A stretch of 64,000 bases of DNA, taken from Thermococcus sp. (GTDB taxonomy: Archaea > Methanobacteriota_B > Thermococci > Thermococcales > Thermococcaceae). The stretch spans positions 1 to 64,000 of the forward strand of contig NZ_JALUFF010000068.1 in assembly GCF_027052235.1 (NCBI RefSeq). Reading direction: 5' to 3'. Made by a program: the position numbers and the translations under genes. The notes beneath the pieces are model-generated. The model searched no databases. It was not told the DNA's origin and was given only the letters and a program-made list of their open reading frames with translations. Shown here one piece after another: positions 1-64,000 of the stretch (position 1 is its first letter; each line of letters opens with the position of its first letter).

Positions 1-3000
1 CTTGAGGAGTTCTTCTCGAAGGGGGGCAAGATGAGAATTGTAATAGGTAACCAAACGAACAGGGAAACCTTCGAGCAGCTTAGCATGGTTTATCACTCCC
101 TTGAGACCCTCCAAAGGATAAAACGCCGTGAGAAAAGCATAGAAACGAACTTTGACCAACAGAGCAAGGACATCGAAAAGAACGCCAACTTCATGGAGCA
201 GACCGAGGAGAATGAGCAGTTCCTAAGGAGACTTGTGAGCTGGATTCAGAACGAGAAACTTGAGATTAAAATCTACGTCAAAGAGTTCATGCACGCCAAA
301 GCGTATCTTTTCTATCCCTCAAGGCCGTCCGTAACCAGAATGGGGCTTGTGGGGTCAAGCAACTTCACGCTGGCGGGGTTCTCAGGCAACACTGAATTAA
401 ACGCCATCGTGCAGTCAACGCACTTCGAGAGCCTAAAAGAGTGGTACAATGAGATTTGGGAGGAGGCCCTTCCGTTCAACCCAAAGCTCCTCAAGATCAT
501 AGAAAATAGCTGGGCGGGCCAGGTTCCTGGCAACCTGCCCTCGCCGTGGGAAGTCCTGATTAGGGGTCTGTACGAGCTTTACAAGGAGGTACTAGAAAAG
601 GACACTGGATTTCTCTTGAGAAAGCTGGAAAATGTGCTCTATGACTTCCAGAAGGATGCCGTTATGAGGGCAATATCCATCGTTAACAAGTACGGAGGAG
701 TTCTAATAAGCGATGTCGTTGGTCTGGGTAAGAGCTACATAGGCTTAGCCCTCTTGGAGCACTTCTCACTTTTGGACCTTCTCCATGGACGCCCACGGGA
801 AGTCGCGGTAATAGCTCCTCCAGGCCTAGTCCGCTACTGGGAAGGATTATTGTGGGAATACAACATTCCTGGGAGAGTGTTTTCATCCGGCCTGTTGCCC
901 CGCAGGGAGTTATCGCCCGACAAGTACAAGGAAATGGAGGATTACATCAAGCGCGTTGGGACGGTCTTAGTGGATGAGGCCCATCATTACTCAAATCCAA
1001 GCACAAAATCCTACAAAAACCTCCAGGAGCTCGTCGCTGGCAAAAGGCTTATCCTTCTGACGGCGACACCGTACAGAAAGAGGTACAAGGACATAATAAG
1101 CCAGATTCGCCTTTTCCTCCCGGAGAGACGGCACCCCTTCCCGATAACGCCGCAGACGTGGGATGAGCTAACTAAGGCCATGGAACGGGGTGAAATAGAC
1201 CCGTCATACGTATTCAGGGAGGTGCTGATACGAAGAACCAGATACGACATTCTCAAACTCTATGGGGGAGAGGGCAACTGTATTAAGGTAAAGAAAAACA
1301 AAAAGCTCTGCTTCCCCAAGAGAAAGCTGTCGGTGCTCACGTACACAATCTCAGAAGTTTATCCCGAAGACATCTACGAGTTGCTTTTGAACGGCATTTC
1401 TTCCATGAACTACGCCAGATTTGACCTTTACAACTACGTTCTGCCCCAGTTTCAGGACGCTGAGCCGTACAGGAGCTTATCCTCCGCTGGTAAAGGACTC
1501 AGGGGTATCATGAGGATTCTCTATCTGAAACGCTTGGAGAGCTCTTGGTATGCGATGTATCAGACCTTGAGTAGGGACCTAATAAAGACCAAGAACTTCA
1601 TTAAATTCGTTCAGAATAACTTCATTCCAGCGGGAGACGAGTTCGACGATGTCCTGCTTGGAAAGGTTGGGGGTAATGAAGAGAGAGTTCTCGAGGACGA
1701 TGAAGTGAAGACCCTTATCGAGAAATACAAGAAGGAGAACAAAGTCACTTACAAGGCGGGTGCCTTCAGGATTAAGAAACTTCTCGAGGATTTAGAACAC
1801 GACGTGGAAATCTTGGAGTCAATGGAAAAGGCACTCAGGCCCCTCAAAAAGGAACTGGATGAGAATCCGGAGAAAGATCCGAAGCTCAGGAAACTGGCGG
1901 AGGAAATTGTGAAACTGAGACGGGGGGGCAAGAAAGTCCTTGTTTTCAGCGAGTTCGAGGAGACAGTTCAGTGGGTTCACTGGGGCCTCAAGAGGATACT
2001 CCCCGAGGATATCGCTCAAAAGATGGAATACGTGAGCTCTAACACCAAGGGAATAGCCAACAAAATAAGGCGCTTTGCTCCGAGATCTAACGGATACGGG
2101 GAAGAAATTGAGGAGTCTCAGGAACTCCACATCTTAATAGCGACCGATGTTCTCAGCGAGGGTCTCAACCTCCAGGATGCCAACGTGGTCGTAAACTACG
2201 ACCTTCACTGGACCCCAATTAAGCTCATCCAGCGGATAGGTAGGGTCGATAGAATTGGGACGGAGCACGATGAGATTCTGGTCTACAACTTTTTCCCCGA
2301 GAGGAAGCTTGAGGAGAACCTTGGGCTCCTCCAAAAGGTCGAGAGAAGAATTCAAGAGTTCAGTAGAGCCCTTGGAACAGATGGAAAAATCCTCCAGGAG
2401 GAAGAGGAGTGGAATCCTTCGGCAATAAGGGCAATCTACGGAACTGAAGAGATAGAAAAAATAGAGGATGAATTCAGCGGTTCATTATTATCTGTTACAA
2501 CGTTTGCGGAGAAGCTCCTGAGGGATTACAGGGAGGCAAATGAGGAAAGGTTCAATGAAATCATCAAAAGGTACTCAATGAGAAGCATTGCAAAGGTTCC
2601 CAAAAGAGGTGACCCAATGGCGTTCTTTGTCTGCAGTAATGGAGTGATGTCCCAATATTTTGTCTACCGCCTTGTGGACGGTGGGTGGAAACCCCAAAAC
2701 GTTCCGATCGAACAACTGTTAAAAGATACTGGCTTAGAGGAGAACACGCCCCCGTACAACAGCAGTGAAGCCATGAAAACCTACCGCGTTGTCGCCGAGA
2801 AGGCATTATCCGACTTCAAGAAATTGCTAAAGATTGCCGAGAGCGAGCTTGAGTACACCCACAGGAAACCTTCAAAGATACCCTCTCAGATAAAACTCAT
2901 ACTCGGAAAAATCGACGAGAAAATCGCAAGAACCAAGAACCCTGGGGAAAAGGAGTATCTCAGTCAGCTCCGCGATTTGGTGTACTGGGGCTATCTGAAC

Positions 3001-3216
3001 CATGAACCCTTCAAGAACGCGTTGCTTAAGGCCAAAGTAACAAAAAGAACTTCCAGGGATACTGTGGTAAACCTCTGCCAAGAGCTCGTTGAGCGGTTTG
3101 GCATAGCGGCACGCCGTAAGGCAGTCAAAGAGGAAATTAAAAAGCGCAGGATGGAGGGGGTTAAACCGCACATAGTCGCGGGGCTTCTCTTCGTTCCCAA
3201 TGGTGAGGAGAGTTAA
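1..3216 (+). CDS. PLD-domain SNF2/DEAH-type helicase, 5' end outside window
   Basis: The frame is open from base 1, so the gene starts upstream and the ATG at 31 is probably internal. Counting from that ATG, a phospholipase-D-like motif (MHAKAYLF, then GSSNFTLAG) lies near residues 87-118. It is followed by a superfamily 2 helicase core: Walker A-like VVGLGKS near 228, VDEAHHY near 313, LLTATPYR near 342, FSEFEETVQW near 637, TDVLSEGLNLQ near 704 and QRIGRVDRIG near 733. PLD plus SNF2-like helicase fusions are common in restriction and anti-phage systems. The two base- or RNA-binding PUA-like genes that follow fit a defence role, which is inferred. It is more than 1060 residues and no frameshift is visible. 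Confidence 0.85.
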   Translation, partial: LEEFFSKGGKMRIVIGNQTNRETFEQLSMVYHSLETLQRIKRREKSIETNFDQQSKDIEKNANFMEQTEENEQFLRRLVSWIQNEKLEIKIYVKEFMHAKAYLFYPSRPSVTRMGLVGSSNFTLAGFSGNTELNAIVQSTHFESLKEWYNEIWEEALPFNPKLLKIIENSWAGQVPGNLPSPWEVLIRGLYELYKEVLEKDTGFLLRKLENVLYDFQKDAVMRAISIVNKYGGVLISDVVGLGKSYIGLALLEHFSLLDLLHGRPREVAVIAPPGLVRYWEGLLWEYNIPGRVFSSGLLPRRELSPDKYKEMEDYIKRVGTVLVDEAHHYSNPSTKSYKNLQELVAGKRLILLTATPYRKRYKDIISQIRLFLPERRHPFPITPQTWDELTKAMERGEIDPSYVFREVLIRRTRYDILKLYGGEGNCIKVKKNKKLCFPKRKLSVLTYTISEVYPEDIYELLLNGISSMNYARFDLYNYVLPQFQDAEPYRSLSSAGKGLRGIMRILYLKRLESSWYAMYQTLSRDLIKTKNFIKFVQNNFIPAGDEFDDVLLGKVGGNEERVLEDDEVKTLIEKYKKENKVTYKAGAFRIKKLLEDLEHDVEILESMEKALRPLKKELDENPEKDPKLRKLAEEIVKLRRGGKKVLVFSEFEETVQWVHWGLKRILPEDIAQKMEYVSSNTKGIANKIRRFAPRSNGYGEEIEESQELHILIATDVLSEGLNLQDANVVVNYDLHWTPIKLIQRIGRVDRIGTEHDEILVYNFFPERKLEENLGLLQKVERRIQEFSRALGTDGKILQEEEEWNPSAIRAIYGTEEIEKIEDEFSGSLLSVTTFAEKLLRDYREANEERFNEIIKRYSMRSIAKVPKRGDPMAFFVCSNGVMSQYFVYRLVDGGWKPQNVPIEQLLKDTGLEENTPPYNSSEAMKTYRVVAEKALSDFKKLLKIAESELEYTHRKPSKIPSQIKLILGKIDEKIARTKNPGEKEYLSQLRDLVYWGYLNHEPFKNALLKAKVTKRTSRDTVVNLCQELVERFGIAARRKAVKEEIKKRRMEGVKPHIVAGLLFVPNGEES

Positions 3217-3287
3217 GGTTCTAATTTTTCATTTCTCCAGAAACATTATTTAACCTTTTAGTCACAACTATGAGGTTGGTGAGCAAG

Positions 3288-3734
3288 ATGGAGGAAAAAG
3301 TTGTTGGTGTTACTTTCCCAGTCCCAAAGTGGTTTCTGGATAGGATACTCGAGGAGGGAAAGAGGGTCTTCGTCAAGCCTTCCACGCTGAGGGTTCAGCC
3401 CGGAATGAGGCTCGTTTTCTACGCGTCCAGAGAGTGTCAGGCCTGGCTCGGGGAGGCGGAAGTTGAAAGCGTTGAGTTCCTCAATAGTGTCGAGGAAATT
3501 ATTAAGAAGTACGAAAAAGAGCTTTTCCTTACCCCAAAAGAGCTAAAGGAGTACGAGCGGGAACGCCAAAAGTGGCACTCCCGTGGGAGGAGGCCAAGGC
3601 CGTGGATGGTGCTCAGGTTGAAAAACATCAGAAAGTACCCGAAGCCTGTTAAGCCGCCAAGGTTCATAGCAGTCTCGGGAAGATACATCAAAGAAAAGGA
3701 GTACAGGGAAATTTTGCGGAAGGCTGGGGTTTAG
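3288..3734 (+). CDS. PUA-like (DUF365/ASCH-type) small protein
   Basis: This encodes 148 residues. An ATG exists at 3270, but the one at 3288 is preceded by GGTGAG at 3278-3283 and lies at a suitable distance from an AT-rich promoter near 3247-3260, so I use 3288. The sequence has the PUA/ASCH fold pattern: an N-terminal strand (VVGVTFPVPKWF), then a 'PGMRLVFYASRE' turn, and a C-terminal strand pair ending in FIAVSGRYI. PUA-like domains bind RNA or modified bases. Its position next to a PLD helicase and an EVE protein suggests recognition of modified nucleic acid, but no catalytic site is visible. The family name is from memory and not verified. Confidence 0.65.
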   Translation: MEEKVVGVTFPVPKWFLDRILEEGKRVFVKPSTLRVQPGMRLVFYASRECQAWLGEAEVESVEFLNSVEEIIKKYEKELFLTPKELKEYERERQKWHSRGRRPRPWMVLRLKNIRKYPKPVKPPRFIAVSGRYIKEKEYREILRKAGV

Positions 3735-3771
3735 GGAGATGTCTTCACTAGTTTGCTTTTGTTTTATTGTG

Positions 3772-3795
3772 CTGTTCCATCTCATGATGGAACAG
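3772..3795. repeat. Perfect 10-bp hairpin
   Basis: CTGTTCCATC and GATGGAACAG form a perfect 10-bp stem around a TCAT loop, just after a T-rich stretch behind the PUA-like gene. It may be a terminator for that gene or the subterminal hairpin of a decayed IS200/IS605 element, since a possible tnpB tail lies about 80 bases downstream. Confidence 0.6.
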
Positions 3796-3876
3796 ATTTA
3801 GGGTATGCAAAGTTTAAATGGTTAGGCAAACCGTTTATTAATATTGAACGACTCTTCATTATTTGGGAATAGGTGA

Positions 3877-3966
3877 GGTTCTCCCGCCTGTCCCCTACTG
3901 CGGCCCCGGAAGGGGAATGAGTCGGTGTTGAAGCAGACGGTTTGGTGTCCTTTCAATGTTTTCTAA
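3877..3966 (+). mobile_element. Possible IS200/IS605 tnpB 3'-end remnant (or structured GC-rich RNA)
   Basis: A sharply GC-rich patch sits in an AT-rich intergenic region. One frame, open from 3877 to the TAA at 3964, reads GSPACPLLRPRKGNESVLKQT and then ends nine residues later. This resembles the variable tail of archaeal TnpB proteins, which often end in a Lys-Gln-Glu-type motif. The DNA also contains a CCCC-GGAA-GGGG hairpin like those in the right-end RNA of IS605-type elements. The rest of tnpB is absent. A structured ncRNA is the main alternative. Confidence 0.35.
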
Positions 3967-3981
3967 ACTTTCCTTGTCGGC

Positions 3982-4413
3982 TTAAAGCAGAGCTTCAATC
4001 AGCTTGTAGTCCTCTTCTGATATTTCTCTCATCGCTTTGCCCATTAAGTGGCCGCTCCAGCGCTTCTTGTTGGTGATGAAGTTGAGCTTCGGAATGAGGG
4101 GCTTGAAGTCGAGCTCGCCAAGCTTTATCGGCTTAATCTTTACCCTGATTGGGTAAGTCTCGTTGAGGTGGGGCGGGCTCTTGAAGATTCTGCTTGAGTC
4201 CGTGTAGGGCTCGCTAACGACCTCAAAGATGCCGACGATCTTGGGTTCGAGAATCTCTTTGTTCTTCCTCTCCTGCTTGACGTAGAAGACGAGTTTATCA
4301 CCGGGCTTGACCTTGGCGATGGTGTTTTTGTGCCTTTTGGCAACGCCCCAGACGTTCTTCTTTCTAACAACCTCCCAGTTGTCGCGATTAGTAATGCAGA
4401 GCCAGTATTTCAT
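3982..4413 (-). CDS. EVE domain protein (UPF0310 family)
   Basis: This encodes 143 residues, the usual length for stand-alone EVE proteins. The start [13 protein letters not shown], the central [11 protein letters not shown] turn and the C-terminal [16 protein letters not shown] block match the EVE/PUA-like family, which has an aromatic pocket that reads modified bases such as methyl- or hydroxymethylcytosine. GGTGA stands six bases before the ATG. It faces the helicase and PUA-like genes. EVE domains are often fused to or linked with modification-dependent restriction, so a shared role is plausible but inferred. Confidence 0.8.
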
Positions 4414-4628
4414 TGTGAGTCACCACAATAATCTATGTTGAATGCCTCAATAAAGATTTTCTTCCTGGGTACTATTTCAACTTCTTTAACACTACTCAGA
4501 AGAGTAAGTTCGAAATTAAAACTATTTAAACATACCGGTCAAAAATCTAAACGATTTTTTGACATTATTTTGTTAATAGGTGCGTTTAAAAGGCTAAATG
4601 ACGAATCAAAGGACGGTGGGAGCTATGT

Positions 4629-5906
4629 ATGCGTAGGGTGGGTGTAATCCAACTAAAATATCAACTGGAGGAGCTCAAGTATGTATTCACTAGTGAAGAT
4701 GTCGAACAGCTACTCGCCGACTACGCTTCAACACACGACGTCTCGGAAGCATACATGAAGGAGTTTGAGAGATATGTTTGGCAGTTCCTAAAGTTCGTAA
4801 AAACTGGAAGGCTCGAATCAGGAAGTAGAATAAAAGCTCCCTCTGAAAGAGAGAAGTACGTGATATCGCGGGAAGTTTTGGTAGAATACGTAAAAGCTCT
4901 CAGCAAAGAGAAGTACTCAAACTCATCTCTGACTAAAAGATTGCAGGCAGTTGTTATTGTGCTGAGAAGATTGGGAGTATCGGAAGTATTTGTGGACGTA
5001 TTGAAAGGCCCTTTGAGGCAGGCGAACATTGCTCGAAAAATTGAGCAGGAGGAGAATACTCCAAGCCTCACGCTTGAAGATGCTAGAGAGTTCTTCAAAA
5101 GGCTAGAAATGCTGTTTAAAATGAGGAGATTGAAGAAGAAGCAATATGTGAAGGCATTAGCGTTTGCAATACTCCTGTTTAGTACTGGCAGGAGAGTTAG
5201 CGAAGTAGTGCAAATTAAAGTAGAGGACATTGACTTTAAGACGCACACTATTAGGATCCGGGCTAGCCAGACAAAGGAGGGTAAATTACTCGGAATAGAA
5301 GGTCATAAGGTTGTGTTCATGACAAGAGAAGCAGAATACGTGCTCAAATACTACTTGAGACTTAACGATAATGAAATTAGACGACAGGAGGGATACTTAT
5401 TTATGAAACCTGGGAAAAGAAGCTTGAAAGACACTTTTTTGCACAAGATAATCAAAAAGAGTAAGGACTTAGAGTACTTGGGGGCAAATTTGAATTTTAT
5501 TGTTAGCGATGGAATACATAGGTTTGAACTAAAATACTTTAGAAAGTTGTTCGCGCAGGAGTGGGAAAGACAGGCCGAGAAAAAGGGACTGAACAACGAG
5601 AAAGTATTCGCAGCTGTTAGGAAATTAACTGGGCACAGACCTTCGAATGATGTGCACAGGATAAATTATGCCAAAATAACCAAGATAGAGCTCTGGAAAT
5701 ACTACAAAGAGCTTTATTACAATTTGAGCGTGCTTACAGAAGAACAGATAATTATGGTAGGCTTAGTAGAAGAAAAAGCCGTGTTAAAACCTGTGATAGC
5801 CCCTAAGCATAGTAGTGTGATGAGCATGGATGCAAACATTCCCATGCAACACCAAGAAGCAACAATGAGAACTCAAATGATGGTTTACACAGGTCTTTTG
5901 AACTAA
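4629..5906 (+). CDS. Archaeal tyrosine recombinase (integrase), apparently intact
   Basis: This encodes 425 residues. An N-terminal helical core-binding domain (about 30-130) is followed by a tyrosine recombinase catalytic domain. The box I arginine is in STGRRVSEV near residue 188. The second box reads KYFRK near 303, so the usual HxxR histidine is a lysine, as in archaeal fusellovirus-type integrases. It ends with LTGHRPSND near 335 and the likely nucleophile in NYAKI near 346. About 70 residues follow the tyrosine. The gene is not split, so the element either keeps its integrase whole or is not integrated within it. A TATA-like GTTTAAAAG at 4584-4592 and GGTGGGAG before the ATG support this start. 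Its AT-rich codon use differs from the core genes. Confidence 0.88.
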   Translation: MRRVGVIQLKYQLEELKYVFTSEDVEQLLADYASTHDVSEAYMKEFERYVWQFLKFVKTGRLESGSRIKAPSEREKYVISREVLVEYVKALSKEKYSNSSLTKRLQAVVIVLRRLGVSEVFVDVLKGPLRQANIARKIEQEENTPSLTLEDAREFFKRLEMLFKMRRLKKKQYVKALAFAILLFSTGRRVSEVVQIKVEDIDFKTHTIRIRASQTKEGKLLGIEGHKVVFMTREAEYVLKYYLRLNDNEIRRQEGYLFMKPGKRSLKDTFLHKIIKKSKDLEYLGANLNFIVSDGIHRFELKYFRKLFAQEWERQAEKKGLNNEKVFAAVRKLTGHRPSNDVHRINYAKITKIELWKYYKELYYNLSVLTEEQIIMVGLVEEKAVLKPVIAPKHSSVMSMDANIPMQHQEATMRTQMMVYTGLLN

Positions 5907-6129
5907 CTTCTTTTTTTATTCCATTGTTTGGGCTAAAAGGAAAGAGAAGAAAATCTCACAAATACTCACTCAAGCTCAAAACGAGTCAAGTTACAAATAC
6001 TGTTTCACAGTTTGGGATTCAGCATTCAAATATTAAACTCTGAGTTTTTACCTGAAATTCTCGTTGAAATCTCGTTAATCCATTACATTGAATTTTGGAA
6101 ATGAAAAGAATCTTAGCGGTGGTTAACTT
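5907..6129. other. Intergenic, AT-rich
   Basis: A T-run (CTTTTTTT) directly after the integrase stop is a likely archaeal terminator. Nothing else was recognised before the GGTGGT ribosome binding site of the next gene. Confidence 0.4.
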
Positions 6130-6570
6130 ATGAGTGGGGATATTTTAGCGGTTTTAGAGCTTAGAATAAAGGCTGCCAAAAAGAAAGTAAATAAGTATGC
6201 TATGGATAGTATTACTGCACGGAATGTAAGAGAAAAGTGTCAGAATGAGATTGAGTTGGCTTATTATCTGGGGAAGGCTGAAGCGTACATGGAAATCAAG
6301 GGGATACTCCTTGGAAGCTCTTATGTCACAGTTGAGCTCAGGGAGTTAATTGAAAGGGCTGCAGAGGAAGTATTGGAGTCCCATGTGCTAGAATATCTGA
6401 ATGGGGTAGTTCATGGCACTGAACCTAGAAATGACTTTGAAGACGGGGTAGAAGCATTAAAACAACAACTTATTCGCCTTATTGATCCTCAAAGTATTGA
6501 GATTAATGTCGTTGCTAGGAATGAGAATCAAGAACAGCAAAAAGATGACAAAGATGGCTTTGAGTCGTGA
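6130..6570 (+). CDS. Hypothetical helical protein of the integrated element
   Basis: This encodes 146 residues, preceded by GGTGGT eight bases from the ATG. It is predicted to be mostly helical and charged, has no signal peptide or membrane segment, and has an acidic, polar C-terminal tail (ENQEQQKDDKDG). I do not recognise a family. It lies between the integrase and further AT-rich orphan genes on the same strand, so it probably belongs to the same element. Confidence 0.6.
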   Translation: MSGDILAVLELRIKAAKKKVNKYAMDSITARNVREKCQNEIELAYYLGKAEAYMEIKGILLGSSYVTVELRELIERAAEEVLESHVLEYLNGVVHGTEPRNDFEDGVEALKQQLIRLIDPQSIEINVVARNENQEQQKDDKDGFES

Positions 6571-6664
6571 TTTTTTCTTTTTTCAAGCTTATAGCCCGCA
6601 TCATACCCCAATCATAGCTGAAGTTAATTTCTATTTCTACTCAAACATTTGCTGGGGGTCTATC

Positions 6665-7630
6665 GTGGTTCGTATCCTGCAGCTAATTTCGAAATATCAT
6701 ATGAAAAGACGTTTAAATAAAATAAGGACCAAAAAGCCCTCATTATCGGAATATTACGCGATGTACTGTACAGGTAAGAAACTGAGAGAACTAACTTCAG
6801 ATGATATTGAAAATGCAGAAAGAGAGCTGATACTCCTAGTTCTTAAATACTACCTCGATCTGAGGCTAACATGGGAAGACGTGGTGGAGAATCTCCTGAG
6901 AGACCTCCGTGAGTTCTACCTTTATTTTTGTAAGCGAAAAAAGCGTCTTAATGTTGAGACTGTAGAGGATATTCTAAGACTTGTTCGCAGCGACTATTCC
7001 ATTAGAGAAATGCCAAGATGGTGCAAAAGCCCAGTTCCGCGGACAAGGCATGCCTTCCGGGCACTCCTGAAGAAAACAAAACCGAATGATATCCAAAGAG
7101 TCCTTGAGCTGGGTATTCTTTCGAGAGAGGAGATTCTGGAGGTCTATCAAAAAAGGAAGCGGAAACTAATCCCGGCTGTTCGGAAGGCCATAAAAGAAGT
7201 ACTTAAACCAGAGAATTCCCTTCATAAAAAGCCCGTGGAAGTAAAAGTTTCAAAGAAAAAACGGGCAAGACGAATAGATGTTTTCAGGGCCTATCTCGAG
7301 GTAACTAATCAAGATTCAGTTTCCTATTTGAAACGCCTTGAGATTGAGCGTGAATTTAAAGTAATCCTTGCTAGGATTTGGTTCACTTCTAGGAACCGGG
7401 AGGAGAGACTGGAGAAACTCAATGAAGCCTTTCCGGGCCTAACAGGTAGAGTTGGATACACCAAACTTTGGGAGTACGTGAGGACTGAAATCAACGAGTT
7501 CATACTCGTTGAGGCATTATCATGCCAACAGATTGCTGATTACCTTAAACGAAACAAATGGAGGCTTGGAAGAAATCTAAAGAGGAAATTTGAAAAGGCC
7601 CTAAAGCTTCTAGGAAGGTCGTGCACATAG
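6665..7630 (+). CDS. Hypothetical basic protein of the integrated element
   Basis: The open frame reaches back to 6482, but that would overlap the previous gene. A GTG at 6665 has GGGGGT at 6654-6659 and gives 321 residues; the ATG at 6701 is an alternative. The product is very rich in Lys and Arg, with a basic linker (KVSKKKRARRIDVF) near the middle and a C-terminal segment (SCQQIADYLKRNKW) that resembles a helix-turn-helix. A DNA- or RNA-binding role in element replication or regulation is possible. No family was recognised. Confidence 0.6.
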   Translation: MVRILQLISKYHMKRRLNKIRTKKPSLSEYYAMYCTGKKLRELTSDDIENAERELILLVLKYYLDLRLTWEDVVENLLRDLREFYLYFCKRKKRLNVETVEDILRLVRSDYSIREMPRWCKSPVPRTRHAFRALLKKTKPNDIQRVLELGILSREEILEVYQKRKRKLIPAVRKAIKEVLKPENSLHKKPVEVKVSKKKRARRIDVFRAYLEVTNQDSVSYLKRLEIEREFKVILARIWFTSRNREERLEKLNEAFPGLTGRVGYTKLWEYVRTEINEFILVEALSCQQIADYLKRNKWRLGRNLKRKFEKALKLLGRSCT

Positions 7631-7751
7631 AGGATGTTGTTTTCTCAGAATTTTCTTCAAGTTAAATGAAATCAGAATAAATAATTCGACATAACGGATT
7701 CTTCAGCTGAATTTAATTTTCGATGCCCATACTTACAATGGGGGTGGTCCC

Positions 7752-8075
7752 ATGTCTGAGGACTGTGTTAAATACTTCAAATGTGTTTGGTACCACAACC
7801 CGAAAGGGACCCTCCGAATCGAGACTCACACCAAGAATGAACTAGCAAGACTCGTTAAACGGAGGAGGCTTATGAAAGCCGTTGACCGTCATACAATAGG
7901 CGCAGTAGTATCTTTTATCAAAAATGAGCTAGTTAAAAGGGGCATGATCAGTGAGGCTAGCATGATAAATGCCGTCTTAGCAGAACATAATAAAATTGAA
8001 GTCTATTACAACGGAACTTCGATACTGATTGCGGTTGTGACGTATGCCACATTTGATTGTTTCTTGAATAACTGA
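7752..8075 (+). CDS. Small hypothetical protein of the integrated element
   Basis: This encodes 107 residues, with GGGGGTGG just before the ATG. The N-terminal half is strand-rich (YFKCVWYHNPKG) and the middle is basic and helical (ELARLVKRRRLMKAV). The C-terminal strands include YYNGTSILIAVV. No signal peptide is seen and no family was recognised. Size, base composition and strand match its neighbours. Confidence 0.55.
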   Translation: MSEDCVKYFKCVWYHNPKGTLRIETHTKNELARLVKRRRLMKAVDRHTIGAVVSFIKNELVKRGMISEASMINAVLAEHNKIEVYYNGTSILIAVVTYATFDCFLNN

Positions 8076-8678
8076 ATCCTTCTTTTTATTTTTAGTCGTG
8101 CCCATTTCCTTAAATTTTAGTATGGGGAAGTTTTAAGCTGTTTTATCCAGAAAAGAATGCTGAGAACATTCCAATTTTAGGGCTCCAGCACGGCAGTAAT
8201 TCTCCGTTTATGGAGAGGAAACAGGAGAGAATTCAAATCGGGGGAATTTTGTGTCTCTGGGCAATCTTTGGGCAGTTACATTCTGCTTAGCTAAGGATAG
8301 GAACTTTTGGGCACTTTGGTCACCATAATAGATAGAGAAAAGAATAGAAATTAATAAAGATCAAAAACACAACATAATAGAAGGATTAGAGGCAATAAGA
8401 ACATACACAAATACGTCGTTGATTAAGTCTGCTCTGCGATTTATCTGCGACTTAAAACTGTCCTTTCTCCTGTGTGTTTGTTCAATGTTTAGTATCCGTG
8501 GAACTGGTTTCCAAACCCTCCCAAAGCTTTTCAAACATGCCCAGCGCTTCCAAATTAACAAATCTCATTCTACACGGCTTTTTTAGCATTATTTAGCGCT
8601 CTATGGTTTTGGAATTCAAATTTTGCTGATAGCAGAATTTAATGTTCACCATGTTAGAGTTCCTGTTGGGGGATGAAT
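8076..8678. other. 600-bp AT-rich non-coding stretch in the element
   Basis: I see no convincing gene. A nested weak inverted repeat (AATTCTC at 8198-8204 with GAGAATT at 8227-8233, and TCTCC/GGAGA inside) lies in its first third. A 66-codon minus-strand ORF (8361-8561) lacks a good ribosome binding site and is probably chance. The stretch could hold a replication origin or regulatory region of the element, but nothing proves it. Confidence 0.3.
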
Positions 8679-9773
8679 ATGGACAAAAGACAAAATTACC
8701 GCTCTAAAATACTTAATTATCTCTCTGACGTTAGGATAGCCACCAGAAATGAAATAATGAGAGCTACTGGAATCACGGGCAAAACCTTGACAAAGATGTT
8801 ATCCCAACTAGTGGAAGACGGAGTCATTGAGTTAATCAGTGAAAACCCGTACACATATCGCTTCGTCAATAGGAATCTAATCCAGGTTGACTTCAATGAG
8901 ATAGCAAACTACTATGACCTGAAGCTGTTTATCTTTAAAGAACTCAAAAATGCAGGCTGGAGGCTTAGCCCCAATCACCATGAGGTTGCTGCTATTGCAC
9001 TTCTTTACTCGAAGTACACTGCCTTTCGAGTCTTGGTTTTTGGAAGTCAGGGCATTGGAAAAACGTCCCTTATTAAGTCAGTATTCGGTAAACTAGAGAC
9101 CCCTCTGATAATTGAAGACTTACACTTAAAAAACATGTACGAGGTTGTTTCAACAATCAAAGATTCAACAAAAGTTATCGAACAGCAATACCGCCACCAC
9201 TGGGGGTATGAGAGTCCCGCGAAGTTTGACAAATACCGCGTTGTTCCTTTGGCTCGGATTGGTCCTTCGGAATTCATCTTTAGGTTTGTTCCAGTTAGGG
9301 TCATCCAACCTACTACCCCCTCAGAAAGGCTGTTCAATCAGGTTTTCTTTGAGTTTCTAAACGTCCCAAAGCCAGTAATGCCCTCTCCAAAAGTTATGAG
9401 CAAATTAGAAAGTGAACTAAAAGAGTATGAGTTTTTCACAATCGACAATGATTCTCACTCTCAGGTTGCGGATATGATAAAATACGATGAAATGGTGAAT
9501 TTTACCGATGATACCAGTGCTGAGTTTTACAGGATAAATGCCAAGTACGATGCAAAGAAACAGAATGACTTCTATCTGGCCAATTGGAAGGAGCTTTGGG
9601 AGATTAACAGTCTCTACCAGGATTTTAGGAGTGATCTTCAGCTTTGGAACAACATGCTGGAGGTTTTGAGGTTCAACCTGGCTTGGCTCAATGATACCGA
9701 AAAGGCCGTTGAGCAGACTGTTGATTTCATATTGGATATGTTCAGAACGTTCACCCTGGTACGAGAAAGATGA
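8679..9773 (+). CDS. Winged-helix + P-loop NTPase-like protein of the integrated element
   Basis: GGGGG at 8668-8672 fits the second ATG at 8679 better than the one at 8673. Residues about 5-70 form a winged helix (EIMRATGITGKTLTKML). A Walker A motif GSQGIGKTSLI follows near 120-130, with a Walker B-like LIIEDLHL shortly after. The C-terminal half is unlike anything I recognise. The architecture recalls plasmid- or virus-encoded regulators and initiator-like ATPases of archaea. It is the last gene before the tRNA-Gln end of the element. Confidence 0.65.
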   Translation: MDKRQNYRSKILNYLSDVRIATRNEIMRATGITGKTLTKMLSQLVEDGVIELISENPYTYRFVNRNLIQVDFNEIANYYDLKLFIFKELKNAGWRLSPNHHEVAAIALLYSKYTAFRVLVFGSQGIGKTSLIKSVFGKLETPLIIEDLHLKNMYEVVSTIKDSTKVIEQQYRHHWGYESPAKFDKYRVVPLARIGPSEFIFRFVPVRVIQPTTPSERLFNQVFFEFLNVPKPVMPSPKVMSKLESELKEYEFFTIDNDSHSQVADMIKYDEMVNFTDDTSAEFYRINAKYDAKKQNDFYLANWKELWEINSLYQDFRSDLQLWNNMLEVLRFNLAWLNDTEKAVEQTVDFILDMFRTFTLVRER

Positions 9774-10154
9774 CTCTACTGATGTACCTTCGTTAGCGGC
9801 TGAATACTAACCACTAGGGTCACTGTCTATGTGGTCTCGTGACCCAGCAGAAATTCGAACCACTCCACTCAATATTTTTAGCTAGGCACTATGTTTATTT
9901 AAGGTGGAGGCCAACATCCACATGGCCATAATCGGCCGTAGGACGTTAAAGCACGCCGTGGTGGCGGCCATGGTGACGAAGAGAAAAAGTTGGGAATTCG
10001 AACCAACCAATAGGGTCACAGGACCTGTGTGGGATCCCGCGACCCACTATGAAGAAGGGTCAGGAGAACCTTATTTGCCGGAAAACATGGAATTCTTCAT
10101 GGAATTATTCAGCAGGGCAATGGGAGCTGTGTTTAGAGAGATTGCGGGGTTGTA
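9774..10154. other. Element/chromosome border with imperfect repeats
   Basis: This 380-bp stretch lies between the last element gene and tRNA-Gln. Two related imperfect inverted repeats occur: TAGGGTCAC...GTGACCC at 9815-9845 and TAGGGTCAC...GCGACCC at 10011-10045. AATTCGAACCA occurs at 9852-9862 and 9995-10005. GGATCCCGCGACCC at 10032-10045 is an inverted 14-base copy of part of the neighbouring tRNA-Gln (10181-10194). A GC-rich open frame at 9904-10239 runs into the antisense of the tRNA and is probably not a gene. An attachment-site remnant is likely but unproven. Confidence 0.45.
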
Positions 10155-10230
10155 TGGTAGCCCCGCCGGGATTCGAACCCGGGTCGCGGGATCCAAAGTC
10201 CCGCATGCTTGGCCGCTACACCACGGGGCT
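10155..10230 (-). tRNA. tRNA-Gln (UUG)
   Basis: The minus strand folds into a full cloverleaf of 76 bases including an encoded CCA. Acceptor AGCCCCG pairs with CGGGGCT, the discriminator is A, the anticodon loop is CTTTGGA (anticodon UUG) within a CGGGA/TCCCG stem, and the T loop is in GGGTTCGAATCCC. An integrated element ends close by, as expected because archaeal integrases favour tRNA genes. Confidence 0.93.
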
Positions 10231-10287
10231 GCCCGATAGGAAAAGTCCCTCCGGGCTTATAAACCTTAAGCCATAAAAAAATAGGGG

Positions 10288-10995
<708 letters not shown>

Positions 10996-11000
10996 TTACC

Positions 11001-11495
11001 TTAAACGTCTTTCGGGGAGTTCTGTTTCCACTGGAGAGGTCTGCCGAAGGGGTCTATAAGCCCGGCCCTTATGAGGGAGGAACTTATCTTCGGCCCTATC
11101 TGGCTCCTTATTATTGGTATCTTGACTATCTCAAGTGGCTTTAGGCCCCTCTCTTCCCTGGCGCGGTTTACAACCAGCGCGCCCTTGTAGGTCTCCTCGC
11201 TGACTACTATCGCTTCCAGACTCTTCATCCTGTCCGCGAAGCCTATGGCCGTGTGTATCTTGATGACGCGGTAGTTGGTGTAGCCGTTCACGTCGAAGAA
11301 CTTGAGCAGGTCTCTAAGCCTCTCCCCGTAGGGAAGTATTTTCTCGGCGTAGGGCTTCTCCCTTATCATCTCGTCGGAAGTCAGGCCAATGTAGACGTAT
11401 TTGCCAACTTCAAAGGCTTTCCTCAGCAGAGCCTTGTGGCCGAGGTGAAGCCTGTCGAAGGTGCCACCGACGACGACCTTGCGGTATTTCTTCAT
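11001..11495 (-). CDS. coaD: Phosphopantetheine adenylyltransferase, archaeal type
   Basis: This encodes 164 residues. It transfers AMP to 4'-phosphopantetheine in coenzyme A synthesis. The nucleotidyltransferase signature VVGGTFDRLHLGHKALL (HxGH) is at residues 8-24 and the second ATP-binding motif ISSSLIR is near the C-terminus. The open frame continues to 11747, but homology starts at MKKYRKVVVGG, so the ATG at 11495 is the start. It is upstream of tpiA on the same strand, with a separate promoter region. Confidence 0.92.
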   Translation of the reverse strand: MKKYRKVVVGGTFDRLHLGHKALLRKAFEVGKYVYIGLTSDEMIREKPYAEKILPYGERLRDLLKFFDVNGYTNYRVIKIHTAIGFADRMKSLEAIVVSEETYKGALVVNRAREERGLKPLEIVKIPIIRSQIGPKISSSLIRAGLIDPFGRPLQWKQNSPKDV

Positions 11496-11562
11496 GGAGC
11501 ATCCTTCTCGGGAGCACCAATAAGCTTTTTTATTCCCCCGATAACTGGGGAGGGGTGGGAGC

Positions 11563-12729
11563 ATGAAAAGGGCGTTGGTCGTTCTCATCATCCTGATGCT
11601 CGCCTTCAGCGTTACCACTCCTTCGGTTTCCGCTGCTTCTGGCCCCCAGCAGCTCTTTGACATCAAGATAATGCTCCGGGTTTCGCAGAGCCAGATAAAC
11701 GGCTCCCTTGCATGGATTGGAACGTTTGACATATACGTCAAGCTCAAGGACCCTAACTACAGAGCCTACTTCGGGCATCTTGCAAAGGAAAACGAGACGA
11801 ACGCGACGATACAGTTCGCAAACTTCGTTTATCTTCTCGTTTACAGCAACCTCAAGAAGGATCTGAACGATAGGCTTGAGGGGAGCAACCTGAGCGCTAT
11901 AATCTACGTACCCCCCGGAGGGCCGGTTCGCGTAACCAGCAACTGGTCCGCGGTCGTTAGGTTCTCCATCGTTCCCTTCCTAGTTCCAGACGGGCCTTAC
12001 CTCAAGTGCCCCTACTACGGCCCCCTCGACTTTGTTTTCAAGGGCAAGATTTACTCCTTTTCTTGGGAGAGGCTCACGATAGTCTTCCCGAAGGGCTACA
12101 GGATAGGGGAGCTGGCCCCCAAACCGAACGACCTGAGTGGCAACGTTGCCGTCTGGGAAAACGGCGACTACCTCCCCTACATAGAGCTCTATAACCCGGT
12201 ATACCTCTTCCAGACCTTCATAAACTCAACGAGGAAGACGATTGAGGTCTCCTTTGACCCCAACGAGGGCTATATTCAGTTCAACGCAACCTTCACCGGA
12301 ATGACCGTCCCGGAGTCAGTGACGGACATTCTCCTCCTGACATTCAGGAAGAGCATGGACATAATGAGCATATCCGCCCAGAGCACGAAGAACGGCGTTA
12401 AGGTAATCGGGGTCGCCAAGCCGGAGGTTGCCTACAGAGAAACCCGGAAGGAGAAGATATGGCTCGTCTCCGTAAAGCTCCCCGGGAGGTTCGACAGAAT
12501 CGTCGTCAGGAACGGCAAGTACACCCTCGCACCCGACGGAACGCTCATCATAACCTACACCGAAAAGAAGAGGGACTACCTTCCATACGTCGTTCTCCTG
12601 GCTGTGGCCGTTGGGGCTGGAATCGCCCTCTGGTTCTGGCGGAGGAAATCGAAAGGGGAGAAAGTTGGAGACGTCTCCAATATGGTGGACACTATCGAGG
12701 TAGAGGAGGATAACGGTGGTGGGGAATGA
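11563..12729 (+). CDS. Secreted, membrane-anchored hypothetical protein
   Basis: This encodes 388 residues. There is an N-terminal signal peptide (LVVLIILMLAFSVT, likely cut after SVSAA) and a strand-rich extracellular part with several N-glycosylation sequons. One C-terminal membrane span (YVVLLAVAVGAGIALWFW, near 345) is followed by a short cytoplasmic tail ending in acidic residues. GGGGTGGGAG precedes the ATG. It overlaps the next gene by four bases, so the two are co-transcribed. No family was recognised. Confidence 0.75.
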   Translation: MKRALVVLIILMLAFSVTTPSVSAASGPQQLFDIKIMLRVSQSQINGSLAWIGTFDIYVKLKDPNYRAYFGHLAKENETNATIQFANFVYLLVYSNLKKDLNDRLEGSNLSAIIYVPPGGPVRVTSNWSAVVRFSIVPFLVPDGPYLKCPYYGPLDFVFKGKIYSFSWERLTIVFPKGYRIGELAPKPNDLSGNVAVWENGDYLPYIELYNPVYLFQTFINSTRKTIEVSFDPNEGYIQFNATFTGMTVPESVTDILLLTFRKSMDIMSISAQSTKNGVKVIGVAKPEVAYRETRKEKIWLVSVKLPGRFDRIVVRNGKYTLAPDGTLIITYTEKKRDYLPYVVLLAVAVGAGIALWFWRRKSKGEKVGDVSNMVDTIEVEEDNGGGE

Positions 12730-14057
12730 GCCTCGACTTCTTCTTTTACCCATCGAGCGTCGCCCTCTTTGGGTCGTTCAGGAAAGGGGCAATAGCCAGG
12801 GAAATCCTGAGGAACATCGTTGAGGGTGGCTTTGAGGGGAAAATAATCCCGGTAAATCCGAAGGGTGGAACCGTAGAAGTCGGCGGAAAAACCCTCACCA
12901 TAAAACCCAAGCTCGACGAGCCGGTTGATGTTGCCATAATAGCGGTTCCAGCTAAGATAGTCCCCTCGCTCGTAGACGAGATAGGGCCACTCATCAAAGG
13001 CGCCGTCGTCATCTCAGCGGGCTTCTCCGAGGTAGGGAACGATGAGCTTGAGAGGGAGCTCGTAGAAAAGGCCAGAAAGCACGGGGTAAGGCTTATCGGG
13101 CCAAACTGCGCCGGAATCTTCGGCGTTCACGGGAAGTTCTTCGGTTCCTTTGAGGTTCGCGTTAAACCCGGGGGTCTGGCTTTAATCAGCCAGAGCGGGG
13201 CCTTTGGCGGAGCGGCATTGGCTATGGGCAACGATGAGGGGATAGGCTTCTCGGCCTTCGTTTCCTATGGAAACGCATCGGATTTAAACGAGAGCGACTT
13301 TTTGGAGTACTTCGCGGGCGACGAGAACACGAAGGCTATTGCCCTCTACATCGAGGGGGTTAAAGACGGGAGGCGCTTCTTTAAGGCCCTCCGCTGTGCA
13401 ACGGGCAAAAAGCCGGTCATAATTCTTAAGGCAGGGAAGAGCGCGAGCGGTGCAAGGGCAGCAGCTTCCCATACGGGCTCTCTGGCCGGTTCCTACGAGA
13501 TTTACAGGGCGGTCTTCAGGCAGGCTGGAGCTATAGAGGTCGAGGAGATGGAGGAACTCTTCGATGCGGCAAAGGCCTTTGAGATGTATCCAATGGCCGG
13601 AAAGCGCGTGGCGGTAATCACCAACTCAGGGGGCCCCGGTGTTCTCGCGACGGACAAGCTCGAAAGGCTCGGCCTTGAAATAGCGAAGCTGAGCGAGAAA
13701 ACCGTTGGGGAACTCCGCTCCTTCCTTCCAGAGCAGTGCTCCGTAAGGAACCCCATTGACCTCATAGCCGATGCCGACTACGAGCGCTACAAGCGAACCA
13801 TCGAGACTGTCTGCCGGGATGAGAACGTTGATTCCCTCCTCGTCATCTGCGTGCCACCGATATTCATCCCGAGCGGGGAGATAGCGAGGGCCGTTGTTGA
13901 GGCGGACTGCGATAAGCCGATTATAGCGAACTTCATGGCCGGTGAGCTCGTTAAAGATGGGGTTGAGCTCCTTGAAAGAAACGGGGTGAAAAACTTCCCA
14001 ACGCCAGAAAGGGCCGCGAGGGCCCTGAAGTGGCTGTCCGATAGGTCTTCCCCTTAA
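12726..14057 (+). CDS. Acyl-CoA synthetase (ADP-forming), alpha subunit
   Basis: This encodes 443 residues, typical of the stand-alone alpha subunits of Thermococcales. The enzyme converts acyl-CoA, ADP and phosphate into acid, CoA and ATP, the ATP-yielding last step of peptide and sugar fermentation. Residues 1-125 are a CoA-binding Rossmann domain (SSVALFGSFRKGAIA). Two ligase/flavodoxin-like domains follow, and the phosphorylated histidine is in AAASHTGSLAGSYE near 240. No beta subunit gene is in this window. Its specificity among the several paralogues cannot be told from sequence alone. Confidence 0.9.
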   Translation: MSLDFFFYPSSVALFGSFRKGAIAREILRNIVEGGFEGKIIPVNPKGGTVEVGGKTLTIKPKLDEPVDVAIIAVPAKIVPSLVDEIGPLIKGAVVISAGFSEVGNDELERELVEKARKHGVRLIGPNCAGIFGVHGKFFGSFEVRVKPGGLALISQSGAFGGAALAMGNDEGIGFSAFVSYGNASDLNESDFLEYFAGDENTKAIALYIEGVKDGRRFFKALRCATGKKPVIILKAGKSASGARAAASHTGSLAGSYEIYRAVFRQAGAIEVEEMEELFDAAKAFEMYPMAGKRVAVITNSGGPGVLATDKLERLGLEIAKLSEKTVGELRSFLPEQCSVRNPIDLIADADYERYKRTIETVCRDENVDSLLVICVPPIFIPSGEIARAVVEADCDKPIIANFMAGELVKDGVELLERNGVKNFPTPERAARALKWLSDRSSP

Positions 14058-15836
<1,779 letters not shown>

Positions 15837-15853
<17 letters not shown>

Positions 15854-16682
15854 TTTTTAGGGTGTACTTCGGGTATATCTCCCTTGTGAAGCGGACGAAC
15901 TTTGCCTTCCTCGGGGAGAGCCTTATCTCTATCTCCGTGTCCGGCGGGAGGTAGGTGTAGAACTGCCCGTCTATCGCGAGCACGAGTTCCCTCCTTAGGG
16001 ATACGTTCCTGACGGTTACGACGCTCTTTGATGGAACTATCATCGGCCTTGAGCTGAGGGCTATCGGTGCAAGGGGGGCTATAACTACAACGTCAAGCCT
16101 CGGGTCAACGAAGGGCCCACCGGCGCTCATGGCGTAGCCCGTAGAGCCCGTTGGAGTCGATATTATCAGCCCGTCGGCCCTTATCTCGTCGGCCATCCCA
16201 CCGTCGACGTAGTACTTGAGGTGTATTATCTTCCCCGGTATTCCCGTCAGTATGGCGACCTCGTTGAGGGAATCCGGGACGCTGTTTTCCCCGTTTACGT
16301 AGGTTCTCAGCTTTATGCGCTCGTCTATGTAATAATCGCCCTCAATGAGCTTGCTGAGGGCGAAGAACGTCTCGTGGGGTTCAACCTCCGTGAGGAATCC
16401 AAGCGTGCCCATGTTGATTCCGAGGAGGGGTATCTCCCTTTTGGTTCTGTGCTCCACCCTCAGTATCGTCCCGTCACCGCCTATAACTATTATGAAGTCC
16501 ACGTCGAAGTCCTCCAGCGGGAGGACGTCCTCCTCATGAAACTCTGGGAGATGCCTGTGGGTTTCCTCGTCGACGACGACATCGTAACCGCTGACCTTCA
16601 GGAAGTCGTAGACCCTGTAGGCTAGCTTCAATGCCTCCCACCTGTCCCTTCTTGCCACTATGCCAAACTTCAGAGACGCCAC
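15837..16682 (-). CDS. nadK: NAD kinase
   Basis: This encodes 281 residues and phosphorylates NAD to NADP with ATP or polyphosphate. The nucleotide motif IGGDGTILR is near residue 66, NMGTLGFL near 97, and the conserved [14 protein letters not shown] near 180. Translation starts at a GTG (16682) with GGAGGGG about five bases upstream. Its 3' end overlaps the convergent DUF835 gene by 17 bases. Confidence 0.95.
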
Positions 16683-16694
16683 CTCTTCCCCTCC

Positions 16695-17738
16695 TTAATT
16701 CTCTCTCTTCTCTCCCGACCCAATTAAACTTTTCCTCCGCCTTATCTTGGCCCCCATGTGGGTAGTCACGATGGCTCCCACTCCCGTGGGTATCCAGTAG
16801 GAGATAATCCTGTCGAGGACGGTGGCCGTGACGGCGACCTCCTTATCTATGCCGAGGAGAACGTAGACGCCGGAGTTTATTGTCTCGACGATTCCCGCCC
16901 CTCCAGGGATTACGCTTATCATGCCGACAACTATGCCGACCATCTGGACGACCATGACGTCCACGAACTTAACTGGAAAGCCTATCGCCAAGAAGGTGCA
17001 GTAAGTCCTCAGTATTGTGAAGAGCCACGAGGCTGTGGAGTAGAAGAGGGCCAGCAGGAAGGCACCCTTGTGTCCCATCAGGAAGCGGAAGTCGCTCTGG
17101 AACCTCGGGACGTCGACGCTGACTATCCTCAGGAACTTTTCCCGGTATTTATCGGCCTTTGCCGGGAGAAACCTTTCCATAAGGCGGTAGAACCAGAGGA
17201 GGGCCCTCCGGGTTTTTCTCTCGCTCAGAAGGATTCCAAGGCTGATCGCCACGAGGGCTCCGAAGACCGCGTCGAGCACAACGAGGGTCACCGTGAGTGA
17301 AACTGATCCTAGGTAGTAGACGTACGCAGTTGAGAGGGCGAGCATGAAGACTACTGGAACTAGATCGAGGATTCTGTCCATCATAACTGTCGCGAAAACC
17401 TGTCCGTAGGGCTTCTCTATCTCCTTCGCCAGGAAGTACATCCTGATAGGCTCACCACCTCCCCTCGCCCCGGGGGTCACGTTGTTCACGAAGATGCCGG
17501 CGAGCAGGGAGAGCAGAACCTTTCCAAAGGGGGCCTCCATGCCGAGACTCTTTATGAGAACCCTCCACCTCTCCGCCCACGAAAGGAGACCGAGGACGTA
17601 CATGGCCCCCGCTAGAAGGAGGTACCTGATGTCAGACCGCCTGAGTATGGCGAGGACTTCCTCTATTCCGGCCCACCAGAGGAGGAACGCAATTATGATG
17701 ACTCCAAAGCCCATAAGGGCAACCTTTCTCCAGTCCAT
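16695..17738 (-). CDS. Flippase-like integral membrane protein (UPF0104/AglD type)
   Basis: This encodes 347 residues with about eight membrane spans, of the lysylphosphatidylglycerol synthase transmembrane-region family (TIGR00374). Visible family features are RWRVLIKSLG after the second span, NNVTPGARGGGEPIR near 90 and IPGGAGIVETIN near 285. In archaea such proteins act in lipid-linked glycan or lipid metabolism. It lies between nadK and a tRNA methyltransferase on the same strand, with very short gaps, so it is probably one transcript. Confidence 0.85.
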   Translation of the reverse strand: MDWRKVALMGFGVIIIAFLLWWAGIEEVLAILRRSDIRYLLLAGAMYVLGLLSWAERWRVLIKSLGMEAPFGKVLLSLLAGIFVNNVTPGARGGGEPIRMYFLAKEIEKPYGQVFATVMMDRILDLVPVVFMLALSTAYVYYLGSVSLTVTLVVLDAVFGALVAISLGILLSERKTRRALLWFYRLMERFLPAKADKYREKFLRIVSVDVPRFQSDFRFLMGHKGAFLLALFYSTASWLFTILRTYCTFLAIGFPVKFVDVMVVQMVGIVVGMISVIPGGAGIVETINSGVYVLLGIDKEVAVTATVLDRIISYWIPTGVGAIVTTHMGAKIRRRKSLIGSGEKREN

Positions 17739-17741
17739 CCC

Positions 17742-18893
17742 TCACACCTTCCTCAGCCTCGCTATGAAGAAGCCCTGGGTCATGTGCCTGTTGGGGTAGA
17801 ACCTCTGGACGTTGTCGAGACCTATGCCGTGGGAGGCTATAAAGAGGGGTTGCTCCTCAAGTTTGAGGCCCTTTTCGAGTATGTACCTGACGTTTGCCTC
17901 GTTCTCCTCAAGCGAGAGGGTGCAGGTTGAGTAAACGAGGACTCCTCCCTTCCTCAGGGACTTTATTGCGGCCCAGATGAAGGCCCTTTGATACCTCGCA
18001 GTTGCCTCTATGTCCTTCGGAGTCCTGATCTCCCAGAGTTTGGGCCTTATCCCGAGGGCCGTGCACGGCGCATCCAGGAGTATCTTGTCCGCCTGAACCC
18101 CGAGTTCCGGGAGCTTCCTTGAGTCCATGCGTATGGTTTTGACGTTCTTGACGCCCAGCCTTTTGAGTTCCTCCTCCATTTTTTTCAGGCGGTTCCTCGA
18201 CTTGTCTATCGCGATTATTTCACCCCTGTTCTCCATCAGCTGGGCTATGTGACTCGTCTTCCCGCCCGGTGCCGCCGCCATGTCTATTATCAGCTCCTCC
18301 TCGCTCGGCTCAAGAACCCTCGCCGTCACCATGGAGGGCAGACTTTGGGCGTAGAAGAGACCCTCCTTAAAGCTCTCCAGCTCGCTCAGGCTCGGGAGCC
18401 TGAACTTTGGGAGGGTAACCTCAACTGCCAATCCCCTCGTCGAGAGTATCATCTCCTTGGCGCTCATCCTCGCTATTCCAATTCCAACGAGGAGGCCCTT
18501 TGGATCGCGGATTTCGACCTCGTCGCCCGGCTTTATGCCTTTGTCGGCCTTCAAAACTCCCGGGGCGTAGAGCATTGCCCCCTGATAGACGCTCTCGCTC
18601 GCGAACTTGTTTGCAACGACCCTCTTAAGCCCCGGTTCGTAGTCGTCGTCAAAGTTCGGCCCCTCTCGCTCGAAGTAGATGCCCTCCTTCAGGTAAGGGC
18701 TCCTCCTGGGCTTCAGGCCCTCCCTCCTCAGGATTCTGATGAGCTTTGACCTGCTCGTCTTCAGCGTGTTCACCCTGATGTAGTACTTCTCAACCGGCGT
18801 CCTGAGGGAGGCCATTATCTCCTCGGCTTCGCTCCCGAAGAGCCTCCGGTAGTACTCCCTCAGCTCCTCAGGGAAAGCCTCCTTGTAGGACAT
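17742..18893 (-). CDS. NSUN6-like tRNA (cytosine-5) methyltransferase with PUA domain
   Basis: This encodes 383 residues. A PUA domain (about 95-170; APGVLKADKGIKPGDEVEI) sits before the Rossmann methyltransferase. The AdoMet site is DMAAAPGGKTSHIA near 215, and the two cysteines of the RsmB/NOP2 mechanism are in DAPCTALG and YSTCTLS. The PUA-containing archaeal members are NSUN6 homologues that make m5C72 in tRNA acceptor stems, the best-supported specificity here. Confidence 0.88.
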   Translation of the reverse strand: MSYKEAFPEELREYYRRLFGSEAEEIMASLRTPVEKYYIRVNTLKTSRSKLIRILRREGLKPRRSPYLKEGIYFEREGPNFDDDYEPGLKRVVANKFASESVYQGAMLYAPGVLKADKGIKPGDEVEIRDPKGLLVGIGIARMSAKEMILSTRGLAVEVTLPKFRLPSLSELESFKEGLFYAQSLPSMVTARVLEPSEEELIIDMAAAPGGKTSHIAQLMENRGEIIAIDKSRNRLKKMEEELKRLGVKNVKTIRMDSRKLPELGVQADKILLDAPCTALGIRPKLWEIRTPKDIEATARYQRAFIWAAIKSLRKGGVLVYSTCTLSLEENEANVRYILEKGLKLEEQPLFIASHGIGLDNVQRFYPNRHMTQGFFIARLRKV

Positions 18894-18902
18894 AGCGACA
18901 CC

Positions 18903-19418
18903 TCAGAGGTCGAAGATTCCAAAGCGCTTTCCGAGGTCTATAAGTCTCTTCACTCCCTGTTTCAGGGCCTTCGCCGAACCAAAGTTCGCCTCGAACTGGA
19001 AGACCTTCTCGTTGCTCCCTTTAATCCTCTCAAGGACTTCAGTCGGTGAGAGCCTTCCGTCGCGCCTCCAGTTGTAGACGTCGTTCAGGAAGTTTTCACT
19101 GCCGTATATGAAGCTCCTCGGAAACACCTCAAGGAACGTTCCCAAGAAGTTCTCGCTTATCCTCTCCCTCGGAACCGCCACAACGAGGTAGTAGCTCTCC
19201 GGGGTTGCACCTACCTCTATCTGGGGCTTTATCTCAAAGGCCGGGTGCGGATACTTCATGAGCCTCCACTCGCCGTCGAGGAAGATGTACGCCCCGAAGA
19301 CCTCCTCAACGTCCTCTACCTCAAAACCCTCCGGAAGTTCCTCTCTGAGCTCTTCGTTGAGCGCGAAAACGTCCTCCCATAGCCTGTTGAGAAAGTCGTG
19401 GACTTCCCTCACCTTCAT
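18903..19418 (-). CDS. Hypothetical cytoplasmic protein
   Basis: This encodes 171 residues from the ATG at 19418. The open frame continues to 19463, but a TATA-like CTTTTTAAA lies at about 19456-19448, so the longer start would precede transcription. The protein is an acidic alpha/beta protein (EVEDVEEVFGAYIFLDGEW; YYLVVAVPRERIS) without membrane segments. No family was recognised. It is just upstream of the methyltransferase gene and probably co-transcribed. Confidence 0.65.
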   Translation of the reverse strand: MKVREVHDFLNRLWEDVFALNEELREELPEGFEVEDVEEVFGAYIFLDGEWRLMKYPHPAFEIKPQIEVGATPESYYLVVAVPRERISENFLGTFLEVFPRSFIYGSENFLNDVYNWRRDGRLSPTEVLERIKGSNEKVFQFEANFGSAKALKQGVKRLIDLGKRFGIFDL

Positions 19419-19459
19419 TCCTTTCCCCGAAAAAGAATGGGAGGGTGGTTTAAAAAGGT

Positions 19460-20401
19460 TCAACCTCTGAGCTTTGAACTAAGACTGGAAAGGCTTTCCG
19501 ATGCCTCCTGAAGGGCCTGATTGATGCTCTCCATTATGTCGGTCTTCACGGTCTCCTCCTTGCTGAAGAGCTTGACGTTAACGTCTTTGCCGAGGGCGTT
19601 TACCGTCAGGTACAGGTCTATCCTGAGCTTGCTCGTTTCCCCGTTCTTTACATGAAGAACCCAGGCCTTTGGTATCTCGTCCCCGTATATGACGGTCTCT
19701 ACCGGGAGAACCTTGTAGCCCTTCGCTGGTATCACCACGCTCTCAACCGTCTGGCCCGAGCCGACCTTTATCCCGTTGGCGTAGACGTTGAAGCGCAAGT
19801 TGCCGACCGGGAGCGGGAAGTCGTTGGGGTTGTAGAGCTTCATGTAGGCTATCATCTCCCCCCTCTCGCCGGTGGCTCCCTTCCACTCGACCTTCGTGCT
19901 CACGAGGGCCGGGCTCTGGGCGAGGCCACCGAGGATTGGCGTGCTCTCGGCGGTGAAGTTCATCTGCCCGAGGATGTCCTCGTTAATCTCTTGACTGAGG
20001 TCTAACTTCAGGGGTATGAACTTGAGGAGGAAGGCCCTAAAGGTCAGGCTGGCCTCTCCCCTCTGGCCGTTGTCGAGGTATTTGAAGAGCGCCCTGACGA
20101 TGTTGTGGTTGTCTATCCCGATCACGACCTCTGCTCCCGTGCTGAACGGTCCGTAGGAGAACCTCTCGACCCTCGCAACTTCCACACCCGAGAAGTCTAG
20201 GACCGCGTACCTGACCTCGAGGGGTAGCAGGAGGGGCTTTTTCCAGTGTGCTGTGACAACGATCTGGGTCTCCTTCTCGTTAACCTCGCCCCATGAGGCA
20301 CTCAGCTGTGGCGCCATTGTCACCACGGCGTAGGCAACATAGGCTCCCCAGAGGAGGAGAAGGAGAACGAAGAGCAGGACGAGCTTTTTGATTAACCCCA
20401 T
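19460..20401 (-). CDS. LEA14-like (WHy domain) membrane-anchored protein
   Basis: This encodes 313 residues from the ATG at 20401, which has GGTGGT upstream. One N-terminal membrane anchor (LVLLFVLLLLLWGAYVAYAV) is followed by two tandem beta-sandwich segments of the LEA type 2 kind. The second (about 165-280) has the characteristic LYNPNDFPLPVGNLRFNVYANG motif. The archaeal versions are extracytoplasmic and of unknown function, possibly structural or stress related. Confidence 0.75.
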   Translation of the reverse strand: MGLIKKLVLLFVLLLLLWGAYVAYAVVTMAPQLSASWGEVNEKETQIVVTAHWKKPLLLPLEVRYAVLDFSGVEVARVERFSYGPFSTGAEVVIGIDNHNIVRALFKYLDNGQRGEASLTFRAFLLKFIPLKLDLSQEINEDILGQMNFTAESTPILGGLAQSPALVSTKVEWKGATGERGEMIAYMKLYNPNDFPLPVGNLRFNVYANGIKVGSGQTVESVVIPAKGYKVLPVETVIYGDEIPKAWVLHVKNGETSKLRIDLYLTVNALGKDVNVKLFSKEETVKTDIMESINQALQEASESLSSLSSKLRG

Positions 20402-20473
20402 GGCGACCACCTTTTTACAATCTAGGGGCTCTATCCTTATAAAGGGTTTTCCCCGCTATTCTCTGGTGGTTCC

Positions 20474-20989
20474 ATGGGCTGGCTCTCATCGATCCTCTGG
20501 GCATTCTGGTACATACTCCCCGCTTACTTCGCTAACGCCTCCCCGGTTCTCGTCGGGGGCGGGAGGCCGATAGACGGTGGTAGGGTCTGGAGGGACGGGA
20601 GAAGGCTCCTCGGAGATGGAAAGACCTGGAGGGGCTTCATCGGTGGAGTTACCATTGGAACGCTCGTTGGGTTAATCCAGTACTTCATAACGCCCGGCTT
20701 CTACGGAGACCTCCCGACGGCCCTAAAGCTCGCGTTTCTCCTCTCCTTCGGAGCTCTGGTTGGTGATTTGATCGGGAGCTTCTTCAAGAGGCGCGCAAAC
20801 CTGCCGAGGGGAGCACCTGCAATAGGCCTCGACCAGCTCGGCTTTCTCATAAGTGCCTTGGCCTTCGCCTATCCTGTTAAGACCCTCTCCAGCGGGCAGA
20901 TTATATTCCTCCTAGTGGTTTCCCCCTTCGTCCACTGGGGGGCCAACTACCTCGCCTACAGGCTCGGCTGGAAGAGCGTACCGTGGTGA
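20474..20989 (+). CDS. carS: CDP-archaeol synthase
   Basis: This encodes 171 residues with about five membrane spans. It makes CDP-archaeol from CTP and digeranylgeranylglyceryl phosphate in archaeal lipid synthesis. Conserved segments are PAYFANASPVL, RPIDGGR, LLGDGKTWRGFIGG and GDLIGSFFKRR, then GAPAIGLDQLGFL. GGTGG precedes the ATG. This is the last core gene before the variable array. Confidence 0.93.
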   Translation: MGWLSSILWAFWYILPAYFANASPVLVGGGRPIDGGRVWRDGRRLLGDGKTWRGFIGGVTIGTLVGLIQYFITPGFYGDLPTALKLAFLLSFGALVGDLIGSFFKRRANLPRGAPAIGLDQLGFLISALAFAYPVKTLSSGQIIFLLVVSPFVHWGANYLAYRLGWKSVPW

Positions 20990-21035
20990 CTCTACATTTT
21001 TTGCTAACTATTTAAAGAAGTAGTAGAAATTTGAA

Positions 21036-21054
21036 TAGAAAAAGTATTTATATT
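21036..21054 (+). promoter_or_regulatory. Strong BRE/TATA promoter of the large secreted protein
   Basis: A purine-rich BRE followed by TATTTATATT at 21045-21054 lies about 30 bases before the expected transcription start near 21075. It resembles the promoter at 37449-37466 (both have GAATAGA, AAAGTAT and a TATA core). It is the only strong promoter seen before the array's full-length gene. Confidence 0.6.
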
Positions 21055-21085
21055 GTGGATGCAAGTTTAACGTTGGTGAGGTGGC

Positions 21086-24028
21086 TTGAGAAGAGTCCTC
21101 GGGTTCATGATGGTGGTAATCCTCCTGAGCTGGAGCGTTGCAACGGTGCATCCGGTAAGGGCAGAGCCTGTGACGAACGAGGCATACCAGGCCTTCTGGG
21201 ACATACTGAACAGGGAGGCCTGGCTCTACGCCCAGATTGAGGGCGGAAACTCCTCTGCCGTTGAAAAGTTCATCGATAATTCACGCCTCGGCTCTGAAAA
21301 CGCCATCAACATATCAACGCTGATATGGCAGTCCCTCCGGGAGCTGAAGTCCTCGGGCGTTAAGCTCTACTACACTGCCGACGAGCTCAGGCAAATGGCG
21401 GAGAACGTCAGCGAGAACGGTCTCCCCAACGAGACCGTTGAGGAGCTTAAAGCCCAGGGCTGGACCGATGACCAGATTAAGGCCCTTGAGGAGTACATAG
21501 CCAAGAACGCCGACAACATCACGGGAGATTTCAACATGAGCGCCTTCCTCCAGAACTTTTCGACGGCCTTTATGAGGGTTGCCTTCAAGTACAACCACTA
21601 CTGGGCCTATGGACTTGAAAAGCTGTTGAATCGGAACGCCTCTTCCCTTGACGTTCCGGTCGTTGTCATAACCCAGAGTCCGGAGGCTAGAAATGTTCCA
21701 ATCGCATGGGACGCTTTCGAGAACTTTACCGGCCTCTACAAAAACGCCGATCTCGCGACAAAGCTTTCCCTTGTCAGAAAACTTGAGAATAAAATCATCG
21801 ACATGGGGCAAAGCAGTGGGTGGAGAACCCTCTACTCAAAAAAGAACTTCCTAAGCGGTAGTTCGACCTCCTGTCAGCTTACCAAAGATCCGGCTCTCCT
21901 TGGAAACCTCTTCCGGAACGCGAGTATAACCTCCAAGAGGCTCCTCAACCAGACGTACTCGGTACCGGTTGGTTCTCTTCCCTCAGGAAGCGCCGGCTAC
22001 TACTACGAAACCCTGGCCGTTCGCTCATTCGTCAGCGGGGACTACATCATCGTCGAGCTCAGAAGAAAGTGGGAATCCCAGAAGGTTCTCAACGACTGCT
22101 CTATCCAGACAATCTCGGGTGAAAACTACACGATTTACTACTGGCGGGCCTTCGAAGCCCTTGAGGCTCTCAAGAACCTTGAATCAACGCTGGAGGCTGT
22201 GGAGAAGGGCAACGGCAACCCCGACCTTAGGGAGCTTGAGGCGAACCTTACCGACTCCCTTCCGGGTCTCTTCAAGACTGAAAAGATTGGCCATTACTGG
22301 AGGGGCTCCACGACCATTATCCACAGGTCAATTCCGGGTGACCCGCAACCTCCTGCGGTTGAGGGGACATCCTCAAGCGAGGCCTTCCTTGACCTCGGCG
22401 TCGAGGTCTCGGCCGCTGATGTAACGGAGAACTACGCGACCTACAGGGTCACGGTTGCCCTTCAGGCCGTTGGGGGCTCCGTTTCCGACGTTGACGTAAG
22501 CGTCAACGGAGACGGCCTCAGCGATTCAAAGCACTATAACGTAATAACTCCCTCCGATGGGGTCGTCAGGTGGACAACGAGGGCCAGCTCAAAGATATAT
22601 GGTTCTGGCTCAGTCAACGTCTCTGGAACCGTTGATGTTTATTACTCGGTTCCCTATGCCACTCCCACATCCATAGGCCTTCCGGGGGACGCCGGAACTG
22701 TGGATTCAAACGATAGAAAGCATGTAAACAAGGAATACTCCGAGACGATACGCTTGGGCACTCCCATTAAGCCGGGCAAGGTAACGTTTAAGATAATCCC
22801 GAGCGACAGTACGGTCAGGCCGGGAAGCAACGTGACCTTTAAGGTGGAGGTGATAAACAACAACGACAAGCCGATAAACGCGGAGTACACCCTGGACGTT
22901 GCCTATCCGCTGGACGGGGAGAGCGCAACCGCGAGCTTTTCAAACTCGACCATAGTTCAGAAAGGTGACCCATGGGTTGATGTGGCCGGAAGGGTTTACT
23001 ACGCCTCAACCGGAACATTCCACTACTCAGGCGTGCTCAAGTTCGAGGGCTTTTCAAAGACCGTTGAGGGTGATATTGTGGTCAGTTCGAACGCGAACTC
23101 AAGCGGAAGCGACCCCGCACCTTCGAACGGAAGGCTTACGATAGTCAGTGTAACTCCTGAGCCTGAGTATCCAAAGGAGGGTGATACCGTGGGCTTTAAT
23201 GTCAAAATAGGTAGCACTTATCCGAGTACTGAGAGGGCTTTGGTTAAGCTTTATGTTGATGGTGAGCTTAAGGATTCGAAGCCCCTTAACGTTACCACTT
23301 CTGGTGTTTCCGTGACTCTGCACTGGCTTGCGAAGGCAGGGGAGCATGATTACACTGTCAAGCTCTACAGGCTGGTTAATGACCAGGAACTGTGGGAGGA
23401 TTCTATTGAGGGAACAGTTAATGTTACCAGAGATAGTGTTGAGATTGTAAAGGTAGAATGCCCTGAGCGAGTGGGGCTTGGAGAAACTGTTACTTGTAGA
23501 ATATACCTTAAGAACAATCTTGGGGAGAGGGTCAGTATTAACACGAAGGATGTATTCCTGTACGGTCATCCTTATGATGAGTACCTCCACCAGTCAAGGA
23601 CAGTGAAAATTGAGTATCCAATTCAGAATTCAATTAATATTGACCCAAATCACACGGAGGTGTTACTCGTGGCACCTATCAAAATCCCAGAAGACAAAAC
23701 ACTGTTGAACTACCAGTACGTATATGATCCTCACGTGGGGGATGGAACATTCGATTGGACAGACACGAACTATACTTTGTCCATTCAAATAGACATGCCA
23801 TATCCTCAAAAGGACGTAACCATTAATAAAACAATAACCCTCTATTACTTCGGAAGTCAACTAATGCAGGAAGACTCTAAAAAATTTGCTTATGCACTTA
23901 TAGATGGATTCTTGGTGCCAGGAGTGAGTGCTTATATAGCCCTATTTATGGGGCTAGGACCAATTGGAACAGCAATAGTAGGAGGTATTGTTTTAACAGT
24001 AGCAGTTTACATAGAAATAAGAAACTAG
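21086..24028 (+). CDS. Large secreted protein with Ig-like segment and exchangeable hydrophobic C-terminus (candidate effector)
   Basis: This encodes 980 residues and starts at a TTG with GGTGAGG four bases upstream. The signal peptide is residues 1-26 (cut near VRA). Residues 27-400 are helical with many N-glycosylation sequons and two distant Cys. From about 430 the protein is beta-rich; a CARDB-like Ig domain spans about 682-795 (TPEPEYPKEGDTVGFNVKIG). A second sandwich follows (CPERVGLGETVTCRIYL). The last 50 residues are a two-helix glycine-rich hydrophobic hairpin (GLGPIGTAIVGGIVL). Base composition drops abruptly to AT-rich near 23430, inside the gene. Truncated relatives lie downstream. 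Function is inferred: carrier plus variable tip. Confidence 0.75.
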   Translation: MRRVLGFMMVVILLSWSVATVHPVRAEPVTNEAYQAFWDILNREAWLYAQIEGGNSSAVEKFIDNSRLGSENAINISTLIWQSLRELKSSGVKLYYTADELRQMAENVSENGLPNETVEELKAQGWTDDQIKALEEYIAKNADNITGDFNMSAFLQNFSTAFMRVAFKYNHYWAYGLEKLLNRNASSLDVPVVVITQSPEARNVPIAWDAFENFTGLYKNADLATKLSLVRKLENKIIDMGQSSGWRTLYSKKNFLSGSSTSCQLTKDPALLGNLFRNASITSKRLLNQTYSVPVGSLPSGSAGYYYETLAVRSFVSGDYIIVELRRKWESQKVLNDCSIQTISGENYTIYYWRAFEALEALKNLESTLEAVEKGNGNPDLRELEANLTDSLPGLFKTEKIGHYWRGSTTIIHRSIPGDPQPPAVEGTSSSEAFLDLGVEVSAADVTENYATYRVTVALQAVGGSVSDVDVSVNGDGLSDSKHYNVITPSDGVVRWTTRASSKIYGSGSVNVSGTVDVYYSVPYATPTSIGLPGDAGTVDSNDRKHVNKEYSETIRLGTPIKPGKVTFKIIPSDSTVRPGSNVTFKVEVINNNDKPINAEYTLDVAYPLDGESATASFSNSTIVQKGDPWVDVAGRVYYASTGTFHYSGVLKFEGFSKTVEGDIVVSSNANSSGSDPAPSNGRLTIVSVTPEPEYPKEGDTVGFNVKIGSTYPSTERALVKLYVDGELKDSKPLNVTTSGVSVTLHWLAKAGEHDYTVKLYRLVNDQELWEDSIEGTVNVTRDSVEIVKVECPERVGLGETVTCRIYLKNNLGERVSINTKDVFLYGHPYDEYLHQSRTVKIEYPIQNSINIDPNHTEVLLVAPIKIPEDKTLLNYQYVYDPHVGDGTFDWTDTNYTLSIQIDMPYPQKDVTINKTITLYYFGSQLMQEDSKKFAYALIDGFLVPGVSAYIALFMGLGPIGTAIVGGIVLTVAVYIEIRN
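23228..23294 (+). repeat. 67-bp perfect direct repeat, copy 1
   Basis: It is identical to 31764-31830 and lies in the same reading frame and the same position of the Ig-like domain (ERALVKLYVDGELKDSKPLN). Similarity continues for another 110 bases in patches, including a 29-base identical block. Recombination here would place the downstream orphan C-terminus on the full-length gene. Confidence 0.9.
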
Positions 24029-24041
24029 GGGGTGTGAAACT

Positions 24042-24326
24042 ATGTCAGGGAGCTTTCTATACTATCTTGACTTTTATATAACTCCTGGGATTTTTGTACT
24101 TGGAATAATCATGACATACTTCCATCTGAAGAGAGGCAAAGTAAATTTGGCAAAGAGGAATGCCTTGGCCCTACCAATGTTGATTTCCTATCTAACATGG
24201 TTCAGGCTTGTAATTCCATATGCACTCTACTATGACCCAAACTATATTCTAGTTCTCCTGATTACCATATTGGCATTTACATTGTACCCCGTAGTGTTAT
24301 TAAGGCTATACCCTAATGAAGATTAG
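24042..24326 (+). CDS. Small three-span membrane protein, candidate immunity partner
   Basis: This encodes 94 residues and begins 13 bases after the large secreted gene, with GGGGGTG as ribosome binding site. There are three hydrophobic spans (IFVLGIIMTYF; LALPMLISYLTWF; ILVLLITILAFTLYPVVLL). It has no known motif. Its tight coupling to the gene with the hydrophobic tip, and the repetition of this pattern in each downstream cassette, suggest a protecting or anchoring partner. Confidence 0.6.
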   Translation: MSGSFLYYLDFYITPGIFVLGIIMTYFHLKRGKVNLAKRNALALPMLISYLTWFRLVIPYALYYDPNYILVLLITILAFTLYPVVLLRLYPNED

Positions 24327-24458
24327 TCATAGCTTTGAATTAGATTCAGTGCCACAAAGACCCAAGAGACGACAAAAATGGATCTAAATTAGAACGCCCT
24401 GACCAAAAATACCGCCTGCCTTTTTCTTTTTCCCGATAGGGTTGACCCGGGTGATAAT

Positions 24459-25367
24459 GTGATAGCGTTCATAACTATTGAGAATACTGCTGATTATGCT
24501 CAGACTTGGCCTGTGGAGCTCGTGGATGACACTGGCAACGTGTGGTGGCCGGAGCCTGATAAATACGTTTTGGGTACTAACTACACGCTCTCAGAGGGGA
24601 TTATCACAATACAACCACATAAGACAGCTCACATCATGGTTACGGGGATTGAAGTATATCAGAATACTACCTTTTACCTCAAAGTCGGCGGAATCACAAT
24701 GGCCATGGCGTACGTGGAAGTTAAGCCTGCAACAGTATCCAAGGCTTTTATGGAGTGCAGTAATCTAAAACTATCGGCGAATAAGGGGGATTTGACCTTA
24801 AACATGAAATGTGATGTGTACTTTACGAATCCTACAGGGGTTCAATGGAATATAACTCGCATTGATACAGAGGCCCATGTACTCAAGACACCGCATACAA
24901 AGGATTTAACAATCGAGCCAACTAAGACGATAATAACACACACTATCCCACCTGGGGGAGTTGGAGAGTTTGAGCTCGAGTTCCATGACGTCCTGCCTCA
25001 GAGTGGGTTCATCGAAACGGGATTGAAACTGAAGGACTTGGCAGGGGCTAAGGTTCCAGTGCAGGTGAACTTCACGGTCTACGCAAACGATCATCCATAC
25101 GTCAAAACTTCGCAGGGTATACTCGATTTGACTTACACGGCAACTCAATATGTGAAGATAGAGATCAACAAACAAAAAGTTATAGAGCATTTTGCAGTTA
25201 GTGTAAGTGTGGGAGTCACTGCTGGAGCTGTAACTGCGTATATACTCGAATGTACTGAAACAGGAGCTGCTATTGGCTCAGCTATTCCGGGTGGTGGGAC
25301 TTTAGTTGGGGCTACGGTAGGGTTTATCTTTGGAGTTGTAACGTACGAAATATTGGGGTTGCCATAG
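24459..25367 (+). CDS. Orphan C-terminal cassette with glycine-rich bacteriocin-like tail
   Basis: This encodes 302 residues from a GTG with GGTGAT nearby. It has no signal peptide. Recognisable homology to the orphan at 31710 begins even before the GTG (frame reads PDRVDPGDNV), so it is a 5'-truncated copy. It shares the segment around VGGITMAMAYVEV with the other cassettes. The last 65 residues are two hydrophobic helices rich in small residues (VSVGVTAGAVTAYIL; GSAIPGGGTLVGATVGF), which resemble pore-forming peptide bacteriocins. Whether it is expressed is unclear. Confidence 0.6.
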   Translation: MIAFITIENTADYAQTWPVELVDDTGNVWWPEPDKYVLGTNYTLSEGIITIQPHKTAHIMVTGIEVYQNTTFYLKVGGITMAMAYVEVKPATVSKAFMECSNLKLSANKGDLTLNMKCDVYFTNPTGVQWNITRIDTEAHVLKTPHTKDLTIEPTKTIITHTIPPGGVGEFELEFHDVLPQSGFIETGLKLKDLAGAKVPVQVNFTVYANDHPYVKTSQGILDLTYTATQYVKIEINKQKVIEHFAVSVSVGVTAGAVTAYILECTETGAAIGSAIPGGGTLVGATVGFIFGVVTYEILGLP

Positions 25368-25385
25368 GGGTGATAGCAATGAGCT

Positions 25386-25613
25386 TTGCGAAAAATCTCC
25401 TCTCGGGGTTTTTCTCTCTTCCTTATCTCCTCTCTAATCATGGGAGTGAAGTCGAACTATTGGACTTGTATATTTCCTTTCTCGTTCGTTGCCTCTGGCG
25501 AAGCATTAAAAGGGGTTATAATTGCGGCGAAGGCAGGCAAACGTGCAAAGACAGCATGGGAGATTTTTAAGATTGCGCAGGGATTCATAAGGGGAATACT
25601 GAAGAAGTGGTGA
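25386..25613 (+). CDS. Short ORF with amphipathic cationic tail (module fragment)
   Basis: A TTG start gives 75 residues: a short hydrophobic N-terminus, then a Lys/Ala-rich amphipathic C-terminus (GVIIAAKAGKRAKTAWEIF, ending ILKKW). An ATG at 25379 with a better-placed GGGGTGA opens another frame that ends at 25570 and gives a less natural protein, so a frameshift may separate the two. It stands directly before a membrane protein gene, as the other modules do. Confidence 0.35.
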   Translation: MRKISSRGFSLFLISSLIMGVKSNYWTCIFPFSFVASGEALKGVIIAAKAGKRAKTAWEIFKIAQGFIRGILKKW

Positions 25614-25619
25614 TCCAAA

Positions 25620-26186
25620 ATGGGAGTGGAAATTCTCATTTTACTCCTTTATCTTTCCCTTATCCTAGGTGCAGCCATAGGAATTAAAACAAAATCATTC
25701 CATCAAGGCTTAGCAATTTTGGTGTTTTCATCGGCGTTCGTGGCAGGAATTAAGTACAATGAGTCGTTTATTGTAGTTGTGTCATGGTTCTTCTTGTCCA
25801 TCTTGTCCTCTTATCTGTTCTACTTTGAGTATGAACGGCCTCTTTCTAGACTTGAAGGGGATGAAAGTGTTGGGGACGTTATACTGGGATATCTCATTGG
25901 ATTCTTTATAGTGTTGGTCCTTAAGCTTCATGGCGTAGGTTGGGTTCTTTCTCTTTTGGCAAGTTATTGGGCGTTTCATTTAATGTTGCTAATAGACTAC
26001 GGAAAGAACCGGAGGGCTTTTTATCTTCTTAAAATCCCCTACATTGTTTTGTCCTCGGGCGCTCTGATTGAAGAGTTTGGGACTCAAGGGGAGCTATTGC
26101 CGTTCCTCATTGCTTATTTAGCCTGTTTTGTCCTGTGGCTGAAGTTTGACCTTCCGAGGATGTGGAGGCCTCCGAGAATAACTTAA
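25620..26186 (+). CDS. Multi-span membrane protein, candidate immunity family
   Basis: This encodes 188 residues with about six spans. It is the best intact reference for a family repeated in this array: an N-terminus like LLYLSLILGAAIGIK, a cytoplasmic FEYERPLSRLEG loop, then YLLKIPYIVLSSGALIEEF and the end LKFDLPRMWRPPRIT. The genes at 27090 and 27901 share the KIPYPL...EQ block and the latter shares the PRIT end. It starts seven bases after the preceding short module. Confidence 0.65.
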   Translation: MGVEILILLLYLSLILGAAIGIKTKSFHQGLAILVFSSAFVAGIKYNESFIVVVSWFFLSILSSYLFYFEYERPLSRLEGDESVGDVILGYLIGFFIVLVLKLHGVGWVLSLLASYWAFHLMLLIDYGKNRRAFYLLKIPYIVLSSGALIEEFGTQGELLPFLIAYLACFVLWLKFDLPRMWRPPRIT

Positions 26187-26260
26187 TTTATTTCTCCTTC
26201 TTTTTGAGCAGGAGAGTGAGAAATATAAGTAAATCCATGGGACTCTTGGGGTGAAGGATA

Positions 26261-26983
26261 ATGAAGGGGTTGGGTCTGAAGAAATCTCTCTCGTCTCTTA
26301 TCGTTTTCCAGTTATCTTTAACGTTCATTCTAGTTCATGAAAAAGTGCCCTCTCATTATATTTTTGATATTTGGATATTCCCTTTGGCTCTCCTTCTGGT
26401 GTTTTTGTGGATGGGAGTTAAAGGGACTGCTGGGGAACTTCTTGCTGGATGGTTCTTTCTGGGGTTGATAGGCTTCGGTTTATCTGTTAATGTTCCATGG
26501 ATTGTCAGGCCCCTCGTCTTGGTTGTCTCTGCTTTGTGGTTTTTGCTGTGCCTGGACCTTAAAAATGTGGACTGGACAGGTTATCTTGCCAAGGTAATTT
26601 TGAACTTAACCCCTTGGAAAAGGCGGTTTTTAGTCATTGTAACGGGATTTTCTGTCTTGGTATTTACATTTAAGTTGCTAAACGATTCACCAATGTCATT
26701 GTGGGCCAAGTTTTTTATTGTTCTGATGTATTTGGTAGTTTTTGTAGCCTTCCTTATGTTATCAAAGAAATACAGAGACATGAACAGTAGGAAGGGAATC
26801 CTTCGGTTTTCTGTTTTGGTTTTTATTTTTATCGGCATCTACGTTAAAGTAAGAAACAACATGGGCTTTATTCTCCAAGTTATCGTTGTCCCATTTTTAT
26901 GGACGGCTCTCTTGGCGTTGGTTGAATTTTCTAATGGGTGTTCACAGGGGCGAGATAATGGCATCAGCGTACGTAGAGGTTAA
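26261..26983 (+). CDS. Seven-span membrane protein with altered C-terminus
   Basis: This encodes 240 residues, mostly hydrophobic. Its leader, a 20-base stretch ending ATGAAG, is identical to that of the gene at 34551. The last 15 residues (SNGCSQGRDNGISVRRG) are polar and unlike a membrane protein end. They run through a fragment of a secreted cassette in another frame, so a deletion seems to have joined this gene to the remnant at 26958. No family was recognised. Confidence 0.55.
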   Translation: MKGLGLKKSLSSLIVFQLSLTFILVHEKVPSHYIFDIWIFPLALLLVFLWMGVKGTAGELLAGWFFLGLIGFGLSVNVPWIVRPLVLVVSALWFLLCLDLKNVDWTGYLAKVILNLTPWKRRFLVIVTGFSVLVFTFKLLNDSPMSLWAKFFIVLMYLVVFVAFLMLSKKYRDMNSRKGILRFSVLVFIFIGIYVKVRNNMGFILQVIVVPFLWTALLALVEFSNGCSQGRDNGISVRRG

Positions 26984-27044
26984 TGGTGCTCCTTACTTGG
27001 GGATAATGATTAATAATCAAGTGGGCATTCGGCTGGAGATTTAA
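26958..27044 (+). pseudogene. Remnant of a secreted cassette (MASAYVEV fragment)
   Basis: The 28 codons begin MASAYVEVNGAP, which matches the strand EMASAKVNV of the 31710 cassette and TMAMAYVEV of the 24459 cassette. Everything upstream is missing and the tail is short. It is followed by the membrane gene at 27090, keeping the module-then-membrane-gene order. Confidence 0.55.
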
Positions 27045-27089
27045 GAGCCTCATGAAGAATTTAAGAACGAATCTTCGGAGGTGATTAAT

Positions 27090-27650
27090 ATGGTGAACTT
27101 AGAACTTAAACATAATAGACGCTATCAGAATATACTTGCTCTACTACTCCTCTGGGAATTGTTTGTTTCAGGGTTGGCAGCATTCCTCAAAAGCTATAGT
27201 GGACTTGTTATGGTTATAGTTGAATCTCTGTTTTGGATAGGGTATCTGTGGTTGTTTGTCGTGTATCCTTTCCTGCTTCAGGTGTTTCATTCCACTACCA
27301 AAGAAGAAAACGTATTATTGATACTGGGGGCTTCTATTGGTATAATAGCACTCTCAAGTGGCATGGCTTTTGGGTTATTCAAAATGGGATTTGGATGTGT
27401 TATCTCTTTAATGGTTGCGTATACTGGGGTTTATTTAGCTCTGATTCTCATTTTTGAACCTGGCATTAGGTTCCAATATCTATTCAAAATTCCATACCCA
27501 CTACTCGCCCCTCTTGCTTTAATCGAACAGCTGAGCCTCCAAATTTGGTTAATTCCATTTATAATCATCCACTACATCGTAATGACCCTCTGGATCGGGC
27601 ATGATGTTTTAGGGGGTTCGGAGGGTCATTATAAAACTGGTAAAAACTGA
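27090..27650 (+). CDS. Multi-span membrane protein, candidate immunity family
   Basis: This encodes 186 residues. GGAGGTGA at 27077-27084 selects the ATG at 27090 over the in-frame GTG at 27081. There are about six spans. The block FKIPYPLLAPLALIEQL matches KIPYIVLSSGALIEEF of the 25620 protein, and the C-terminal span is in the same position, so these are paralogues that have diverged strongly. Confidence 0.6.
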   Translation: MVNLELKHNRRYQNILALLLLWELFVSGLAAFLKSYSGLVMVIVESLFWIGYLWLFVVYPFLLQVFHSTTKEENVLLILGASIGIIALSSGMAFGLFKMGFGCVISLMVAYTGVYLALILIFEPGIRFQYLFKIPYPLLAPLALIEQLSLQIWLIPFIIIHYIVMTLWIGHDVLGGSEGHYKTGKN

Positions 27651-27679
27651 AGGATAGTAAAGATCAGCTGGTGGAGTTA

Positions 27680-27808
27680 ATGATACTCGCCTTGAACTGG
27701 TTTGTTACCTCACTTTACGTCTCAATTATCTCCAGTTGTTACTATGGCGAACAAAGTCCCACCATCTGGTGGGAGAGCTTTTTCCACTACGCTCTAACGC
27801 TTTGCTGA
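27680..27808 (+). other. 42-codon ORF with good ribosome binding site
   Basis: GGTGGAG precedes the ATG; the product is short and partly hydrophobic (LNWFVTSLYVSIISS, then WWESFFHYALTL). It may be a decayed membrane gene or a small peptide. A promoter-like AT-rich stretch follows before the next gene. Confidence 0.25.
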
Positions 27809-27900
27809 ATATAAGCAAAAAAGAACTTTAAAAGCCAGGTTTAAATTCCCTCAATACCGTTTGTTAGGGCAGTGGAAGGGTCCAGAGGAAGGTGATGTAC

Positions 27901-28477
27901 ATGGTTTGGATGTACCTGCTTTACATCTTTCTTTTCATTTCACTGGTCAATCTAAAGATAAGCAAGTCAATCCACAGGACGCTGACAATTTTAATCTTTG
28001 GTGAGATATTTGTTTCCCTTTTGACGGGATTCTCCCGTAATGATGCCAGTCCCCTTTTGAGTGCCTCCGTGGTGGCCATTTTCACATCCATAACTGTGGT
28101 GTTCTTTGATGTCAAATACACCGGTTTGCGGGAGCGAGATATTAAATCTCAGAACGTTATGTTGCCTCTGTTGGTTACATTAATGGCCATTGCACTGTTT
28201 TTTAGGGCGGGAATAATAACGTCCGTCCTGATTGGATATTTCGGTGTTTATCTGGCGTTCCTTTTTTACTTTGAGTCAAAGAAAATACCCGATGCGCAGT
28301 ACCGAAAATATTATTATCTGCTTAAACTTCCCTACCCGTTGTTTGGCCCTTAACTCTGCTGGAGCAGTTTGGTTTTTAGTATCTCTGGTGCCTCTCATCA
28401 CGTTGCACTACCTCATAACATTCCTCTGGCTAAAAATCGAACTGCCTCGGAAAAATATAGTCCCCAGAATAACGTGA
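27901..28477 (+). pseudogene. Frameshifted membrane protein of the candidate immunity family
   Basis: The first frame ends at 28353 after KLPYPLFGP. Restoring one base in the C-run at about 28348 and one in the T-run at about 28373-28377 gives GPLTLLEQFGFLVSLVPLI and an uninterrupted protein ending in PRIT. This aligns with KIPYPLLAPLALIEQL (27090) and with the end of the 25620 protein. Both breaks are single-base losses in homopolymers within 30 bases, so decay or sequencing error must be considered. GGAAGGTGAT supports the ATG at 27901. Confidence 0.7.
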
Positions 28478-28486
28478 GGTGGGAGT

Positions 28487-28752
28487 ATGGTTTATACAAT
28501 CTCGTAATCTTACTCTTGTACTCTTTTCTTTTTGGTGGTGTTATAATGGTATGGAGGAGATTTTATCAAATTGCTCTTTTGCTTTTGATGTTTTCAGCAA
28601 GCTTGCCTCATCCATTTATCATCTCTGGTAATATTCTCGGAAGTCCCATATATGGTTCAATCTTGGCGTTTCTACACCTGCTTACCTGTTACATACAGTA
28701 TGAATGCCGTTCAGGAAGTTTTCGGGCGATAAAAGAAGTTTTGACGATGTGA
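28487..28752 (+). pseudogene. Frameshifted and truncated membrane gene copy
   Basis: GAGGTGGGAG precedes an ATG at 28487, but that frame stops after six codons. One added base near 28500 continues as VILLLYSFLFGGVIMVW and LLMFSASL, similar to the N-terminus of the 25620 family. The protein stops at 28752, about half-length, where the next cassette begins, so the 3' half is lost. Confidence 0.55.
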
Positions 28753-28826
28753 TTTTGGAGAGTATCTCTGGCCATACCTCGGTGTTTCTCATCAAAAAGG
28801 GTGGAAGATGAACGGTTCAAAAATAC

Positions 28827-29543
28827 ATGTTCACCCTCTTCGTTAACGGCACTCCAGTGGACGATAAGACTATAACCGTGAAGCCCGAAGGCAACGTGGT
28901 GGCATGGATGGAATGTAACCCTGATGTGATATCTTTGGGGGAATCAACTACATGTCTTACCCATCTTGAGCTTAGGAGCAATGAAACGGTTACTTTAAAC
29001 TTTAAGAAAGTCGAGTTTGGAGGTAAGATTGTGTGGCCTAACGGTCCAAGTAGCATTAATGTTCCGGTAAATGCTACAACTTTAAATCTAACTAACATGA
29101 GGGAAGATTTAACGGTGACAATAACAATAAATAATGAGCTGGCAGATTACTATTTTAATAAAAAACCACTTGGATGGGGATCCTACATTGATAGACTTGC
29201 AGGATATTCTTACTTGATTAGAGTGTTCTTTGATGATAATGTCGTAACTAGTGACATAATTGAAATAATGGGCAAATCTGCTTCGCTTGGGGAAAAAGCT
29301 AAGGTCACCTTTGAAGTCATTGGTACAACTTACTCAGTATCGCAGAGATGTGTTGAACGCCTTGGACAATTAGAAATCGTGATCGGTGGACCATTGGGAA
29401 GTGCTCTAGCAAAAGTTACACCAGTTGTGGACATGATTTCATGGGGGTTGACTTTAAGAGATTTCATTAACTGGTTGAGAGCTCCAATGCCAGCAGATAT
29501 AGATGGGAATAACGTTATTGGTGATAATATATTGGAGGGATAA
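28827..29543 (+). CDS. Orphan C-terminal cassette, NNxIxG tail
   Basis: This encodes 238 residues with no signal peptide. It starts exactly within the shared strand (MFTLFVNGTPVDDKTITV corresponds to MTLRLIIGGVEMASAKVNV of the 31710 cassette) and lacks a clear ribosome binding site. The sandwich with EFGGKIVWP and DRLAGYSYLIRVFF matches EFGGKKVWP and DKFAGYLYLVRVEF of 31710. The C-terminal module is different (IGGPLGSALAKVTPVVDMIS) and ends DIDGNNVIGDNILEG. It is followed after three bases by a membrane gene. Confidence 0.6.
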   Translation: MFTLFVNGTPVDDKTITVKPEGNVVAWMECNPDVISLGESTTCLTHLELRSNETVTLNFKKVEFGGKIVWPNGPSSINVPVNATTLNLTNMREDLTVTITINNELADYYFNKKPLGWGSYIDRLAGYSYLIRVFFDDNVVTSDIIEIMGKSASLGEKAKVTFEVIGTTYSVSQRCVERLGQLEIVIGGPLGSALAKVTPVVDMISWGLTLRDFINWLRAPMPADIDGNNVIGDNILEG

Positions 29544-29546
29544 ATT

Positions 29547-30065
29547 ATGGGCATAGAAAGAACATTTTTCCGCCTTTTAGTTTTTATCAATGGCTTAATA
29601 ATGCTGTACACCTTATATTGCTCCTATGCACTTGACTATGAATGGTGTGGGTATACATTTATTGGCGTCTCTTTATGGACTTTAGGGATTATCTTTGTTA
29701 CACTTGGAGATAAAACTCCAAGAGCACGAAAAATTGATAATCTTCTGGATTATCCCCTTATCTCATTGGTGGTCTTTGTTATGCTTCTTCATGCTTCAAC
29801 TCTCTTCGATTTTCTTATTAAAGTTATACTTCTATCTGTAGTAAGTGAGTTGGTAATATATGCATCGAAGCAAAAACTCACCAAGAATGTTCTTTTAGTA
29901 TATTATTCAGCACTGCTAATACTTGCATGGGTATTTCTTTATAAATATCCGTTGATTCCTTTAACTTACTCTTTATTCATAGTGTACTGCGAGGTGAACA
30001 GCTCTCAATTGGTTAATCAATTAGTTAGCGATAAACAGTGCCAAGAGAATCAAAACTATGAATGA
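29547..30065 (+). CDS. Five-span membrane protein, candidate immunity partner
   Basis: This encodes 172 residues with GGAGGGAT before the ATG, three bases after the stop of the cassette at 28827. There are about five spans (LLVFINGLIMLYTLY; FIGVSLWTLGIIFV; LISLVVFVMLLH; VLLVYYSALLILAWVFL). The C-terminus is polar. It does not obviously share motifs with the 25620 family, as expected if each partner matches its own module. Confidence 0.55.
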   Translation: MGIERTFFRLLVFINGLIMLYTLYCSYALDYEWCGYTFIGVSLWTLGIIFVTLGDKTPRARKIDNLLDYPLISLVVFVMLLHASTLFDFLIKVILLSVVSELVIYASKQKLTKNVLLVYYSALLILAWVFLYKYPLIPLTYSLFIVYCEVNSSQLVNQLVSDKQCQENQNYE

Positions 30066-30095
30066 GGGAAACTTAATCTATGGGGGGTGGTTGGG

Positions 30096-30602
30096 ATGTT
30101 GGATGTGTGCGTTCCCTTACTCGTTTTTCTTTTTACCTACATTGACGTGGTCTTACTGTTGAAGTTCTCTGGAATGAGACCATTGACTAACGAGATCCAG
30201 CAAAAACTTCCAGAGTTAGGCCTGTATGTTTTAATATTCCCATATTTGTTGCTGTTTGTTTATGTCGGAATTCTAGAATCCATTGCTTTGGGAAGTGGCT
30301 TTCTAGCAGGAGCCATATTAGTAGTTGTGGTTTTTATTGCCTTAGTTTTAAACGAGCAGGTCAAAAACAGACAGGAGGCCTTTAAAAAACTGTTATCTCG
30401 TCTTGATATTAGGTTAATTATCTTAAATGCAATAATTCTTGGTATTGTTTCAGGGATTGTTTCAATATCAATTTGTGGTATAGATGTGAGCATTGTGTGG
30501 ATAGCTTTACCCCTCGGAGCTTATGTGCCGATTAGCTGGAGATGTTTGCATGTTACGAAGTCCAAAGTGCATGGAAACGTACTCTCTGAGGACGGTGGTT
30601 AA
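30096..30602 (+). CDS. Membrane protein of the array
   Basis: This encodes 168 residues; GGGGGGTGG supports the ATG at 30096 rather than the in-frame GTG at 30087. There are about five spans. Its N-terminus (DVCVPLLVFLFTYI, then FSGMRPLTNEI) resembles the N-terminal half of the next gene (VVCISFILLFWIFI, then YGGIRPWEMKF), so the two share ancestry there. Confidence 0.55.
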   Translation: MLDVCVPLLVFLFTYIDVVLLLKFSGMRPLTNEIQQKLPELGLYVLIFPYLLLFVYVGILESIALGSGFLAGAILVVVVFIALVLNEQVKNRQEAFKKLLSRLDIRLIILNAIILGIVSGIVSISICGIDVSIVWIALPLGAYVPISWRCLHVTKSKVHGNVLSEDGG

Positions 30603-30603
30603 C

Positions 30604-30870
30604 ATGGAGTGTTTGGTTGTGTGCATCTCTTTTATCTTACTTTTCTGGATTTTTATTTTCCTTGGATACGGAGGTATAAGACCTTGGGAAATGAAATTCA
30701 GAAAATCCAGGGGACTTGGAGTTGAGATTGTCACTGGGAAACTTTCAGTAGAGACTAATCCGGCCGTTTTAGCAATGGCAATCTACATATGGTCCATATA
30801 TGAAACATTCACAACAAATATCAATGAAAATACAGGTGACAATAATATGATTGTAGGTGATGGTCAATGA
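30604..30870 (+). CDS. Chimeric small protein: membrane N-terminus joined to a module tail
   Basis: This encodes 88 residues. Residues 1-38 resemble the start of the 30096 membrane protein. Residues 39-88 (VEIVTGKLSVETNPAVLAM) look like a cassette tip, ending GDNNMIVGDGQ, the same kind of tail as 28827 and 31710. Deletion between a membrane gene and a cassette would create this. The stop overlaps the next start as ATGA. Confidence 0.45.
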   Translation: MECLVVCISFILLFWIFIFLGYGGIRPWEMKFRKSRGLGVEIVTGKLSVETNPAVLAMAIYIWSIYETFTTNINENTGDNNMIVGDGQ

Positions 30871-31093
30871 AATTTAAAAAGTTTTTTCGTTCCTTCTTTC
30901 AGTTTATTTATTGGCCTTTACCCTCATCTGGGTGACAAATCTAGTTGTTAATATAAGGTTGCTAATCATAGTGTTTGTTGTATCTACCCCTATAGCTTAT
31001 CTATTCGCTTGGTTAGCTAGTATGCTTTTTCCCGCAGATGATTATGTTACCGTTAGGAAGAAAAAAAAGGAAAGTGAAAAACTAGGTAGTTAG
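30867..31093 (+). pseudogene. Frameshifted small membrane protein gene
   Basis: The ATG at 30867 overlaps the previous stop and has GGTGATGG upstream, but its frame ends after about 22 codons. One extra T in the run near 30906 restores QFILLAFTLIWVTNLVV and then IIVFVVSTPIAYLFAWLA with a basic, polar end. This is a third candidate single-base break among the membrane genes. Confidence 0.5.
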
Positions 31094-31105
31094 GGAGGTG
31101 AGAAC

Positions 31106-31720
31106 ATGAGCGTTTTATCCTACTCTTTTTATTCTCTGATTCTGTTGCTCTTACTTTTTGCAATCTCGATAAAAGTTAGGGGACTAAGGTCGCTGGTTTC
31201 TCTTATTGCTGTAGGGCTCGTGATGTACGTTGGACTAAAATTCAATTTGAAAAACGTACTTATCATTTCCATGGCAAACATTACTTTACTCATCGGAGCG
31301 CTCCTGCTCAATGTTCATAGGAACCTTTTTGGGCTATCTAATATAGACATCAAAAACAGAGGCGCCCTTATTTCGGTTCCATACCTCGTTGTCATTGGCG
31401 TAATTTCCTTTTCTCAGTGTTCCGTTTGCTACTCACTGATTCTCCTGTGGGTATTCCTCTGGTATTATTTTAAAGGCAAATGCAGAAACATAAATTTGAT
31501 GTGTATTGTGTTTCTGTACATCCCCACAGTGGTTCTTGTCGGAATTTATAAAACCCCTTTGGCCTTGAGCTACGCAATAGTTACTCACTGGTTCCAGGGA
31601 GAGATAGAGTCCATCAATGAGGAGAATGTGAAAAGGCATTCAGACGATAGAGGTTCAGTTGGTGCGGCTTTGGATAACATTCCCGAGTATGCTTGGAGTT
31701 GGAAAGGGGATGGTAATTGA
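31106..31720 (+). CDS. Multi-span membrane protein of the array
   Basis: This encodes 204 residues with GGGAGGTGAG before the ATG. It has about six spans (LILLLLLFAISIKVRGL; LIAVGLVMYVGL; VLIISMANITLLIGALLL; YSLILLWVFLWYYF). The N-terminus resembles that of 25620 and 27901. The polar C-terminus overlaps the start of the next cassette by 11 bases. Confidence 0.55.
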   Translation: MSVLSYSFYSLILLLLLFAISIKVRGLRSLVSLIAVGLVMYVGLKFNLKNVLIISMANITLLIGALLLNVHRNLFGLSNIDIKNRGALISVPYLVVIGVISFSQCSVCYSLILLWVFLWYYFKGKCRNINLMCIVFLYIPTVVLVGIYKTPLALSYAIVTHWFQGEIESINEENVKRHSDDRGSVGAALDNIPEYAWSWKGDGN

Positions 31721-32936
31721 AAGAGAGAAGCATAGCCTGAGGGAGAAAGGATTGAATTCAAGCACTGAGAGGGCTTTGGTTAAGCTTTATGTTGATGGTG
31801 AGCTTAAGGATTCGAAGCCCCTTAACGTTAGTACTTCTGGAACGTCTGTGACTCTGCACTGGCTTGCTCAGGTTGGAGAACACAATTACACTGTCAAGCT
31901 CTACAGGCTGGTTAATAACCAAGAACTATGGGAGGACTCGTGGAGTGGCAGTTTGAAAGTTGCCAGGGACCCTGATGGGTTGTACGCTTGGCTTGATGTT
32001 GCTCCCAATCCTGTTAATGTTGATGGGACGGTGAACGTGAAAGTAAGGGTTGAGAACCATAATTCCAATGAGTGCTTTTATCAGGGTACTATCAAGGTAG
32101 TTGATGACAGTGGTCTAATCCTATGGCCTAAAAAGGATTATTCTGTAGCAGGACTTATTACATATCCTTGCGAAATTTTTGAACCTGACTATACCATTAG
32201 TGGCAGAGTACTCACTATCGGGCACGACAGAACTATGGTTCAGAACTTTACTCTAGAGCACGTTTCAAAGAATATGACTCTACGTCTTATAATTGGGGGT
32301 GTAGAGATGGCTAGTGCAAAGGTTAATGTTGTCCAGCCCGGGCCTGTTATCGTCACAATGGACTGTCCAGATACTGTGGCCATTGATGATGAAGCCCATT
32401 GTACTGTTCATTTGACCTTAGTAAAGCAAAAGAATATAACTCTACATCTGAAGGAGATTGAGTTTGGAGGTAAGAAAGTGTGGCCGGTAAATCTAAGTAG
32501 TGTCTGGGTGGAGCAGGAAGAAATAAAGTTGATTCCCCACTATACTCACAGCTTGTCATTCTCAATAAAAATCGATGATGCTCTGGTAAACTACTACTTT
32601 GGAAAACCGCTTTACAAGACATACCTTGATAAATTTGCAGGATACTTGTATCTTGTAAGGGTTGAATTTTATGAACTAAACTATCCTGTTTCGGACGTAG
32701 TGTTGATAACCTATGAGAATGTAGAAAATGGTGATTGGTTAGACCGCGGTTTGACTGCATATGAGCTCTATAAAACAGTTAAGGGTGTTATATCAAAGCC
32801 AAAAGACCTCAGGGTAGTGTTACTAATTGAGGCTATTAAACACGAGAATGACATCCAATGGTGGGTAGAAGATACGTTCCTAGATGTGGACCACTTTCCA
32901 TGTGAAACTGACAACAATACAATTGTTGGCGGGTGA
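31710..32936 (+). CDS. Orphan C-terminal cassette carrying the 67-bp repeat
   Basis: This encodes 408 residues from an ATG at 31710 (the frame is open from 31659). It lacks a signal peptide and begins almost at the Ig-like domain of the full-length protein; residues 19-40 are encoded by the perfect repeat. It continues through two more sandwiches (APNPVNVDGTVNVKVRVEN; CPDTVAIDDEAHCTVHLTL) to EFGGKKVWP and a distinct tip (YELYKTVKGVISKPK) ending CETDNNTIVGG. It is the longest orphan and the one best placed to recombine into 21086. Confidence 0.7.
   Translation: MVIEREKHSLREKGLNSSTERALVKLYVDGELKDSKPLNVSTSGTSVTLHWLAQVGEHNYTVKLYRLVNNQELWEDSWSGSLKVARDPDGLYAWLDVAPNPVNVDGTVNVKVRVENHNSNECFYQGTIKVVDDSGLILWPKKDYSVAGLITYPCEIFEPDYTISGRVLTIGHDRTMVQNFTLEHVSKNMTLRLIIGGVEMASAKVNVVQPGPVIVTMDCPDTVAIDDEAHCTVHLTLVKQKNITLHLKEIEFGGKKVWPVNLSSVWVEQEEIKLIPHYTHSLSFSIKIDDALVNYYFGKPLYKTYLDKFAGYLYLVRVEFYELNYPVSDVVLITYENVENGDWLDRGLTAYELYKTVKGVISKPKDLRVVLLIEAIKHENDIQWWVEDTFLDVDHFPCETDNNTIVGG
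31764..31830 (+). repeat. 67-bp perfect direct repeat, copy 2
   Basis: It is identical to 23228-23294 and in the same frame. Flanking DNA diverges sharply upstream (native codon use in copy 1, array sequence here), which places the probable recombination edge at its 5' side. Confidence 0.9.
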
Positions 32937-32941
32937 TTTTA

Positions 32942-33469
32942 GTGGCTGGGGTGTTGGATTTATTCCTCTTTCTATTTGCCTTTGCTATAGTGGGCGCTGG
33001 GGTTATTTCAAGTCGTATTTTAGGCCTAGCTCTGACTCTAGTTTCTTGGTCATCTTTTGCTCTGTCCCTCAAATATGGTGGTTCCGTTGATGCCCGGGTT
33101 GGATACATGTCCATTTTAGCATGGATGTTGGCCATGGGGGATGTGCTTGTTTGTCGGATGTCAGGTAGGAAGCAACTAGATTTAAGAGAATTTTTGGTAT
33201 TCTCTTATGTGCCTCCTGTTGTCTTGCTTTTCCTGCTTAATGACCATGTATACCTTGGCATTCTGGGCCTAGTCGTTCTTATGATTCTTAATGACGATTC
33301 CATTGCCAAAAAGCTGCCATCTAGTTTGTTTGGCAGGAGTACGGTGTTGGCTTTGTTGATTTTTCAGATTGTTCTCGTGGGTTTATTGACGCGCTCTCCT
33401 TACGTGGTTCCTTATGCCCTTGTACTTTGGGGGTGGTATAAACTGGAAGTTGAGACTTTACAGAAGTAG
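32942..33469 (+). CDS. Membrane protein, candidate immunity partner of the 31710 cassette
   Basis: This encodes 175 residues. GGGTGAT at 32931-32937, overlapping the cassette's stop, fits a GTG start at 32942. There are about six spans (LFLFLFAFAIVGAGVI; LVVLMILND; TVLALLIFQIVLVGLL). It shares the size and layout of the 33614 protein. Translation is apparently coupled to the cassette. Confidence 0.55.
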   Translation: MAGVLDLFLFLFAFAIVGAGVISSRILGLALTLVSWSSFALSLKYGGSVDARVGYMSILAWMLAMGDVLVCRMSGRKQLDLREFLVFSYVPPVVLLFLLNDHVYLGILGLVVLMILNDDSIAKKLPSSLFGRSTVLALLIFQIVLVGLLTRSPYVVPYALVLWGWYKLEVETLQK

Positions 33470-33613
33470 TTAAAACCACGGAGCGAGCCAGAATGTCAAT
33501 GGGACTTCCTGCAACCTGTCTCACTCTCATGGGCATTTCTTGAGTGACTTTTGTTTTGAGAGAGTGTATTTTATTAAGTTAAGTGAGTGTATTATATCAG
33601 GAGGAGATAAGCC
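33470..33613. promoter_or_regulatory. Intergenic with promoter for the 33614 gene
   Basis: AT-rich elements (ATTTTATTAAG near 33570 and TATTATATC near 33590) precede GGAGGAGAT and the ATG at 33614, so this membrane gene can be transcribed alone. No other feature is seen. Confidence 0.45.
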
Positions 33614-34186
33614 ATGGAGCACTTCCTGAATAGTGTAGCTCTTTTCGGTATTTTTCTTCTTTCTCTCATAGTCGGAAGGGTTTCACCCAATGGCTTTAGA
33701 AGAGACTTCGCTCTGTCATTGGTTCTGTTTAGTCAACTCTGGATTGCCCTGAAACTTGGAATTGAGTATGGATACTGGCTTGGCCTTGCATTTGGATTTG
33801 TATTCCTTAATGCATTCCTTGTTCTATTGGGTATTTTTGAGCTGAAATTCTCTCAAGAAAACCTTAATCGGGGAATTGAAAAGATTCATCTCATAACCTT
33901 TACATCAATTTTTGTTCTCGTTTTAATCCTCTCGGAGGGAATCAGTGAGTACACTAAATCCAATCTGCTTGGTCTTCTGTTTGGATATTCCTTGGGATTA
34001 GTCCCGCTTTTTGGAATCCTAAAATCCTCCGGAATGTCTCGCAAAACTGCATTCAGTGTTCTCATTGTTAGTGCGTGTTTTTATTACGCAGTGGTTGGCT
34101 TTGTGATTGGCTGGTTTGTTTCCCCTGAGTTGGGTGTAATTACGGCGCTGATATTTACTATAGCATCCTGCTGGAGCTTGAAATAA
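33614..34186 (+). CDS. Multi-span membrane protein of the array
   Basis: This encodes 190 residues with about six spans: SVALFGIFLLSLIVG, LVLFSQLWIALKL, FGFVFLNAFLVLLGIF, ITFTSIFVLVLIL and a C-terminal pair ending GVITALIFTIASC. A strong GGAGGAGAT ribosome binding site and its own promoter suggest it is expressed independently. There is no adjacent module upstream in the same transcript, so it may be an orphan protector. Confidence 0.55.
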   Translation: MEHFLNSVALFGIFLLSLIVGRVSPNGFRRDFALSLVLFSQLWIALKLGIEYGYWLGLAFGFVFLNAFLVLLGIFELKFSQENLNRGIEKIHLITFTSIFVLVLILSEGISEYTKSNLLGLLFGYSLGLVPLFGILKSSGMSRKTAFSVLIVSACFYYAVVGFVIGWFVSPELGVITALIFTIASCWSLK

Positions 34187-34340
34187 AGGGGTTAAACACA
34201 GGTAGGGGGTTAAATGATGCTTCACAGTTAAAGGATGGCTTTTTGGATTAAGTGGGCGTTTTATTATACCCGCTTAAAAAGAAACATCGGTTAATCAGAA
34301 AGATTCATATTGCTTATGATCTAGGCGTTCATGAGTGAGA
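34187..34340. promoter_or_regulatory. Intergenic with promoter
   Basis: A TATA-like TTTATTATAC at about 34260-34269 lies upstream of the short ORF at 34341. No other feature is seen. Confidence 0.4.
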
Positions 34341-34544
34341 ATGGATGCCAAAACCGTTGTGGCAGACTATCTACTCAGTGGAGGGATGGCTTATATATCC
34401 GCATGGATACTCCTAAAGGTACCGTCAGAGTTCAATGTGAAAGTTAAGGGAGTTGAATCTAACCCTGCCGGAGTTTTCTTAGGAATTGTCCTTTACTATG
34501 GAAAAAGACGAAGCTCTGGAAACTTTAGCGAAGTGGTGGGGTGA
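34341..34544 (+). CDS. Short ORF resembling a cassette tip
   Basis: This encodes 67 residues with a weak ribosome binding site. The segment VESNPAGVFLGIVLYY resembles VETNPAVLAMAIYIW in the 30604 chimera, suggesting a related module. It is followed after six bases by a membrane gene, matching the cassette order. It could also be a decayed fragment. Confidence 0.4.
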   Translation: MDAKTVVADYLLSGGMAYISAWILLKVPSEFNVKVKGVESNPAGVFLGIVLYYGKRRSSGNFSEVVG

Positions 34545-34550
34545 AGGATA

Positions 34551-35021
34551 ATGAAGTGCAAGCATTTGATGGTTCCCGTCCTTTCATCCCTTCTCTTACT
34601 TTTCATAGTCATTGGTTTCTTCTGGGAATTTTCGACCGCTCTTCAGGTTGCTCTCCTCAATTTAATTGCCATGAGCATCCTTCAGCTTGCAACCTCCGGA
34701 TACAAGAACGGCCCCGGAAGGGAGGGTTACGTCATAGGAGCTTTTACGTTCTTCCTTCTCAACTTTGGGATGCTCGGTAACGGGGTAAAGGGGCTAATCT
34801 TTGCGGCGGTTTTAACGGGCCTAATGCTCTGCACCTACGAAGTTTCTTGGTATTGGCTTTGGAAAGAGAACAGCGCTGAAAAGTCGAACCTTCTGTGGTT
34901 GCTTTCAATTGCGGGAATCCTCTATTTAGCGTATCTCGAAGGGATTGGGCCCCTGTTATCCGCCGTGTTCACTGCGGGAGCCATCCTAGTGGGATACGTT
35001 GCGTTTAAGAAACTGTCTTAA
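34551..35021 (+). CDS. Membrane protein, last gene of the array
   Basis: This encodes 156 residues with about five spans (LSSLLLLFIVIGFFW; LLNLIAMSILQLA; GAFTFFLLNFGML; LIFAAVLTGLMLC). Its codon use moves back toward that of core genes. The 20-base leader is identical to that of 26261. MoaD follows with its own promoter. Confidence 0.55.
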   Translation: MKCKHLMVPVLSSLLLLFIVIGFFWEFSTALQVALLNLIAMSILQLATSGYKNGPGREGYVIGAFTFFLLNFGMLGNGVKGLIFAAVLTGLMLCTYEVSWYWLWKENSAEKSNLLWLLSIAGILYLAYLEGIGPLLSAVFTAGAILVGYVAFKKLS

Positions 35022-35092
35022 GGCTGGGTCAGTCTTCAAAATCGTCCAGCAACCCTTTTTAACCTCCCCTCCAATTTTTCCCGGTGGTTGGG

Positions 35093-35359
35093 ATGAAGGT
35101 TACCGTCAGATACTTCGCGCGCTACCGTTCCCTCGTTGGCAAAAGCGAGGAAGAGCTGGAAGTTCCAGACGGAATAACGGTTAGGGAGCTCATCGAGATA
35201 CTCAAGGAGAGGTATCCGGCCCTTAAGAACGAGGTCTTCGCCGAAGACGATGACTTAGCAGATGTGAACGTCTCCAGAAATGGCCGTTACGTTCGCTTTG
35301 ACGAAGTTCTTAGGGATGGGGACGTAATAGCTATCTTCCCCCCGGTGAGCGGTGGTTGA
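35093..35359 (+). CDS. MoaD/ThiS-family ubiquitin-like sulfur carrier
   Basis: This encodes 88 residues with the beta-grasp fold (MKVTVRYFARYRSLVGK) and the required C-terminal diglycine (FPPVSGG). It is activated by an E1-like enzyme, encoded next, to carry sulfur for tungsto/molybdopterin or tRNA thiolation, or to act as an archaeal SAMP modifier. I use the ATG at 35093 with GGTGGTTG upstream. The start of the E1-like gene follows almost immediately. Confidence 0.88.
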   Translation: MKVTVRYFARYRSLVGKSEEELEVPDGITVRELIEILKERYPALKNEVFAEDDDLADVNVSRNGRYVRFDEVLRDGDVIAIFPPVSGG

Positions 35360-35360
35360 G

Positions 35361-36059
35361 ATGCTCAGCGAGAGGGAGCTTGAGCGCTACGACAGGCAGA
35401 TAATGGTCTTTGGGGTTGAGGGACAGGAGAGGCTCAAAAGCGCGAAGGTAGCGGTTGTTGGCGTCGGCGGTCTCGGAAGCCCGGTTGCCTATTACCTCGC
35501 TGCTGCTGGAGTCGGCACCCTCCTTCTCATAGACGAGCAGAAACCAGAGCTGAGCAACCTGAACAGGCAGATACTTCACTGGGAGGAGGACATCAACAAA
35601 AACCCCAAACCCCTCTCGGCAAAGTGGAAGCTTGAGCGCTTCAACTCCGACGTAAAAATCGAGACCTTCGTGGGCAGGCTAACGCAGGAGAATGCCGATG
35701 ATGTTCTCGCCGGCGTCGATGTGGTCGTTGACTGCCTCGACAACTTCGAGACGAGGTTCATGCTGGACGACTACGTCCACGAAAGGGGCATACCGCTGGT
35801 GCACGGGGCTGTGGAGGGAACCTTCGGTCAGGTCACCACTATAGTCCCGGGGAAGACGATGAGGCTGAGGGAGATTTTTCCCCGGGTTAGGGGAAAGAAG
35901 GGAAAGTTCCCGATAATCGGGGCGACCGCCGGCGTTGTTGGCTCTATTCAGGCGATGGAGGTAATAAAGCTCCTGACGGGCTACGGGGAGCCGTTGCTTA
36001 ACAGGCTCCTTATCGTAGACCTCGCCCACACCACCTTCGACATCGTCGAGCTCAGGTAG
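35361..36059 (+). CDS. E1-like adenylyltransferase (HesA/MoeB/ThiF family), cysteine-poor
   Basis: This encodes 232 residues. The nucleotide site VVGVGGLGSPVAYYLA is near 30-45, the Mg/ATP region is LLIDEQKPELSNLNRQIL, and DCLDNFETR is near 118. It should adenylate the C-terminal glycine of the MoaD-like protein encoded just upstream. Unusually, the zinc-binding Cys pairs and the thioester cysteine of many relatives are absent; only the cysteine in DCLDNF is seen. This implies an adenylation-only enzyme. Its 3' end overlaps a convergent gene by eight bases. Confidence 0.85.
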   Translation: MLSERELERYDRQIMVFGVEGQERLKSAKVAVVGVGGLGSPVAYYLAAAGVGTLLLIDEQKPELSNLNRQILHWEEDINKNPKPLSAKWKLERFNSDVKIETFVGRLTQENADDVLAGVDVVVDCLDNFETRFMLDDYVHERGIPLVHGAVEGTFGQVTTIVPGKTMRLREIFPRVRGKKGKFPIIGATAGVVGSIQAMEVIKLLTGYGEPLLNRLLIVDLAHTTFDIVELR

Positions 36060-36888
36060 GCGGTCTCACCTCAAACTCCCGGTTTATTGAGGTTATCCTT
36101 ATATCCCCCTTCCACTCCCCGCGCTGTTCTATCGTCATCTTCCCCAGGAGGGGGTCTTCCATCGAGCTCACGGCGATAACCGAGTAGGCCAGCTTTGCCC
36201 CGACGAAGGTTCCGTTCTCGAAGTAGAGGCTCATCGTGGCGTCGGTGATCGTGATGTTCGTCTTTGGCCCCGTGAAGTAGAGCTCCGCCATCGGGATGAT
36301 AACCCCCGGTTGAACGGAGTAAACGAGAACCAGCCTTCCCTTCTCGGTGTAGTTTGCCACGGGCCTTTCGGAGCTGAGAACCGCGAGGGCGACTGAAACC
36401 GGGTTGGTCTCCCAGACTCTCAGGCTGTCGTTCATCCGCGCCGTTCCGGCGGGGGTCTTTACGTATTCGGTTCCGTTCAGAACGACGGTTGTTATGGTCA
36501 CGCTCACGTTGTCCGGCAGGGTCGTCGTAGTGGTGTTGACCCCGGCGACCCTTTTCTCGAAGTCTATGTAACCGCTCTCGTTGATGAGAATTCTGAGGTT
36601 GCTCGACTGAGTGCCGTTTGCGAAGGACATCTCTATGGTCATGTTTACGCTGGCATTCTCGGTGTAGGTGAAGCGCTTTATTTCCTTGAGGGACTCCAGT
36701 GGGGAGAAACTGGGCTTGGGTTTCTCCGTGGTGGAGGTGGTTGGGGCACTTGAATGGGTTGTTGGCTGAACCGTCGTGGCGCTTGAAGCTGGAGATGCCG
36801 AAGACTGTGAGGTGGCAGTGTTGCTTCCCCCTAGACAGCCGGAGGCGAGGACTATGAGAACCATGAGAACCGCGAGGGTCTTCCTCAT
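36052..36888 (-). CDS. Putative lipoprotein with Thr/Ser-rich linker
   Basis: This encodes 278 residues from the ATG at 36888, with GGGTGAAAG upstream. The signal peptide ends in a lipobox (LIVLASGC), followed by a Ser/Thr-rich linker of about 45 residues, likely glycosylated. A beta-rich domain follows with many NxT/S sequons (ENASVNMTIEMSFANGTQ). This resembles archaeal extracellular lipoproteins with LolA/outer-lipoprotein-like folds. Function is unknown. Confidence 0.75.
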   Translation of the reverse strand: MRKTLAVLMVLIVLASGCLGGSNTATSQSSASPASSATTVQPTTHSSAPTTSTTEKPKPSFSPLESLKEIKRFTYTENASVNMTIEMSFANGTQSSNLRILINESGYIDFEKRVAGVNTTTTTLPDNVSVTITTVVLNGTEYVKTPAGTARMNDSLRVWETNPVSVALAVLSSERPVANYTEKGRLVLVYSVQPGVIIPMAELYFTGPKTNITITDATMSLYFENGTFVGAKLAYSVIAVSSMEDPLLGKMTIEQRGEWKGDIRITSINREFEVRPPT

Positions 36889-36970
36889 GCTTTCACCCAT
36901 CACCCTAACCTCCGGGGAGACTTAAGCTTTCCGGCAGGTTTAATTTGTCCGGCTCGTACTTACACCGGTG

Positions 36971-37402
36971 ATGGCGGTGAAGGTGAGGCTTACCCGGGAA
37001 CCCTTCAGCATTGATGAGGCACTTAAACTTCTCCGCGTCCCCGAGAGCGGGGCCTACGTTGTCTTCCTCGGGCAGGTTCGGAACGAGAGCCACGGGAGGC
37101 GGGTTAAGAGGCTTATCTACGAGGCCTACCCGGAGATGGCCGAGGCCGAGATGGAGCGCATAAGGGAGGAGGCCCTAGAGAAGTTCCCCATCATCGACAT
37201 GCTGATATGGCACCGCTACGGCGAGCTTGAAGTCGGGGAGGACACGATACTCATAATAGCCAGCGCCGGTCACAGGAAGGAGGCCTTCGTGGCCTGCTCG
37301 TGGGCTATAGACGAGGTCAAGAGGCGCGTCCCCGTATGGAAGAGGGAAGTTACTGAAGAGGGCACCTTCTGGATAGAGGGAGACAGGCAGATACCCGTCT
37401 GA
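36971..37402 (+). CDS. moaE: Molybdopterin synthase catalytic subunit
   Basis: This encodes 143 residues. It inserts two sulfurs from thiocarboxylated MoaD into precursor Z. Family features are YVVFLGQVRNESHGRRVKRL, YEAYPEMAEAEM, WHRYGELEVGE, ASAGHRKEAFVACSWAID and the catalytic Lys in PVWKRE. GGTGATGG is near the start; a GTG at 36977 is a possible alternative start. With the MoaD-like and E1-like genes nearby it forms a tungsto/molybdopterin group. Confidence 0.93.
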   Translation: MAVKVRLTREPFSIDEALKLLRVPESGAYVVFLGQVRNESHGRRVKRLIYEAYPEMAEAEMERIREEALEKFPIIDMLIWHRYGELEVGEDTILIIASAGHRKEAFVACSWAIDEVKRRVPVWKREVTEEGTFWIEGDRQIPV

Positions 37403-37448
37403 ACTCTCCATTTTTTGTTAACTCTTCTCTATAGTATGCAAAATCGGA

Positions 37449-37466
37449 ATAGAGAAAGTATATATA
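37449..37466 (+). promoter_or_regulatory. Strong BRE/TATA promoter
   Basis: A purine-rich BRE (AGAGAAAG) and the TATA core TATATATA lie about 35 bases before the GTG/ATG of the SPASM protein, suggesting strong transcription. Confidence 0.65.
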
Positions 37467-37499
37467 CCCCTTTACTCATCCTTTTTTCGGTGGGTGCAG

Positions 37500-38429
37500 A
37501 TGGAGAGGGTGTCGTACAAGGCTGGAATCTCAGAGGTAAGGAGTGGTTCGGGTGCACTGGTTGTTGGAAAGCCCCCCTGGAGCTCCGTTCCCCACAGCGG
37601 AAAGCTTGAGAGGATGATAGTCCATCTCGGGGCAGGGAAGGGGAAGTTTTACGAGGTTGAGGGCATTCCCCGCTCAATCGGTTGCATAGGGAATAACAGG
37701 TTCATCCTCAGGAGGGAGCCCCTGGGAAAGGAAAGGATTTTTGAGCTGGTGGAGGAGTTCAGGAGGCTCGGCGGAAAGGAGCTGTGGCTCACCAACTACG
37801 ATGATCTGTCCCTCCTCATGGAGGTCGCGGAGAAGGCCGTCGAAGAGGGCGTTGAAAACGTTTACGCTGTTGTATTGATTGATGACGTTGATAGAGTAAC
37901 CCCGGTGGAGGGTGTGAAGTTCGTTGCCGAGCTTGAGTACTCCGGGAAGGCCCTTGAGAGGCTCCTCAGCTATCCCTGGCTTCATGGGGCACTAATAATG
38001 GTTAGGCCCGAGAAGCTCGATGAGCTGACCGCCATGGCGGGAATACTCCCGATGGAGGTTTACGTTGACGTTCTCTTCCCCGGCTCTGCAAGGAGGCTCA
38101 ACTTCAACGTAATCGAGCTTAGGAGGATAATGAACCCGACGACGGAAAAATATCACGACTGCTTGGCCGGCACGATCGCGGTGAGCGCGGACGGCTACCT
38201 CCTGCCCTGCCCTCTTCTGAGGAACTACGTCGTGGTTGACCTGAAGGAGAAGGGCCTCAAGGAGGGCCTCAGAAAGAAACGCCTGAGGGACTTCTGGAGG
38301 ATGACAAAGGACAGCGTGAACGGCTGTTCCAAATGCCCCTTCAAATACATCTGCCACGACTGCAGGGCCCTTGAATACCAGGCCACCGGGGAGATAAACG
38401 GGATGGAGTACTGCCCGGTACTACTTTAG
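37500..38429 (+). CDS. SPASM-domain protein lacking the radical SAM cysteine motif
   Basis: This encodes 309 residues. The C-terminal 100 residues have SPASM-like cysteines (HDCLAG, LLPCPLL, CSKCPFKYICHDC, EYCP), which bind auxiliary Fe-S clusters. The N-terminal part looks like a radical SAM barrel (LWLTNYDDLSLL) but lacks CxxxCxxC; only one Cys occurs near 62. It may be a degenerate maturase or binding partner. A convergent Lrp-like regulator overlaps its end by four bases. Confidence 0.75.
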   Translation: MERVSYKAGISEVRSGSGALVVGKPPWSSVPHSGKLERMIVHLGAGKGKFYEVEGIPRSIGCIGNNRFILRREPLGKERIFELVEEFRRLGGKELWLTNYDDLSLLMEVAEKAVEEGVENVYAVVLIDDVDRVTPVEGVKFVAELEYSGKALERLLSYPWLHGALIMVRPEKLDELTAMAGILPMEVYVDVLFPGSARRLNFNVIELRRIMNPTTEKYHDCLAGTIAVSADGYLLPCPLLRNYVVVDLKEKGLKEGLRKKRLRDFWRMTKDSVNGCSKCPFKYICHDCRALEYQATGEINGMEYCPVLL

Positions 38430-39352
38430 AACTCCAGTATGGAGCGGTAACCGCTCCCGTCTTCCTTTACCATTCTTGAAAACCTCGTTCTGCTGTTCCT
38501 GTCGTTCATCTCCTTGAAGAGGGGGTCGAAGTACTCGACCAGTATCTTGTCCACGAACCTGCTGAACTCAAGAACCTTGCTCCCAAGGTCTTCCTTTGAG
38601 GAGAAGAACCACTCAAGGAAATAGCCGTACTCGGGCAGAATGCCGACATTTATCTCGTATTCATTAAACCTGTTGAGAACTTCCTCATCCAGCTCCTTTG
38701 CAAGTCCCACTATCCCCCTGTCCTGGATGTTCATGTCGATCGTAACGTAGAACCCAACTATCACGCCTTTCTCCTTCAGCCGGTTTATCATGAACCTTAC
38801 CGTCGGGCGTGCCTTTCCAAGTGCCCTTGCTATCTCAGTAACTTTTGTTCTCGCATCCCACTTCAGTATGTCCATGAGGACCGCGTAGTCGTGGCTTAGG
38901 TTCCACTCACCCCACTCCTCTCCCCTGCTCTTCCCGCCCTTGGAGTAGGCCAGAACCTCATAGTACTCGAAGTCCTCCGAATACTTGGAGAGCATCTCGT
39001 CTATGTACTTTACCTGCTCCTTGGGAATATGGAGGACGAGTGAAAGACCGTTCTTGAAGCCAAAGGCGGGGTTTGCGTACGCAACGAACGGGTTCTGCGT
39101 AATGCGACGCCCAACCTCCAGCAGTCTCTCCGCGGGAACGCTTAGAAAGGCGACGAAGCTCTTTAGTCCTATTCTCCTCAGGTTGTAGATGGCGTTGACG
39201 GTCATGTATTTTCCATAGTACTTGTCGTATATCCTTTTGAGCCTGTAATAGTCTATACCCTCTTTGGCGGCTATCTTCCTGAGGCTCTCAAGGGGGTGCC
39301 TCTCGAGGATTTCAACAAGGAACTCGATTTCCTCAACGTTTACCTCGCCCAT
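38426..39352 (-). CDS. Lrp/AsnC-like transcription regulator with two DNA-binding segments
   Basis: This encodes 308 residues, about twice a usual Lrp protein. An N-terminal winged helix (LRKIAAKEGIDYYRLKRIY) and a first ligand-type domain are followed by a second HTH near 165-200 (VTEIARALGKARPTVRFMI) and another regulatory part. The ligand is unknown. It converges with the SPASM gene, which it might regulate. Confidence 0.75.
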   Translation of the reverse strand: MGEVNVEEIEFLVEILERHPLESLRKIAAKEGIDYYRLKRIYDKYYGKYMTVNAIYNLRRIGLKSFVAFLSVPAERLLEVGRRITQNPFVAYANPAFGFKNGLSLVLHIPKEQVKYIDEMLSKYSEDFEYYEVLAYSKGGKSRGEEWGEWNLSHDYAVLMDILKWDARTKVTEIARALGKARPTVRFMINRLKEKGVIVGFYVTIDMNIQDRGIVGLAKELDEEVLNRFNEYEINVGILPEYGYFLEWFFSSKEDLGSKVLEFSRFVDKILVEYFDPLFKEMNDRNSRTRFSRMVKEDGSGYRSILEF

Positions 39353-39417
39353 ACCATGCCACCACCGGGCCGGAAAGGTTATATCTTGGGAGTATTAAAC
39401 CCTTCCGGTGATGTCCC

Positions 39418-39906
39418 ATGGTGAAGATTGAGGTCGTTGACGTCGAGAAGCCCGAGGGTGTGGAGGTAATAATCGGGCAGGGCAACTTCTCGATATTCAC
39501 GGTCGATGACCTTGCCAGGGCCCTCCTCACGGCTGTTCCGGGCATAAAGTTTGGCATAGCCATGAACGAGGCGAAACCCCAGCTAACACGCTTCACCGGC
39601 AACGACAAGGAGCTTGAGGAACTCGCAGCAAAGAATGCCCTGAAAATTGGGGCGGGTCACGTCTTCGTAATTCTTATGAAGAACGCCTTCCCGATAAACG
39701 TCCTCAACACGATTAAAAACCACCCTGCAGTCGCGATGGTCTACGGGGCCAGTGAGAATCCCTTCCAGGTTATAGTCGCCGAGACGGAACTCGGGAGAAG
39801 CGTCCTTGGAATAGTTGACGGCAAGGCTGCAACAAGAATTGAAACCGAGGAGCAGAAGAAAGAGAGGAGAGAGCTGGTGGAGAAGATAGGCTACACGATT
39901 GACTAA
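39418..39906 (+). CDS. Adenosine-specific kinase family protein
   Basis: This encodes 162 residues, matching the small archaeal/bacterial family described as adenosine-specific kinase (PF04008). Conserved segments are [53 protein letters not shown] and [24 protein letters not shown] precedes the start. The biochemical activity is known for few members. Confidence 0.85.
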
Positions 39907-39947
39907 GGTTTTTTATTCCCTTCAACTCTTCTCCCGCTGGTGGTCTC

Positions 39948-40499
39948 ATGAGGCTGGCTTTCATAACATCGAATCCCGGAAAGGTCGAGGAGGCCAGGAA
40001 GTACTTCAGACCCCTCGGGGTTGAGGTCTACCAGCTGCACTTTGAGTATCCGGAGATACAGGCCGACACCCTTGAAGAGGTCGCCGAATACGGTGCCAGA
40101 TGGCTCGCCAAAAAGCTCGACGAGCCCTTCTTTCTCGATGACTCTGGCCTCTTCATCGAGGCTCTGAAGGGGTTTCCAGGGGTTTACTCGGCCTACGTCT
40201 ACAGAACCCTCGGGATAAAGGGAATACTAAAGCTCATGGAGGGTATCTCGGATAGGAGGGCGTACTTCAAGAGCGTCATAGCCTACTGGGACGGAGAGCT
40301 TCACATCTTTACCGGCAGGGTGGACGGGGAGATAACGACCGAAGCCCGGGGGAAGGGTGGCTTCGGCTTCGACCCGATTTTCAGGCCGGCCGGTTTCGAT
40401 AAGACCTTTGCCGAAATGACAACGGAGGAGAAGAACGTTATCTCCCACAGGGGAAGGGCCCTGAAGGCCTTTGCCAGCTGGTTGAGGGAAAACCTTTAA
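39948..40499 (+). CDS. XTP/dITP diphosphatase (Ham1/RdgB family)
   Basis: This encodes 183 residues. It hydrolyses non-canonical purine nucleoside triphosphates to monophosphates, cleaning the nucleotide pool. The signature [16 protein letters not shown] is at the N-terminus, [13 protein letters not shown] near 60, GGFGFDPIF near 140 and [10 protein letters not shown] near 163. GGTGG is upstream of the ATG. Confidence 0.95.
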
Positions 40500-40558
40500 A
40501 TAAGCCCGATAAACAAACTCATGCGATTGATATTGAACGGATGACGAAGGGGATTGAA

Positions 40559-41011
40559 ATGGCGGGGGCCCTTGATGCCATCGACGTTAAGCTGTTGAAG
40601 GAACTTCGGGAGAACGCGAGAGAGAACATCGCCAGCCTGAGCAAGAAGCTGGGCATACCGAGGACGACCGTCCACTACAGGATAAAGCGCCTCGTCGAGG
40701 AGGGCATAATAGAGAAGTTCACCGTAAAGCCGAACTACAAGAAGCTCAACCTCGGAACGACCGCTTTCATTCTTGCTCGCTACGACCCCGATTCCGGCCT
40801 GAACCAGAGGGAGGTGGCCGAGAAGATAGCCTCCCTCGACGGCGTCTACGAGGTTCACATAATAGCCGGAGAATGGGACCTGCTCATAAAGGTTCGCGCC
40901 CCCAGTTCCGAGGAAGTCGGAAAGATAGTCGTCGACAAGCTCAGGGAGATAAAGGGTGTGGGACAGACCGTCACCATGGTCTCGTTCGTCACGGTGAAGG
41001 AAGAGGTCTGA
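40559..41011 (+). CDS. Lrp/AsnC family transcription regulator
   Basis: This encodes 150 residues from the ATG at 40559 (GGGATTG upstream); an ATG at 40541 is also in frame. A winged helix with LSKKLGIPRTTVHYRIKRL (20-45) is followed by the RAM ligand-binding domain, with GVYEVHIIAGEWDLLIKV containing the conserved glycine-rich turn. TTTAAATAA near 40493-40501 is a likely TATA element. Its 3' end overlaps a possible guide RNA. Confidence 0.9.
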   Translation: MAGALDAIDVKLLKELRENARENIASLSKKLGIPRTTVHYRIKRLVEEGIIEKFTVKPNYKKLNLGTTAFILARYDPDSGLNQREVAEKIASLDGVYEVHIIAGEWDLLIKVRAPSSEEVGKIVVDKLREIKGVGQTVTMVSFVTVKEEV

Positions 41012-41012
41012 G

Positions 41013-41064
41013 GCGATGATCGGCGTTCTCCTTTCTGATTTTGTGATGACGCGAGGTTTGGTGA
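41013..41064 (+). ncRNA. Candidate C/D box sRNA (weak terminal boxes)
   Basis: Internal D' (CTGA, 41035-41038) and C' (GTGATGA, 41043-41049) boxes are perfect and correctly spaced. Outer C (GCGATGA, 41013-41019) and D (GTGA, 41061-41064) each have one mismatch, and TGAGGC/GCCTCA could close the molecule. It overlaps the end of the Lrp gene by very little. Expression is uncertain. Confidence 0.35.
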
Positions 41065-41067
41065 GCC

Positions 41068-41898
41068 TCACATAACACAGCACTCATAGATTATTTCAAC
41101 TTCTCTAATCGTTTTTGCCCAATCTATGATTTTCCTCGGCGGGTTTGTCAGTCTGTCAACTCCGACCAAGACCGCTCCCCTATCGAATTCCAGCCTCCAT
41201 TTCCCGAGCGGGCGCATACAGCCTATGCTCAGCTCGCCCTCAAAGCGCTCGCGAGCGTACTTCACCACGTTGAGGCTCTCCTCCACCGAAGGTTTCGGGA
41301 CGTTCTCCATCTCCGTCCCCTTCGTCGGGATTAGAACGTCCAGAACGAGGACGTCTATCGGGTAGTTTGCCAGCAGGTCTATTGCTTTGTACTCCCAGTG
41401 AATTCTCCCGAAGTCGAGGCCGATGGTTATGTGCGGGGCAACCCTTATCCCGTTCTCCGTCAGGAGTTCGAGAATCCCAAGGTAGTCCCTGACCGTCTTG
41501 TCTATTCTGTAGACCTTTCTGATTACATCATCATCTCCAACGAAATCAAGGGAGACGACATCGACCCAGCGGAGCCACTCCAAATCGCTCTCATCTATAA
41601 AGCCGACGTGGGCGTTGAGCTTGAGGTTTGTGCGACGCTTTATCTCCCTGATTTCGTCGGCGTAGAAATCCAGAGGGACCTTTAGGCGACCATCCATTCC
41701 TCCGCTGAGGAGACAGCCGAGGTAGCCCTTCCTGTCAAGGTCGAGGCAGTAGTTTAGGAGTTCTCCCCGCTCCGGCTTCTTCATGCCCTCAAGGTAGTGC
41801 CTCCCACAGTGGGCGCAGTTGAGGGCGCAGGCGCTGCCCGTGACCGAAACGGAGGGGAACCTTATCCCCGGGATGTAGATTTTCAGTTTTCTTCCCAT
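41068..41898 (-). CDS. Radical SAM protein
   Basis: This encodes 276 residues from the ATG at 41898, with GGGGTGAG upstream. The Fe-S/AdoMet motif is CALNCAHC (CxxxCxxC) near 24, unusually followed by GRHY. The barrel continues with GCLLSGGMDG, LNAHVGFIDE and a C-terminal Cys pair (YECCVM). Similar archaeal proteins are annotated only as radical SAM. The substrate is unknown. Confidence 0.85.
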   Translation of the reverse strand: MGRKLKIYIPGIRFPSVSVTGSACALNCAHCGRHYLEGMKKPERGELLNYCLDLDRKGYLGCLLSGGMDGRLKVPLDFYADEIREIKRRTNLKLNAHVGFIDESDLEWLRWVDVVSLDFVGDDDVIRKVYRIDKTVRDYLGILELLTENGIRVAPHITIGLDFGRIHWEYKAIDLLANYPIDVLVLDVLIPTKGTEMENVPKPSVEESLNVVKYARERFEGELSIGCMRPLGKWRLEFDRGAVLVGVDRLTNPPRKIIDWAKTIREVEIIYECCVM

Positions 41899-41947
41899 TG
41901 CACTCACCCCTCATTACTGGAGTAGACATGGTGGGCAAGTTGTATTT

Positions 41948-42805
41948 TTACGTGGTTCCCTTCAAGTCCACGTGGACGAAGGCCGTCTCAACCTCCGGGA
42001 GTTCCTCTATCAGCTTCTTAACTTCATGGCTAACATCGTGGGCCTCCTTCAGGCTTAAATCCGGGGGAACCTCTATGTGGAGCTCGACGTGAAGCTTGCT
42101 CCCCACGTAGTGGGCCCTTAAGTCGTGGACGCCGATAACCTTTGGGACGCTGAGGGCCCTTCTCTTGATCTCCTCACAGATCTCGAAGGGAGGTGCCTTT
42201 CCGGTGAGGTAGCCCACGTTCTCGAGGATTATCTCGAAGGAGACCTTGACGAGGAAGATGGTTACAGCAAGGCCCGCCAGGGCGTCTCCGTATCTAAATC
42301 CAAGCTTTTGAGCGCCCAGTCCGGCAAGAACGGCCAGACTGCTAAGGGAGTCGCTCCTGTGGTGATAAGCGTCTGCTACCAAAATCTGACTGTTGAGTCT
42401 CTTGCCAACGTGGAGGGAGTAGCGGAACATGGCTTCCTTGAGGAGTATCGAGAAAACCGTAACGCCGAGCATGGTGGAGTTTACCGTTATTGTTTCTCCC
42501 CTCAGGAGCCTGTAAACCGAATCCCTCCCTATCTCATAGGCGACAATCAAAAGGGCCTCTCCAATCAGGAAGGCCACGAGAGGCTCGAAGCGAGAGTGAC
42601 CGAAGGGATGGCTCCTGTCGGGTGGCTTTGATGCAACCTTCAATCCAAAGTAGCCGGCGACGCTCGTAACCACGTCGCTCAGCGAGTGGACGCCGTCCGA
42701 GATAAGGGCTATGCTTGAGTAGAGGAAACCGACGGTTAGCTTAAGAAAAGCGAGCAGAACGTTTCCAATGATGGAGACCCATATCGGCTTGTAAACCTCC
42801 TCCAT
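41948..42805 (-). CDS. Cation diffusion facilitator (CDF) efflux transporter
   Basis: This encodes 285 residues. Six membrane spans are followed by a cytoplasmic domain (about 205-285, HDLRAHYVGSKLHVELHI). Metal-site signatures are LISDGVHSLSDVVTS in span 2 and DAYHHRSDSLSSLA in span 5, the HD/DD pattern of Zn/Fe/Mn exporters. GGTGGT precedes the ATG. Two guide RNAs are encoded upstream on the same strand. Confidence 0.92.
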   Translation of the reverse strand: MEEVYKPIWVSIIGNVLLAFLKLTVGFLYSSIALISDGVHSLSDVVTSVAGYFGLKVASKPPDRSHPFGHSRFEPLVAFLIGEALLIVAYEIGRDSVYRLLRGETITVNSTMLGVTVFSILLKEAMFRYSLHVGKRLNSQILVADAYHHRSDSLSSLAVLAGLGAQKLGFRYGDALAGLAVTIFLVKVSFEIILENVGYLTGKAPPFEICEEIKRRALSVPKVIGVHDLRAHYVGSKLHVELHIEVPPDLSLKEAHDVSHEVKKLIEELPEVETAFVHVDLKGTT

Positions 42806-42823
42806 GGAACCACCGAAAAGTTC

Positions 42824-42878
42824 GGTCAGTCCGTCACTCCTTCGTCACAGCTCGGACAAGGCTGAACTCATCATCCCG
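42824..42878 (-). ncRNA. C/D box guide sRNA, proximal copy
   Basis: On the minus strand: C box ATGATGA (42874-42868), 12-nt guide, D' CCGA (42855-42852), C' GTGACGA (42848-42842), 12-nt guide, D CTGA (42829-42826). The D' guide is complementary to CAAGGCUGAA, a conserved archaeal 16S rRNA stretch. TTTTTAAGG at about 42908-42900 provides a TATA element about 27 bases upstream. Confidence 0.85.
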
Positions 42879-42912
42879 TGAGGGGAGATTGGACTTTCCC
42901 TTAAAAAGGTAT

Positions 42913-42972
42913 GCGCTCAGCGATCACCTTTCCGTCCTCACCAGTCGGTTCGCCCATCACTCATCATCGCGC
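42913..42972 (-). ncRNA. C/D box guide sRNA, distal copy
   Basis: On the minus strand: GCGC/GCGC closing stem, C box ATGATGA (42967-42961), 12-nt guide, D' CCGA (42948-42945), C' GTGAGGA (42941-42935, one mismatch), 14-nt guide, D CTGA (42920-42917). The D' guide pairs with UUCGCCCAU of the 23S rRNA A-loop region as remembered for archaea. A TATA-like CTTTTAAG lies at about 43003-42996. Confidence 0.85.
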
Positions 42973-43069
42973 ATATTCCCTACTCCCCAGGGCTTAAAAG
43001 TTTTCAATGCCCGGGATAACCTTTTTAGCCAGCTTTCAATCATGATAACGGACTTCAGCAGGTGATAGG

Positions 43070-44608
43070 ATGAGCGAGGAGATAACCGGGGAACTCGGCA
43101 GAGTGGCCAGAGGAGGCGCCCTAGCTTTCGTAGGGCTCATAAGCTCGGCAATCTTCGGCTTTCTTGTGAGGGCCGTCATAGGGAGATACCTCGGGCCCAG
43201 CGCCTACGGAACCTACAGTCTGGCCATGACCGTTTTCACGATAACCCTGGTTGTCGTCATGATGGGTTTCCCAATGGGACTCCAGAGACAGGTGGCCTAC
43301 TTCCTGAACAGGAGGCGCGATGAGGTCCACCTACTCATCTCAACGGCCCTCCACCTGCTCGCAATCAGCTCCCTCCTGGGCTTCATAGCCCTTGAGATAA
43401 TCCGAGAGGCGCTCCCGGAATACATAGGCGGGGGGAAACTCCTCGTGGGCCTTCTCGGAATACTTGCCCTCGCCCTTCCTTTAAACGCCACATTTAATGC
43501 CCTCATATCCACAACTCAGGGCTTTGGAAGGGTGAGGGAGTACCTCATATACGGAAAGATAAGCACCCCGGCCATCTACTTCCTCACGGCCTCCGTGGCC
43601 GTTCTAATCACGAGCAACGTGAAATACGTGGCCGTTGCATACCTCCTCACCTACGCAATTCTCCTGTTCCTCCTGGGCAGAGATGCCAAGCGCTTCGGAA
43701 TACTTCCCCGCAGGTTCAGGTTCTCGGTGGGGATAGCGAGGGAGTTGCTACTCTTCTCCCTTCCCCTGATGACCTCAAACCTTATGTCCTTTATAATGAA
43801 CTGGACGGACACGCTCATGCTGGGCCACTACCTCGGGGAGAGGGTCGTGGGGCTCTACAACGCAGCTGGCCCGATAACACGCTTTATTCCGGTTTTTATG
43901 GCATCCCTGACGGTAATATACACCCCCGTCGCAACGGGGCTCTTCTCCCGGGGAAAGCTGAAGGATGTGGGGAGGTTCTACACCGTTGTAACAAAGTGGG
44001 TCGTTCTCTTGACGTTCCCCCTCTTCGTCTTAGTTACGGCCTATCCGGTCCCAGTGCTAAGGCTTCTCTTCGGACCAACATACATCCCTGCCGGGGGGGC
44101 TATGGTGATACTTGCCTTCGGCTTCATGTTCCACTCCCTTGTGGGCCCAAACGGCCTCACCCTGGTAACGATTGGAAAGCCCTCCGAGAACATGAAGGGC
44201 GACCTCACCGGGGCGACCCTCAACGTAATCCTAAACTACCTTCTCATCCCAACCTATGGAATGATAGGGGCAGCCGTTGCAACTGCATCCTCATACATAG
44301 CCACGAACGTTTACAAGAGCCTCAGGCTGGCGCAGTTCGGGATAGTGCCCTTCGGAAGGGCCTACCTGAAGGTTCTCATTGCTGGCCTCTTATCCTTTGG
44401 CATTGCCTATCTCATGAGGGCGAACTCAATAACCGTTGCACTCCTCGGAACGGCCTTAAGTTCTCTGGTCTTTTACGCCCTCTCAATAGTGTTAGGTGCC
44501 CTTGAAGAGGAGGACATTAAGCTATTAAAGATGGCGGGGAAAAAGTTCGGCCTGAGGACTGAACCGCTGATAAGGTTCCTAGAGAGGTTCGGACGGGTGG
44601 AGAAATGA
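43070..44608 (+). CDS. Polysaccharide/lipid-linked glycan flippase (Wzx-like, MATE/MVF fold)
   Basis: This encodes 512 residues with 12-14 spans. It has typical Wzx features: VARGGALAFVGLISSAIFGF at the start, RAVIGRYLGPSAYGTYSLA, and NWTDTLMLGHYLGERVVGLYNAA in the middle. It presumably moves lipid-linked glycan across the membrane. GCAGGTGAT precedes the ATG. It opens the surface-glycan locus. Confidence 0.9.
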   Translation: MSEEITGELGRVARGGALAFVGLISSAIFGFLVRAVIGRYLGPSAYGTYSLAMTVFTITLVVVMMGFPMGLQRQVAYFLNRRRDEVHLLISTALHLLAISSLLGFIALEIIREALPEYIGGGKLLVGLLGILALALPLNATFNALISTTQGFGRVREYLIYGKISTPAIYFLTASVAVLITSNVKYVAVAYLLTYAILLFLLGRDAKRFGILPRRFRFSVGIARELLLFSLPLMTSNLMSFIMNWTDTLMLGHYLGERVVGLYNAAGPITRFIPVFMASLTVIYTPVATGLFSRGKLKDVGRFYTVVTKWVVLLTFPLFVLVTAYPVPVLRLLFGPTYIPAGGAMVILAFGFMFHSLVGPNGLTLVTIGKPSENMKGDLTGATLNVILNYLLIPTYGMIGAAVATASSYIATNVYKSLRLAQFGIVPFGRAYLKVLIAGLLSFGIAYLMRANSITVALLGTALSSLVFYALSIVLGALEEEDIKLLKMAGKKFGLRTEPLIRFLERFGRVEK

Positions 44609-44686
44609 ACGTGAAGATGAGGGAATATAGTTGATGACCCCAATGGGACGATAAAAGCTTTTAACAACATCCCGAGAGGGTTGTTC

Positions 44687-46102
44687 ATGTTACACAGGGC
44701 AAAGAGACTGATCGTCCAGAAGGTGATTAACAAATATCCGAAGCTGAAGGAAATGCTGTTTCCGCTATATTCAAAATACGTGGCGTGGACTACAAGAAGA
44801 GAAGTCCAGAGAAGGCTGAAAAACTTAAAACCGGAGAGATACTACAATTTTGAAAACGCCATTAGGAGGAACGTGATAATAGTAACCGTGGACTGCATGA
44901 GGTTCAAGAACACGAGTCAAGCCGGTTATTTCCGCGACACAACGCCTTTTCTTTCATCCCTCGGGAAGAATTACACCGCCGTTTCTGGGGCACCGTGGAC
45001 GTACCCTTCGGTTCCAACGATTCTATCCGGGCTATATCCCACCAGACACGGGGCTTACATCCACAGTCGCAAGAAGTACCTCGACAATCTCGGACATATA
45101 AAGGGCATAAAACAGAGCGTTATCACCCTCCCTGAACTTCTCCTTCACATGGGATACGACGTGTACATGGCCACCGCGATTGAGTTGTCAAGTTTTCACT
45201 TCAGGAAGAGGGTACCTTACATCAGATGGTACCCCGGGGAAACGAGGGCCGAGAAAATACTCGGGGACTTTTTGAAGTGGGTCGAAGGGAGAAGGGGAAA
45301 AAGTTTTTTCGCCTACCTGCACCTTGGCGACCCCCACGAACCACTCAACCCGCCAGAGGAGTACTGGAACTATTTCGGAAGGGTGAAGAGACTCAGGAAC
45401 ATAGAGACGTGGGACTACACAAGACTGGAGGACTGGGAGAAGCCGGGGTTCAAGGAATATGTCGAAAACAGGGTTCTCCTTTACGACAACACCCTGAGGT
45501 ACGTTAACGACCGGCTTGAGCTGTTCTTTGACAGACTTGAAAAATTTGGGCTCTCAGACGATACTCTTGTTGTAATCACTGCAGATCACGGGGAAGAGTT
45601 CTGGGAGCACGCAAAGACAGAGGCAGAGTACTTCTACGACACGAGGAAGGGCACCGGCTACGGCCACGGCCACAACGTTTTCAGGGAGGTTGCAGAAGTT
45701 CCCGTGGTTCTTCACGGCTTCAGTGGGCTGAAAGAGAGGAAGCCCATCTCATCAACCGATATAACACCCACTATACTGAGGGAGCTCGGGGTTGAACCGC
45801 TCTTTCCACTGGACGGGGTTCCCCTCCAGGAAAGGGAACCGAGGGGGAGACCAATACTGATAGAGGCGTCCGGGTATGGATACGAGAAAAAGGCCCTATA
45901 CCTCGGCGACCTGAAGTTTCTTTACGCACCGGACGACAACGTTAGGTGGATTTTCAATCTAAAGAGGGATCCCTGGGAGGAGAACCCGATAACGGACAGG
46001 GAAGCCGTAAGTATCATGGAGAGAAAACTCAAATCACTCCTCTCAAAGATTCAACTGGAAGGGACTAAAAGGGTGGGCGAGAGTGAGACTTATGCTCATT
46101 AA
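44687..46102 (+). CDS. Sulfatase-fold (alkaline phosphatase superfamily) enzyme
   Basis: This encodes 471 residues. Metal and nucleophile motifs are IVTVDCMRF near 67, the TYPSVPTILSGLYPTRHG block near 105, and ITADHGEEFWEHA near 302. The usual sulfatase Cys/Ser-x-Pro-x-Arg nucleophile is replaced by Thr-Tyr-Pro-Ser, so it is more likely a phospho-group transferase or hydrolase of glycans than a formylglycine sulfatase. It overlaps its paralogue by 11 bases. Confidence 0.82.
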   Translation: MLHRAKRLIVQKVINKYPKLKEMLFPLYSKYVAWTTRREVQRRLKNLKPERYYNFENAIRRNVIIVTVDCMRFKNTSQAGYFRDTTPFLSSLGKNYTAVSGAPWTYPSVPTILSGLYPTRHGAYIHSRKKYLDNLGHIKGIKQSVITLPELLLHMGYDVYMATAIELSSFHFRKRVPYIRWYPGETRAEKILGDFLKWVEGRRGKSFFAYLHLGDPHEPLNPPEEYWNYFGRVKRLRNIETWDYTRLEDWEKPGFKEYVENRVLLYDNTLRYVNDRLELFFDRLEKFGLSDDTLVVITADHGEEFWEHAKTEAEYFYDTRKGTGYGHGHNVFREVAEVPVVLHGFSGLKERKPISSTDITPTILRELGVEPLFPLDGVPLQEREPRGRPILIEASGYGYEKKALYLGDLKFLYAPDDNVRWIFNLKRDPWEENPITDREAVSIMERKLKSLLSKIQLEGTKRVGESETYAH

Positions 46103-47465
46103 AAACATGGAGAAATGGGCGAAATATCAGATAAGAAGAAGGGCAATGCTCCTGAAGTATAAACTTGGAAGTAAAGAGGAGGTAATACCGGCAAAGAAAC
46201 CCAATAGGAGTGTGGAAAAAAGCTTAAAGGACTTTGAGATGGGAAGGGCATCAAAAAACGTGCTGGTAATCGCTGTTGATTGCTTCAGGTACTGGAGCAC
46301 ATCCCAGTCGGGGTACGAGCGGGACACAACGCCTTTATTTGATAGCTTTGGAAAGTTCATAAAGGCCCATGCCCCCGCCCCATGGACATATCCCTCAGTC
46401 CCCTCAATTCTAAGCGGTCTATATCCCCACAGGCACGGTGCCTTTCTTAGGGGGGAGTTCAAGAACTTTACAAAGCTGAGCTCCTTAAAGCCTCTGAAAT
46501 CCTCAGTTCCGCTCATAACGGACGTTCTTGAAATGGGGGGGTACAGGATATACGTGGCAACGGCAATAGACCCCGTGTCATACTCCCTGAGGGGAAGGGT
46601 TGACATAGTACAGCACCACTATCTAACCCCAGCTGAGAAGGTATTCCAGAGGTTTATGAAGTGGACCTCAAAGGGTGAGAGACCGTTTTTCGCCTACCTG
46701 CACCTTGGCGACCTCCACGAACCACTCAACCCGCCAAAAGAATACCGCAACTACTTCGGAAAAGTCAAAAATCTGCCAAACATAGACACCTGGAACTACA
46801 ATTTCCAGCAAGAACGCGAGCAGGATCCCAAAGGCTTTGAGAAATATAGGTTTTATCGGGTTTTATTGTACGACAATGTTTTGAGATACGTCAACGATAC
46901 TCTGGAACGGTTGGTTGGTGAGCTCGAAAAGAGAAAACTTCTGGACGATACTCTTGTTGTAATCACTGCAGATCACGGGGAAGAATTCTGGGAGCACGCA
47001 AAGGTAGAAGCAAAACACTTCAAGCATGCAAAGGGATGGAGCGGTATATCACACGGCCACAACGTCTTCGCCGAGATAATAGACGTTCCACTTCTCATTG
47101 GGGGTTACGTTGAGAGTCCCGTAAGAACGGGCACTCCGAGGAGCCTCGTGGACATAGTTCCTACCATTCTGGACACTCTAGATATAGGCTACCCAAGGGG
47201 ATTTTTTGATGGAGTTTCCCTTTTTAAGAAGAGAAAGACGCCGGTCTTAAGTGAGGGTGTTTCATCGGGATACGAGAAAAAGGCCCTCATAGATGGGAAA
47301 CACAAACTCCTTCACGCCCCCGGCGACGGTGTGAAGTGGGTCTTCGACTACGTTTCAGACCCCCGGGATACAAAGCCCATAGAAAACGAGGACCATGTAG
47401 AGGAAATGGAGAGGAAGCTAAAGATGCTCATGGTGTCTGGGATAGGGAGGGGAATTCGGATATGA
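46092..47465 (+). CDS. Second sulfatase-fold enzyme, paralogue
   Basis: This encodes 457 residues from the ATG at 46092 (a GTG at 46083 is possible). It has the same motifs as its neighbour (IAVDCFRY, TYPSVPSILSGLYPHRHG, ITADHGEEFWEHA). DNA is nearly identical in two short catalytic blocks while the rest has diverged, suggesting gene conversion. It overlaps the next start as ATGA. Confidence 0.82.
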   Translation: MLIKNMEKWAKYQIRRRAMLLKYKLGSKEEVIPAKKPNRSVEKSLKDFEMGRASKNVLVIAVDCFRYWSTSQSGYERDTTPLFDSFGKFIKAHAPAPWTYPSVPSILSGLYPHRHGAFLRGEFKNFTKLSSLKPLKSSVPLITDVLEMGGYRIYVATAIDPVSYSLRGRVDIVQHHYLTPAEKVFQRFMKWTSKGERPFFAYLHLGDLHEPLNPPKEYRNYFGKVKNLPNIDTWNYNFQQEREQDPKGFEKYRFYRVLLYDNVLRYVNDTLERLVGELEKRKLLDDTLVVITADHGEEFWEHAKVEAKHFKHAKGWSGISHGHNVFAEIIDVPLLIGGYVESPVRTGTPRSLVDIVPTILDTLDIGYPRGFFDGVSLFKKRKTPVLSEGVSSGYEKKALIDGKHKLLHAPGDGVKWVFDYVSDPRDTKPIENEDHVEEMERKLKMLMVSGIGRGIRI

Positions 47466-48592
47466 AAAGGCTCCGCGTGCTGTTACTCCACAACCAGGTT
47501 GCCCCCTATCGACTGCCTGTATTCGAAAGATTGAAGGAGAACTTTGACATCACAGTATACTTCTGTGAGCTGAAGTCCAAGGACAGGATGTGGAAAACCG
47601 AGCTTCTCAGAGAGTTCACCTTTGACTGGGAAGTTCTGAGGGGGATGAGGGTTGGAAATATAATACTCAATACCCCAGCCCTGCTCTTCAGGGCTCTCCG
47701 GGGATGGGATGCCTACCTGATAGCGGACAACGTTGAGAACATCCCCGCAACCTGGATGGTTGCAATTGCTTCAAAGATTTCAGGGAAACCACTGATAGTC
47801 TGGTCGGAGAAAATAGACAGCCCTTGGAACAGAAAAGTAGTGGACAGATCTTTTCTGAAGGGGATCCTCCTAAAACTGCATGAAAAGGTCCTTTTCTCGC
47901 TGGCCGATGTAATTGTGGCCTACAGCAAGAAAGCGAGGGAATACCTTCTGAAAAGGGGTGTGTCTCCGGGTAAGATACTCCAGGGACTGCAGGTAATGCC
48001 GGAGGAGGTTCTTCCTAGTGGGGAATGCCAAGGGTTTAAAGGAAGAGTGGGAGGATGTCAAAGGACAGTACTTTACCTAGGCTACCTGAGGCCGGAGAAG
48101 GGAATAGAGCAGTTCATACAGTCCTTCGTTTCTTCCGAGATTGACGCCTGTCTCCTCATCGTTGGGACAGGGCCCCTAAAGGAAAGGCTTGAGCGGAAGT
48201 ATTCTTCCTCAGAAAAAGTCGTTTTCTACGGTTACGCCAGCGAAAATGAAAAACCCTGCCTCTACAGGATGGCAGATGTCTTCGTTCTCCCCACGCTAAG
48301 GGACTCATGGGGTCTCGTCGTTAACGAAGCCCTCTACTATGGAACCCCAGTAATAACAACGACCGCGGCGGGGGCATCTATGGTTATAGAGAATGGAAAA
48401 ACGGGTTTTGTTGTTAAAGCCGGGGACTGGGCGGGCTTGATAAGAGTTCTAGAGGAACTAATTTCAAACCCCAAAACGCTGAGAAAAATAAAGAGACTAG
48501 TCAAAAAATCCGGGAAAAGATATTCAAGAAGCATCCTAGGAGCACAGGCTTTTATAAAAGCCCTACAGAAGGCCTTTGTAAATCTCAACTAA
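47462..48592 (+). CDS. Glycosyltransferase family 4
   Basis: This encodes 376 residues; homology and the ATGA overlap place the start at 47462 although the frame extends upstream. GT-B fold: the acceptor domain begins LLLHNQVAPYRLPVFERL, and the nucleotide-sugar domain has LYLGYLRPEKGIEQFI and PTLRDSWGLVVNEALYYGTPVI with the catalytic E-x7-E. It converges with the next gene with a 30-base overlap. Confidence 0.9.
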   Translation: MKRLRVLLLHNQVAPYRLPVFERLKENFDITVYFCELKSKDRMWKTELLREFTFDWEVLRGMRVGNIILNTPALLFRALRGWDAYLIADNVENIPATWMVAIASKISGKPLIVWSEKIDSPWNRKVVDRSFLKGILLKLHEKVLFSLADVIVAYSKKAREYLLKRGVSPGKILQGLQVMPEEVLPSGECQGFKGRVGGCQRTVLYLGYLRPEKGIEQFIQSFVSSEIDACLLIVGTGPLKERLERKYSSSEKVVFYGYASENEKPCLYRMADVFVLPTLRDSWGLVVNEALYYGTPVITTTAAGASMVIENGKTGFVVKAGDWAGLIRVLEELISNPKTLRKIKRLVKKSGKRYSRSILGAQAFIKALQKAFVNLN

Positions 48593-49813
48593 GCGCATAG
48601 CGTGCTCATCCATGTCCTCAGGAGGCCTCTGAGCCTTGCTAAACTCCTCAACCAGCTCCGGACGTTCAAGAAAGACTCTCATCCACCTAGCTAGGTCACG
48701 GGGATCCCCAGGAGCAAAAAGGAAACCTGTCTTTCCATGGGTAACAAACTCTGGGATTGCCCCAAGGTTTGATGCTATCACAGGTGTCCTAGAAAGGGCA
48801 GCTTCGGCTAGAACAAGGGGACTATTCTCGTAACAGAGAGAGGGGAACAGGAGAACATCTATGGAAGAGTAGGGAACACGGATATCTTCAAACCGCCCCA
48901 TAAATCTAACCCGCTCATCCTCTCCAGCAAGCTTCATCAGCATAGATACGTAGTTCGGATCGCCTCCTCCACCATATATCCTAAGCTCAAAGTCCCCTTC
49001 AAGGAATTTGACCGCTTTAACGGCGACATGGACACCCTTTTGATAACTTGGAACCCCAGCAAAGCCAAAGACTACCTTATTACCCTTCCTTCTCTTTTTG
49101 AACCCCCTGAAAATAGAATGGGGATAGCCGTTCCTGATGTGCATTATCTTCTCCCCGTCAACTCCGGCCTCGATAAATTTCGTTCTTAGAAAGTTCGAAG
49201 GGGCTATTATCACATCTACAGAGCTGAGAACTCTGAGAAGGACTTCGTTCCTAGAGGCAAACCTAGAGGGGTTATTAAACGGTTTAAGGATTCTTGTAGA
49301 TACTCCCAGTGGGATGCCTCTTCTTGATAGGTAGGAGGCCATTACATAGTTCCAGCACTCGGAGCACCTTGCCGGCTCAGGGCTGGGACAGGGCCCCTCT
49401 TTCCTGAAGCTCATTATGTTTATCGGGCATATGAACCAATAATCGTGGAGGGTCTGGACGGTTGGATAACCCCTTTCCGAAGCTAGAAGTGGGAGGAGAC
49501 CGCTGCGAAAGGCCCAGAGGTTATGAAAATGGACAACATGTGGCCCAATCTCCTCAAGAACCTCCAGAAACCTCTTCTCAACACGGTCGTTTTTGTAGGT
49601 CTTGTTGATAAAGAGAGCCCTGAATGGAGAGGAGATGGGGGGGATTGCATGATAGTGTATCCCGTTTTCCCTCCATTCGGTTCCCCTTCTGGAGACCGTA
49701 AAGACGTGAACCTCGTGGTGTTTGGCCAGTTCGAGAGCCAGGTAATGGACGTAGAGACCGGCCCCACCAAGCTTTTCGGGGGGATACCCCGAGGTCACGA
49801 GGAGTATCCTCAT
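48563..49813 (-). CDS. Glycosyltransferase family 4
   Basis: This encodes 416 residues. It has a typical GT4 N-terminus (LVTSGYPPEKLGGAGLYVHYLA) and a C-terminal site (FPSLCYENSPLVLAEAALS with GKTGFLF). A cysteine-rich insertion near 140 (CPSPEPARCSECW) is unusual. It is the last of three overlapping glycosyltransferase genes. Confidence 0.9.
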   Translation of the reverse strand: MRILLVTSGYPPEKLGGAGLYVHYLALELAKHHEVHVFTVSRRGTEWRENGIHYHAIPPISSPFRALFINKTYKNDRVEKRFLEVLEEIGPHVVHFHNLWAFRSGLLPLLASERGYPTVQTLHDYWFICPINIMSFRKEGPCPSPEPARCSECWNYVMASYLSRRGIPLGVSTRILKPFNNPSRFASRNEVLLRVLSSVDVIIAPSNFLRTKFIEAGVDGEKIMHIRNGYPHSIFRGFKKRRKGNKVVFGFAGVPSYQKGVHVAVKAVKFLEGDFELRIYGGGGDPNYVSMLMKLAGEDERVRFMGRFEDIRVPYSSIDVLLFPSLCYENSPLVLAEAALSRTPVIASNLGAIPEFVTHGKTGFLFAPGDPRDLARWMRVFLERPELVEEFSKAQRPPEDMDEHAMRLVEIYKGLL

Positions 49814-50790
49814 TCTTCTGCCCCCCTCAGTAGTCTCATCAGTTTCCGCCGGGAGATAACCCCAGATTTTATTAGCCTTTTCGTGTCAAGGTCATCCAAA
49901 AGAGAGCCCAGTTCTTCGGGCGAAACGACCTCACAGCACTGACGAATTTCCCTGGGTATCTCCGCGTCCTCAAAGACAACAACGGGCTTTCCCCTGGCCA
50001 GTGCCTCCGCTATCGGCAGACCCCAGCCCTCGTATTTGGAGGCGTGAATGTAGAGGTCGAGGGAGTCGTAGAACTCGATGAGCTCCTCATCGGGGACGAA
50101 GCCGAGGAGTTTTATTCTTTCGTCACCTTCGGCTAGCTTTTTGACCCTCTCGAACTCCTCCCCTGTCCCGGCCAGTAAGAGCCTTGCCCGGGAATTGCGC
50201 CAGCCCTTGAAGAGCTCCACGAGGAGGGCGTGCCTCTTGTGGTAGTCCATCCTTGAGACGTAGCCCACTGTGAACGTCCCCGGCTCTCTGAACTTCCCCA
50301 GCTTTTTCGGCTCGGTGAAAAAGCGCTCGTCTATCGGCTGGTGGAGGACGCGAATCTTGCCCTCGGGAATACCGGCGAAGCGAACTAAGTCGAGCTTCGT
50401 GAGGTGAGAGACGGCGTAGACCACATCGGCCCTTCTGGCCGATAGCAAGCCAAGGCGGATGAAAAAGCGCTCAAAGAACCCCTTAAGTCCCCTCCTCCTG
50501 TATTTTAGGGGGATTAGGTCGTGGATGGTCACCCTCTTCTCGGCCTTCGGCTTGAAAAGGGGAAGGGTTATTCCCTCAATGACGCCAGCGGCGTGGTAAA
50601 CGTCGCACTTCGAACGGAGGAGCCAGAGTGGAATCCTGAAGAACTGCCAGAGAAAGTACGACCTCCCCTCTGGGGGAGAGAGTTCAACCGTATGGCCTTC
50701 ACACCTCAGCCTTCTGATGAGGTTCGAGGTGTACACCGCTATTCCACCGGCCCTCTTGTCAAGCCTCCTCACGATGATGCATACCCTCAT
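49810..50790 (-). CDS. Glycosyltransferase family 4
   Basis: This encodes 326 residues. It has RAGGIAVYTSNLIRRL near the start, VTIHDLIPLKYRRRGL, and the E-x7-E block SKYEGWGLPIAEALARGKPV. ATGA-type overlaps with both neighbours show one transcript reading 50787-51902, then this gene, then 48563-49813. Confidence 0.9.
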   Translation of the reverse strand: MRVCIIVRRLDKRAGGIAVYTSNLIRRLRCEGHTVELSPPEGRSYFLWQFFRIPLWLLRSKCDVYHAAGVIEGITLPLFKPKAEKRVTIHDLIPLKYRRRGLKGFFERFFIRLGLLSARRADVVYAVSHLTKLDLVRFAGIPEGKIRVLHQPIDERFFTEPKKLGKFREPGTFTVGYVSRMDYHKRHALLVELFKGWRNSRARLLLAGTGEEFERVKKLAEGDERIKLLGFVPDEELIEFYDSLDLYIHASKYEGWGLPIAEALARGKPVVVFEDAEIPREIRQCCEVVSPEELGSLLDDLDTKRLIKSGVISRRKLMRLLRGAEE

Positions 50791-51902
50791 CCAACCACCC
50801 CGTAGGCACTCAGGAGCTCCTTAACGATTCTGTCCCAGTCGTAGGCCCCGGCGCGACGGGAGGCGAAGTGCCCCATGCGCTTCCATCTTTCGAGGGCCAT
50901 AATTAGCGCCCCCGAGAGTTTCTTGTCGCTGACAACGAAGCCGGTCTTGCCGTCCTCCACGAGAAAGCGGGAGGCGTTCATCGGGTGGTCGCTTGTGACG
51001 ACGGGAATGCCCGAGGCCATTGCCTCAAGGACAACCATCCCGAACCCTTCCCGCCTTGAGGGGAAAGCGAAGACTCTGGAGGACTTCATGAGCGCAATCA
51101 CGTCGGAGTAGTCCCTCAGGAAGCCCGTGAAGATGACGTTCTCCCCGAGGCCCATCTCACCAGCAAGACGCTCAAGACGGGCTCTCTCCGGACCGTCTCC
51201 AACTATGACTGCCCTGAAGTCCGGGAGTTCATCTTTTACCTCCGCGAGGGCCCTTATGAGGGCATCAACGCCCTTCTCCCGGATGAGCCTGCCGACGAAG
51301 ATGAAGTCGGACTCAAGCTCGGCAGGCCTTATCCACCTAACGAGCGGGAGGTCTATGCCGTTGGGGACAACTCTTATCGGTTTTCTCAGGCCTGCCTCCA
51401 GAAGGTCGAGCTCCGTCTTTCTGGAGACCGCTATGTGCCGTTTGAAGGAGAAGAGACCCCTCTCAACTTCCCTCGCGAGGCTTCCTGCGTGTCCTAGGTA
51501 TTCGAGCCAGTAGTCGCCCCAGAACTCGTGCCAGGTTATTAGGACGTTTTCCATGTCAAGTAACCTCAGGGCGTAGGAGGGAAGGTAAGGGCTCGCCTGG
51601 CAGTCTATGACGTCAAACCTCTCTCCCTTCATCCGGAGGGGCAACTTAAGGGAGTGAAGGATTGGCGGGAGCGGGGAGCGCCTTCCAGAGACGTAGAGCT
51701 TCGAAAGGTCAACTCCCACCGTCCCGTGGTAGACGATTCCCTCCCGCTCTATCTCGTCCCTTCCTTCCCAGAGCTTGTAGCCGTATACGTGGACCTCGTG
51801 CTCCTTAGCTAGCCTCCTGGCCAGCTCGTATATCCTCTTCTCCACCCCGCCCTTGACCCATGGGTAAACCACGTCGTAAACGAACGCTATCCTCAGGCTC
51901 AT
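50787..51902 (-). CDS. Glycosyltransferase family 4
   Basis: This encodes 371 residues. It has DVVYPWVKGGVEKRIYELA at the start, IFVGRLIREKGVDALI and FPSRREGFGMVVLEAMASGIP, the donor-binding site. It is the first gene of the three-glycosyltransferase operon. Acceptor and donor cannot be inferred. Confidence 0.9.
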   Translation of the reverse strand: MSLRIAFVYDVVYPWVKGGVEKRIYELARRLAKEHEVHVYGYKLWEGRDEIEREGIVYHGTVGVDLSKLYVSGRRSPLPPILHSLKLPLRMKGERFDVIDCQASPYLPSYALRLLDMENVLITWHEFWGDYWLEYLGHAGSLAREVERGLFSFKRHIAVSRKTELDLLEAGLRKPIRVVPNGIDLPLVRWIRPAELESDFIFVGRLIREKGVDALIRALAEVKDELPDFRAVIVGDGPERARLERLAGEMGLGENVIFTGFLRDYSDVIALMKSSRVFAFPSRREGFGMVVLEAMASGIPVVTSDHPMNASRFLVEDGKTGFVVSDKKLSGALIMALERWKRMGHFASRRAGAYDWDRIVKELLSAYGVVG

Positions 51903-51973
51903 CGCCTCACTCTTGTCCGGGAACGTTTATAAGCCCATCCTCCCGAGGGTTAATGGGCTGAAGGGTGTTGGCC

Positions 51974-53101
51974 ATGAACAGCACGTGGATATGGTTAATC
52001 GCTGGAATCACACTGTTCTGGACTCTCCTCTATGTGTTCTTCGGAAAGGAGGAGAAAGAGGAAGGGCTGAGCGTTGACCTGTTCATAGCCATGTGGCGCA
52101 CTAAGAGACTCCTAGGCTTCATAGACAGACTTTCAAGGATAAACAGGAAGTTCTGGAAGGTCTACGCGGACATAGGGGTAGCGGTAGGTTTCGTCGGCAT
52201 GGCCTACGTCTTCTACGCCCTTGCAAAAACAGCCATGAAGACCCTCCAGACAGGGAAGGGAGGAGGCGTTCAGCTCGTAATCCCGGGCGTTACGATACCC
52301 CTGTGGTACGGTCTCGTCGGGCTTGCTGTGGTCATGATAGTCCACGAGCTCAGCCACGGAGTCGTTGCAAGGGCCGAGAGGCTCCCCCTCAAGTCCGTCG
52401 GTCTCGTCCTCCTCGCAGTCATACCGGGGGCCTTCGTCGAGCCCGACGAAGAGGCCCTCGGAAAGGCTCCCCTGAGGAGCAGGCTGAGGGTCTACGGAGC
52501 GGGTTCAATGGCCAACATCGTGACCGCAATACTCACAGCCCTCCTTATGGCCTACGCGGTCTCACCCCTTCTCGTCCCGGCCGGAATTGAGGTTTCGGAC
52601 GTCGTAAAGGGCTCTCCTGCCTACGGTGTCCTCCACAGGGGCGACGTGATAATCTCGATAAACGGCCACGAGACGAAGACGATAGAACAGTTCCTCAAGG
52701 TTATGAACGGGACGAGGCCCGGGGAGATGGTTACCTTAACTGTTCTGAGGAACGGAAAGGAAGTTCGGCTGAGCCTCACACTAGGGGAACATCCTCAGAG
52801 AAAGGGGAAAGGCTACATAGGCATCTACCCGAGGCAACACGTGATCTCAAAGATAGGCTATGATGGCGTGGTTCTACCGATATTCTTCAGCCTCTACTGG
52901 ATATACGTCCTGAACGTGGGAATTGGCCTGATGAACCTCTTCCCCCTCGTCCCCCTTGACGGTGGCAGGATGTTCGACGACGTCGTCAAGGAGTACCTCC
53001 CCCAGGGGATAGCGAGGCCAGTTAGGTATACCGCCATAGGGATTGGCCTAGTCCTGCTGGCGCTGAACATAATTCCAGCCCTCGCAAACCTCGGTGGATA
53101 A
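51974..53101 (+). CDS. Site-2 protease family (M50) metalloprotease with PDZ domain
   Basis: This encodes 375 residues from the ATG at 51974. Zinc site HELSH lies in a membrane span (VVMIVHELSHGVVARAE), a PDZ domain spans about 205-285 (GSPAYGVLHRGDVIISINGHE), and the third ligand motif is NLFPLVPLDGGRMFDD. It cleaves membrane-spanning substrates within the bilayer. Confidence 0.92.
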   Translation: MNSTWIWLIAGITLFWTLLYVFFGKEEKEEGLSVDLFIAMWRTKRLLGFIDRLSRINRKFWKVYADIGVAVGFVGMAYVFYALAKTAMKTLQTGKGGGVQLVIPGVTIPLWYGLVGLAVVMIVHELSHGVVARAERLPLKSVGLVLLAVIPGAFVEPDEEALGKAPLRSRLRVYGAGSMANIVTAILTALLMAYAVSPLLVPAGIEVSDVVKGSPAYGVLHRGDVIISINGHETKTIEQFLKVMNGTRPGEMVTLTVLRNGKEVRLSLTLGEHPQRKGKGYIGIYPRQHVISKIGYDGVVLPIFFSLYWIYVLNVGIGLMNLFPLVPLDGGRMFDDVVKEYLPQGIARPVRYTAIGIGLVLLALNIIPALANLGG

Positions 53102-53140
53102 TCTCCATATTTTAAAAGGGCTTTCTCGGATGGGTCACCC

Positions 53141-54112
53141 ATGAAGTGCTCGAAGTGCGGAAGGCCAGCGGTTTATCACGCGCGCTACACCGGAAGGTAC
53201 TACTGCCACAAGCACTTCAACGAGATGGTTGAAAAGAAGTTCAAGGAGACCGTGAAGAAGTACCGCCTCATCGAGAAGGGCGAGAGAATAGCCGTAGGCG
53301 TTAGCGGTGGAAAGGACAGCGTCGTTCTGCTCCACCTTTTAGCTAAGCTCCGCGAGAGGTTCCCCTTCGAGCTGGTTGCGATAACGATTGACGAGGGAAT
53401 AGCCGGTTACAGGCCGGCTAGCGTTGAGATAGCGAAGAGGAACGCGAAAAAGCTCGGAATAGAGCACAGGATATATTCCTTCAAGGAGTACATCGGCTTC
53501 ACTCTCGACGAGACGGTTGAAATAATGGGGAGCTTCGAGAAGGGCGAAAGGGTTGGTGCCTGCTCCTACTGCGGCGTCTGGAGGCGCTGGCTCCTCAACT
53601 ACGCGGCCAAGGACGTTGAGGCGGATAAACTGGCGGTAGGCCACAACTTAGACGATGAAGTTCAAATGTTCCTCATGAACATCCTTCGAGGAGACATAGC
53701 TAGACTGGGCAGAACCGGTCCCTACTACGAGGAGATACACCCCGAGCTCGTCCCGAGGATAAAGCCCCTCCGCGAGATTCCCGAGAAGGAGATAGTACTC
53801 TACGCTGTCCTGAACGACATTGAAGTCGATTTAAGCGAGTGCCCCTATGCGGTAGAGGCCTTCAGGGCGGAGATAAGGGACTGGCTCAACGAGATGGAGG
53901 AGAAGCACCCTGGAACGAAGTACCAGATACTGAGGAGCTACGACAAGCTCTTCCCCCTCATCGCGAAGACCTACACAAAAAAGACGAGCGAGCTCAACCG
54001 CTGTAAGATATGCGGCCAGCCGACAACGGGAGAGATATGCAAGGCCTGCCAGTTCCGCCTCCAGGTCGAGAAGAAGGCGAAGGAGAAGGGAATAACCTTC
54101 AGGGTGGAGTAA
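53141..54112 (+). CDS. ttuA: tRNA-5-methyluridine(54) 2-sulfurtransferase
   Basis: This encodes 323 residues. An N-terminal zinc finger (CSKCGRPAVYHARYTGRYYC) is followed by the PP-loop VGVSGGKDSVVLLHL. Active-site cysteines near 135 (CSYCGVWRR) bind a [4Fe-4S] cluster, and a C-terminal zinc finger is present (CKICGQPTTGEICKAC). It makes s2T54, a thermostability modification, and would take sulfur from a ubiquitin-like carrier such as the one at 35093. Confidence 0.93.
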   Translation: MKCSKCGRPAVYHARYTGRYYCHKHFNEMVEKKFKETVKKYRLIEKGERIAVGVSGGKDSVVLLHLLAKLRERFPFELVAITIDEGIAGYRPASVEIAKRNAKKLGIEHRIYSFKEYIGFTLDETVEIMGSFEKGERVGACSYCGVWRRWLLNYAAKDVEADKLAVGHNLDDEVQMFLMNILRGDIARLGRTGPYYEEIHPELVPRIKPLREIPEKEIVLYAVLNDIEVDLSECPYAVEAFRAEIRDWLNEMEEKHPGTKYQILRSYDKLFPLIAKTYTKKTSELNRCKICGQPTTGEICKACQFRLQVEKKAKEKGITFRVE

Positions 54113-54129
54113 AGAGTGGAGGTTTTCCG

Positions 54130-54327
54130 TTGAGAATCATTGAAACTCCAATTCCACTAAGAGAACTCAACGAAATCCGCGAGAAAAGCGGGGCAGATGT
54201 TGAGCTCGTTTTCCTCGAAAAGGTCGAGAGGAACGGCATACCCCTTAACGTTGTTCTAATAAGGGGCGCTATTCCCGAAATCGAGCGCTTTATGGAAAAA
54301 CTTATGGTGGCAAGGGCGGGAGGTTAA
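54130..54327 (+). CDS. Small hypothetical protein
   Basis: This encodes 65 residues from a TTG with GGAGG upstream. It is alpha/beta with no membrane segment (DVELVFLEKVERNGIPLNVVL). It follows ttuA by 17 bases. No family was recognised. Confidence 0.6.
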   Translation: MRIIETPIPLRELNEIREKSGADVELVFLEKVERNGIPLNVVLIRGAIPEIERFMEKLMVARAGG

Positions 54328-54338
54328 AGGTCCACCCA

Positions 54339-55091
54339 CTAATCTGCCTTCTCTATCTCCACCCTGCCCCGGATGAGGCGGAAGATATAGCCCTTTTCTG
54401 AGGGGATGAACTCCGGTAGCGGGGAGCCTCTAACAAAGAGTCTGTCCTCCCCGGGACTTTCGGCTGGCTCGAACTCGATAACGTACTGGCTGTACAGGGC
54501 CATCCATGATACGAGCTCCTCTGAGGCCCTGTTTTTGTTGAGGAGCAGTATGTTGATCGGCCTCTTCCTCTTCTCAGCTATTCTGGCTCGCTCCTTAAGG
54601 GCCATAAGACGCTGGAATACACGTATAAAGTTCTTCTCCCCGAGGAGAAAGGCCATTCCATCAACGGTTACGTCGATTCCCACGGGTCTTCTATCCCCTA
54701 TTCTCTCCCGTAGAACCCTCTTGTAAAGCTTGTCGTACTTGGGAAGGAACGTACTCGCGTCCATCGTCGGGTCAGTGTATATGTAGTCCTCTGGGTATTT
54801 GAGTCCGTGGAAGGATGAGAAGATGTCAATCACCGTGATTTTTCTTTCATTACCCAGCCGGTCTATGTCGAAGTTTATTGCCCCCAGCTCCATCCTGAGT
54901 GGAGTTATGGGAAGCACGGAATCGAGTATAACTCCAAAGTCGCCCATATCGATTCTTCTTCTCATTATCTCGAACCCCAGGGCCCAGCCCCGGGAATATG
55001 TGTCGTAGATTATCAAGAGATTGCTGTCCTCAAGGAGGCCTCCACCGAGGGCCTCGTCCAAGAGGGGAATACCAGTGCTGAGAACCTTCAT
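54339..55091 (-). CDS. Degenerate KaiC/RecA-like protein
   Basis: This encodes 250 residues. It begins like KaiC-family ATPases (STGIPLLDEALGGGLL), but the expected Walker A (GxxxxGKT) reads YDTYSRGWALGFE, so it probably does not bind ATP in the usual way. A basic strand (RPINILLLNKNRASEE) and a C-terminal IRGRVEIEKAD follow. It may be a regulatory, non-hydrolysing relative. Confidence 0.7.
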   Translation of the reverse strand: MKVLSTGIPLLDEALGGGLLEDSNLLIIYDTYSRGWALGFEIMRRRIDMGDFGVILDSVLPITPLRMELGAINFDIDRLGNERKITVIDIFSSFHGLKYPEDYIYTDPTMDASTFLPKYDKLYKRVLRERIGDRRPVGIDVTVDGMAFLLGEKNFIRVFQRLMALKERARIAEKRKRPINILLLNKNRASEELVSWMALYSQYVIEFEPAESPGEDRLFVRGSPLPEFIPSEKGYIFRLIRGRVEIEKAD

Positions 55092-55156
55092 TGTCCCATC
55101 ACCTTTCGGAGTATGGACGTCGTGGTATTTAACGCTAACTCCCCTCTAAACCGATA

Positions 55157-55190
55157 CTCTGAAATTCAGAGAGAGTCCACGCTATAAATA
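55157..55190 (+). promoter_or_regulatory. Palindromic operator next to a promoter
   Basis: CTCTGAA-A-TTCAGAG (55157-55171) is a perfect 7-bp-arm palindrome ten bases before TATAAATA (55183-55190). It lies in the promoter of the membrane protein/winged-helix operon and is a natural candidate site for that regulator. Confidence 0.6.
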
Positions 55191-55223
55191 CTACGGTGCC
55201 TACTTTAAATTGAGGTGATGCCT

Positions 55224-55826
55224 ATGGAGGAGGTTAGGGAACTCAAAGAGGCCCTTGAGAGGGTAGAGGGGAAGATAATTGCCGCGGCAAACGTCTACGG
55301 GGCGATGAACTTCGCCTTCTGGCTCGTTGCAATGAGCCTATTCTTCGTCATCATTGGCTTAGCAGGAGCTGGTCCCGGAGTCAGCGTCGCCTACTGGGGA
55401 ACGGCAATAATCCTCGGAATCTACGTGAGCATAAAGCTCTGGGAGAGAATAGAAAGGCTTGCAGGCCCCCAGGGAGGAAGCAGAGTGGGGGCGCTGATGA
55501 TAGGCCTGTCTTGGGCGGTTGGTTCAATCATAGGCTGGTGGGTAATTCCAAGTATGACAAACATCGGGGTGAACGCTGGGGCTCGCTTGGCGGTAGGTTT
55601 CCTCACGTTCATCGGCGTCTCCCTCCTCGGTCAGTGGCTGGTGATGGGCGGTGGAAAGGGGCACTATGAGATGATACCCTCCTTCCTCTTCCCGCTCCTT
55701 GTGATACCCGTGGCAGTTAACATGGAGAAAGGAGCGATGGTGTGGGCGGGCTTCGTCGTGGCCTTTTCATACGGACTCACCGTGCTCCTCTACCTATACT
55801 CGGCCTTCAAAGCCATAGAGCGGTGA
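55224..55826 (+). CDS. Membrane protein, partner of the following regulator
   Basis: This encodes 200 residues from the ATG at 55224, selected by GAGGTGAT. A short cytoplasmic coiled start (ELKEALERVEGKIIAA) is followed by six spans. It is followed after four bases by a winged-helix gene. Such membrane protein/wHTH pairs are common in Thermococcales, but the role is unknown. Confidence 0.7.
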   Translation: MEEVRELKEALERVEGKIIAAANVYGAMNFAFWLVAMSLFFVIIGLAGAGPGVSVAYWGTAIILGIYVSIKLWERIERLAGPQGGSRVGALMIGLSWAVGSIIGWWVIPSMTNIGVNAGARLAVGFLTFIGVSLLGQWLVMGGGKGHYEMIPSFLFPLLVIPVAVNMEKGAMVWAGFVVAFSYGLTVLLYLYSAFKAIER

Positions 55827-55830
55827 TAGC

Positions 55831-56124
55831 ATGAACCTAAAGGAGCTCGCGAAGAACCACGTCCTCGGAAATCCAACGAGACTCGCGGTAATGCTCTACC
55901 TCCTCCCCAGAGGTAGGGTTCTGTTCAAGGAGCTCCTTGCTGTGCTTGACCTCACGCCGGGAAACCTCGACTCCCATCTCAAGGCCCTTGAGAGGGCCGG
56001 ATACGTTAAGATTTACAAGGTCTTTGCCGACAGGCCGAGGACGGCCGTGAGCATAACCGAGGAAGGAGCGAAAAGAACGAGGGAGTATCTAAAGGCCCTG
56101 AAGGAGGCCATCAGTGAGCTTTAG
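55831..56124 (+). CDS. Winged-helix transcription regulator (PF13601 type)
   Basis: This encodes 97 residues: HVLGNPTRLAVMLYLLPRG, recognition helix in LTPGNLDSHLKALERAGYV, wing FADRPRTAVSITEEG. It probably regulates its own operon through the palindrome at 55157. The end overlaps the convergent DUF460 gene. Confidence 0.88.
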   Translation: MNLKELAKNHVLGNPTRLAVMLYLLPRGRVLFKELLAVLDLTPGNLDSHLKALERAGYVKIYKVFADRPRTAVSITEEGAKRTREYLKALKEAISEL

Positions 56125-58111
56125 ACTCCTCCTCGGCCTTCCTCCTGAGCTCTTTAACCCTTTCAATCCTGTACTCCTCCACCAGTTTGAGGAACCTCTC
56201 GGCTTCCCTCTCCCGGTCTTCCTCTTCCCATCTGGCGAGGAGCTCCCCTATGGCCCTCTCAAGGGTCTCCCTCTCCACAACGGCAAACTCGTCAACGCGC
56301 TTTACATCAAGCTCATTGCTCGTGAAGAAGGGAACGTGGGCCTCCCTCAGAACCTCCCTGACGGGCCCAGGGAGGGGCTTCTCGGTTATTATCGCCCTTA
56401 TCCCCCTCTCCACAAGCTCTTCAGCTATGGCCTTTCCTGCACCGGCGGGGTTGATCACGAAGAGCACGTCACCCCTCCTCAGGCCGACTTCACGCTCTAT
56501 CCTCTCAAGCTCGCGCCAGCTGAGAACCCTGAGAACCTTTAGCGGAACAGCCGAACCCCGAACCTCGACTACGTTCATCCTCTTGACCTTTACAAGGTCC
56601 CTGCTGAGTCTTTCTATTACGGCCTTTGCCTCCCTCAACTGTTTCTCAAGGCTCTCTATGCGCTTTACTTTAGCCTCAAGCTCCCTCTCGCGGAGAACCT
56701 TTCTCCTTACCTCCTCATCATAGTCAGCTATTTTTCTCTCAAGCCTGCCTATCGTCTTCCTCTGCTCCTTGATGATTTCCCTCAGCTCGCGGTTCTCGTT
56801 CTCCAGCATCTCGATCTTCTTCTCCAGCTCCCTTATGCGCCTGATGTAGGGCGTTAAGTCCACACCCTCCCTCGATTCCTCTTCCTTTTTTTCAGTCTTC
56901 CTTTCCCTCAGGGAAACCCTCTGCATTGCCTCGCCGAGGTTGTAACCCTGTATGACGAGGGCCTTAACCTCCTCGGCCTTCTTGGAAAGGCCTGCCTCCC
57001 TCAGGCGCGCATCTATGTGCTCCAGCTTGGGCTTCAGGCGGAGGTAGGCTTTGTAAGCTGCAGCCAGAGCGTCTCTCTGGTGGTCGTCGTCTGCAGTTAC
57101 GCCCAAATTCCTCAAAAGCTCGTTCTTCTCCTCGACGCGTAGGCTTTCCCTCGGAACAAAGAGTTGAGCCTTGAAGGAGCGCGCTATCTTCTCGACAAAG
57201 CCGGGAGCGGGAGAGACGTCGGTTGCAACTACAACCGGATGCCCGATCTCGCTTATAAACCTGAAAACCTCTCCAACGGGCATGTTCCTCTCGCTGTGGA
57301 GTGCTATTATCCTTCCGCTAAGGTCTATGGCAGCTATGCCAACGGTTATTCCCGGGTCGATTCCGACTATTATGCTCCTCCTCTCCCTGATTGCCTCTTC
57401 CCCCTTGAGCGGTGCAAATCCGAGCTCGGCCCTCTCCACCGGATAAATCCTGACTTCGACGTCCCCGCCGTGCATGGGCCTTATCAATCCAGCGAGCTCT
57501 TCTCTGGAAGCGTAAACGCGGAACTCACCTCTAGCTAGGCCGTAGTCCTTCTCCTCGGTCTCAAGGTCAAAGGGTATGTCAGCCCTTCTAAGTCTCTCCT
57601 CTATCTCCCTAACCTTGTCCCTTACTAAGTTGTGCACCCTCTTCCTGTAGCGGTCCTGGCTCCAGCCCCCCTTGCCGTGACTCCTCCCGCGGGTGACCTT
57701 GACAATGACCTCGTCCTCAAAAGCCAAAACCTCATAACCAACGCCCCTGCTCGCGAGCAAAGCCGAAAGCTTGGCCTCCTCGTAGGGGTCGAAGCGGTCG
57801 CTCGTCCTTATCCCGTGCTCCTTGGCTAAACTCTGCAGGCTCCTCTGCTCACCGGGCCTTCCAGTTACCTGAACGAGCTTCGTCCCCGGGGGCAATGAAC
57901 GGAGGAACTTCCTCAAGTCATCGCCGAGCTCGGTAACGCTGTCAATCGCAACGATATCCGGCCTCTTGCTCTGGATGAAGCGGATTAACCTGTAGAGGGT
58001 GAACTCACCCTTTCTCTCCAGTTTTCCGTTGAGCCAGCTCACGACGGCAAACTTCTTCGGGTTCTCGCCTATTATGTCGACCCCAAGGATTAGAATAGGC
58101 CTCACCCTCAT
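56111..58111 (-). CDS. DUF460 protein with RNase H-like domain and coiled coil
   Basis: This encodes 666 residues. It is an archaea-specific family of unknown function. Residues 1-100 form one RNase H-like fold (ILGVDIIGENPKKFAVV); about 245-360 form a second with candidate acidic catalytic residues (GIDPGITVGIAAID; ATDVSPAPG; DDDHQRDALAAAY), as in RuvC/YqgF. A coiled coil spans about 415-500 (LEKKIEMLENENRELREI), then an alpha/beta C-terminal domain. A TATA-like CTTTTTAAATT lies about 30 bases before the ATG, implying a near-leaderless mRNA. Confidence 0.85.
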   Translation of the reverse strand: MRVRPILILGVDIIGENPKKFAVVSWLNGKLERKGEFTLYRLIRFIQSKRPDIVAIDSVTELGDDLRKFLRSLPPGTKLVQVTGRPGEQRSLQSLAKEHGIRTSDRFDPYEEAKLSALLASRGVGYEVLAFEDEVIVKVTRGRSHGKGGWSQDRYRKRVHNLVRDKVREIEERLRRADIPFDLETEEKDYGLARGEFRVYASREELAGLIRPMHGGDVEVRIYPVERAELGFAPLKGEEAIRERRSIIVGIDPGITVGIAAIDLSGRIIALHSERNMPVGEVFRFISEIGHPVVVATDVSPAPGFVEKIARSFKAQLFVPRESLRVEEKNELLRNLGVTADDDHQRDALAAAYKAYLRLKPKLEHIDARLREAGLSKKAEEVKALVIQGYNLGEAMQRVSLRERKTEKKEEESREGVDLTPYIRRIRELEKKIEMLENENRELREIIKEQRKTIGRLERKIADYDEEVRRKVLRERELEAKVKRIESLEKQLREAKAVIERLSRDLVKVKRMNVVEVRGSAVPLKVLRVLSWRELERIEREVGLRRGDVLFVINPAGAGKAIAEELVERGIRAIITEKPLPGPVREVLREAHVPFFTSNELDVKRVDEFAVVERETLERAIGELLARWEEEDREREAERFLKLVEEYRIERVKELRRKAEEESKAH

Positions 58112-58149
58112 GGGTTTGTGGAGGGTAGGAAAAGGAATTTAAAAAGGTT

Positions 58150-58752
58150 TCAGGCCTTGATGGAGGTTCTAACCGCGACCTCTACGGCCTTCTCTATGGT
58201 CTCAAGGGCCATCGAGGGTTTCGGTTTGTCGAGGGCCTGCTCGTGGCTGTAGGGAACGTGTATGAAGCCGGCCCTAGTTTCCATTCCCGCTACCGCTATC
58301 GTGTGGAGAGCCGTGAACATGGCGGTGTTGCACACGTAGGTTCCGGCGGTGTTCGAGACACTAGCAGGTATCTTTTCCTCTCTCAAAGCCTTCACGATGG
58401 CCTTTATCGGGAGGGTTGAGAAGTAGGCAGCCGGAGCGCCTTCAAAGACCGGCTCGTCTTCTGGCTTAAACCCCTCGTTGTCGGGCATTTCCGAGTCCAT
58501 GACGTTTATAGCCACCCTCTCAACGGTTATGTTTGGCCTCCCTCCGGCCTGGCCCGTCAGAACCACCACGTCAGGCCTTTCCTTCACGATGAGCCTCGGG
58601 AGGATTTCTTTAACGCCCCTGAACGTCACCGGGAGGCGGTGCTTCACTACCTCCGCTCCAGCCATCTCGTCGGGAAGTGCTTTAACGGCCTCCCATGAGG
58701 GGTTGATGCTCTCGCCACCGAAGGGCTCGAAACCCGCAACCAGAACCTTCAT
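58150..58752 (-). CDS. pcp: Pyrrolidone-carboxylate peptidase
   Basis: This encodes 200 residues. It removes N-terminal pyroglutamate. Motifs: GFEPFGGESINPSWEAV at the start, catalytic Glu in VERVAINVMDSE, Cys in TAGTYVCNTAMF near 142 and His in GFIHVPYSHEQ near 166. It is peptide-salvage related. Confidence 0.96.
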   Translation of the reverse strand: MKVLVAGFEPFGGESINPSWEAVKALPDEMAGAEVVKHRLPVTFRGVKEILPRLIVKERPDVVVLTGQAGGRPNITVERVAINVMDSEMPDNEGFKPEDEPVFEGAPAAYFSTLPIKAIVKALREEKIPASVSNTAGTYVCNTAMFTALHTIAVAGMETRAGFIHVPYSHEQALDKPKPSMALETIEKAVEVAVRTSIKA

Positions 58753-58811
58753 GGAACCACCCGCGGGTATAGGTTTTTAGGGTTTAAAAGTTAAAGTGGA
58801 TGGGAGGAAAG

Positions 58812-59924
58812 ATGAGGTACGACGTCCTAATCATCGGCGGTGGACCTGCAGGTAACTACCTCGCGGGCCTCCTCGCGGGGAAAGTTGATGTCGCCGTTGT
58901 GGAAAAGAAGGGCTCCTTTGGCGGAAAGGCCTGCACTGGGGTAATCGGTGCCCAGAACTACGAGAGGCTCGGACTTCCTGAGGAAGCGGTTCTCAACGAG
59001 CTTAGGGGAGCAGTCTTCTACTCCAGAATACAGAGCTTTGAGATAGCCCGGAGAGGCTCCCAGGCTTACCTGGTGGACAGGAAAACACTGGAGAAGTCCC
59101 TGGCGGAGAGGGCGGTTAAGAAGGGGGCAGACTACTTCATGGCAACTACTTTCAAGGGCTTCAAGAACGGGAAGGCAATACTCCAGCACCTCAAGGACAG
59201 GTTCGAGGTGGAGGCTGAAGTTTACATCGGGGCCGACGGAGTCTCAAGCACCGTTGCCAAGGCCATGGGGGCGAAGAGCAAAGCCGAATTCCTGAGTGGC
59301 TACGAGGTCGAGGTGGTCGGCCACTTCAAGAAGGACTTCGTTGAGGTCTGGGTGAACAAGGAGGTAACCCCGGACTTCTTCGCCTGGCTGGTGCCAGTAA
59401 GCGAGAGCCTCGCAAGGGTCGGAACCTTCGGCGACATGGACTCCCTGAACAGGTTCCTCAGAATCAGGATGCTGAGTCCGACATCGGTCCTTGAGTTCAA
59501 GGCCGGGAGCGTTGGACTGGGCTGGAGGAAGCCCTGGGTTAGGGGGAACGTTGCTCTTCTCGGCGATGCGGCCCTTCAGATAAAGCCGACCACCGCGGGG
59601 GGAATAGTCTTCGGGGCAATCTGCGCGAGGGAACTGGCTAAAGCAATCCTCTCAGGAAACCTCCAGTCCTACGAAAAGGCCTGCTCATGGGTCAAAAGGC
59701 AGATAAGCTTCGGGATGAGGTTCAGGAAGCTCTTCCTAAGCATGAGCCAAGAAGATATTGAAAGAATCTTCGAGGTACTCTCCAGCGAGGATGTGAGGGC
59801 CATAATAGAGGCTCAGGCGGACTTCGACGACCACCTGAGGACGGCAAAGGCAATACTTAAGAGGCCCAGGGTGCTCTCGAAGCTCATAAGGATAAGCCCC
59901 GCAATCGTGAGGGCCCTGCTGTGA
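58812..59924 (+). CDS. Geranylgeranyl reductase-like FAD oxidoreductase
   Basis: This encodes 370 residues from the ATG at 58812 (GGGAGG upstream; TTTAAAAG near 58782). FAD-binding VLIIGGGPAGNYLAGLLA is at the N-terminus, the GGR-family motif GGKACTGVIG near 40, and GNVALLGDAALQIKPTTAGG near 255. Relatives saturate isoprenoid lipids or quinones. The substrate is uncertain. Confidence 0.85.
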   Translation: MRYDVLIIGGGPAGNYLAGLLAGKVDVAVVEKKGSFGGKACTGVIGAQNYERLGLPEEAVLNELRGAVFYSRIQSFEIARRGSQAYLVDRKTLEKSLAERAVKKGADYFMATTFKGFKNGKAILQHLKDRFEVEAEVYIGADGVSSTVAKAMGAKSKAEFLSGYEVEVVGHFKKDFVEVWVNKEVTPDFFAWLVPVSESLARVGTFGDMDSLNRFLRIRMLSPTSVLEFKAGSVGLGWRKPWVRGNVALLGDAALQIKPTTAGGIVFGAICARELAKAILSGNLQSYEKACSWVKRQISFGMRFRKLFLSMSQEDIERIFEVLSSEDVRAIIEAQADFDDHLRTAKAILKRPRVLSKLIRISPAIVRALL

Positions 59925-59933
59925 GGTGATTAA

Positions 59934-60284
59934 ATGGCAACGTGGAAGATGGGCCTCCAGGAGGAATACCTCAGGGCCATAGCCGAGGGAAAGAAGAAGG
60001 TAGAGGGGCGTTTATACGACGAGAAGAGGCAGGTGATAAAGCCGGGAGACGAGATAGTCTTCGAGAACAAGCTGGTCTGCGTTGTGAAGGACATCAGGGT
60101 TTACCCGTCTTTCAGGGAGATGCTCGAAAAAGAAGGCATAGAGAACGTTCTGCCGGGTGTGAAGAGCATCGAGGAGGGCGTTAAGATTTATAGAAAGTTC
60201 TATTCCGAGGAGAAGGAGAAGAAGTACGGCGTGGTGGCTATAGAAGTTGAACCAGTCGCGTGGATAGAGGAGTCGCTCACCTGA
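59934..60284 (+). CDS. ASCH domain protein
   Basis: This encodes 116 residues. It has the ASCH/PUA-like fold: WKMGLQEEYLRAIAEGKKKVEGRLY near the start, then KPGDEIVFENK and VVAIEVEPV. ASCH proteins are thought to bind RNA or modified nucleosides. It is ten bases after the oxidoreductase gene, so it is co-transcribed. Confidence 0.85.
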   Translation: MATWKMGLQEEYLRAIAEGKKKVEGRLYDEKRQVIKPGDEIVFENKLVCVVKDIRVYPSFREMLEKEGIENVLPGVKSIEEGVKIYRKFYSEEKEKKYGVVAIEVEPVAWIEESLT

Positions 60285-60648
60285 TCAGCCTCACGGTGAG
60301 ACCAAAATCCTTCAAAGCCTCAATTAGTGTAAAGCGTTATCAGAGGCAGGTCGTTGGCAAGGCAAACGGCACCGATGAAGAGGTCTCTCAATCCCATTGG
60401 GAGATTCCTTTCCCCAGCTTTTTGTGAAGGTACACCGCTCTCTCAGCAGATTTTTCTCAAAAGGAAGGTCTATGAGGGAGTTCAACCGTATCAGCCAATC
60501 TTTTCTATAGAGGCCAACCGGAAGTTCAAACCGCGTTATTGAAGTCACGCAGAAGGTTTTGTCAAATCCAGCACAGCGTTGAGCACGCCCTTGTTATCCA
60601 CTGTTTCGATTATCGCGTTCGCATCAATACGCTGAATGCATGCATCAT
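60277..60648 (-). pseudogene. Decayed VapC (PIN domain) toxin gene
   Basis: The minus strand encodes recognisable PIN fragments in several frames: IDANAIIETVDNKGVL, then TSITRFELPVGLYRKDWL, then LRDLFIGAVCLANDLPLIT and FEALKDFGLTVRLIR before the stop at 60277. Several single-base breaks separate them. The original start was probably the ATG near 60648. It is divergent from a dead DUF433 gene. Confidence 0.8.
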
Positions 60649-60672
60649 ATTTAAGCAACGGAATAGTACGTG

Positions 60673-60853
60673 ATGAGCATGGAAAGAATCGAGATCAACC
60701 CAAAAAGATGGGAGGAAAACCCGTCATTAAAGGCACGAGGGTTCCAGTTTACTTCATACTTGAACTCTTAGCCAATGGTGGAGTTTCGAAGATATCCTAG
60801 AAAACTATCCCCAGTTGACGAGGGAGGACTTAAAGACCCTTCTGAAAAGTTAA
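60673..60853 (+). pseudogene. Decayed DUF433 antitoxin gene
   Basis: ATG at 60673 reads MSMERIEINPK, then a frameshift near 60706, then GGKPVIKGTRVPVYFILELL, a typical DUF433 signature. A second break near 60789 is followed by EDILENYPQLTREDLKTLL. Two single-base changes inactivate it. Confidence 0.8.
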
Positions 60854-60862
60854 AAAGAGAAA

Positions 60863-62359
60863 TCACAGATACCTCTCCTTCACCCAGCGGATGAAGTAGT
60901 CCGGGTTCAGCTCTTCTCCAATGGCCTTCTTGAGGAGCTCCTTGGGCGGATAAATGCTTCCCCAGCGGTGTATCCTCTCCCTCAGCCAGGCCTTTATAGG
61001 CTCGAACTCGGCTTTAGCGACCTTCTCCTCGAAGTCCGGAATGTCGCGCTTGATGTGGTAGTATATCTGACTCGCGAGGAGCGTTCCTATGCTGTAGGTC
61101 GGGAAGTAGCCTATTGTCCCATGTGCCCAGTGGATGTCCTGGAGAATGCCTTCGGTGTAACTCTTCGGCCTTATGCCCAAGAGCCTCTCCATCTCCTCGT
61201 TCCAGAGCTCGGGTAAGTCCTTGGCCTTCACTCCCTCGTTGAGCATCATCCTTTCGAGCTTGAAGCGGAGGAGGATGTGGAAGTTGTAGGTTACCACATC
61301 TGCTTCAGTCCTTATGAAGTCCGGGCGAACCATGTTGAAGTAGAGGTAGACATCCTCGGGTGTGTAGTTGCCCATAAAGGGCAGGTTCTCCTTCAGGACG
61401 GGGTAGATGAGTCCAGCGAACTCCCTCGACCTGCCGATGATGTTCTCCCAGAAGCGACTCTGGCTCTCGTGGATTCCGAGACTTACGCCACCGGCTATGG
61501 GGCTGAACATGAACCTCTCGTCCTGCTGGAGCTCGTAGAGGGCATGCCCGAACTCGTGGACGGTGCTCAGTATCGTCCTCCTGAAGTCGTAGCCTTCATA
61601 GCGGGTGGTTATCCTGACGTCTCTTATACCGAACTCAGTGGTGAACGGATGAGCGGAGACGTCAAGCCTCGCGCGGGTTCCGAGGGGGAAGCCGAACTTT
61701 TCGAGAATCCAGAGGTTTACGCGCTCCATCTGCTCCTTCTCATACTTCTCCTTCTCAAGCGGGTGGCTCTGCGGGACTTTTCCCTCCTCAAGTATCTTCT
61801 CAAGGAGTGGCTTGAGCTCCTTCTCAAGCTTCTCGAACATCCTTTCGACTTCCTTAGTCGTTAGTCCCTCCTCGAAGAGGTCGAGTAACGCATCGTAGGG
61901 CTCGTCTTCGTAACCGAGGTAGTCAGCGGCGCGCTTTGCCAGATCAATGATTTTGTCAAGCCAGGGCTCGAACTTGGAGTAATCGTCTGTTCTCTTCGCT
62001 TCTTCCCAGGCCTTTGTAGCTTGACTCGTTACCTCGCTCATCTCCCTGAGGAACTCGGGTGGGAAAGCCTTGCTTATCCTTATCGAGCGGTCGAGGACTC
62101 TAACCACACCGCGCTCGTACTCGTTGAGCTCCAGCCCCTTGGCCTTCTCGACGAGTTCAACAAACTCGGGCTTGAGCAGAAACTCCTGGCTTAAAACGGA
62201 AAGCTCGCCCTGGGCCACCGAGCGCTCAAGGATGCCCTCCCTGGGCATGTTGACCTCCATGTCCCAGCCGAGGACGCTCTGGGCGTGGTTTATCGCCCAT
62301 ATCCTCCTGTACCTTGAGAGGATTTCCCTTATGGTCTCGTTCTGGAAGACGGACTCCAT
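60863..62359 (-). CDS. Thermostable carboxypeptidase (M32 family)
   Basis: This encodes 498 residues from the ATG at 62359 with GGTGAAT upstream (a GTG at 62368 is in frame). Zinc motif HEFGH is near residue 271 within LSTVHEFGHALYEL, with HESQSRFWEN downstream. It removes C-terminal amino acids with broad specificity. It stands alone with a divergent promoter region shared with the kinase gene. Confidence 0.95.
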   Translation of the reverse strand: MESVFQNETIREILSRYRRIWAINHAQSVLGWDMEVNMPREGILERSVAQGELSVLSQEFLLKPEFVELVEKAKGLELNEYERGVVRVLDRSIRISKAFPPEFLREMSEVTSQATKAWEEAKRTDDYSKFEPWLDKIIDLAKRAADYLGYEDEPYDALLDLFEEGLTTKEVERMFEKLEKELKPLLEKILEEGKVPQSHPLEKEKYEKEQMERVNLWILEKFGFPLGTRARLDVSAHPFTTEFGIRDVRITTRYEGYDFRRTILSTVHEFGHALYELQQDERFMFSPIAGGVSLGIHESQSRFWENIIGRSREFAGLIYPVLKENLPFMGNYTPEDVYLYFNMVRPDFIRTEADVVTYNFHILLRFKLERMMLNEGVKAKDLPELWNEEMERLLGIRPKSYTEGILQDIHWAHGTIGYFPTYSIGTLLASQIYYHIKRDIPDFEEKVAKAEFEPIKAWLRERIHRWGSIYPPKELLKKAIGEELNPDYFIRWVKERYL

Positions 62360-62501
62360 ACTATTCACCGGGGAAATCTCGACTGGAAACTTTTAAACCT
62401 TTTCGATATTCATCTAAACGTGCGGGTAAAAACCGATTACTCTCACCGGAAACGGCTTAAAGGATGGGTCATACACCCTGAAAACTATCCCGGTGGTACA
62501 C

Positions 62502-63335
62502 ATGAGGTTTGACCTAGTTGTCCTCGGTCACGTCTCGATAGACACGATAATCTTTCCGGATGGAAAGAGGATTGACATGCCCGGAGGAGCGGCCGCGGCG
62601 GTCGCTACATCCGCTTCACTGGCCGGGGCGAGGGTTGGTCTCGTGACGAAAATCGGGGAGGACTTCCCGAGGGAGTGGCTGGAAAAACTTGCTCAATACG
62701 TTGACATAACGGGGGTTCAGGTTCTCCCGGGGAAGACGATACACATATGGGTGATATACAAGGAGGATGAGAGCGTTGAATCACCGGTCGAGATGGGCGT
62801 TGCAGAGAAGATGGGCGAAACACCGATTCCCGAGGAGTACATGAAAGCAGAGCTCTTCCACATAGCACCAATTCCACCTGAGGAACAGCTGAAGGCCATG
62901 GAAAGGCTTGAGGGAAAAAGGATAAGCCTCGATTTTAACCCAACTTACTATGAGGATTACCGGAAGAAGCCAGAGCTGGTCAGGGAACTCGTCTCAAGGA
63001 GCGAGGTAATTTTCCCAAACGAGAGAGAGGCGAGGCTCATAACCGGACTGGAGGACGTCAGGAAATCCGCGGAGGAGCTCTACTCATGGGGGGCAGAGCT
63101 CGTCGTGATTACGCGGGGCGAAAGGGGCGTCCTGATTTACGATGGCGACTTCCACGAGTTCCCCGCGTTGCCGGTTAAGGGGGAAATAGACCCAACAGGA
63201 GCTGGAGACGCTTTTGCGGGCGGTTTTCTTGCCGGTTATTCGAGGGGGAAACCTCTTGAGGAGTGCGCGAGGCTCGGACTTGAGATGGCGAGGCGGACGC
63301 TCATGAAGACCGGAAGCTGGGCAATCAGCCTTTGA
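62502..63335 (+). CDS. PfkB-family sugar or nucleoside kinase
   Basis: This encodes 277 residues from the ATG at 62502 with GGTGGTAC upstream. PGGAAAAVATSASLAGARVG near 30 is the substrate-side signature and DPTGAGDAFAGGFLAGYS near 235 carries the catalytic Asp and anion hole. The substrate could be ribose, fructose phosphate or a nucleoside and cannot be decided from sequence. Confidence 0.92.
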   Translation: MRFDLVVLGHVSIDTIIFPDGKRIDMPGGAAAAVATSASLAGARVGLVTKIGEDFPREWLEKLAQYVDITGVQVLPGKTIHIWVIYKEDESVESPVEMGVAEKMGETPIPEEYMKAELFHIAPIPPEEQLKAMERLEGKRISLDFNPTYYEDYRKKPELVRELVSRSEVIFPNEREARLITGLEDVRKSAEELYSWGAELVVITRGERGVLIYDGDFHEFPALPVKGEIDPTGAGDAFAGGFLAGYSRGKPLEECARLGLEMARRTLMKTGSWAISL

Positions 63336-63747
63336 GGATTGTGTAGAGGAGGACGTAGAGGGAGACCATGAGAAGCCCCGCCACGAGGGTGTTGCTCAGA
63401 CTGGGGAGGAACACCGAGGTAAAGAGGAGGACGTAGTAGAGGGGGACAGCAAGGAAAACAGAGGCGAACAGGATGACGTAATGGGACAGGGGGACATTTC
63501 TACTGGCCAGATGGGCGCTCTCGACGTATATAATCCCGAAGGACAGTGCCAGAAGGGGGTAAACGCCTGAGGGCCGGTAGTATGCCAGCAGTGAACCGAG
63601 GAAAGCGAGGAATAGGTAGCCGAGGGGCTCGTAGAGGAGCGCGAGACCCGCGAGAGCTCCGGAGATGTATAAGGCCCACTTCGGGAGCAGGGGGTAGATG
63701 AGCAGGAGCGCTAGGGCAAACAAGAGAATTGAGAGGAGTTTTCTCAT
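63325..63747 (-). CDS. Small hydrophobic membrane protein
   Basis: This encodes 140 residues with five to six spans (LLSILLFALALLLIYPLL; ISGALAGLALLYEPLGYL; HYVILFASVFLAVPLYYV). Its start overlaps the stop of the upstream gene (ATGA) and its end overlaps the convergent kinase gene by 11 bases. No family was recognised. Confidence 0.7.
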   Translation of the reverse strand: MRKLLSILLFALALLLIYPLLPKWALYISGALAGLALLYEPLGYLFLAFLGSLLAYYRPSGVYPLLALSFGIIYVESAHLASRNVPLSHYVILFASVFLAVPLYYVLLFTSVFLPSLSNTLVAGLLMVSLYVLLYTILKG

Positions 63748-64000
63748 CTCGACATCGCCTCCGCTATGGCGCTCTTCAGGGGCTTCTTCACGTTCCAGTC
63801 AACTATCAGGCCGTAACCGGAGAGGCTCTTGAGGGTGGCCTTTCTCCTGGCCTCGACCAGCCTCATGGCGAGCTCTTCTTCCTCGCCCTTCGGCTCGTAA
63901 ACGCTGTTGGGGTTGGGGCTTATAACGACGACGCGGTAGTTGTGCTCGGCGAGAATCTTCAAAGCCCTCCTGCTCTCATCGGTTATGAGGGGAGAGAAGT
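63744..64000 (-). CDS. C-terminal part of a DUF58-like protein, cut by window end
   Basis: The frame is open to the window edge. The visible end (LITDESRRALKILAEHNYR; VVISPNPNSVYEPKGEEEEL) resembles the C-terminus of DUF58/von Willebrand-like proteins, usually encoded beside MoxR ATPases and small membrane proteins. The family assignment is tentative. Confidence 0.5.
   Translation of the reverse strand, partial: FSPLITDESRRALKILAEHNYRVVVISPNPNSVYEPKGEEEELAMRLVEARRKATLKSLSGYGLIVDWNVKKPLKSAIAEAMSR

Follow-up and report, generated by a model that had tools for sequence, protein, structure and literature searches.

Tandem sR1- and sR60-type C/D box sRNA genes in Thermococcus, predicted to guide 2′-O-methylation of 16S rRNA

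Closest described systems

In bacteria, RsmI modifies the ribose of the nucleotide equivalent to C1402 of E. coli, and in plants AtU43 guides Cm1645 of 18S rRNA, the equivalent of this nucleotide (PMC11542601). In the P. abyssi 30S subunit, Cm1376 was modelled from cryo-EM and corresponds to m4Cm1402 of E. coli, Cm1639 of yeast and Cm1703 of human (PMC7005279). Its authors state that LC-HRMS detected every modelled P. abyssi modification apart from hm5C, a result that establishes the nucleoside and not each position (PMC7005279). Among archaeal guide RNAs, the closest families are sR1 (RF01152) and sR60 (RF01309, clan CL00132); a text search of the available papers found none naming archaeal sR60.

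We compared these systems with two sRNAs in the window, which is the whole 64,000-nucleotide stretch of DNA analysed. The match of sR60 to RF01309 is full length (1–55), with the same boxes and the same D guide, but the D′ box in the window is CCGA and not CUGA. Its D′ guide pairs over 11 nt with h27, whereas the version in genome group g3, which is probably Pyrococcus because its Rfam scores are high, shows a weaker pairing of 8 consecutive pairs. The match of sR1 to RF01152 is also full length (1–57), and its D′ guide is identical to the group g3 copy of genome G004; the D guide, however, is CGGAAAGGUGAUCG in place of UGGUAGGUGAUCU. Most members of the genus fall just below the gathering score of RF01152 in a whole-genome scan. 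With RsmI and U43, sR1 shares the predicted site, C1402. RsmI is a stand-alone protein, whereas sR1 is a guide RNA, and U43 is a eukaryotic snoRNA that is likened to sR1 here by its target site.

Organization of the sRNA pair

Both sRNAs lie on the minus strand and are orthologues of the archaeal families sR1 and sR60. The pair and its neighbours are composed as follows.

43070–44608, divergent: polysaccharide flippase gene, on the other side of the pair
42915–42971, minus strand: sR1 C/D box sRNA, the upstream gene of the pair (RF01152, 55.7 bits, E = 3.8e-11)
42961–42967, minus strand: sR1 C box, AUGAUGA
42949–42960, minus strand: sR1 D′ guide, GUGAUGGGCGAA; best target by the D+5 rule 16S C1402
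42945–42948, minus strand: sR1 D′ box, CCGA
42935–42941, minus strand: sR1 C′ box, GUGAGGA
42921–42934, minus strand: sR1 D guide, CGGAAAGGUGAUCG; best target the 16S 3′ tail, C1533
42917–42920, minus strand: sR1 D box, CUGA
42823–42878, minus strand: sR60 C/D box sRNA with terminal stem, the downstream gene (RF01309 match at 42824–42878, 76.5 bits, E = 3.9e-17)
42868–42874, minus strand: sR60 C box, AUGAUGA
42856–42867, minus strand: sR60 D′ guide, GUUCAGCCUUGU; best target 16S G902 (h27)
42852–42855, minus strand: sR60 D′ box, CCGA
42842–42848, minus strand: sR60 C′ box, GUGACGA
42830–42841, minus strand: sR60 D guide, AGGAGUGACGGA; best target 16S U1406 (h44)
42826–42829, minus strand: sR60 D box, CUGA
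41948–42805, minus strand: CDF cation efflux gene, directly downstream and separate from the sRNAs (PF01545, 2.2e-46; PF16916, 1.2e-21)

The original prediction, made from the sequence alone, described a tandem pair of C/D box sRNAs lying before a metal efflux gene in the same direction, and the Rfam matches, the boxes, the conservation and the PF01545 match agree with it. The covariance search that it proposed as a check places sR60 (76.5 bits in cmscan) and sR1 (55.7 bits) above the Rfam gathering scores of 50 bits for RF01309 and 45 bits for RF01152, although sR1 reaches 43.0 bits in whole-genome search mode, below its cut-off. Both RNAs are thus real and conserved, and the families themselves are already known; the remark that annotation pipelines usually miss such genes holds for pipelines without Rfam and fails otherwise, since both belong to existing Rfam families. 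The sole further gathering-level Rfam match in the window is a tRNA gene at 10158–10230 on the minus strand.

The spacer from the sR1 D box (end 42917) to the sR60 C box (start 42874) is 42 nt, and the CDF start codon is 17 nt past the sR60 terminal stem on the same strand. Each RNA has the RUGAUGA and CUGA boxes of archaeal C/D RNAs near its ends and a C′/D′ pair inside. As predicted, the C and D boxes are consensus and the guides are 12–14 nt long (12, 12, 12 and 14 nt); the internal boxes are off consensus, with the D′ box CCGA in both RNAs and C′ boxes GUGACGA in sR60 and GUGAGGA in sR1. A scan for the C/D′/C′/D pattern finds two places in the window, which are sR1 and sR60, and none in 40 first-order randomised windows. 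The sRNAs alone show no unusual fold stability (z of −0.7 for sR60 and −1.5 for sR1), as is expected for C/D RNAs.

The terminal stem (kink-turn) of C/D RNAs is present in sR60, the RNA covered by the covariation test, where 42876–42878 pairs with 42823–42825 (3 bp) in the same position as in the RF01309 model. Its sequence differs between groups: the window's genome and group g3 have CGG/CCG, groups g2 and g4 have CCC/GGG, and g6 and some of g5 have AAA/UUU. That different genera use three alternative stems amounts to direct compensatory change. Stem cells are paired in 95.6% of cases compared with 57.9% in shuffles, and the covariation score of 0.959 (3/3 pairs) is reached neither by any of 500 shuffles (0.236) nor by a slid stem (0.714 at most), although kinship among the sequences can by itself exceed such shuffles. 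A possible small hairpin, ACCGAA/UUCGGU (ACCGAACUUUUCGGU, window 42812–42826, minus strand), bridges the 3′ end of sR60 and the leader of the CDF gene; of the loci listed, only that of genome G057 shares it. We rejected this hairpin as a terminator, since sR60 with the leader folds no better than shuffles (z of −0.46).

Promoter elements

The TATA elements that had been placed 25–30 bases upstream of each RNA are found as follows.

42994–42999, minus strand: TATA-like TTTTAA of sR1, preceded by an A-rich BRE-like GAAAAC; centre about 25 nt upstream of the approximate 5′ end
42901–42907, minus strand: TATA-like TTTTTAA of sR60; centre 26–27 nt upstream of the approximate 5′ end

Of random window positions, 2.5% have a TATA-like hexamer at such a distance, and the median TATA-to-start distance in T. 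kodakarensis is 23 bp (PMC4247193). Every sR60 copy examined in this genus has a TTTTAA-type element 23–27 nt upstream, and the element is also kept in four genomes with about 740–760 nt between the two sRNA genes. A separate promoter for each RNA, as originally proposed, is therefore likely here and in the whole genus, but the proposal does not extend to group g3, where the same scan finds no own sR60 TATA in 8/9 genomes. In those genomes, the boxes of sR1 and sR60 are separated by 8–27 nt; from this spacing and the lack of a TATA element for sR60, the pair in group g3 is probably one transcript.

Conservation and arrangement in relatives

Of the 94 family genomes, 91 have sR60 (90 above the cut-off) and 93 have sR1 (only eight above the cut-off in whole-genome search mode), and the two are usually in tandem. 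Outside the family, in the same class, the matches are weak and all below the cut-off. Alignments of about 30 genomes show boxes and guide cores that are invariant or near-invariant, with variable flanks: UGAUGGGCGAAC of the sR1 D′ guide and GGUGAUC of the sR1 D guide are invariant in 30 genomes, and all 16 aligned sequences, drawn from six genera, keep GGAGUGACGGA of the sR60 D guide. When named genomes are searched with the invariant 17-mer GGAGTGACGGACTGACC, matches appear in Thermococcaceae and, by chance, also in unrelated bacteria.

The spacing of the pair differs between groups. In groups g2 and g4, sR1 and sR60 are far apart, and sR60 is still beside the CDF gene, 7–10 nt from its start codon. 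In several g4 genomes (L075, L076 and equivalents), about 20 kb separates the two genes, which lie on opposite strands, with 8–10 nt from sR60 to the CDF start, and this layout looks as if an inversion had moved one sRNA gene. In genome G018 (L074:3078-5027), the sRNAs are 1.85 kb apart and no CDF gene was found in the surrounding 9 kb. In G033 and G014 (L073:2887-3551 and L095:4307-5001), an antisense gene for a PIN-domain (VapC-like) protein lies between sR1 and sR60 (PF01850, 2.2e-19 and 4.5e-16, respectively). A small ORF that overlaps it may be an antitoxin; the G033 copy has no Pfam match. Genomes G022 and G061 have sR1–sR60 gaps of like size.

Predicted targets in 16S rRNA

No rRNA was detectable in the window's own assembly, so the targets were taken from the complete operons of relatives. 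Eight rRNA operons from five genera agree fully in the target stretches. In genome G014, the rRNA operon has the H/ACA RNA Pab19 upstream of the 16S gene (L068:5865-5968). The scan covered rRNA and demanded a Watson–Crick pair at D+5, and E. coli numbering was assigned via alignment to rrsH.

The best rRNA match of all four guides is in 16S rRNA: h27, h44 twice and the 3′ tail. The sR60 D′ guide forms 11 consecutive pairs (one G–U) and points to G902 in h27; its complementarity to CAAGGCUGAA of 16S rRNA, as first proposed, is correct against the rRNA of relatives. The sR60 D guide forms ten consecutive Watson–Crick pairs, pointing to U1406 in h44. Positions 3–12 of the sR1 D′ guide form ten pairs (one G–U) with CGCCCGUCAC, also in h44, and point to C1402, which is four nucleotides from U1406 on the same strand. 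The sR1 D guide forms nine consecutive pairs with CGAUCACCU, which places C1533, beside the anti-Shine–Dalgarno sequence, at its target position. The guides, of about 12 nt and complementary to rRNA with a nucleotide at D+5, give shuffled-guide p values of 0.044, 0.016, 0.068 and 0.071 and a combined value of 0.0014. The single-guide values are modest, and the cross-genus conservation of the pairing cores adds weight that the shuffle test does not count. In comparison with the original prediction, the 16S target of sR60 stands, the second target is replaced and two targets are added, U1406 and, more weakly, C1533.

Of the four sites, C1402 has the strongest support and C1533 the weakest. The prediction that sR1 makes Cm1402 is well supported, because the equivalent P. 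abyssi nucleotide is Cm1376, group g3 carries the same sR1 D′ guide core, RsmI (TIGR00096) has no match in the window's genome (one genome, 95.5% complete) and fibrillarin has one (1.9e-101). G902, U1406 and C1533 are not in the modification list of the P. abyssi 30S subunit at 3.2 Å, a list that holds very few 2′-O-methyls (PMC7005279).

Function of the pair and alternative readings

It is very likely that these two RNAs, orthologues of sR1 and sR60, are C/D guide sRNAs with their own TATA promoters that guide 2′-O-methylation of 16S rRNA. Each would be transcribed from its own promoter on the minus strand and would bind L7Ae, Nop5 and fibrillarin; the particle would then methylate the 16S nucleotide whose pairing partner in the guide lies five positions from the D or D′ box, with G902 as the predicted site of sR60 D′, U1406 of sR60 D, C1402 of sR1 D′ and C1533 of sR1 D. 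The two neighbouring sRNAs most likely direct methylation of the decoding part of the ribosome.

We weighed this reading against four others. The off-consensus internal D′ and C′ boxes might suggest that the boxes are chance matches and not genes at all, a reading whose probability is negligible given the Rfam E values, the retention of both RNAs almost throughout the family, the covarying stem and the empty randomised windows. For the sR1 D′ guide, the original prediction had named UUCGCCCAU of the 23S A-loop as the target. Guide positions 1–3 and 5–11 do fit UUCACCCAUUA, and U2552 of the A-loop is listed as methylated in P. abyssi in a review table (PMC11542601). In these archaea, however, the A-loop reads GUGUUCACCCAUUAAAG, and the stretch is UUCACCCAU in 8/8 operons from five genera, which leaves a mismatch at guide position 4, adjoining the target position. 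The duplex energy is −11.6 kcal/mol compared with −19.3 kcal/mol for h44, and the D+5 rule leads to C2558 and not to the known site U2552. We therefore rejected the A-loop, which is highly improbable as the target, in favour of the better-fitting h44.

Two further readings concern what the RNAs do. The constant neighbourhood of sR60 and the CDF gene, kept even in groups g2 and g4 where sR1 is elsewhere, would suit a kink-turn leader that regulates the CDF gene via L7Ae with the guides as a secondary feature, and putative cis-regulatory K-turns and L7Ae sites have been discussed for T. kodakarensis (PMC4247193). Six of the 30 sR60 loci, however, have no CDF gene in the fetched flank while their guides are unchanged, and this speaks against a role in cis regulation alone; sR60 can be as close as 7 nt to the CDF gene or more than 100 nt away, and a leader has no need of the invariant D guide, so that we regard this reading as improbable. 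Somewhat less improbable, although still unlikely, is that the RNAs are chiefly folding chaperones that part 16S segments while the subunit assembles, and that methylation at some sites, above all at the 3′ tail paired by the sR1 D guide, is incidental. Archaeal C/D RNAs have been suggested to act as chaperones (PMC4644070), and because the h44 stretches targeted by the two guides overlap, the guides cannot both bind at once. The predicted site C1402 is nevertheless already known to be methylated in P. abyssi. Guided methylation thus remains our preferred reading.

Within guided methylation, a more tentative proposal is that the conserved pair forms a cassette for the decoding centre, covering h27, the overlapping h44 sites C1402 and U1406 and the 3′ tail. 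The two h44 guides compete for one stretch, which would impose an order on methylation, and until the small subunit is finished the anti-Shine–Dalgarno sequence could be masked by the sR1 D guide. Two neighbouring, co-conserved guides are predicted to aim at overlapping decoding-centre sites four nucleotides apart, an arrangement testable in the genetically tractable Thermococcus kodakarensis. Genome G024, very probably T. kodakarensis KOD1, carries the pair at 1626305–1626446 on the minus strand (sR1 at 1626391–1626446 and sR60 at 1626305–1626359). Its 16S gene, at 2022864–2024352, falls within the interval of the circular 16S RNA of T. kodakarensis, 2022801–2024382 (PMC9014305). The main-text table of circular RNAs of T. 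kodakarensis does not include this pair (PMC9014305), and 54 C/D RNAs were detected in the transcriptome of this species (PMC4247193).
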